Shown here: piece after piece, positions 1 to 33,275 of the stretch
How the letters are laid out: each line of letters opens with the position of its first letter
Numbering within the stretch: position 1 is the first letter of the stretch
Source: Bacteroidota bacterium
GTDB taxonomy: Bacteria; Bacteroidota; Bacteroidia; M30B66
Assembly (NCBI GenBank): GCA_027490225.1
Contig: JAIXYK010000002.1
Location: forward strand, 1-33,275
Length of the DNA: 33,275 nt
Reading direction: 5' to 3'
Translations under genes and position numbers: made by a program
The notes under the pieces: generated by a model
What the model saw: the letters and a program-made list of their open reading frames with translations, nothing else
Databases searched by the model: none
What the model was told of the DNA's origin: nothing

Positions 1-1
1 A

Positions 2-3000
2 AAAACCGTTTCGAACGATCAATTCAAAGACTATTTAAAGTCCAAACCTGTAAGATTTATAGAAAATATAGGGCAAATTATGGACGTGAACTCAAGCCCT
101 GTACCATTTGTTTTGTTCAAGGCAGAAGCTCCTGGAATGAACTTTTATATTACCGAAAAAGGACTAACGTATGTTTTTGTGAAATACCAAAATAAGCAAG
201 CTGGCAATCAAAAAAACAGTCCGTTAACATCAATAAATCAAGATCTCAAAACAGAAATGGCTTGGTTTAATGTTCACTTGGATGGCGCAAAAATTCAACG
301 CGAAAGCATTATCAAAGAAGTAGAAAGCAATGAGCATTACAATTATTTCTATGGACATTGTCCTCAAGGAATAGTCGAGGTACATCAATATGATAAAATC
401 ACGATTAAAGAAGTTTATCCGGGCATCGATTGGGTCTTTTATAGCAGCCAAACGAGTGGAATGAAATACGACTTCGTTGTTCATCCCGGTGCTGATCCAT
501 CGCAAATAAATCTTTTATACGAAGGGCAGAATCCATTAACACTTTTAAAGGATGGAAGCATTAGCATACAAACTCAATTAGGAAGTCTAAAAGAGGAAAA
601 ACCATTTACGTATGAACAGGATGGAGAAACTGAAATTGAAAGTAATTACCAGCTCACAACCATTAACAACAACCAAACGCTTCTGAAGTTTGATCTTGCA
701 TGCTATGATTCATCGAAGCGTTTAATCATCGATCCACAACTATACTGGTATACATTTTATGGAGGTAACAGTGCGGATGACTGTTTCTCTACGGAAACGG
801 ATCAAGACGGAAATATATTCGTAACAGGAGCTACATCATCCGAAAATTTCCCACTACTAGATCCTGGTGGAACTACTTATTTTTCGAGCGACTACAGCAC
901 TCTTCCCTTCGCTATCGATCTCAATGTGTTCTTGCTTAAATTTTCTGCTTCGGGAAATCTTTTATGGGCAACTTACTATGGTGGTTTCGGCGAGGAGTCT
1001 GCTTATTCAATTGAAACCGATATGAATGGGAATGTTTTTGTAACGGGCTGGACTAAATCTCAGGATTTTCCTGTTCAAAGTGCAGGAGCAGGCTCCTATA
1101 ATCAGCCAACATACGGAGGGGGATTCATGGATGCATTTATTCTGAAATTTCAAAATAATGGAACGCGTCTTTGGGCCAGTTATTATGGAGGTTCAGGACA
1201 GGATCAAGGATATGGCTTATCCACCGACTTGCAAGGAAATTTATGGATTACCGGGAAAACAAACTCTCCTAATTTTCCTACGCAAAACACCGGAGCTTTT
1301 TTTCAAGGAACAAATGCAGGAGAATCCGATGCATTTATCTTGAAATTTAACAACCTTGGTGTGCGACAGTGGGCTACTTATTATGGCGGAACAGGGATTG
1401 ACGAAGGGCATTCCATTTCTACTGATTTAAACGGAAATGCTTTTATTGTAGGAGAAACGTTTTCAGACAATTTCATCACTCAAAACAATGGCGGATACTT
1501 TCAGTCAAACTATGGAGGTGCTGGTGATGCATTCATTTTAAAATTCGCAGACAATGGTTCCCGACTTTGGGCAACATATTACGGAGGCAACAGTTATGAT
1601 ATTGGAATATCCACATGCAATGATTCGCAGGGTAATCTATTCGTTATGGGAAGCACCGAGTCTACTAATTTTCCAATACAAAACGCAGGTACGTTCTTTC
1701 AGGGATCATACAATGGAGGTTTTTCTGATGCATTTTTTTTGAAGTTCAATAATGATGGGTCACGTTTATGGGCAACACTAATGGGAGGAGATGAATCCGA
1801 AGCTTTTGGTACGTTTGATAATTTAGAAGTTGATAAATGTGATAATGTATATTTTGCATTTATTCATTTTACCTCTCCAATGTCTGGAGCGGAAGCCTCG
1901 ATTCCAAACAATAGTTTCCCTTATATCACCAACACGATAAACGCTCCTTTTTTTATTGCAAGTGCTACTTGTAGCTCGGAACCCATACTTGGCCGCTTGT
2001 CGAACAACGGCGATTTGCAGTGGTGCTCGTACATGGGAGGATCAGGCGCTGAAAGGAGAACCTGTATCGATATAGACCAAAGTAATTCAGTTGTTTTTTG
2101 TAGTAATACGGGAAGTGATTTGTACTGTCCATTTCTCCCATCCACCTATCCTTTAACTGATCCCGGTTCAGGAGCCTATTTCGATAATACTTTAGAAACC
2201 GGGGGCGACTTAGCAGAATTAATAATTTCCAAATTACAAATGCCCCAGTTACAGACGAATACGAACAGTGTTCTTCCGATTACGTGTACCACTTGCGATG
2301 GATCGATCGCTATCAACGTAACATCAGGTGATGGAATTTATACTTATGAGTGGAGCAATGGCCTAATTCAATCCAATGTAAGCGATACCATTAGCTCGAT
2401 AAATAATGTGTGTTCTGGCAACTACTCCGTTGTAGTGTCAAACACAAACTATTGTAATCTTTCGGATACACTTTCATTTAGCTTACTTGCTCTATCGGGC
2501 GGCTTAACAATTGGAGTAACTCCCGATAGCGCGACAATCACAAATGGTGAGTCTGTTCAATTAAACGCAAGTGGTGCAACATTCTATTCATGGACTCCTT
2601 CCATAGGATTAAGTTGCGACACATGTTCTAATCCTTTTGCTGCGCCTACAGAAACGACTTCCTATGTTGTTACAGGAAAAGACACCAATGGGTGTTCCGG
2701 TGATGTCGAGGTAATTGTTCGGGTAAATGAAATCGATATTATCTGCAACGAAGTATTCATCCCAAGCATCTTTTCGCCCAACGGAAAAGGTCCGCAGGCC
2801 AATGAAACATTTTGCATTTTAAGCGATTGTGTGGAACAGTTCAAGCTTTTAATTTTCAACCGATGGGGAGAAAAAATTTTTGAATCGGAGGATATTGCTC
2901 AATGCTGGGACGGAACTTTTAAAGGGAATGAAGCGGCAACGGGATCTTATGCTTTCAATCTGTACATCAAAAGAGCAAATGAAACCATCGTCTCAAAATC

Positions 3001-3025
3001 GGGGACAATTACGTTGGTTCGCTAA
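2..3025 (+). CDS. SBBP-propeller surface protein with T9SS type B C-terminal domain (5'-partial)
   Basis: This is a secreted or cell-surface cargo protein of the type IX secretion system. The frame is open to the left edge. The ATG at 80 lies inside a conserved region (RFIENIGQ, nt 53-76, typical of DUF7948 N-termini), so the true start and signal peptide are outside the window. In order it shows a DUF7948-like domain to about nt 740 and then seven SBBP-type blades of about 65 residues. The blades carry WATYYGG...TD..GN.F..G.T.S.NFP signatures; the last two are degenerate. Next come a SprB-like repeat (nt 2270-2470), an Ig/PKD-like domain with a CDTC pair (nt 2510-2730), and a gliding-motility C-terminal domain (nt 2740-3025) with NRWGEK and CWDGTF. 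Seven blades suggest one closed beta-propeller. The sorting domain is the variant FSPNGKGPQANET type rather than PNGDGxND. No PorP/SprF gene follows directly. The ligand and function are unknown. Confidence 0.9.
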   Translation, partial: KTVSNDQFKDYLKSKPVRFIENIGQIMDVNSSPVPFVLFKAEAPGMNFYITEKGLTYVFVKYQNKQAGNQKNSPLTSINQDLKTEMAWFNVHLDGAKIQRESIIKEVESNEHYNYFYGHCPQGIVEVHQYDKITIKEVYPGIDWVFYSSQTSGMKYDFVVHPGADPSQINLLYEGQNPLTLLKDGSISIQTQLGSLKEEKPFTYEQDGETEIESNYQLTTINNNQTLLKFDLACYDSSKRLIIDPQLYWYTFYGGNSADDCFSTETDQDGNIFVTGATSSENFPLLDPGGTTYFSSDYSTLPFAIDLNVFLLKFSASGNLLWATYYGGFGEESAYSIETDMNGNVFVTGWTKSQDFPVQSAGAGSYNQPTYGGGFMDAFILKFQNNGTRLWASYYGGSGQDQGYGLSTDLQGNLWITGKTNSPNFPTQNTGAFFQGTNAGESDAFILKFNNLGVRQWATYYGGTGIDEGHSISTDLNGNAFIVGETFSDNFITQNNGGYFQSNYGGAGDAFILKFADNGSRLWATYYGGNSYDIGISTCNDSQGNLFVMGSTESTNFPIQNAGTFFQGSYNGGFSDAFFLKFNNDGSRLWATLMGGDESEAFGTFDNLEVDKCDNVYFAFIHFTSPMSGAEASIPNNSFPYITNTINAPFFIASATCSSEPILGRLSNNGDLQWCSYMGGSGAERRTCIDIDQSNSVVFCSNTGSDLYCPFLPSTYPLTDPGSGAYFDNTLETGGDLAELIISKLQMPQLQTNTNSVLPITCTTCDGSIAINVTSGDGIYTYEWSNGLIQSNVSDTISSINNVCSGNYSVVVSNTNYCNLSDTLSFSLLALSGGLTIGVTPDSATITNGESVQLNASGATFYSWTPSIGLSCDTCSNPFAAPTETTSYVVTGKDTNGCSGDVEVIVRVNEIDIICNEVFIPSIFSPNGKGPQANETFCILSDCVEQFKLLIFNRWGEKIFESEDIAQCWDGTFKGNEAATGSYAFNLYIKRANETIVSKSGTITLVR

Positions 3026-3232
3026 ATTTTTTCTCATTGTATGAATAATCGTTCAATCTTTACGACATTCATCCTAAAGTTCGTTTGCATAAACGCATTT
3101 GCTCTTTTATGCAGATTTCAATCAATACACGGAATTATTAATGTATCCAAAAATATCCTTGCATTCAAAATTTTAATAATTAATTTAAACGCATCATTTA
3201 TAGCTTTTTAAGCGCTTTTGAGTGAAACCTAA

Positions 3233-4723
3233 TTAAGGAAGGCGACCCAATTGCAAGCCAATCCACCATTCGAAATCAAAATATAAGACCATGTTTGCCT
3301 TCCATTTAGATGCTAGTTGATCTTTCAGTTCTTCTCTAAATCGCTCCAAAAGAGCAACTTTGTCATTTTTTCTAAGGTCATTCCAATGGATAAAGTTATT
3401 CACAATCCGGCTAATTAGAAATGCTTCGTACTCAAATAAAGCGCCTTCATTTCTCAATTGTTTGCGAAGATAATTCGCATTGTATTCTACATTTTCGGTG
3501 TTGTTTAGGAAAATATCGCAGAATAATGATAAAATGCGCGAGAAGGCATAAATGTCGGTGCCGTTACTTTTGCTTTCAATAAAATTCACTTTTAACAACC
3601 ACTTATTAGCATCCGAATAATTCCCTGTAATAAAAAATGTTTTAGCGATGTCAAAACATAGGTACTTTAATGCGTTTCCATCGGCGAGAATTTCATTATT
3701 CTTAACAAAATCGATTGCTTCGTATACTAGTTTCAAGGCCTTTTCATAATTATTTTCACGTAAAAGAGCAATCAGTTGGTATTCGTATAAAATACCCTGA
3801 GCGACTTTGCGTATTTCGGGCTCGTTTATGCGAGTTGTGTTTTCTTTTAATTCGCTTACGAGCGACTGAAATTCATTTTTTTTATATCTCCCTATGATTA
3901 ATGCCGATAATCTGGCTGAAACTGCGCGAAGATAAATTTGCGCGAAGCTTCGTGTGGCCTCGGGGTGCGTTGATATTAAACGATGCATTTTTACTGCCGA
4001 CTTGTAACAGCTAACGTTTTCGCCTAGAGATGCATGATAGAGGAAGTTGAAATGGTGATAGCAAAGTTGAGCATTCAACGATTTAGCTTCAGCCGGGTTG
4101 TTTATAAGACTATTCTTTTTAAACCGATCAAAGCGTCGCAGTTGTTTGCTGTTTCTCACAAAACTGTTTTGACTTAAAATTGCAGACAATTCGTTGAGCA
4201 ATTGTTTGTATTTCAATAAATTTTGGCTTTTGGCATAGCAAAGTTGTTGTTCATGAAGTACTGAATTGGTATCGATTTGTGGTTGATAGCGAGCGAGCAA
4301 CACTTTTTTTTGAAGCAATTGAATCTCGAATAAAAAATCTTCATTAATCCGGGCTTGATTAATAAGGTTTTGGATACGCTTATTAGCAGTAGCATACAGG
4401 CCTTTCTCTATGAGGATATCGATTTCGACAAGTGCATTATGCAGCCATAATTTGGTGTCGCGATACTGACGCTGGGAGTCGAGTATAAGCTGAAATAAAT
4501 AGTGTTTTTTTACTTCGACTTGCTTTTGGAATTTACGCTCTGAAATGCTTTCTAGAAAGAGCTTCTTATCAAATTCACGCATGTCATTGAGCACATCGAA
4601 TAGAAATAAGTAATCATTTTCTTCCTCCTTTCTTCCCTTGACAAACCGCTTAAAGAACCGCTTTTCAGTTGGAGAAAGGGAATGTATTAGTGTATGAAGA
4701 TTATCTCCCTTAATCTTATTCAT
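3233..4723 (-). CDS. Conserved helical-repeat (TPR-like) cytosolic protein, function unknown
   Basis: This 496-aa protein has no signal peptide and no transmembrane segment, so it is probably cytoplasmic. It is almost entirely alpha-helical in character, with repeated amphipathic helices resembling TPR/SEL-type solenoids. The N-terminus (SLSPTEKRFFKRFVKG, residues 15-30) resembles a recurrent opening seen in uncharacterised Bacteroidota proteins. I see no HTH, kinase or catalytic motif. It is convergent with the upstream SBBP gene (207-bp gap) and divergent from the 650-aa cargo gene (151-bp gap, which could hold both promoters). A regulatory or scaffolding role next to cargo genes is conceivable but is only a guess from position. 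The gene call is strong because the frame is long and uninterrupted; the function is unassigned. Confidence 0.85.
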   Translation of the reverse strand: MNKIKGDNLHTLIHSLSPTEKRFFKRFVKGRKEEENDYLFLFDVLNDMREFDKKLFLESISERKFQKQVEVKKHYLFQLILDSQRQYRDTKLWLHNALVEIDILIEKGLYATANKRIQNLINQARINEDFLFEIQLLQKKVLLARYQPQIDTNSVLHEQQLCYAKSQNLLKYKQLLNELSAILSQNSFVRNSKQLRRFDRFKKNSLINNPAEAKSLNAQLCYHHFNFLYHASLGENVSCYKSAVKMHRLISTHPEATRSFAQIYLRAVSARLSALIIGRYKKNEFQSLVSELKENTTRINEPEIRKVAQGILYEYQLIALLRENNYEKALKLVYEAIDFVKNNEILADGNALKYLCFDIAKTFFITGNYSDANKWLLKVNFIESKSNGTDIYAFSRILSLFCDIFLNNTENVEYNANYLRKQLRNEGALFEYEAFLISRIVNNFIHWNDLRKNDKVALLERFREELKDQLASKWKANMVLYFDFEWWIGLQLGRLP

Positions 4724-4874
4724 AGTTGTGTATTTATAGCCATAAAAATAGTAATTGGATTGATATTTTCATTATTTAAATTGCTTTCCATGAGACATAA
4801 TAAAATTCCAATAAAAACTTTCTTAAACATCCTTTTTGAAATAAAATTGCAAAGCCAAATCTTAAGTTTAATCC

Positions 4875-6827
4875 ATGAACTCGTTTGCTTTTATTAACGT
4901 TCCTCGCATCTTTTTAATCATACAATCCTGTATTTTATCCTTGTTTGGAACTTCATGTTTTGCTCAACTCCAGAATAACAACTGGACATTTGGCAACGGT
5001 TGTCGTGTTAACTTTAACGGCCCTACACCCAATGGTGCGCTCAGTTCATTACTATTTAGTGCCGAACAATGCGCTTCAGTATCTAATCCCGAAACCGGCA
5101 GTTTGCTCTTTTATTCGGATGGTCTCACTGTTTGGGGATCAACAAATCAGCCAATGCCTAACGGAACCGGACTTATTGGTGGGCTTTTCAGGTCGTCGAG
5201 TCAGGGGCCGGTGATTGTTCCCTTTCCGGAGAATCCGAATAAATATTTCATTTTTACTATTGATGAATTGGAGTTTGATACGTATACTGGTTTACATTAT
5301 TCGGTGGTGGATATGACACTCAATGGCGGCCTTGGCGATGTGGAGGTTGCCAATAAAAACATCTTGTTGACCCAGGATTCTCTTACCGAAAAAATTACAG
5401 TTATCCGCAGCGAAGCCATCCGGGGCTATTGGGTAATTGTACATCGTATCATCAACAATGAATTCCTAGCATACAAAGTTACTGGCTGCGAAGTGAGCCC
5501 TACACCCGTAGTAACTGCTGTGGGTTCTCCCTTGATCATTCCTGCCAATAATCCAAACGACCGCTATGCTGGTTATGGTTCAATCAAGGCAAATCCTTCA
5601 GGCACACGTATTGGAATGCCGATTGACGGATCAACAACCATTGAGTTTTTTGATTTTAATCCCGCTACTGGTCAGCTTTCCAATCCAATCTCGGTAGAGG
5701 TTACCGATAATACGGTTAATCCGACTCCTGATTTACCCATCCGAAAATACGGATGCAGCTTTTCGCCCGATGGCAGCAAGTTTTATTTCACCAATACCAT
5801 TTCTGTGTATCAGTTCGATTTGAGTGTTTATGATTCTGCTGCAATTGCTAATTCAAATACATTAATCGGTACACCCGCCAATCCAACGTTTCAGGTAGAA
5901 CAAGCGCCAAACGGAAAGATTTATGTAGCCACGGCTGGCAATGCGCTGGCGGCCATCAATTCTCCGAACAACGCAGGTCTTGCATGCGGATTCGAAGAAA
6001 ATGCACTGGCATTAAACGGCCAATGCCAACTTGGTTTGCCAGCACAAGTTCCCAATCGCAATTTTTTACCGCCCCCCATCAGCTTTGACTACGATTGTCT
6101 CACGCTCGAAATTAATGCCTCGGTGCTTGACATTGCCGACCAAACCCTGAGCTGGAATTTTGGAGTGCCCAATAGCGCTCAAATTGGAAATCCAGTTTCA
6201 TTTACTTATGCCGATTCGGGCTCGGTAACCATAACGGCCTCTTTAAACAGTGCGTGTTTCTCATTTTCGAGTGATACCTCCATTGTTATAGAAGATTGTT
6301 CATGCTTAACAGAAATACAGCAAGTGGCAAGCACACTTAATTTAGGCGACACCCTGCAACTTAATGCCAGTGGTGCCGAATCCTACTCCTGGACCCCGCC
6401 GCAGGGCTTGAGCTGCACCGATTGTTCAAATCCGCTGGCATCGCCAACAGGAACCACCACTTACATTGTAACAGGGAGTAATGCCAGCGGTTGCGTTTCG
6501 TCGGACACTATAACCATTACTGTAGTTACAGAAATCGACAGTATATGCAGTGAATTATTCATACCCACCATCTTCTCGCCCAATGGTAAAGGTCCGCAGG
6601 CCAACGAAACGTATTGCGTGTTCAGCGATTGTGTGGAGCAATTCAAGCTTTTAATTTTCAATCGTTGGGGCGAAAAGATTTTTGAATCGGAGGATATTTC
6701 AAAATGTTGGGACGGGACATATAAAGGAAGCGAAGCTTCATCAGGCTCATATGCCATTAATTTATATATCAAAAAAACAGATGAAACGATTGTCTCAAAG
6801 TCTGGGACTATTACGTTGGTTCGCTAA
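4875..6827 (+). CDS. T9SS type B cargo protein, N-terminal propeller-like domain (650 aa)
   Basis: This is a predicted secreted surface protein. The signal peptide is residues 1-31, ending SCFAQ, which supports the ATG at 4875. Residues about 32-400 form the propeller-like domain common in Bacteroidota CHU_C proteins (NNWTFGNG, GSLLFYSDGLTVWG, SVVDMTLNGGLGDV, KASPDG-like blocks). Residues about 401-465 are PKD-like, and 482-552 an Ig-like domain with a CTDC pair. Residues 555-650 are the gliding-motility/type B sorting domain, of the Cys-rich FSPNGKGPQANET variant. That sorting domain and the bases just past the stop closely match the end of the gene at 2-3025, which indicates a duplicated 3' module. 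It is the first gene of a same-strand run (4875-18367) of related cargo and PorP genes. No enzymatic motif is seen; the substrate or ligand is unknown. Confidence 0.9.
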   Translation: MNSFAFINVPRIFLIIQSCILSLFGTSCFAQLQNNNWTFGNGCRVNFNGPTPNGALSSLLFSAEQCASVSNPETGSLLFYSDGLTVWGSTNQPMPNGTGLIGGLFRSSSQGPVIVPFPENPNKYFIFTIDELEFDTYTGLHYSVVDMTLNGGLGDVEVANKNILLTQDSLTEKITVIRSEAIRGYWVIVHRIINNEFLAYKVTGCEVSPTPVVTAVGSPLIIPANNPNDRYAGYGSIKANPSGTRIGMPIDGSTTIEFFDFNPATGQLSNPISVEVTDNTVNPTPDLPIRKYGCSFSPDGSKFYFTNTISVYQFDLSVYDSAAIANSNTLIGTPANPTFQVEQAPNGKIYVATAGNALAAINSPNNAGLACGFEENALALNGQCQLGLPAQVPNRNFLPPPISFDYDCLTLEINASVLDIADQTLSWNFGVPNSAQIGNPVSFTYADSGSVTITASLNSACFSFSSDTSIVIEDCSCLTEIQQVASTLNLGDTLQLNASGAESYSWTPPQGLSCTDCSNPLASPTGTTTYIVTGSNASGCVSSDTITITVVTEIDSICSELFIPTIFSPNGKGPQANETYCVFSDCVEQFKLLIFNRWGEKIFESEDISKCWDGTYKGSEASSGSYAINLYIKKTDETIVSKSGTITLVR

Positions 6828-6966
6828 ATTTATTTTCATGATGATTAATCAATCAAACGATACAAACCTAATTCTGAAGTTCTATATCATTTTAAACTAA
6901 ACACACCATTGCTTCAATAAAGGGATGAATTGAATTATTTATCACCTATTAAAACTAAAACAAAAG

Positions 6967-9849
6967 ATGAAAGTCATTAAGCACCTAATAATATTTATCA
7001 TCATAGTAAATTGTCATGACTCTTTTGCCCAATTTCAAAATAACCAGTGGCGTTTTGGCTTTGGTTCGTCCATCGATTTCAATACTACGCCTCCAAGTTT
7101 TCCAACAGGAGCAGCCTTGCCAAGTATCCTGCCCCCGCTTATAACCGGGACACAGATCGAGGGTTCTGCGTCTGTTGCAGATAAAAATTCAGGTGAACTT
7201 TTATTTTATACCGACGGCGTTACCGTTTGGAATGCACAAGATGAACCTATGCCCAACGGAAGCAATTTGGGCGGCAGTGATGTGCTTTCTTCTTACATGG
7301 CAGCGGTAATCGTGCCTTTGCCAGGTTCATGTGATAAATATTACATTTTTTGCATCGATGATTATGAGGAAGGGAATTACGGTATTACCTATTCGTTGGT
7401 CGATATGACACTTGATGGAGGGTTGGGAGATGTGATAGCAGGGCAGAAAACAATTCCTTTATACGACAATGAATCAGAGATATTGATGGCTTATCCTAAC
7501 AATGCAGGAGACGGTTATTGGTTAATAAGCAACGGTGCTGATCCTGCAAATCCAAGCATAGCAGCCTTTGAAGTTACAGAACAGGGCGTAAATCCAATAC
7601 CTGTTTTGAGTCCGGTTAACTTCAACGGTTCCGGAAGGTTAAATTACCAGGGAACTAAATTTGTCTGCACAGGAGAGTTAGATCCAACCGGCAGTACTTT
7701 TTTGGGATTTCAACTGTATGATTTTAATACGGCAAATGGTCAAATTACTTCCCCCATTAATATTCCATTTAGTGTACCTGGTGGTGATGTTTTGCAATAT
7801 TTTGAATTTACATTCGATGGCAATTTTCTTTATGCTGGTGGCAATTTTTCGCTCTATCGATTTGATTTAACATCGGGAAATCCAACAACGATTGCTGCTT
7901 CTGCAACACAAATTCCTATCGATAATCAGACCGGCCCAAATGGAGGTGCGCAACTTGGTCCTGACGGCAATCTTTATTATGTAATTGGCAGTTCGGTTTA
8001 TCGAATTGAGAATCCCGATAATCCTGCGGCCTCAATTGGACCCATTAACGTTTTACCCGACGAGGTTAATTCAACTTCGCTTCCGCCATGGATTCATCTG
8101 CTACCCGGCGATTGCATTACATTAGAGGAGCCCTGCGCATCCTTCGATTTGGGCGATACGCTTACCGTTTGCGGTACTGATACGGTTCAGCTCCAAGCCG
8201 ATTTAAGCAGCTTCCCCATTGTCACAGGCCTATCTTGGACTGGTGGTTCGGGAACATTTATCCCGTCCAATACAATTGCTGCACCGCGTTATGTGCCAAC
8301 AGCAGCAGAACGAGCGCAGGGTTTTGTGAATTTATCGTTGCAGGTAGACGGAACTAATAGTTCAGCAGGTCAAGGCGGAAAGCTTATCGCATACGATCAT
8401 TTAAGTGAAGATTTAATATTCTATATTTCGCCGCTCGATGGCAGCATCGATACTATTCAGGACAATGCTGGTGATGACTGGATAGCTACAGGATTTGAAA
8501 GCGCCACATCCACATTCTATGGTATTTCGGCATTCTTAGGACTTGGAAGTATTGATATTCAATCAGGAGTCGAAACGCCCATTACATTTGGGTATCAAGA
8601 AAATATTTTTGCAGGCGAATTCGATAATACGAACGGTATTTTTTATGCGGTGGGTGTTTTGCCTTCTCCATTAGGAGATCCTGCAAACCAGCAATTGTAC
8701 AGCGTAAACACAAGCACAGGTGCGCTTACCGTTATCGGGAATTTAAATCTTTTTACCAATTCTGTACTTTATTATGGCGATGGCGATGGTATTAATGGGC
8801 TAGCCTACGATCCCCAAGACAATGTTTTATATGGAATTTCATACAATGGAAATCTATACCGCATAAATGTAAGCAATGCAACCACGACCTTGATTGGCCC
8901 AACTCAAAGCGATTGCCGTGGTCTTGCATTTGATGCATCTACTCAAAAACTTTGGGCTATAAGTTCGAATGCAACGCTTTATGAAATAGATAAAAACACT
9001 GGCAGTACCCTTTCAACCGTTCCTTGTCAAGAAGAGTTTGGTTTTATTACTTCACTTACTTATGCGCCGCCAGCTATTGAGATTCAGGAATTCACCTGCA
9101 CAGACAGTTTACATGTGGTGTTGTCGTCAAATAATTTCTTAAACTTGGGCAACGACACTTTGCTTTGCAATACCCCTGAATTTACACTTTCACAACCAGG
9201 CTTGACTAATTATCTTTGGCAAGATGGTAGCGAAGATGCTATATTCACACCAACGACTACCGGTTTATTTACCCTGCAAGCCAGCAATTTAGATGGATGT
9301 GTTGATACCGACACCATCAGTATTCAGTTTGTAAATGCATCGGTTACTGTAACTGCTTCTCCTTCATCTATTTTGCTTGGCGATACCGTTCAACTTATTG
9401 CCACAGGAGGCGAGAGCTACTCGTGGAATCCCGAAGATGAACTTAGCTGCTTAAGCTGTGCTTCGCCTTTTGCCACTCCTTCTGAAACCACCACCTACAT
9501 AGTTACTGCCATCGACTCCTTTGGTTGCCTAATTACCGATACGATTCGCATTGAAGTAGATATTCTTTGCAAGGAGCCTTTCATTCCAACGATTTTTTCA
9601 CCCAATGGCAAGGGGAATCAAGTGAACGAAACATTCTGCATCTTCAGCGACTGTGTGGAGCAATTTAAACTGCTAATTCACAACCGTTGGGGTGAAGAGA
9701 TTTTTGAATCGGAGGATATTTCTCAATGCTGGGATGGAACATTTAAAGGAAGCGAAGCAGCAACAGGAACTTATGCCTATAATTTATTCATAAGGCAAAT
9801 CGATGGTTCTCAAATCAATAAAACAGGAACAATAACTTTAGTCAGATAA
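6967..9849 (+). CDS. T9SS type B cargo protein with duplicated central module (960 aa)
   Basis: This is a secreted surface protein of the same family as its upstream neighbour. The signal peptide is residues 1-22 (ends SFAQ). Residues 23 to about 385 form the N-terminal propeller-like domain (WRFGFGSS, ELLFYTDGVTVWN, VDMTLDGGLGDV). Residues 393-790 are a 398-residue module that looks like a second propeller (LYSVNTSTGAL, GLAYDPQ, LWAISSNATLYEID). This module is nearly repeated in the gene at 11021. Residues 792-865 are Ig-like and 868-960 the Cys-rich type B sorting domain (FSPNGKGNQVNET, NRWGEE, CWDGTF). The stop codon is 5 bases before a PorP/SprF gene, so the two are almost certainly cotranscribed. 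By analogy with SprB/SprF in F. johnsoniae, the downstream protein is probably its dedicated export or anchoring partner. Confidence 0.92.
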   Translation: MKVIKHLIIFIIIVNCHDSFAQFQNNQWRFGFGSSIDFNTTPPSFPTGAALPSILPPLITGTQIEGSASVADKNSGELLFYTDGVTVWNAQDEPMPNGSNLGGSDVLSSYMAAVIVPLPGSCDKYYIFCIDDYEEGNYGITYSLVDMTLDGGLGDVIAGQKTIPLYDNESEILMAYPNNAGDGYWLISNGADPANPSIAAFEVTEQGVNPIPVLSPVNFNGSGRLNYQGTKFVCTGELDPTGSTFLGFQLYDFNTANGQITSPINIPFSVPGGDVLQYFEFTFDGNFLYAGGNFSLYRFDLTSGNPTTIAASATQIPIDNQTGPNGGAQLGPDGNLYYVIGSSVYRIENPDNPAASIGPINVLPDEVNSTSLPPWIHLLPGDCITLEEPCASFDLGDTLTVCGTDTVQLQADLSSFPIVTGLSWTGGSGTFIPSNTIAAPRYVPTAAERAQGFVNLSLQVDGTNSSAGQGGKLIAYDHLSEDLIFYISPLDGSIDTIQDNAGDDWIATGFESATSTFYGISAFLGLGSIDIQSGVETPITFGYQENIFAGEFDNTNGIFYAVGVLPSPLGDPANQQLYSVNTSTGALTVIGNLNLFTNSVLYYGDGDGINGLAYDPQDNVLYGISYNGNLYRINVSNATTTLIGPTQSDCRGLAFDASTQKLWAISSNATLYEIDKNTGSTLSTVPCQEEFGFITSLTYAPPAIEIQEFTCTDSLHVVLSSNNFLNLGNDTLLCNTPEFTLSQPGLTNYLWQDGSEDAIFTPTTTGLFTLQASNLDGCVDTDTISIQFVNASVTVTASPSSILLGDTVQLIATGGESYSWNPEDELSCLSCASPFATPSETTTYIVTAIDSFGCLITDTIRIEVDILCKEPFIPTIFSPNGKGNQVNETFCIFSDCVEQFKLLIHNRWGEEIFESEDISQCWDGTFKGSEAATGTYAYNLFIRQIDGSQINKTGTITLVR
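8143..9336 (+). repeat. Duplicated module, copy 1 (pairs with 12410-13603)
   Basis: This 1194-bp in-frame segment encodes residues 393-790 of the 960-aa cargo protein. It aligns without a net gap (constant offset 4267) to 12410-13603 in the 1025-aa cargo gene. By eye the proteins are about 85% identical. Some DNA blocks, for example around 8940-9110 against 13207-13377, are nearly identical even at silent sites. The domains on either side differ much more, so the match stops at domain borders. Confidence 0.9.
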
Positions 9850-9854
9850 CACAA

Positions 9855-10889
9855 ATGAAAAACGCATTCTACATTTCCATTGCATTGGTTGCAGCTACGC
9901 TAACATTGCAGGCACAGGATATTCATTTTTCTAACACAGAATATGCCCCGCTTGTTTTAAATCCGGCGCTTGCCGGCGCAAACAGCCCAATTCAGGCTAA
10001 CATGGCCTATCGTACCCAGTGGGGACAGTTGGGGAGTTCCTTTCGCACTGCAAATGCCTCATTTGATGCCCGTGTAACGCAAGACAATACCAGCAAAAGT
10101 AATTTTCTGGCTTTGGGCCTGTCCTTTTTTAACGACCGCATTGGCGATATGGGTATGGTTACAAACAATGTGGCACTTGCGATTGCCGATCATATTCGCC
10201 TAAATGCGAAAAGCCAGCTTAGCCTTGCTATTAATGCAGGGTATTCGCTCCGTTCATTTGAAAATAGTGATGGCATCTGGGCTTCTCAATATGATGGTGT
10301 TGCTTATAACCCTGGATTGGCAAGTGGAGAAGATTTTAACAACCAAAATTTCGGGTATTTCGATGCAGGTGCAGGTATCTTGTATACGTATGCCAAGAAG
10401 GTTAAAGCAATGGCCAAAAATGCGAATAAGCGGGTAAATGTTGGTGTGGCAGCTTACCACATTACCCGTCCGAATAATTCATTTATTGAACTGGCCTCCG
10501 AAAAATTACCTATACGCTATACGGCATTTGCAAACGCCGATATATCGATTGATGGCACCGATGGCGATATTCTTCCGGGAGTTTATTATCAACGTCAAGG
10601 AACCTTCTCCCAACTATTGTTTGGGTCATATTACAAATACAAGTTTAATAATGGTTCAAATTATACAGGTTTTGAGCGTCCTTTTGCTGTTTCTTTAGGC
10701 ATATTTACCCGTTTGAAAGATTCATACATTGCCAAATTAATGATCGACTGGGATCAGTTTTCGCTTGGTTATGCATATGATTTTACCATTTCATCATTGA
10801 CATTAAACTCTAACAGATTCGGAGCAAGTGAAATCTTTTTGCGTTTTAATGTGGGTGATGGAGGAGGGTTTAGATACAACAGAAAATAA
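9855..10889 (+). CDS. PorP/SprF family T9SS outer-membrane protein (first copy)
   Basis: This is a predicted outer-membrane beta-barrel of the PorP/SprF family. The family is linked to type IX secretion and to attachment of cargo with type B (CHU_C) C-terminal domains. The 344-aa length is normal. The signal peptide is residues 1-20 (ends LQAQ) and is followed by the family's hallmark DIHFSNTEYAPLVLNPALAG. The body has alternating aromatic strands and the conserved WASQYDG and HITRPNNSF blocks. The start is 5 bases after the 960-aa cargo stop, so it sits in the same operon. It lies between the two copies of a 1.2-kb direct repeat, so recombination between them would delete it. It is similar throughout to the second copy at 17351. 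Confidence 0.95.
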   Translation: MKNAFYISIALVAATLTLQAQDIHFSNTEYAPLVLNPALAGANSPIQANMAYRTQWGQLGSSFRTANASFDARVTQDNTSKSNFLALGLSFFNDRIGDMGMVTNNVALAIADHIRLNAKSQLSLAINAGYSLRSFENSDGIWASQYDGVAYNPGLASGEDFNNQNFGYFDAGAGILYTYAKKVKAMAKNANKRVNVGVAAYHITRPNNSFIELASEKLPIRYTAFANADISIDGTDGDILPGVYYQRQGTFSQLLFGSYYKYKFNNGSNYTGFERPFAVSLGIFTRLKDSYIAKLMIDWDQFSLGYAYDFTISSLTLNSNRFGASEIFLRFNVGDGGGFRYNRK

Positions 10890-11020
10890 TTCATCTCTGC
10901 TTGTCGTGCTGTTGAAACCTTTTGGTTTTATCCAACTACTCGAAATTCATAAAACCCTAAATCAATTAACTTTATCGTTTGTAAATTGTTTCTTCTTAAA
11001 CCCAATAACCATCCAAACTC

Positions 11021-14000
11021 ATGACTCAATTAAGGAAACCAACATTACTCCTGCTTCTGTGGTTGATAACAAACTATTTGCAGGCTCAAAAACAAGCCAA
11101 CATCTGGCATTTTGGCACTGGGCAAGCGCTCGATTTTTCGAGTGGTGAGCCTGTTTTTATTGCTGGGAGTGAAATGTTTTCTTTTGAAGGTTCTTCTTCT
11201 TACTGCGATTCTTTAGGTAACCTACTTTTTTATACCAACGGTGGCGGGCGTGAACCCGATTTTAGTGGACAAGACGGAGGCCATATTTGGAATCGTAACA
11301 ACGCTATAATACACGATATGCTGGGAACACAAGGTGGAGGTTTCAGCGCTGCACAATCTTCTGTAATTGTTGAGGCACCTAACCAGCCAAGTAAATATTA
11401 TGTGTTTACTATGGATGAAGGCGAATTCAATGTCGGTGCTTCACCTGCAACAAATACAGCTCAACCGAATGGTCGTGGGCTCAGCTATTTTACCGTGGAT
11501 ATGACTTTGAATGGAGGCTTAGGTGGAGTTGTAGATATTGACCAACGCATTTTTACTCCTTCTTTCGAAGGTTTATGCGCCATTCGTCATTCCAACCAAC
11601 AAGATTTTTGGATGTTAATTAATCAAGACACATTGGGAATTGGTGTTTACAGGTTAAGTGCTGCTGGAGTCTCATTTGTGAATACCTATACAGCTATAGG
11701 CCCTAATTTTGGAATTATAAAAGCCTCACCAAATGGCGCTTTTGTGAGGGCTGGTAGTAATTTGATCAGCTTTAATAATACAACAGGTCAACTCTCAAAT
11801 CCCATTTCTTTACCAAGTACTGCAGATGCGTTTGAATTTTCACCTAATAGCAATTTCCTATATGAGGTAACTAATGACAATAACGTTTTTACTGTTTCTA
11901 GGTATAATTTACAAGCAAGTAATATTGCCTTTAGTAATGAACTAGTAGGAACAATCAATACCAACTTATCAGGGCTAGGACAAATGCAGCTTGGTCCAGA
12001 TGGAAAAATTTATTTTTTGGAAATATCTTTTACAGATCAATCTGTTAAACTAAATAGAATTTCCTGCCCAAATACTACTACACCTTTTGTAGAGCAAAAC
12101 GTTTTTGAATCTTTGAATACAGATACATATTTTGGTCTACCTAATTTCCCAGCATGGATTTTTGAAAACAATGATAACATTTCAGTAAATCTAGGTCCTG
12201 AAAATTTGGTGCTCTGCGAATTAGATTTTCCTTACACTTTAAACGCACAGAATCCAGGAGCAACTTATCTTTGGTCAACAGGGCAGACTACTCAAACCAT
12301 TCAAATTACCCAACCAGGCAATTATTCCGTTCAAGTAACTGACTTATGTGGTATTGGAACCGATACCATCATCATTTCGCCGTGTTCGATAACCTCAGAA
12401 TGCAACCTCTTTGATTTGGGCGATACGCTCACCGTTTGTGGCAACGATACCCTTCAGCTTCAAGCCGATTTAAGCAGCTTTTCCAATGTAACAGGCCTGT
12501 CGTGGTCCGGTGGTTCTGGAACTTTTATACCTTCTGATACAGTTGCAGCTCCGCGCTACGTGCCAACTGCTGCAGAAAGAACACAGGGCTTTGTGAATTT
12601 AAGCTTGCTTGTAAATGCTACTAACACCGTTGCTGGACAGGAAGGAAAACTCATCGCATACGACCATTTGGGCGCGGATTTGATTTTTTACATTTCTCCG
12701 CTCGATGGAAGTATCGATACCATTCAGGACAATGCCGGCGACGACTGGATTGCAACCGGATTTGAAAGTTCTACATCTACACTCTATGGTTTTTCGGTTT
12801 TTCAAGGCCTTGGAAGTATAGATATTCAAACAGCAGCCGAAACACCCATTACGTTTGGCTATCAAGAAAATATATTTGCAGGCGAGTTCGATAATACAAA
12901 CGGTATTTTTTATGCAGTTGGTGTTTTGCCTTCTCCTTTGGGAGATCCCGTAAACCAGCAATTGTATAGCGTAAACACAAGTACAGGTGCACTTAATATT
13001 ATTGGAGATATAAATCTTCAAACTATTTCCTCCTTTTATTACGGCATTGTCGATGGTATTAATGGGCTTGCCTATGATCCGCAGGGAAATATTTTATATG
13101 GGATTTCATACAGTGGGAATCTTTACAGCATCAGTGTAAGCGATGCAACCACAACATTGATGGGCCCAACTCAAAATGACTGTAGAGGTCTTGCCTATGA
13201 TGCATCAACCCAAAAACTTTGGGCCATTAGTTCGAATGCAACGCTTTATGAAATAGATAAAAACACCGGCAATATCCTTTCAACCGTTCCTTGTCAAGAA
13301 GAGTTTGGTTTTATTACCTCACTTACTTATGCGCCGCCAGCTATTGAGATTCAGGAATTCACTTGCACAGACAGTTTACATGTGGTGCTATCGTCAGATA
13401 ATTTCTTAAACCTAGGCAATGACACCTTACTTTGCAATACCCCTGAATTTACGCTTTCTCAACCCGGCTTGAGTAATTACCTCTGGCAGGATGGTAGCGA
13501 AGATGCTGTGTTTTCTGCCGATAGCACCGGTTTGTATACCTTGCAAGCCAGCAATGCAGCCGGATGTGTGGATAGAGATTCCATCAGCATTCAGTTTGTT
13601 AATGTAAGCACAACAGTTACCGCTACTTCCAACGGTTCTTTGCTTTGCGATACCGTTCAATTAAAAGCCTTTGGTGGTAACACTTACTCATGGTCGCCTT
13701 CCAATGGATTAAGTTGTGACACTTGTTTTAATCCTTTGGCTTTTCCTTCAGAAACTACCACGTATATTGTTACAGGATTAGATACCAATGGATGTTTCGA
13801 TGCTGCTGAGGTAATTGTTAATGCAAGTGGTCCCTGCGGCGATATTGTAATTCCAAATACATTTTCTCCAAATGGTGATAACATAAACGATTTGTTTGTA
13901 ATCGAAAATCTAGAAGGTTTTAAAAATGTTAGTCTTAAGATTTTTAACAGATGGGGAAGATTACTCTACCAAAGCGATGATTACCAAAATACTTGGGATG

Positions 14001-14098
14001 GAGGTAATGCTACGGATGGAACCTACTTTTATGTTTTATTTGTTCCAACTGCATCCATAAAAGATTATAAAGGTACTATTACAATACTAAGCAATTAA
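11021..14098 (+). CDS. T9SS type B cargo protein, canonical CTD (1025 aa)
   Basis: This is a secreted surface protein. The signal peptide is residues 1-23 (ends LQAQ). Residues 24 to about 390 form the propeller-like domain (NIWHFGTGQALDFSSG, NLLFYTNGG, MTLNGGLGGV). Residues about 395-455 form a small PKD-like domain (LNAQNPGATYLWSTGQ) closely shared with the next gene. Residues 464-861 are the duplicated module matching 8143-9336, and 863-940 are Ig-like. Residues about 940-1025 are the sorting domain. Unlike three neighbours, this one is the canonical type, FSPNGDNINDLF...NRWGRLLYQS...WDG, without the cysteine pattern. No PorP gene directly follows; the next cargo gene starts 34 bases later, so the three genes 11021-18367 may form one transcript ending in PorP. 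Its N-terminal part resembles the 1068-aa neighbour, while its middle matches the 960-aa gene, so it is mosaic. Confidence 0.92.
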   Translation: MTQLRKPTLLLLLWLITNYLQAQKQANIWHFGTGQALDFSSGEPVFIAGSEMFSFEGSSSYCDSLGNLLFYTNGGGREPDFSGQDGGHIWNRNNAIIHDMLGTQGGGFSAAQSSVIVEAPNQPSKYYVFTMDEGEFNVGASPATNTAQPNGRGLSYFTVDMTLNGGLGGVVDIDQRIFTPSFEGLCAIRHSNQQDFWMLINQDTLGIGVYRLSAAGVSFVNTYTAIGPNFGIIKASPNGAFVRAGSNLISFNNTTGQLSNPISLPSTADAFEFSPNSNFLYEVTNDNNVFTVSRYNLQASNIAFSNELVGTINTNLSGLGQMQLGPDGKIYFLEISFTDQSVKLNRISCPNTTTPFVEQNVFESLNTDTYFGLPNFPAWIFENNDNISVNLGPENLVLCELDFPYTLNAQNPGATYLWSTGQTTQTIQITQPGNYSVQVTDLCGIGTDTIIISPCSITSECNLFDLGDTLTVCGNDTLQLQADLSSFSNVTGLSWSGGSGTFIPSDTVAAPRYVPTAAERTQGFVNLSLLVNATNTVAGQEGKLIAYDHLGADLIFYISPLDGSIDTIQDNAGDDWIATGFESSTSTLYGFSVFQGLGSIDIQTAAETPITFGYQENIFAGEFDNTNGIFYAVGVLPSPLGDPVNQQLYSVNTSTGALNIIGDINLQTISSFYYGIVDGINGLAYDPQGNILYGISYSGNLYSISVSDATTTLMGPTQNDCRGLAYDASTQKLWAISSNATLYEIDKNTGNILSTVPCQEEFGFITSLTYAPPAIEIQEFTCTDSLHVVLSSDNFLNLGNDTLLCNTPEFTLSQPGLSNYLWQDGSEDAVFSADSTGLYTLQASNAAGCVDRDSISIQFVNVSTTVTATSNGSLLCDTVQLKAFGGNTYSWSPSNGLSCDTCFNPLAFPSETTTYIVTGLDTNGCFDAAEVIVNASGPCGDIVIPNTFSPNGDNINDLFVIENLEGFKNVSLKIFNRWGRLLYQSDDYQNTWDGGNATDGTYFYVLFVPTASIKDYKGTITILSN
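12410..13603 (+). repeat. Duplicated module, copy 2 (pairs with 8143-9336)
   Basis: This is the second copy of the 1194-bp in-frame module, encoding residues 464-861 of the 1025-aa protein. It is in the same orientation as copy 1. Conservation is patchy: the 3' half (to about 13410) is closest, and the part around 13000-13060 is the most diverged. That pattern fits gene conversion or unequal crossing-over better than uniform drift. Confidence 0.9.
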
Positions 14099-14132
14099 GT
14101 TCAACTCTCATTTCAACTAAATAAAATAACTG

Positions 14133-17100
14133 ATGCATTACCGTAACATCATGCAGAATTTAATTTTCTTTTTTTGTACGCTTTTTTCCATCGAAGCATT
14201 TGCCCAAAAACAAGCAAATGTTTGGCATCTTGGCAATAACCGTTCAATAGACTTCAGCAGTGGTGAGCCTGTTGAGATTTCCGGTAGCGCGATTTCTGCT
14301 TATGAAGGATGTGCTTCGTATTGTGACTCGCTCGGAAATATTCTATTCTATAGCAATGGAGGTGGATATGAAACCTTAGGTCCCACTGGAAATATTTGGA
14401 ATGCAGCCAATCAGTCAATCTATGATATGCAAGGTATCGAAGGCGGAGGATACAGCGCAATGCAATCGTCGGTATTTATCGATGCGCCCGGTGAATCTGG
14501 AAAATACTACCTGTTCACCATGGATGATCTTGAATATTATTTGGATGCTTCTGATTCGGTAATGAATGCCCAACCACATGGCAGAGGTTTAAGTTATTTC
14601 AAAATAAATCAAGCGCTTAACAATGGATTAGGAGGCGTAACAGAGACCGAAAGTGTTTATGCTCCTTCGGCTGAAGGCTTATGTGCCGTTAAACATGCAA
14701 ATGGAAACGATTATTGGATTCTCATCAACCAAGATTCATCTGGTATAGGTATCTATAGCGTTACATCAGCTGGTGTGCAGCTTTCTTCTGTTTTTAGCAT
14801 TCCCGAAGGCACATTTTACAAGATAAAAGCTTCGCCCGATGGCACAAAGATTTTTGTTTTGCTTGACGAATTTCCTGCTGATACTGGTATGCTTTTGCAA
14901 TTTAATCCCGCCACAGGAGTCATTTCGAATCCTCAAGAATTAAGCACTTACGAAGGCTTTTTTTATTTTGAATTTTCGCCAAACAGCAGGTACCTCTATT
15001 TTGCTAATGGCACCAAAATCGGACGTTATGATTTAAACAGCAGCAATATTGCCAATTCATATACCTCGTTTTTCGATTTTTCAGGTATCGATGGATTTTC
15101 GTACATCTCCCAAATGCAGCTAGGGCCTGATGGTAAACTGTATGTTTTGTTTGTGGAATACGATAGCGGTATTGGCTTGCCGGTTAATACACTCAACCGA
15201 ATTAATTGTCCCAACACAGCCAGTCCGGCTTTTGATTATGAGGTGTTGACATTTATCGGGAACGACAGTACTGGAAACTTCAACGGCCTCCCCAATTTCC
15301 CCGCTTGGATTTTTCAAAATAATGATGATGTAACAGTTTCTCTAGGCCCTGAAAATTTAGTGCTCTGCGAATCTGATTTTCCATACACACTCAATGCACA
15401 AAACCCAGGCGCAACATATCTATGGTCAACCGGTCAAACAAGCCAAACCATTCAAGTTACACAACCGGGAAATTATACAGTGCAAGTAACTGATGTTTGT
15501 GGAACGGGAAATGGAAATATAAACGTAACTCTTTGCGCCCAAACAACAAATTGTATTGAATTTTTGCCAACTGGTGTCGCGCAGACTTGGACAGTTCCTG
15601 CTGGTGTTGATAGCATATCTGTAAAAATGTGGGGCGCTGCAGGCGGTGGTGGTCCAGATTCTACAAATAATGCGGGAGGTGGCGGTGGTTATACAGAATT
15701 TAGCTTGCCAGTAACTCCTGGAGATATTTTACAAATAGCAGTTGGCACAGGCGGTCAACCAGCAAACGGAAATACTGGTGGCAATGGCGGCTGGCCTGCA
15801 GGTGGCGATGGCGGTGACGGAAATCGCAACGAAGAAAACTTTGGAATTCCTACAGATGTCGGCGGCGGCGGCGGGGGCGGCGGAAAAACGGCAATAAGAA
15901 TGGCGGGAAGCATCAATGAACTTTTAGCAATTGCAGGCGGTGGCGGTGGTGCTGCATACAACCGCGCAGGTGGAGCAGGAGGAGGGCTGCAAGCAGAATA
16001 CACCGCAGCCTCTAATTCATTTAATGTAAATGGTTTTGGTGGCACCCAAACGGCTGGTGGTGCACCCGGTAACAATGATTTTTGTCCTCCACCTGTTTCA
16101 GGACAACCAGGAACTTCTTTGGCTGGTGGCAACGGTGCTAATGACCTTACTTTTCTCAATACTGGCGGCGGCGGCGGTGGCGATGGATTTTTTGGTGGCG
16201 GAGGAGGTAGCAGTCACGATGGTTGTTTTGGTGTTGGCTCTACAGGCGGTGGTGGTAGCGGATATTTATGCGCAACTTGCCCTGGAATTTCAGGAAATAC
16301 CATAACAGGAGGATTTTTTGGAGTGCCAGCAAATGAAACAGATGCATTACTTACCAGTTATCCTGGAACCGCAACTGGCGTAAATAGCGCGAATGGCGGT
16401 GGTGGACTGGTGCAAATCTGCTGGAATTCAAACAATACTGGTTGCCAAACCATAAACGTAAGCCTCACTGTATCTAATTGTGGAACCTACACTTCCGCAG
16501 CTGGTAATAATTACACACAAACAGGTACATTTACAGAAACATTTTTGGCTGCTAATGGCTGCGATAGCATTCTTACCCTAAACCTAACCATTAACGCTAT
16601 TCCCAATGTTTCTGTTACTACAGTTTCTGCTAGCTGCAATAATACCGGAGGAAGCGCAACGGCAGCAGTTACTGGTGGAACTCCAAATTTTACCTATAGT
16701 TGGTCACCTTCAAATACAAACACTGCCATTGCTACAAATTTACCATCAGGCAATTATACCGTAGTAGTTACTGATGCCAATGGCTGCATCGATTCAAGTG
16801 CAGCAATTGTAGGGATTTTACCTGGTCCAGATATTTTTGTAAGTCCTGATAATACCACAATTTTACTTGGCGATTCCGTTCAATTACAAGCTTTTGGTGG
16901 CAACACATACACATGGTCTCCTTCCAGTGGTTTAAGTTGCGACACTTGTTCAAATCCTGTTGCGTCACCTACAGTTACTACCACATACATTGTTACAGGA
17001 CTTGATAACAACGGTTGTTTCAATGCTGCCGAAGCAATTGTAAATGTGAATAGTCCGTGCGGAGAAGTTTTTGTGCCTACCATTTTTTCACCCGACGACA

Positions 17101-17339
17101 CAGGCCCAACTTCAAATGAAACCCTTTGTATTTTTGGTAATTGTATCAAAGAATTAAATTATGAAGTGTATAACCGATGGGGCCAAAAAGTCTTTCAATC
17201 TTCAGAAAAAAGCTCCTGCTGGGATGGCACATTTAATGGGAAACCATCAGAAAGTGGCGCATACGTTTATAAAGTTTATTACCTGTTAAACGATGGCACA
17301 AGTAAAGAAGAAGCAGGAAATTTAACATTAATCAGATAA
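14133..17339 (+). CDS. T9SS type B cargo protein with ALK/LTK-like glycine-rich domain (1068 aa)
   Basis: This is a secreted surface protein. The ATG at 14133 gives a 25-residue signal peptide; an ATG at 14151 would give a tighter one (MQNLIFFFCTLFSIEAFAQ) and is equally plausible. Residues 26 to about 400 form the family's propeller-like domain and about 400-470 a PKD-like domain shared with the preceding gene. Residues about 478-770 form a glycine-rich domain opening with QTWTVPAGVDSISVKMWGA, followed by several GGGGG stretches and VTPGDILQIAVGTGG. This is the layout of the glycine-rich family (Pfam Gly_rich) seen in ALK/LTK receptors. Next come a CDSILTLNLTI repeat, a SprB-like repeat (about 826-890), an Ig-like domain (892-975) and a Cys-rich type B sorting domain (976-1068, NRWGQK, CWDGTF). 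A PorP/SprF gene begins 11 bases after the stop, its likely secretion partner. The ligand is unknown. Confidence 0.92.
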   Translation: MHYRNIMQNLIFFFCTLFSIEAFAQKQANVWHLGNNRSIDFSSGEPVEISGSAISAYEGCASYCDSLGNILFYSNGGGYETLGPTGNIWNAANQSIYDMQGIEGGGYSAMQSSVFIDAPGESGKYYLFTMDDLEYYLDASDSVMNAQPHGRGLSYFKINQALNNGLGGVTETESVYAPSAEGLCAVKHANGNDYWILINQDSSGIGIYSVTSAGVQLSSVFSIPEGTFYKIKASPDGTKIFVLLDEFPADTGMLLQFNPATGVISNPQELSTYEGFFYFEFSPNSRYLYFANGTKIGRYDLNSSNIANSYTSFFDFSGIDGFSYISQMQLGPDGKLYVLFVEYDSGIGLPVNTLNRINCPNTASPAFDYEVLTFIGNDSTGNFNGLPNFPAWIFQNNDDVTVSLGPENLVLCESDFPYTLNAQNPGATYLWSTGQTSQTIQVTQPGNYTVQVTDVCGTGNGNINVTLCAQTTNCIEFLPTGVAQTWTVPAGVDSISVKMWGAAGGGGPDSTNNAGGGGGYTEFSLPVTPGDILQIAVGTGGQPANGNTGGNGGWPAGGDGGDGNRNEENFGIPTDVGGGGGGGGKTAIRMAGSINELLAIAGGGGGAAYNRAGGAGGGLQAEYTAASNSFNVNGFGGTQTAGGAPGNNDFCPPPVSGQPGTSLAGGNGANDLTFLNTGGGGGGDGFFGGGGGSSHDGCFGVGSTGGGGSGYLCATCPGISGNTITGGFFGVPANETDALLTSYPGTATGVNSANGGGGLVQICWNSNNTGCQTINVSLTVSNCGTYTSAAGNNYTQTGTFTETFLAANGCDSILTLNLTINAIPNVSVTTVSASCNNTGGSATAAVTGGTPNFTYSWSPSNTNTAIATNLPSGNYTVVVTDANGCIDSSAAIVGILPGPDIFVSPDNTTILLGDSVQLQAFGGNTYTWSPSSGLSCDTCSNPVASPTVTTTYIVTGLDNNGCFNAAEAIVNVNSPCGEVFVPTIFSPDDTGPTSNETLCIFGNCIKELNYEVYNRWGQKVFQSSEKSSCWDGTFNGKPSESGAYVYKVYYLLNDGTSKEEAGNLTLIR

Positions 17340-17350
17340 TTCTAAAGGCC

Positions 17351-18367
17351 ATGAAATTCAAATATATATGCTTAGTTTTTGTCTGCTTATTTGTTAAAAA
17401 CTTATATGCGCAGGACATTCATTTTTCTCAAATAGAATTTACGCCATTAGCATTAAATCCTGCATTTGCGGGCGCTACCAACACCATGCAAGGCATTGTA
17501 AGTTACAGAAGCCAGTGGAACAGTGTTGCTAAACCTTTTCAAACTTCATCTGCCAATTTTGATGTACTATTAAACCGTGAAGCCAAAAAACGAAAAGGAA
17601 ATTTTGGTTTAGGAATCTTCTTTTTCAACGACCAAGCGGGTGAACCCAAAATCACTACTAACATTGTAAACTTACATTTAACCTATCACCTTATTATTCA
17701 GAAAAAAAGCACATTCGGCTTAGGAATTTATACTGGTTACGGTCAAAAAGCAATTGGAGCTATAGACGGTCGCTGGGCATCTCAATACGATGGAAGTTCT
17801 TTTAATGCTGCTTTGCCAAATGGTGAACCGCTCAATTCTCCCAATTACAGCTATTTAGATGCAGGAGCAGGCTTGTTGTACACCTATTCAAATACCAATG
17901 GATACATGACACAAAACAAAAACCGTAAGCTAAATGTAGGTTTTGGTGTGTACCATTTAAATAGACCCAACAATTCGTTTGTAAGCGACAATGGATTAGA
18001 AAGATTAAATATGCGTTTTTCCACTTACATAAACGGTGAAATTGGTATTGAAAATACAAATGTTTGTTTTTTACCCGGAATTTATTACCAAAACCAGGGC
18101 AATGCCAATGAGTTATTGCTCGGCACTTATTATAAATACATTTTCAACAGCGGCGCAATTTACACAGGAAACAGAAAACCACTTTCCATGTCCATTGGCT
18201 TATTTGCGAGGGTTAAAGATGCTGTTGTTGGCAAAATTTTACTCGATTGGGACAGGTATTCCATGGGCATGAGTTACGACATCAATACCTCCGGACTCTC
18301 TTCCATTTCGGCCTACCGAGGAGGCTTTGAAATTTTCTTAAGATACAGTGTGCTCCAAAAGCGCTAG
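17351..18367 (+). CDS. PorP/SprF family T9SS outer-membrane protein (second copy)
   Basis: This is a predicted outer-membrane beta-barrel, 338 aa, homologous along its full length to the protein at 9855. The signal peptide is residues 1-20 (ends LYAQ) and is followed by the family motif DIHFSQIEFTPLALNPAFAG. Conserved internal blocks include WASQYDG, YLDAGAGLLYTYS, HLNRPNNSF and LPGIYYQNQG. It starts 11 bases after the 1068-aa cargo gene and closes the same-strand cargo array. A strong 15-bp hairpin lies 25 bases past its stop, which suggests the transcript ends or is processed there. Its role, by family, is export or anchoring of type B cargo, most likely its direct upstream neighbour. Confidence 0.95.
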   Translation: MKFKYICLVFVCLFVKNLYAQDIHFSQIEFTPLALNPAFAGATNTMQGIVSYRSQWNSVAKPFQTSSANFDVLLNREAKKRKGNFGLGIFFFNDQAGEPKITTNIVNLHLTYHLIIQKKSTFGLGIYTGYGQKAIGAIDGRWASQYDGSSFNAALPNGEPLNSPNYSYLDAGAGLLYTYSNTNGYMTQNKNRKLNVGFGVYHLNRPNNSFVSDNGLERLNMRFSTYINGEIGIENTNVCFLPGIYYQNQGNANELLLGTYYKYIFNSGAIYTGNRKPLSMSIGLFARVKDAVVGKILLDWDRYSMGMSYDINTSGLSSISAYRGGFEIFLRYSVLQKR

Positions 18368-18391
18368 AAAGTTAACTTTTAATGGGCGTTC

Positions 18392-18431
18392 CCTTTGTGC
18401 TAAAATTGCTAAACGCATTTTAGCACAAAGG
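18392..18431. terminator. Perfect 15-bp hairpin after the PorP gene
   Basis: The arms at 18392-18406 and 18417-18431 are perfectly complementary (CCTTTGTGCTAAAAT and its reverse complement) with a 10-base loop. The hairpin follows the PorP stop by 25 bases. It has no long T tract after it on either strand, so it is not a textbook rho-independent terminator. It could act as a transcript 3'-end stabiliser or part of a repeat element. Confidence 0.5.
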
Positions 18432-18490
18432 TCAGGCTTTCAGCGCCACAAGGTGGCTGCTTCAATCCTTAACGCGGGCATTGGTTTTTA
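18431..18490. repeat. GC-rich intergenic element A
   Basis: This short GC-rich block sits in an AT-rich gap. It has an internal small hairpin (GCCAC-AAG-GTGGC) and the tail TTCAATCCTTAACGCGGGCA. The tail and the opening AGGCTTTC resemble element B at 24111-24191 (AGGCTGTC ... ATCCTGGCGCGGGCATT). It looks like one member of a degenerate dispersed repeat family. No coding function is seen between 18368 and 18617. Confidence 0.45.
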
Positions 18491-18617
18491 GTTGGGCAAA
18501 AGGTTTTTTGATTCAGCTTTTTGGCTTCTTATTTAACAGTTTTCAAAATCAGACTTTGTAAAACTAATTTCATATTTTTCGACATTTAACAATTGAAAAA
18601 TAATTGAGCAAAATAAA

Positions 18618-19175
18618 ATGATAAATAAAGTTGCTTTTCTTTTTAGTTTATTATCAGTTGCAATTTCTGTTATGCTCAGTTTTACAGCCTGCAATCATTC
18701 AAGTATAGAAAAATCAGCAACACCAACAGTTAAGCAAGTAAAAGATACTGTTACTGTAAATTCAAATCAGGTTGATTCATCTATAGAAATTGAAAAACAG
18801 GATACTATATTTAAGAAGAAAGCAGTAAAAGCCAAGGTTAAAAATAAAGAAGTCTTCTTAAGGTTTGGAGAACAATGTTCAGATGAAAAATTCAATGGAG
18901 CGCCTATCGTATTGCAAGAAAATTTAACAAAAGCAATATTTAAAAACAATCCCGACACAATCAAAAATTACTTGAAAAGGTTTTATCAAGGTCAGGAAAG
19001 GCTTTTTCCTCGTTCTATTGCCGATAATTTCGAAAAAGGAACTTCAAAAGAGTTTATTTCATATCCAAAATTAAATTTTAGGGTTGAATTATTTGAAAAT
19101 GAATATTCAAAAAATCCCTATAAAGTTTTAAGTTATTCTGCATGGAAACTAAATGAAGAGATTATTGTGGAGTAA
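18618..19175 (+). CDS. Putative lipoprotein, unknown function (185 aa)
   Basis: This is a predicted lipoprotein. Residues 1-24 form a signal peptide ending in a lipobox-like FTAC, with Cys25 as the expected lipidated residue. The region after it is rich in Lys, Thr and Ser (about residues 30-75), a likely flexible tether. A small mixed domain of about 110 residues follows (EVFLRFGEQCSD ... SAWKLNEEIIVE), which I do not recognise. It is on the same strand as the next two exported proteins but is separated from them by 129 bp, so an operon is uncertain. Confidence 0.75.
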   Translation: MINKVAFLFSLLSVAISVMLSFTACNHSSIEKSATPTVKQVKDTVTVNSNQVDSSIEIEKQDTIFKKKAVKAKVKNKEVFLRFGEQCSDEKFNGAPIVLQENLTKAIFKNNPDTIKNYLKRFYQGQERLFPRSIADNFEKGTSKEFISYPKLNFRVELFENEYSKNPYKVLSYSAWKLNEEIIVE

Positions 19176-19304
19176 TTAGAAGCAACTTAAATTAAATAAT
19201 AATTAAAAATATCAAAGAAATAAATCCAAATAAAAAATCAATATATGCTATTCAATTATAAATAAATCCAATATATTTAATTTGAAAAAAGAGATAAAAA
19301 CGAA

Positions 19305-20273
19305 ATGATAAAAAGCCTCCGAATATTTACACTTATTAAATTGCTGGGTATCATTTTCTACAATACTGCCTATGGTCAAAATCCCATTCAAAAAGAAATT
19401 CTTTGGACAGCCGATTGGAGTCCTAACGGAAAGCACATAGCAGTTGGAGGAAATATAGACACACTTAAAATTTATAATGAAAATAACCAGACAATCCACA
19501 AAGCAATTCCTATAAAAAATACCATTACGCGCGTAAAATGGCACCCAACAAAAAATGTAATTGCCATTGCAACACAAAATTCTTCCGGCAAATCAACAAT
19601 TATCAATTTAGATAACAACAATAAAATTGAATTGCTAGGAATTTCACCCGAAGGAGCAAGAGGAATTGACTGGAATTATACAGGCGAATATTTGGCAGTT
19701 GCCGACAACGAAGGACAAATATTCATTTACAACATAAAAGGAGAATTAATCAAAAAGTTTCAGCATCAAACCAATTCTTCCAAAAGCATAACAGCTGTTG
19801 ATTGGCATCCTTTCAAGAACATACTAACCACTGTTAGCGAAGATATTCGCATCTTCGACATCGAAGGAAATTTATTAAAAGCAATAAAACACAGACCCGA
19901 AGAAGTCTTGTTACTATGTGTCGCCTGGCATAAATCCGGTAATTTTTTTGTTACTGGCGATTACGGAGATGAAAAAAATAAATCCTTACTTCAATATTGG
20001 TACGAACAAGGAGAACTCTTAAAATCTATTGACATTAGCAAAGGCGAATACAGAAATTTAGCATGGAATAAAAAAGGAGACAAATTAGCATCAGCCAGCG
20101 ACGCACTCAGAATTTGGGACATAAAAGGAAATCTCATTTCAGAAGGTAATTCAAAAGATTATTTGTGGGGCATTTCCTGGAATATGCAAGGCAATAAAAT
20201 TATTACTTCAAGCATGGAACAAAGAATAATACTTTGGAATAAGCATGCAGAAAAAATAATGGTCATAGAATAA
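19305..20273 (+). CDS. Exported WD40-repeat beta-propeller protein (322 aa)
   Basis: This is a predicted secreted or periplasmic seven-bladed propeller. Residues 1-25 form a signal peptide (ends NTAYGQ), which supports the ATG at 19305. Seven repeats of about 40 residues follow. Each has a W-H/S-P-x-G-like turn and many end in a W/Y/F-D-like strand: ADWSPNGKHIAV, VKWHPTKNVIAI, IDWNYTGEYLAV, VDWHPFKNILTT, VAWHKSGNFFVT, LAWNKKGDKLAS...LRIWDIKG and ISWNMQGNKIIT...IILWNK. The whole mature chain is propeller, with no extra domain and no T9SS tail, so it is probably periplasmic or carried by another route. WD40 proteins are usually protein-binding platforms. The partner is unknown; the neighbouring vWA protein is a candidate only by position. 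Confidence 0.85.
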   Translation: MIKSLRIFTLIKLLGIIFYNTAYGQNPIQKEILWTADWSPNGKHIAVGGNIDTLKIYNENNQTIHKAIPIKNTITRVKWHPTKNVIAIATQNSSGKSTIINLDNNNKIELLGISPEGARGIDWNYTGEYLAVADNEGQIFIYNIKGELIKKFQHQTNSSKSITAVDWHPFKNILTTVSEDIRIFDIEGNLLKAIKHRPEEVLLLCVAWHKSGNFFVTGDYGDEKNKSLLQYWYEQGELLKSIDISKGEYRNLAWNKKGDKLASASDALRIWDIKGNLISEGNSKDYLWGISWNMQGNKIITSSMEQRIILWNKHAEKIMVIE

Positions 20274-20393
20274 ATGCATTTATTGAAATTATTTAGAATA
20301 GGGTAAATATTAAAATTCCCCAACCTTATTTTCACAGCTCCATACTAAAAATATTTTTCATTTCGTTTTGCTATTGAACCCCCTAAATAGAAA

Positions 20394-22082
20394 ATGATGA
20401 AAAATTTAAATCTATTTATTTTAACGTTGGCATTTATTTCGCCATTATTTATTTTAAGCCAGTCGGCAGTTGTTTTAAAAAACGAAAATAAAGTCACCCG
20501 GATTTCAACACCCCAATTAAATGCAGTTGAAAATGAATTTACCATTTTATTGGAAATGGCTTTTAATGCTGCTGTTCCCAGAAATAAATTATCTAAAATT
20601 AAATTAAACGAAATCGAAACAATTTCACTCGTTTATACAAAATACAAGTTAAATCAGGAATTCGATCAAGTTCAATTAAATGCCAGCCGATTAGAAAAAT
20701 TGTACGCCAGTATTCCTGGTTTGAGCAGCAATAAAGAAATAAAATGGTACTGGATAGAACAAACGGGTTGCAACAATGCTGAATATTGCAATAACCTTTT
20801 TCATGGCTTCGTAATTACATTAAAAAAGACCGATGAAATGCGAGATATGGAAACTCCGCTGCTCGATTATTATACTAAAATGTATGAAGGCACTTCCGAA
20901 AGTACAGAAGAATTAGATTCAGTTATCTTATGTAAAAAATTACCTTTTGTAAAAATCTGCGATACTGTTGAAGAGCGTCATTTAATTACGGGTAATAAAT
21001 TGGTCAGAATTTTTGGATTTAATAAAGATGTGAAAAAGAAATTAAATAAAAAATTAAGACGCTTAAATGCTGATTTTAATGAATTTTCAATTCAATTAAT
21101 TATCAATACTTCTGGTAAATTTCAATCATTAAATCCTTTGGAAGAAAATAAGGAAAATGCAAAAATCATTCAGCTGCTAAATAGTGAAATGCGCATTTTA
21201 CCAGCTCGTTATTCTGGAAAAAAAATTCTGACCAAAGCTATGGTCAGTATAAAATTAGACTATAAAAATGCAGATATCACTTTATTACAAACACCCATTT
21301 TACCCGATAGTACGGTGTTTAATTTAGATAAGTTTTTATACAAAACTACCAGTACAATTAAATGCGAATACATAGATACAACAAAAAGAACATATGCTTC
21401 AGATACAACAAGAAGAACTAATGCTTTAGGTAAGTATACAACACCCGATGTTGTTTTAAGAGCATTTGAAAGGAATAAACATTGGGAAAATTGCCTCATC
21501 GCAACAGATGTAACAGGAAGCATGTATCCGTATTTAGCTCAATTTAAAGTATGGCATGCAAAAAACTTAGAATACAATAAAGGAAATCACGATTTTGTAT
21601 TTTTTAATGATGGCAATAACAAACCTGACCATACCAAAATAACTGGAGCAGTTGGCGGAAATTATTACATAAAAACCAGCAGCAAAGCCGAACTTTTCAA
21701 AACCATGAATACCTCTATGACGAGCGGTGGAGGCGGAGATGCTCCCGAAAATAATATTGAAGCCGTTATTGAAGGCCTCAAAATGAACAATAAAGTAAAA
21801 GCCGTAATTATGATTGCAGATAATAACGCCACACCGAGAGATTTAGAATTGCTTCATCAAGTTAATGTTCCCATCAGATTAATCGTTTGCGGCGCTTACA
21901 ATGGAATAAACACAGCATACCTTGAAATGGTTCGCAAAAATAAAGGTAGCATCCACACCATGGAAGATGATTTATTAAACCTTTTTCAATTAAAAGAAAA
22001 TGAAACTTTTACGCTAGATGGAATCAACTACATCATTGAGAATGGGAGAATTAGAAAAATGCACACAAAAAGAAATCTTTGA
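20394..22082 (+). CDS. Exported von Willebrand factor A-domain protein (562 aa)
   Basis: This is a predicted exported protein. The signal peptide is about residues 1-23 (ends ILSQ); ATG codons at 20394 and 20397 are both possible starts. Residues about 30-350 have no recognised domain. Residues about 365-540 look like a vWA fold. The metal-site motif DVTGS at 372-376 matches a MIDAS (D-x-T/S-x-S), and SGGGGDAPENN downstream matches the GGGD.PE signature of bacterial vWA proteins. The strand VKAVIMIADNNATPRD would carry the third metal-site acid. No T9SS tail and no transmembrane helix beyond the signal are seen. The gene is convergent with the GH13 gene, with only 31 bp between stops. vWA domains usually bind protein partners through a divalent metal; the partner is not known. 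Confidence 0.85.
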   Translation: MMKNLNLFILTLAFISPLFILSQSAVVLKNENKVTRISTPQLNAVENEFTILLEMAFNAAVPRNKLSKIKLNEIETISLVYTKYKLNQEFDQVQLNASRLEKLYASIPGLSSNKEIKWYWIEQTGCNNAEYCNNLFHGFVITLKKTDEMRDMETPLLDYYTKMYEGTSESTEELDSVILCKKLPFVKICDTVEERHLITGNKLVRIFGFNKDVKKKLNKKLRRLNADFNEFSIQLIINTSGKFQSLNPLEENKENAKIIQLLNSEMRILPARYSGKKILTKAMVSIKLDYKNADITLLQTPILPDSTVFNLDKFLYKTTSTIKCEYIDTTKRTYASDTTRRTNALGKYTTPDVVLRAFERNKHWENCLIATDVTGSMYPYLAQFKVWHAKNLEYNKGNHDFVFFNDGNNKPDHTKITGAVGGNYYIKTSSKAELFKTMNTSMTSGGGGDAPENNIEAVIEGLKMNNKVKAVIMIADNNATPRDLELLHQVNVPIRLIVCGAYNGINTAYLEMVRKNKGSIHTMEDDLLNLFQLKENETFTLDGINYIIENGRIRKMHTKRNL

Positions 22083-22113
22083 GGCATTGAATTTTAATTA
22101 ATCTATTCTCAAT

Positions 22114-23988
22114 TTAAAATGATATTATTTCTGTGCAAAATCCCTTCAATTTAAATTCGTTTAGATTTAAAGTTTCATTACTAATAATGCTTTTTCCTGC
22201 GCGTTTCGATTTTAAAAATTCATCATAGCGATCTACAGAAATTGCAGTTTCGGTGGCATTGGTATTTACTATCACCATTATTCTTTCTTTTTCAGCAATT
22301 CTAAAGTACACGTAAATTCCTTTTTCAGGTACAAACTGGTGAAAATCACCATCGGCAATTGCAGGCGATTGTTTATGCCAAACAGCTAATTTCTGCACAT
22401 ATCTAAAAGCATCTTCCTCAGCTGGTTTGCGGCCAGCTCTTACAAATTTGTTGCTACTATCTGCCGCCCATCCACCAGGAAAATCTGCACGTACTTTTCC
22501 ATCAGGGTCGGCATAGTTTTTCATTAAAATCTCGGTTCCATAATACATACTTGGAATACCGCGCATGGTCATCAGCATGGCAATGCCCGATTTGAGTTTG
22601 TCTACATTTTCACCTACCACAGAAAAGAAACGACTAAAATCGTGGTTATCTAAAAAAGTAACATTGTTAGATGCTTTGTTATATAAAATATCTTGTGCTA
22701 AGGTGTAGTAAATACGAGCAGCACCATCTGTCCAGCCGAAAGGTTTGGTAAGTGCGTCTGCTATAGCATATTGCAATTGAAAGTCAAGGGCAGAAGGCAA
22801 TTGTGAATCGAATCGACCACGGGCTTTAAACTTTTCTGTAAAGAAAGATTGTATTCCTACACCATGGTCCCAAATTTCCGCAAACATGCCCAAATTTGGG
22901 TATTCTGCTAATAAATCTTGCGCCATTCGCGCCAAGTAATTCTGGTCAGGATATGCGTAAGTATCTATTCTAAATGCATCTAAACCAGTGTATTCTACCC
23001 ACCAAATATAACTTTGAGTGAGGTATTTTGCCACATGCGCGTCGCGCTGGTTTAAGTCAGGCATATGTCTGTCGAACCAGCCGTCAGTAAACTGTTTGCG
23101 GTCAGTTTCTGTGGCGTATGGATCAACTAGGGTAGGAGCGCGGTATGTGGTTTTTGTGAATTTTTCCCATTGGTTAAACCAAGATTTGGAAGGTTGATTT
23201 TTAAACAACCAATGCCTGTCGCCCGTGTGATTTGGAACAATATCCATCACCGTTTTAATTTTCAAAGCACGCGCTTTTTCTACCAATTGCTTGTATTGTT
23301 CGTTACTTCCAAAACGGGCGTCAATCTTATAATGGTCTGTAATGGCATAACCATGATACGAGCTGATCGGCTGGTTATTTTCCTGCACCGGATTCAACCA
23401 AAGTGCCGTTACTCCTAACTCCGACAAGTAATTAAGTTTGCTTTCTACACCTGCCAGATCCCCACCATGCCTTACGAATAATGAATCGCGGCGAATGTTG
23501 GTTTGTTCCATTCCAGCAATAATGTCGTTGCTTGGGTCGCCATTGCAAAATCGGTCTGGCATTGCCAGGTAAATAAAGTCTGAAGCATTCACACCCAGCG
23601 CTTTTCCTGCAGCGTTGCTTCTTGTTTGCAGGTTGAAACCGTGTACCAATCGTTTTTTACCATTTATAAAATATATAGGAACCTCGCCTGCCGCAGCATT
23701 CGGAGCAATTTGCAAAGTAAGGTACACAAAATCAGGATTTTCTGCCGGCACAGTGCTTACAATGCTAATTCCTTCCCAGGTAATTTTGGGCGTATAAGTG
23801 CTAATCATCGGGTGAAAAACAATGATTTCCACCTGCGGATTTTTCATTCCAATCCACCAAGAAGTTGGTTCAATGCGCGTAATGGTGTTTTTTATGGTCT
23901 TAGGTGTAGCATAGAAAGTATTGGCTTGTACCAAAGTGCAAAAATGTAAAATGCTGATTGTGATAATTATACGCGCAGTAAATTTCAT
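22114..23988 (-). CDS. Exported GH13 alpha-amylase family enzyme, cyclomaltodextrinase/neopullulanase type
   Basis: This is a probable alpha-glucan hydrolase acting on maltodextrins, cyclodextrins or pullulan in the periplasm or at the surface. Residues 1-22 form a signal peptide (ends LVQA). Residues about 23-125 match the N-terminal beta-sandwich of cyclomaltodextrinases (PTSWWIGMKNPQVEIIV). The GH13 barrel follows with all four signature regions: DIVPNH (249-254), GLDAFRID with nucleophile Asp342, FAEIWD with acid/base Glu371, and FLDNHD with His449/Asp450. A small C-terminal beta domain ends the 624-aa chain, a normal length for the SusA-like type. No SusCD genes or regulator are next to it, so the usual starch-utilisation context is missing here. 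Exact substrate preference cannot be read from the sequence. Confidence 0.93.
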   Translation of the reverse strand: MKFTARIIITISILHFCTLVQANTFYATPKTIKNTITRIEPTSWWIGMKNPQVEIIVFHPMISTYTPKITWEGISIVSTVPAENPDFVYLTLQIAPNAAAGEVPIYFINGKKRLVHGFNLQTRSNAAGKALGVNASDFIYLAMPDRFCNGDPSNDIIAGMEQTNIRRDSLFVRHGGDLAGVESKLNYLSELGVTALWLNPVQENNQPISSYHGYAITDHYKIDARFGSNEQYKQLVEKARALKIKTVMDIVPNHTGDRHWLFKNQPSKSWFNQWEKFTKTTYRAPTLVDPYATETDRKQFTDGWFDRHMPDLNQRDAHVAKYLTQSYIWWVEYTGLDAFRIDTYAYPDQNYLARMAQDLLAEYPNLGMFAEIWDHGVGIQSFFTEKFKARGRFDSQLPSALDFQLQYAIADALTKPFGWTDGAARIYYTLAQDILYNKASNNVTFLDNHDFSRFFSVVGENVDKLKSGIAMLMTMRGIPSMYYGTEILMKNYADPDGKVRADFPGGWAADSSNKFVRAGRKPAEEDAFRYVQKLAVWHKQSPAIADGDFHQFVPEKGIYVYFRIAEKERIMVIVNTNATETAISVDRYDEFLKSKRAGKSIISNETLNLNEFKLKGFCTEIISF

Positions 23989-24110
23989 AGTTTTTCAAAG
24001 TGTTTAAAGGACACAAGCTAAACAATTATGCATTACAAACCTTAGCCACCACAGATAAACTGTTTGTAAATTGATTTAAGTTGTGTACAAATTGCATTTT
24101 AAAAATATTT

Positions 24111-24191
24111 TGGGCGCCTAACAGGCTGTCGGCTGTATCTTTTTTTCGTGCCTCAAAAAAGGATGCCGCCTCCATCCTGGCGCGGGCATTT
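24111..24191. repeat. GC-rich intergenic element B with hairpin
   Basis: This is a GC-rich island in an AT-rich gap between the GH13 gene and the toxin pseudogene. It contains a 12-bp stem with two G-U pairs (arms 24135-24146 and 24155-24166, loop of 8) and the tail ATCCTGGCGCGGGCATT shared in part with element A. On the minus strand it lies downstream of the toxin gene (which ends at 24264), so its hairpin could also help end that transcript. Confidence 0.45.
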
Positions 24192-24263
24192 GTAAATGAA
24201 TCAGTTATTTAGGAAATTGAATATTTTATTAATGCTTTTACGACTGTTTCCTTATTGATAAAT

Positions 24264-24594
24264 TTACTTTTCAGAATGAGGTTTGCGATACTTTCGTTGA
24301 GGTGTTCTTTTTTGATGATAAATGGCTAAAATTATTATTAGTTCTTTATCTGAATCTATGATATAGATAATCGTAAATGGGAATTTTTTTTAGTCCTAGT
24401 TCAAAATAATTTTCAAATTCATTTTTCCAACGAAGTGGGTGAAGCTTTATTAAATTTATAGTATTTTCAACTTCTTTTATGAATTTCAAAGCTGTGTTAT
24501 GGCTATTTTTTAAATACCATCTTACAGATTCTTCGTATTCATTTTGAGCTATTGGGTGTAAAGAAATATCAAAATCTCTTCTATTTATTTTCAT
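24264..24594 (-). pseudogene. RelE/ParE-type toxin gene, frameshifted at an A8 run
   Basis: This is the toxin half of a type II toxin-antitoxin pair of the RelE/ParE superfamily. As read, the frame stops at 24346 after 82 codons, right after ELGLKKIPIYDYLYHRFR. If one base of the A8 run (T8 at 24384-24391 on the plus strand) is skipped, the frame continues LKKFPFTIIYIIDSDK..., then IIILAIYHQKRTPQRKYRK, and stops at 24264. That is the expected family C-terminus (basic, His/Arg-rich last strand), and the restored length is 109 aa, normal for the family. The start overlaps the antitoxin stop by 14 bases. The gene may be a true inactivation, a sequencing error in a homopolymer, or a case rescued by slippage on the A run. 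Without the restored C-terminus the toxin should be inactive. Confidence 0.82.
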
Positions 24595-24823
24595 TTAGAA
24601 TCTGCCTAATTCTTTTTTTGCTATCCTCTTGATTTACTAGTCGAAAATTGTTATCTAAATAATCTTTTTGTCTTTTACTTAATTCAGATTTTAATTTTGA
24701 GGTGTAAACTAATGCATTGTTTTCAATATCTTTCTCCATAATAGTAAACATTGCTTTTATTACTTTGTCATCAGCACTTTCTAAATAATTATGGAGCTTT
24801 TGGCGAATTTCTGCAGTTGACAT
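24581..24823 (-). CDS. Antitoxin of a RelE/ParE-type toxin-antitoxin pair
   Basis: This 80-aa protein is encoded just before the toxin, overlapping its start by 14 bases, in the usual antitoxin-first order. It is rich in charged residues and helical throughout (ADDKVIKAMFTIMEKDIEN, then KRQKDYLDNNFRLV), resembling small Bacteroidota addiction-module antitoxins. The C-terminal half likely wraps the toxin. I see no clear DNA-binding motif, though the N-terminal helices could dimerise. The frame is intact while the partner toxin is disrupted, a common end state of decaying toxin-antitoxin loci. Confidence 0.75.
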   Translation of the reverse strand: MSTAEIRQKLHNYLESADDKVIKAMFTIMEKDIENNALVYTSKLKSELSKRQKDYLDNNFRLVNQEDSKKRIRQILNENK

Positions 24824-25000
24824 TTGAATTTATCTTTCTAACAAAGTTAAGAGAATTATATGTTATTACAATTTAATTTTGAGCAGAAAGTTATTTTGAC
24901 TATCAAAGATTTATTTTGATGTTACTATAAATTGAACCCCTCGGGTTTTTAATTATTTCCCAAATGCTCAAATAAACTTCAACACCTATTTCCCCAGTAG

Positions 25001-25130
25001 CCGTTCAGCCTAAAACCACCTAGATGCTTGCGTGAGCGGTTGAAGCGGAAAGCCTCCGTAGGAGCTTGCAGCGAAAAACGCGACCCTTAGCCCCTTTTTC
25101 TTTTTAGGGCTAAGGGGCACGCCCAAATTT
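25001..25130. repeat. GC-rich intergenic element C
   Basis: This GC-rich block contains TGCTTGCGTGAGCGGTTGAA (25025-25044). A related block is found inverted in element D (32740-32767, TTTCAATCGCTCAGGCTTGC). It is downstream of the M15 gene on the minus strand. Confidence 0.45.
25084..25116 (-). terminator. 10-bp hairpin downstream of the M15 gene
   Basis: The arms CCCTTAGCCC (25084-25093) and GGGCTAAGGG (25107-25116) are perfectly complementary with a 13-base loop. On the minus strand it lies 33 bases past the M15 stop and is followed within six bases by a T5 run, so it may terminate the operon from 29585. The match to a classical terminator is partial. Confidence 0.45.
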
Positions 25131-25148
25131 TTATTCGAAAATATTAGG

Positions 25149-25820
25149 TTACACTATTGCAGGCTTGCAACTGCCGGCCACACCAAACACATAATTTGTA
25201 ATCACTTCCAGCTCCTGCGCGCATGTTGCACCTTGAAAACCTTTAATGTCTTGGTATTGGATTATTTCTAAGTAAACATCGAGCAGATTGATAGAAAGTG
25301 GTGTGTACGACCAATGCCATTTTTCTTCTTCATAACCATTTGGGCGCTCTGGCGATTTAACGGTATAAGGCTGTGCGAAGCCAAATTTAGCTGCGTTTTG
25401 TTGCAACCAATGGTATTCTTCTTGGCCTTTTGTGGTTTCGAAATATGCATCTTCTACAGAATTTATGTCGAAGTCTGTACCCCAATGGTGACGGCTGGTG
25501 CAGGGCATAGCGCTGTATTTTAATATGGCTTTTGCTTTTTCAGCATCACTTAAATTTTCAGTTGCCAAATTTCGTCCTTGGGTGAGCGTAACTCCATTCC
25601 ATTTATTTTCCCAAATGGTTTTTTGCCTTTCAAAATTACGGGTGCTCGATATGATTTGCAATTCAATTTTATGCTGTTTGGCAGCTGCATGCATTTCTAA
25701 CCAAGCATCTAAAACTTCGCTTTGCAGGTAATGATTGGGTTCGTCGGCAGTTGCAAGCGGAACTTCATCAAAAGCTGCTTCTTGCGCTGGATTAAACTTA
25801 CCCAATAACAAATCTATCAT
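25149..25820 (-). CDS. M15 (VanY-like) D-Ala-D-Ala carboxypeptidase family protein, no signal peptide
   Basis: This is a probable zinc metallopeptidase of the VanY/DacB-like M15 family, which trims D-Ala from peptidoglycan stem peptides. Its 223 aa show the family core: SSTRNFERQK (58-67), zinc ligands His111 and Asp118 in SRHHWGTDFDI, and the EEKWHW block with Glu166 and zinc ligand His169. The chain begins MIDLLLGKFNPAQ, that is, directly at the family's LLGKFNP segment, with no signal peptide or lipobox in front. The ATG is one codon after the TAA of the upstream 1253-aa gene and in the same frame, so both are surely cotranscribed. How the enzyme would reach its extracytoplasmic substrate is unclear. 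It may be cytosolic, have lost a leader, or be made partly by read-through. Confidence 0.88.
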   Translation of the reverse strand: MIDLLLGKFNPAQEAAFDEVPLATADEPNHYLQSEVLDAWLEMHAAAKQHKIELQIISSTRNFERQKTIWENKWNGVTLTQGRNLATENLSDAEKAKAILKYSAMPCTSRHHWGTDFDINSVEDAYFETTKGQEEYHWLQQNAAKFGFAQPYTVKSPERPNGYEEEKWHWSYTPLSINLLDVYLEIIQYQDIKGFQGATCAQELEVITNYVFGVAGSCKPAIV

Positions 25821-25823
25821 TGC

Positions 25824-28800
25824 TTAGTTTTTAAGTCTTAGGTGCACTTCACCAGCTTTTTCTTTACCGTCGTAATAATAGATGTAATAATAAACACCTT
25901 CTGGAAGCAGTTCACCACCACGATTTTTTCCATCCCAACAAGAAGGAACATTGTCTATCACACTATCGAATACTTTTTCGCCCCAGCGGTTAAAAACTAA
26001 AATATCGGTACATGGCAAGAAAAGCTCATTATAAGGAGAATCAACATCTTGCAATGCGGGACTGAAACAATCGTTTAATCCATCTGTATTGGGCGAAAAC
26101 ACATTGGTTTCGTTGTCGCCAATGTAAAAAGCAAGCGGTTGTAATGGAACTGCTTTGTATAAACTGTCTTTGCAATCGCCATTAAAAACGGTTAGCGCTG
26201 CACTTAATGTAGAATCGTATGGGAAAACATAAGTAGGAAGAACATCAGTTGTTTCGATTCCATTGCTAAATCTCCAGATGAGTGTTTGATAATCGGAACT
26301 GGAATCTCTAAAAATGACCGTAGCGCCATCGCAACCTGGGTAAAGTTCAATGCCAAATAAGGCTGTAGGTTTATCGGTAATGTTTATAACAATGGTATCT
26401 TTTGCAGGGCAACCAAGTGTATTACCTAAAGGAAATCTTGTAACAATAAATTGAGTAGTATCTTGAATGGTAGCAAAGGGTTGAGCAATTGTACTGTTAT
26501 TGAGCGGTGAGGTTGGTGTCCAAGAATAACTATAGTTTCCTGAACTATCTGGAAGTCCAATTAACACGCCTTCGTTAACACAAGCCAATTTATCTGTACC
26601 GGCATTAAAAGAATCGAATCGTGGGTTAACTTTTAACTTAAATGAATCAATGCAACCATCAGGAAATGTAGCTTCTAATAAGTATTCAATTGTATCATTG
26701 GTATAAATCAGCGGGTTTTCGATGGAATTGCTACTTAATCCGTTATTAGGCGTCCATTGGAATGTTGTGCCATTTGGAAAGGGGAAATTTATTTGAGTTG
26801 GAATTGTATCTAAAGTACAAACATCTAAATCGGGCAATTGTACGTTTTGGCCTCCTAATACATTTACTATTTGGATTAATGTATCAGCACAAGAACCAAT
26901 ACTCACAACCAATCTGTATTCAATAGTTGTGTCTGCAACAATTACTGGCTGACGATCTGTAATATCTGCAATTCCAATATTTGGTGACCATAAATAGGTG
27001 AAATAAGGGTCAGAAAAATCGGTAGTTCCCAAAGTTACTTCGTTTCCGCCACAAGTAGTAATGGTTGGTAAACTAGCTTCAATAGAAGAAAGCACTGTTA
27101 CGGTTAAAGAAACAGTGTCGGCTCCGTTACAAGTTCCACTTGCTGTAGCAATGAGCGTTACTTCATAAGTGCCACTTTCGGTAAAAGTATAATTAAAATT
27201 TTGTAGGTTAGAAATTTCTGTATCACCAATTCTCCAGCTGAAAACATCAGCATTAACGCTTGTGTTATTAAATTCTACTTCATAAGGAGCGCATCCCACA
27301 GGATCATCCACATTCACAAAAGCAGAAACGGTAATGGGCGATTCGAAATCGAACTTTACCAATGCATTGTTGCAATTTGAAGCATTATTTGTTGAAGAAT
27401 ATGCTCCAGAAGTTACAGGTAAATCACTCTGTCCTCCACAACTTGCGCAGATTGATTGATAAATTACGCCTTTTCTATCAAACCGAGATGTTCCTCCGTC
27501 AACATGGTCGGCAGTAATTGTTCCTCCTAAAAAAGATGCATAAACAAGATTTTGGGCTTGGTTGTCAATTACATATAAATAAAAATCATTTCCGTCTGTA
27601 TTTGATTGGAACGCATCAGCTGTTGTTATTAATCCATTAGTAGTAGTGCCAAAACCTGTTAGAAAACCACCCCAGCCTGTTACATAAATTTTATCGCAAA
27701 CATCCACCAGTAAAGCTGTAGGTGAAATGTCTGGAGAACCGGTTGCATTGCCAAATGCAGTACTCCAAACAACTCCGCTTAAATCTGGAGCTAGTTTAGT
27801 AATGAATTGATTTCCTCCAGTTACGCCAACTGCAGTATTGGTATTAAAATAATTTCCAGTTTCTTGGGTTTGTCCAAAAACATAAACATGTTCTGTTTTG
27901 TCTGTTCCAACAATATATGATTGGTCATATTGAGCAGTTCCAATAAATGTGGAAGCAATTAATGTTTGACCGTTAGAATCAATTTTAGCAACAAAGCCAT
28001 CAGAGTTTCCATTTCCTGCATATGTAAGGTCCCAAGCTCCAGCTGTGGTAGGGAAATTTTGAGAAAAAGTTCCACCAGTTATCAGCACTTGTTGGTCAGC
28101 ATCCACAGTTAAATAATAAATACCATCATCTTCAGTTCCACCCATGTAACTGCTCCAGATTAAGGTGCTCAGATTTCCATCTAACTTTAAAATTACACCA
28201 TCTTGAGCCCCTCCATATGTGGGCTGGATGGTTCCAGGCGTTGTCGGGAAATCAGAACTATTGGTACTTGTTCCAACGTACACATTATTATTGGCATCCA
28301 CCCACAATGAACCTCTAATCTCGTCAGCATAATTTTGAATTAATGAAGCTGCTCCATTGAAGCCGTCGTTTCCGGTTCCTCCTACATAAGTGGAAGCATA
28401 CAACTGCGATAAGTCGCTGGAAAACCGACAAACGAAAATATCTAAACCATTATTAATTGGAATACCAGGAAATGAGGTTGAAGTACCACCTTTAAAATCA
28501 GTTTCATAAGCCCCATTTGTTGTTGGGAAATTTTCTGAGCCAGTAGTTCCAAATAAGAGCAATTCATCGTATTCGTTTACAATCATACTGTGCGGAAATT
28601 CTACTTCGTTACCACCTAAGTAAGTTATTTGTATGACATCCGTCCCATCTGGAAGGTATTTTAAAATACCTATATCTATTTGTCCTCCGCCAAAAGGCAA
28701 TTGATAAGCACCGGGTGTAGTTTGAAAATTTGCCCCAAAAACAACTCCGCCAGAATATCCATTTCCTGCATTATCGTTGGTTGCCGTATAGCCCCAATTA

Positions 28801-29585
28801 TCATCAATACTTCCAGAATAGGTTGCAAAAATTAGTTGCGGGTCTATAATTAAATCGTAATTGTTGTTGAAATTTCCTAAATCGAAACCAATGTTTCCTG
28901 TAGCATCTTTGGTGAAACTGCAGTTTACAGTTTGTTTTATTCCATCAATTATTTGATAGGCGTAAGGTGCTTGTTCTGTGATAGTTCCAACAGAGGTTTT
29001 AATGGTTAAAATTTCGTTCTGCAAGGTAACTTCATCGGCTCCGGTATAAAGCATTTTTATCACATTAAAATCTGCATTTGTATTGGCTTTTACTATAAAA
29101 TCATATTTAATTCCTGCAGCATTTGTGTAAACATTTAGGTCAACACCGTTGTATATTTCAGGATATAAAACAGATTCATATGCCTGTAAACCAGTTGCCC
29201 ATTTGGATTTTTCTTTTCCTAAAAAATAGCTGTATTTGGTATTCCCTGGTGCTGAATTATTCACTGGAACAACTGCTTGGTTGGCACCAATAAAATCCAT
29301 CTGAATGGCATGGTGATTTATCATCAATAGTTCATGCGCAGTTTCTGTTGAAGGGTTGTGGGCGTGCGCATGTTGTTCATGAACTGCTTCCCCATCAAAA
29401 AAGACATAATTAAAACCGGTGTTTTTCAAGAAAATAGCACCATTGGGAAGTGACATTCTGTAGCGAACCTGGTTGTTCCATTGTCCGGCATTGGGAATAA
29501 AGCCTTTTTTTGCAGGACCAACGCCTAGAAGGTAATTAGAAATTAATAAAAACAACAGAATTAAAAGTCTGTATGGATGCATCAT
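25824..29585 (-). CDS. SBBP/PKD surface protein with T9SS type B C-terminal domain (1253 aa)
   Basis: This is a large secreted surface protein. The start at 29585 (ATG ATG) gives a signal peptide of about 21 residues. The mature chain opens with the DUF7948 motif GFIPNAGQWNNQVRYR. Residues about 250-720 carry seven SBBP-type blades (YLGG, YVGGTGND, YMGGTEDDG, TFIG, AFGNA, FLGGT and NFPTT spacers), so probably one seven-bladed propeller. Then come a PKD domain (SVNADVFSWRIG ... GTYEVTLIATASG), three Ig-like domains with WTP signatures, and another PKD-like domain (LIWRFSNG). The C-terminal gliding-motility domain has VFSPNTDGLNDCFSP, FNRWGEKVFDS and CWDG, with the canonical DGLND motif. No PorP gene adjoins; instead an M15 peptidase follows. 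It shares domain order with the gene at 2-3025 but is a distant paralogue. Function is unknown. Confidence 0.93.
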   Translation of the reverse strand: MMHPYRLLILLFLLISNYLLGVGPAKKGFIPNAGQWNNQVRYRMSLPNGAIFLKNTGFNYVFFDGEAVHEQHAHAHNPSTETAHELLMINHHAIQMDFIGANQAVVPVNNSAPGNTKYSYFLGKEKSKWATGLQAYESVLYPEIYNGVDLNVYTNAAGIKYDFIVKANTNADFNVIKMLYTGADEVTLQNEILTIKTSVGTITEQAPYAYQIIDGIKQTVNCSFTKDATGNIGFDLGNFNNNYDLIIDPQLIFATYSGSIDDNWGYTATNDNAGNGYSGGVVFGANFQTTPGAYQLPFGGGQIDIGILKYLPDGTDVIQITYLGGNEVEFPHSMIVNEYDELLLFGTTGSENFPTTNGAYETDFKGGTSTSFPGIPINNGLDIFVCRFSSDLSQLYASTYVGGTGNDGFNGAASLIQNYADEIRGSLWVDANNNVYVGTSTNSSDFPTTPGTIQPTYGGAQDGVILKLDGNLSTLIWSSYMGGTEDDGIYYLTVDADQQVLITGGTFSQNFPTTAGAWDLTYAGNGNSDGFVAKIDSNGQTLIASTFIGTAQYDQSYIVGTDKTEHVYVFGQTQETGNYFNTNTAVGVTGGNQFITKLAPDLSGVVWSTAFGNATGSPDISPTALLVDVCDKIYVTGWGGFLTGFGTTTNGLITTADAFQSNTDGNDFYLYVIDNQAQNLVYASFLGGTITADHVDGGTSRFDRKGVIYQSICASCGGQSDLPVTSGAYSSTNNASNCNNALVKFDFESPITVSAFVNVDDPVGCAPYEVEFNNTSVNADVFSWRIGDTEISNLQNFNYTFTESGTYEVTLIATASGTCNGADTVSLTVTVLSSIEASLPTITTCGGNEVTLGTTDFSDPYFTYLWSPNIGIADITDRQPVIVADTTIEYRLVVSIGSCADTLIQIVNVLGGQNVQLPDLDVCTLDTIPTQINFPFPNGTTFQWTPNNGLSSNSIENPLIYTNDTIEYLLEATFPDGCIDSFKLKVNPRFDSFNAGTDKLACVNEGVLIGLPDSSGNYSYSWTPTSPLNNSTIAQPFATIQDTTQFIVTRFPLGNTLGCPAKDTIVINITDKPTALFGIELYPGCDGATVIFRDSSSDYQTLIWRFSNGIETTDVLPTYVFPYDSTLSAALTVFNGDCKDSLYKAVPLQPLAFYIGDNETNVFSPNTDGLNDCFSPALQDVDSPYNELFLPCTDILVFNRWGEKVFDSVIDNVPSCWDGKNRGGELLPEGVYYYIYYYDGKEKAGEVHLRLKN

Positions 29586-29964
29586 AACTCAAAAATATAG
29601 CTACGAAATTAAAGAAAATCTGCTTTTAAAAAACATGAAAATCAAGCTGCCGAATTTTGAAAATTAAGGCTTGAAAAAAATTGTAAATATCAGTTTATTA
29701 TTAGCCATTAAAGATTTGATGATATCGAGAATGCAAGGAAGATTTCAGAGCGTAACAATAATTTAAATTTTAGATTCCTTGTGAGGTTAAAATGCAAGAT
29801 ATTCTTAATGTGAAGGCTTTTACAACTTTGTTGCTCAGTATTTTTAATCGCAAAAATCTTTTTATATGTCCAGGAGCAATACTTGAATAGCCAATTATAT
29901 TTACATAATTAAAGATTTATATAATTATTTAGATTATTGCGTAATTTGCCACAAACATTTTATC
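29586..29964. other. 379-bp divergent promoter region
   Basis: This AT-rich gap lies between two divergent genes for secreted proteins. It contains no convincing open reading frame, repeat or RNA. Candidate promoter boxes lie at both ends: an exact TAnnTTTG on the minus strand at 29590-29597, and a one-base-shorter TAATTTGC on the plus strand at 29942-29949. Confidence 0.6.
29590..29597 (-). promoter_or_regulatory. Candidate Bacteroidota -7 box for the 1253-aa gene
   Basis: The minus strand reads TATTTTTG here, an exact match to the Bacteroidota -7 consensus TAnnTTTG. It ends 4 bases before the ATG, so the transcript would be nearly leaderless. No clear TTG -33 box is found at the usual distance, and such an AT-rich 8-mer can arise by chance. 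Confidence 0.3.
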
Positions 29965-32580
29965 ATGAGATTTTTTCTACCAACATTGCTTTTCATCTTC
30001 CAATCTGCTTTTCTTTTAGCTCAGAATTCTGGAAATATCAGTCCTTTCTTATTTCAGAAAATGCAGCAATTGCAGCCCAATGAAACAATTACCGTAGATG
30101 TATATTTCTCAAATCAGTTTAATTTTTCTCAATTTCAACAACAAGCTTTGACTAATAATTGGTCTCAAAGCGAGAGAATTTCTCAACTTAATAAGCAGTT
30201 AAAACAAATAGCAGGAACATCACAATTGGCAATTGAAGAAATTATTGCAACGCAAAAAAGCCAATTACAAGATAATAGTGAAGTAGTTTCAAAGTATTAT
30301 ATCATAAATACAATGGTGATTGATGCTACACCTGCATTACTTGAAATATTAAGTAACCGATCAGAAATTGCTGAGATTGAATGGCACGATCGGTATACTT
30401 TAAAATATAATGGAGTTGTAGCGAAAGAAGCATCCAATCAACGTGCGGTAGCAGGGCATGAACCTGGCTTAGAAGCCATTAAAGCCCCATTTATGTGGAA
30501 CCTTGGTTACACAGGCTTAGGAACAAAATTATACACAGTTGATACTGGCGTTTGGACCATTCATCCAGCAATTAGCAGACAATGGCGTGGGAATTTTTTA
30601 CCAGAGACACACAATTGGAAACCATTTGATTCAGAAATTCCTGCCGACAAATCGGATGCGCATGGCACACATGTTACTGGAACAGTCTTAGGACTTGATA
30701 CAGCAACGAACGACACAATTGGCGTTGCTTTTAACGCCTCTTACATGGCATCGGACCCAATAGTAGAAGACGCTGCCGACATCAAACCCCTTTTCAATAT
30801 TTTAGGCGCATTCGAATTTGCTTTAAATCCAGATGGTGATGACAATACAAGCGATGATGTACCGCATGTAATCTGTAATTCATGGGGAATTGGAGATTCC
30901 GTTTTATTGGATTTATGCACGGCTACTTTTGTTGAAGGTCTTTATCAGGCATTAGATGCAGCTGGAATAGCAGTTGAATTTTCAGCAGGTAATGAAGGTC
31001 CTGGGCCAGGAACTGTAAGCTTGCCACAATTTGTTACACTCGATTCACTTACAATCTTTACTGTTGGTGCTTTAGATGCCAATACACCCGAAAATACCAT
31101 TGCCGATTTCTCCAGCCGTGGACCAACTCCTTGTGATGTAAGTGCTGATTTAAAAATTAAACCTGAAGTTAGCGCTCCTGGAGTTAATATAAGATCGAGC
31201 GTGCAGCAAGATCAGTATGCATTGTATTCAGGTACATCTATGGCTGGGCCGCACGTTGCCGGTGCTGTTTTATTATTAAAAGAAGCGTTTCCTTATTTAT
31301 CCGGAAGAGATATATTGAATGCCCTTTACCAAAGTGCTACAGATTTAGGTGCTGTAGGTGAAGACAATACTTATGGCAATGGAATTATTAACTTGGAAGC
31401 TGCTTATAATTTTCTGGCTACCAATAATACTCCGGTACCTCCAAATACCTCTCCGTTTGATATTGCTGTAGAAAGTATCATTACTCCAGCTTACGCATGT
31501 GCTCAAATTGTAACTGCAAAAGCTGTAATTGTTAATTATGGAACAACACCTGTTAGCGGTGCCACATTACAAGTAAAGCTAAACTTTATAAATGCTGGTA
31601 CTTTCGATTGGAATGGTACCTTAAATCCAGGTGAAAGAGATACTGTAGATTTACCTCAATTAGGTGCGTCTATCGGAAGAAATGAATTAATCGTAACCGC
31701 TTCACTTTTTATAGACGTATTAGAAAAAAATACACTTAATAACAGCCGCGCCATCCATTTCAATAGATTAGCAGAAAGGTCAATTCCGTATATTGAAACT
31801 TTCGAGCAAATGGATTTACCAAGTGCAGAATGGTTGCTTTTAAATCCTGATAATAAAAAAACATGGGATACCACACATACCAGTGGAATTCCATACAGCG
31901 GTTATTCAGCAAGAATGAATTTTTTAAGTTATTCAGGGGCATTTAGAGAAAACGATGAACTTGTTCTTCCAAATATAAATTTGAATGGACCCACTTCTAA
32001 CTTGTTTTTCGGATTTCAGCATGCTTATCGCTACAGAACAGCTACGTTGAGCGATTCCATTGAGGTATTAATTTCTAATAATTGCGGTGAAACTTGGCAA
32101 AGAATATTTTACAAAGGTGGTCAAGCTTTAAATACTGTTGATACCGTATGGACCAATTTTCGTCCGTTTAAAGCGTCACAATGGTTTGATAATGTAATTG
32201 GAATAGATGCATTTGTAAATGGAAGTGATTATGTGCAATTTAAAATTCGTTCTATAAACGACGGTGCAAGTAACTTTTATATGGACAATGTGCGCGTCTT
32301 TACAGGCGTTGATCCAGCTTCTATTCATCTGGTAAATAATGAACCTAAATGGAAATTATTTCCTAATCCAAGCAATGCAGATTTTGTGGTAGAATTTGAA
32401 GATGCAAAAGCTGAATACAGTCGTTTAGAGCTTTTTGATTTGAGCGGTAGAATTGTTGAATCCCAAATTTTTAATGGACCAAAGATTTCTGTCAATGCAA
32501 AAGAATTGAAATCGGGGATTTATTTTGTGAGAATAGTTGGTAATGGATTTTCTTCCGTTAAACGATTTACAAAGATATAG
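29965..32580 (+). CDS. Secreted subtilisin-like S8 serine protease with T9SS type A sorting domain
   Basis: This is an extracellular serine protease. The signal peptide is residues 1-20 (ends LLAQ). Residues about 21-150 look like an inhibitor-type propeptide. The S8 domain spans about 165-480 with the full triad: Asp193 in TVDTG, His233 in HGTHVTG and Ser425 in GTSMAGPHVAG. The oxyanion Asn343 lies in SAGNEGPG. A beta-sandwich region follows (490-790, with a CARDB-like segment VNYGTTPVSGATLQVKL). The last ~75 residues are a type A sorting domain (FPNPSNADFVVEF, LFDLSGRIV, LKSGIYFVRI). The tail is normally cut off and the protein released or attached through lipid, unlike the type B cargo elsewhere in the window. 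The 871-aa length is ordinary for the family. No operon partner is seen; the downstream gap holds a GC-rich hairpin. Confidence 0.95.
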   Translation: MRFFLPTLLFIFQSAFLLAQNSGNISPFLFQKMQQLQPNETITVDVYFSNQFNFSQFQQQALTNNWSQSERISQLNKQLKQIAGTSQLAIEEIIATQKSQLQDNSEVVSKYYIINTMVIDATPALLEILSNRSEIAEIEWHDRYTLKYNGVVAKEASNQRAVAGHEPGLEAIKAPFMWNLGYTGLGTKLYTVDTGVWTIHPAISRQWRGNFLPETHNWKPFDSEIPADKSDAHGTHVTGTVLGLDTATNDTIGVAFNASYMASDPIVEDAADIKPLFNILGAFEFALNPDGDDNTSDDVPHVICNSWGIGDSVLLDLCTATFVEGLYQALDAAGIAVEFSAGNEGPGPGTVSLPQFVTLDSLTIFTVGALDANTPENTIADFSSRGPTPCDVSADLKIKPEVSAPGVNIRSSVQQDQYALYSGTSMAGPHVAGAVLLLKEAFPYLSGRDILNALYQSATDLGAVGEDNTYGNGIINLEAAYNFLATNNTPVPPNTSPFDIAVESIITPAYACAQIVTAKAVIVNYGTTPVSGATLQVKLNFINAGTFDWNGTLNPGERDTVDLPQLGASIGRNELIVTASLFIDVLEKNTLNNSRAIHFNRLAERSIPYIETFEQMDLPSAEWLLLNPDNKKTWDTTHTSGIPYSGYSARMNFLSYSGAFRENDELVLPNINLNGPTSNLFFGFQHAYRYRTATLSDSIEVLISNNCGETWQRIFYKGGQALNTVDTVWTNFRPFKASQWFDNVIGIDAFVNGSDYVQFKIRSINDGASNFYMDNVRVFTGVDPASIHLVNNEPKWKLFPNPSNADFVVEFEDAKAEYSRLELFDLSGRIVESQIFNGPKISVNAKELKSGIYFVRIVGNGFSSVKRFTKI

Positions 32581-32770
32581 TGTGGCTTCGAGGGCCTCAG
32601 CCACCGATTACGCTGCCAAAGGCCCTTGACTCTGCCTGAGGCTCTCGAAGGCAGCAAGACAGTGGCTTCGAGGGCCTGTCCCTCCGGGCCGCGCTTTCCA
32701 CACTACTCCGTGCCCGCGCACCATTCAGCCCTTAACGGGGTAGTTTGTTTCAATCGCTCAGGCTTGCAGT
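32581..32770. repeat. GC-rich intergenic element D (direct and inverted repeats)
   Basis: This GC-rich block between two convergent genes starts at the protease stop. A 16-base direct repeat, GTGGCTTCGAGGGCCT, occurs at 32582-32597 and 32662-32677. An inverted repeat joins 32586-32600 with 32636-32650, 14 of 15 bases complementary, around a 35-base loop. The right part holds CTTTCC and TTTCAATCGCTCAGGCTTGC, the latter related to element C in inverted orientation. Composition is far from the AT-rich flanks and no coding region is seen. Confidence 0.6.
32586..32650. terminator. Long stem-loop directly after the S8 protease stop
   Basis: The 15-bp arms (one mismatch) start 6 bases past the protease stop codon. 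The stem is strong but there is no T tract. It may end or protect the protease transcript, or simply be part of the repeat element. Confidence 0.4.
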
Positions 32771-32809
32771 TGAGTAAATTTTAGCATTTAGGTTTTCTTA
32801 AAAATCGCG

Positions 32810-33178
32810 TTAACTCAAATTTTCGAATGAATCTTCTGTGGTTTCTACTTGCAAAATGTGCAATAATCTGTGAATGATTGGCGCGAAAAATACTGCTGTA
32901 ATACTTAGAAATGCAACACCGCTGTAAAGTGCATAAAAAGACGAGAATAATTTTGCCGCATCGCTTTTCATTTCAGCAACAGGTCCCATTCCAGTAAGAA
33001 TCATGCTCGACATGTGCAAACTATCTATAAAATTTAAGTGACCAATAAAATGATAACCAAAAATACCTATGCTTAAAGATGTTCCTACTAAAACAACAGC
33101 AAAAAAGTTATACTTCAGCATTCTTCTAAAGAAATGCGGCAACGTAGCTACTTTCTGAGATTTTTTTTCTAGTTTCAA
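32810..33178 (-). CDS. Two-TM ion-channel-like membrane protein with non-canonical pore loop
   Basis: This small inner-membrane protein has the layout of a two-transmembrane channel subunit. TM1 is about residues 23-45 (FFAVVLVGTSLSIGIFGYHF), a pore-loop-like segment is about 48-68 (FIDSLHMSSMILTGMGPVAE), and TM2 is about 77-100. A short charged C-tail follows. The TVGYG potassium filter is replaced by TGMGPV, so ordinary K+ selectivity is not expected. The longest reading begins with TTG at 33178; an in-frame stop lies three codons upstream. The ATG at 33121 (MLKYNFFAVV) is a good alternative start that keeps both membrane helices. The gene is convergent with the protease gene, and a 7-bp tandem repeat begins 14 bases upstream of the TTG. 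It may equally be a non-conducting membrane protein. Confidence 0.65.
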   Translation of the reverse strand: MKLEKKSQKVATLPHFFRRMLKYNFFAVVLVGTSLSIGIFGYHFIGHLNFIDSLHMSSMILTGMGPVAEMKSDAAKLFSSFYALYSGVAFLSITAVFFAPIIHRLLHILQVETTEDSFENLS

Positions 33179-33192
33179 TACAAATCAATTAA

Positions 33193-33275
33193 ATTATTCA
33201 TTATTCATTATTCATTATTCATTATTCATTATTCATTATTCATTATTCATTATTCATTATTCATTATTCATTATT
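33193..33275. repeat. Heptanucleotide tandem repeat (ATTATTC)n, runs off the right edge
   Basis: There are eleven perfect copies of ATTATTC plus six bases of a twelfth, without interruption, continuing beyond the window. It lies just upstream of the channel-like gene on the minus strand, in its promoter/5' leader region. Arrays of short perfect units change length by slippage. As 7 is not a multiple of 3, length changes would also shift any frame read through it. Confidence 0.95.

What the first reader, a model, noticed from the sequence alone, without database searches (positions are those of the whole stretch)
24264..24594. RelE/ParE toxin broken by one extra A in an A8 run, with intact antitoxin
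The as-read toxin ends after 82 codons, but removing one base from the A8 tract restores an uninterrupted 109-aa frame whose C-terminus (ILAIYHQKRTP, basic end) is what the family requires. The frame stays open for 27 further codons past the false stop and matches the fold, so chance is unlikely. Possibilities are a recent inactivation, a homopolymer sequencing error, or a slippage-controlled toxin that is mostly off.
Basis: partly seen in the sequence, partly recalled or inferred. Interest (0 to 1): 0.6.

Follow-up and report, generated by a model that had tools for sequence, protein, structure and literature searches.

The report
Frameshifted RelE/ParE toxin gene, antitoxin intact
An ordinary bacterial toxin-antitoxin gene pair whose toxin gene is knocked out of frame by one extra A in a run of eight, most likely a recent inactivation (or, less likely, a sequencing slip), leaving a stub beside an intact antitoxin.

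Summary
On the minus strand an 80-aa antitoxin gene (24823-24581) overlaps a toxin gene (start 24594) that reads 82 codons to a stop at 24346. At an A8 tract (24391-24384) the homologous frame changes; read across the tract, the gene runs 109 codons to 24264. Pfam ParE_toxin (PF05016) scores 21.2 bits as read (below its cut-off of 23) and 41.2 bits over 88 of 89 positions trans-frame. All 14 conserved family positions after the tract are present in the shifted frame, against 1 of 14 as read. The closest relative with the same two-gene order (uncultured Bacteroidetes, 41-45% identity) is intact. Of 56 relatives none has A8 and most have no tract, so there is no conserved slippage site. The assembly is not generally frame-broken at long A/T runs: 48 tracts of 8 or 9 lie inside intact long genes in a 421-kb sample. 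Best reading: a recent indel inactivation of a mobile RelE/ParE-type toxin. A single-base assembly error and low-level slippage rescue are not excluded; raw reads and strain-level relatives were not available. Ordinary, low interest.

The parts
24581..24823 (-). antitoxin gene, 80 aa, intact (first gene of the pair; Unstab_antitox-like)
   Evidence: 41% identity over residues 1-76 to the antitoxin at L003 5001-5249, which itself scores 23.2 bits to PF09720 Unstab_antitox (cut-off 23.3); 42% over 43 residues to the antitoxin at L008 1253-1495
24346..24594 (-). toxin gene as read, 82 aa, truncated ParE/RelE domain
   Evidence: PF05016 21.2 bits, profile 1-66 of 89, below cut-off
24581..24594 (-). 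14-base overlap of antitoxin end and toxin start (operon layout as in intact relatives)
   Evidence: compare overlaps in L003 (5246/5249) and L008 (1495/1495)
24384..24391 (-). A8 tract where the homologous reading frame changes, at the K-K codons before the FP[YF] motif
   Evidence: aligned site in 56 relatives
24264..24383 (-). remaining 39 codons of the toxin in the shifted frame, stop TAA at 24266-24264
   Evidence: C-terminal piece alone matches PF05016 positions 64-88

Best explanation
A type II toxin-antitoxin operon (antitoxin first, toxin second) of the RelE/ParE superfamily, carried in the chromosome of an uncultured Bacteroidota-type bacterium, whose toxin gene was inactivated recently by gain of one A in a homopolymer, most simply by replication slippage from seven to eight A at a Lys-Lys codon pair. 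As read, the product keeps the N-terminal helices and the start of the sheet but loses the FP[YF] strand, the last strand and the H..[KR]R.P..K basic C-terminus; it should be inactive or degraded, while the antitoxin is still encoded. Shown: frame change, homology on both sides of it, intact relatives. Inferred: that the DNA is real, direction and recency of the event, loss of toxicity.
For: Frame and homology. Relatives with seven A in frame at the same codons, including the closest module L003. No further decay: 16 of 21 conserved positions before and 14 of 14 after the tract kept, no other stop or indel. Long A/T tracts elsewhere in the same assembly are in frame. A published classification of frameshifted genes puts singletons without a conserved shift site, confirmed by BLASTp and Pfam, with indel pseudogenes or sequencing errors (PMC3711429).
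Against: No reads and no second strain: an isolated base error at A8 would look the same. Absence of any other damage is also what an error, or a gene still in use, would show. PMC3711429 itself expects many such singletons to be sequencing errors.
Confidence: 0.6

Rival explanations
1. Isolated sequencing or assembly error in the homopolymer; the toxin gene is really intact.
For: Single event, at a homopolymer, in a multi-contig draft genome (66 contigs), toxin otherwise undamaged.
Against: The assembly shows no general homopolymer problem: 36 A8/A9 and 12 T8/T9 tracts lie inside intact ORFs of 150 codons or more in the sample, and the share of frame-broken-like cases does not rise with tract length (0.032 at 4, 0.035 at 5, 0.047 at 6, 0.027 at 7, 0.045 at 8, 0 at 9); the A8 case and two of the three A/T7 cases inspected are ordinary gene ends.
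Confidence: 0.27
2. Leaky or switching toxin: RNA polymerase slippage, or reversible slipped-strand mutation at A8, gives a minority of full-length toxin.
For: Eight or nine A can be slippery in bacteria; 8A is thought productive in IS elements of Deinococcus and Nostoc (PMC1088944). In this genome coding A8 and A9 runs are rarer than codon shuffles predict (30 against 60, 6 against 23), as expected if such runs cost something.
Against: Tract not conserved: none of 56 relatives has A8, most have no tract, and the 48%-identity relative has none. No strong RNA structure downstream (z -1.7). The most common ribosomal shift at A-runs, -1, leads to a stop after 11 codons, not to the toxin. The under-representation does not show slippage at this site.
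Confidence: 0.1
3. The 82-aa form is itself a working product (for example an antitoxin-binding decoy or repressor).
For: It keeps the N-terminal part that in RelE/ParE complexes may take part in antitoxin binding (general knowledge, not tested).
Against: No relative has this truncated form; the 12 residues after the tract match 1 of 14 conserved positions.
Confidence: 0.03

Closest known systems
RelE/ParE superfamily toxin, Pfam PF05016 (ParE_toxin)
   Same: Full-length domain match in the trans-frame reading, FP[YF] and H..[KR]R.P motifs, second gene of an overlapping two-gene operon
   Different: Out of frame at an A8 run; as read it falls below the family cut-off
TA module of uncultured Bacteroidetes AM_bin-0098 (CAILLK010000102.1; L003 5001-5548)
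   Same: Same order and overlap; antitoxin 41%, toxin 45% identity; ELGLKK[FY]P at the site, also with a seven-A run
   Different: Toxin is one intact 100-aa frame; different chromosomal neighbours
Putative addiction module component, PF09720 / TIGR02574
   Same: The window's antitoxin is homologous to L003's, which sits at the PF09720 cut-off; weak direct TIGR02574 match (13.1 bits)
   Different: Window antitoxin itself does not reach either cut-off

Membership tests
RelE/ParE superfamily toxin (PF05016) | Profile match above gathering score across the domain | tested here: met
   Trans-frame 41.2 bits, 1-88 of 89; as read 21.2 bits, cut-off 23, not met
RelE/ParE superfamily toxin (PF05016) | Conserved C-terminal strand and basic motif | tested here: met
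   14 of 14 conserved positions after the tract in the shifted frame; 1 of 14 as read
RelE/ParE superfamily toxin (PF05016) | RelE-like fold | tested here: inconclusive
   Single-sequence AlphaFold2 model is poor, pLDDT 54.8
RelE/ParE superfamily toxin (PF05016) | Target: ribosome-bound mRNA (RelE) or gyrase (ParE) | not testable with these tools
   Sequence does not decide between the two; no close solved relative
Type II toxin-antitoxin operon | Antitoxin gene directly upstream, overlapping or adjacent | tested here: met
   14-base overlap; same arrangement in L003 and L008
Type II toxin-antitoxin operon | Toxin inhibits growth and antitoxin neutralises it | not testable with these tools
   Needs expression
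Programmed slippage gene | Conserved shift site in homologues | tested here: not met
   0 of 56 relatives with A8; longest-run counts 0-7, 51 of 56 at six or fewer
Antitoxin family PF09720/TIGR02574 | Profile match above cut-off | tested here: not met
   No PF09720 hit; TIGR02574 13.1 bits against 31.9; relation only through L003

The most novel reading that the evidence does not exclude
A chromosomal RelE/ParE toxin kept mostly off by an A8 tract and made in traces by transcriptional slippage, or switched on in some cells by tract-length change.
Probability: 0.08. Interest if true: 0.45.

Novelty: new member of a known kind. Interest (0 to 1): 0.15.

Why it matters
It is one more example of a TA toxin lost by a single-base homopolymer indel while its antitoxin stays; useful for correct annotation (a pseudogene or flagged frameshift, not an 82-aa protein). 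Only if slippage rescue were shown would it bear on how TA toxins are dosed.

Tried and rejected
Strain-level relatives: none; the own genus holds no other genome, and none of nine genomes of the family has a toxin homologue. No relatives in viral contigs or by DNA in plasmids; one distant protein match in a Calothrix plasmid; antitoxin not found in plasmids. No solved structure by sequence. Structure model without an alignment too poor to use, so no fold search was run. Considered and rejected: programmed -1 ribosomal frameshifting (wrong frame), and chance match of the shifted frame. Paper searches on inactivated RelE/ParE toxins gave nothing specific.

Full report
Observation. On the minus strand the window holds an 80-aa ORF (24823-24581) and, overlapping it by 14 bases, an 82-aa ORF (24594-24346). 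The second contains eight A at 24391-24384. The as-read protein scores 21.2 bits against Pfam ParE_toxin, profile 1-66, below the cut-off of 23; the trans-frame protein scores 41.2 bits, profile 1-88 of 89, and its last 39 residues alone match profile 64-88. The shift is therefore not a chance open frame.

Relatives. A tblastn-type search finds homologues in 62 of 198 related genomes at E 0.001 or better (own genome included), but in none of the nine others of the same family, which points to a patchy, probably horizontally moved module. The nearest toxin is 48% identical over residues 8-103 (G120, L008), uninterrupted, with an 80-aa antitoxin just before it. The antitoxin search found one relative, in an uncultured Bacteroidetes bin (L003); its antitoxin (82 aa, 41% identity) is followed by an intact 100-aa toxin, 45% identical, reading ELGLKKYPYNIVYSIEEEDKHIIVKSIFHHKRNP where the window's trans-frame reading gives ELGLKKFPFTIIYIIDSDKELIIILAIYHQKRTP. 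That toxin scores 45.5 bits to PF05016 and its antitoxin 23.2 bits to PF09720 Unstab_antitox, just under the cut-off.

Conservation. Over 52 usable relatives, 35 positions keep one residue class in at least 65% of sequences. The window's protein keeps 16 of 21 before the tract and 14 of 14 after it in the shifted frame, among them FPF, IxY and HxxRxP; the as-read frame keeps 1 of 14. There is no second lesion. The gene is thus either recently broken, wrongly read, or still used.

Is the tract a conserved switch? At the aligned codons, the longest A run in 56 relatives ranges from 0 to 7; none has eight; the five with seven (L003 among them) are in frame. The run arises from two Lys codons before the FP motif in some members and is missing in most, so it is not a conserved slippery site. 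The downstream RNA has only weak structure (z -1.7). A -1 ribosomal shift would stop after 11 codons.

Is it an error? Reads are not available. In 421 kb of this assembly (20 stretches plus the window, G+C 35%), 36 A8-A9 and 12 T8-T9 tracts lie within intact ORFs of at least 150 codons, and the proportion of places where a frame seems to break and resume in another frame does not rise with run length; the one A8 case and two of the three A/T7 cases are plain gene ends by inspection. So the assembly has no general homopolymer defect. This does not rule out one wrong base. Coding A8 and A9 runs are under-represented against codon shuffles (30 against 60; 6 against 23). This resembles the pattern reported for many bacteria, where selection against long A/T runs becomes evident at about nine (PMC1088944); ORFs broken at such runs drop out of my gene set, so part of the deficit may be method.

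Context. The pair lies between a VanY-type carboxypeptidase gene (25820-25149) and a cyclomaltodextrinase-like amylase gene (23988-22114). In three genomes of the same family (G001, G006, G007) the same two neighbours flank a MiaE tRNA hydroxylase gene instead, which the window's genome lacks. So the TA pair occupies a slot that differs within the family.

Mechanism. Most likely: a RelE/ParE-type toxin and its antitoxin arrived by horizontal transfer; a replication slip added one A; the toxin now ends as an 82-residue stub without the last strands and basic C-terminus, and without a toxin the antitoxin is expected to drift. Shown: frame, homology, intact relatives, no conserved site, clean assembly at other tracts. 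Inferred: authenticity of the eighth A, direction of change, inactivity. RelE-like (mRNA cleavage) and ParE-like (gyrase) targets cannot be told apart here.

Verdict. Real observation, ordinary explanation. By the published scheme for frameshifted prokaryotic genes, a singleton without a conserved site that is confirmed by BLASTp and Pfam is a pseudogene or a sequencing error (PMC3711429); I favour the former at about 0.6 to 0.27.

Noticed in passing
window 23989-25148; L090 868-1455; L092 2009-2596; L088 702-1295: The TA pair sits between the VanY and amylase genes where three genomes of the same family carry a MiaE gene (PF06175, 152.6 bits); the window's genome has no match to that protein, so miaE was lost here or never present.
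   Followed up: partly
L006 (own genome C45:47671-47907): A second, distant RelE/ParE-type toxin (31% identity to the trans-frame protein) in the same genome is uninterrupted.
   Followed up: no
sampled contigs L037-L056 and window: Coding A and T runs of eight or more are about half as frequent or less than codon shuffles predict, and none of ten or more was seen in 345 kb of coding sequence.
   Followed up: partly
window 24137-24164 and own genome C32:52483-52510 (L002): A 28-base stretch next to a terminator-like hairpin (24178-24160) recurs at 96% identity elsewhere in the genome.
   Followed up: no
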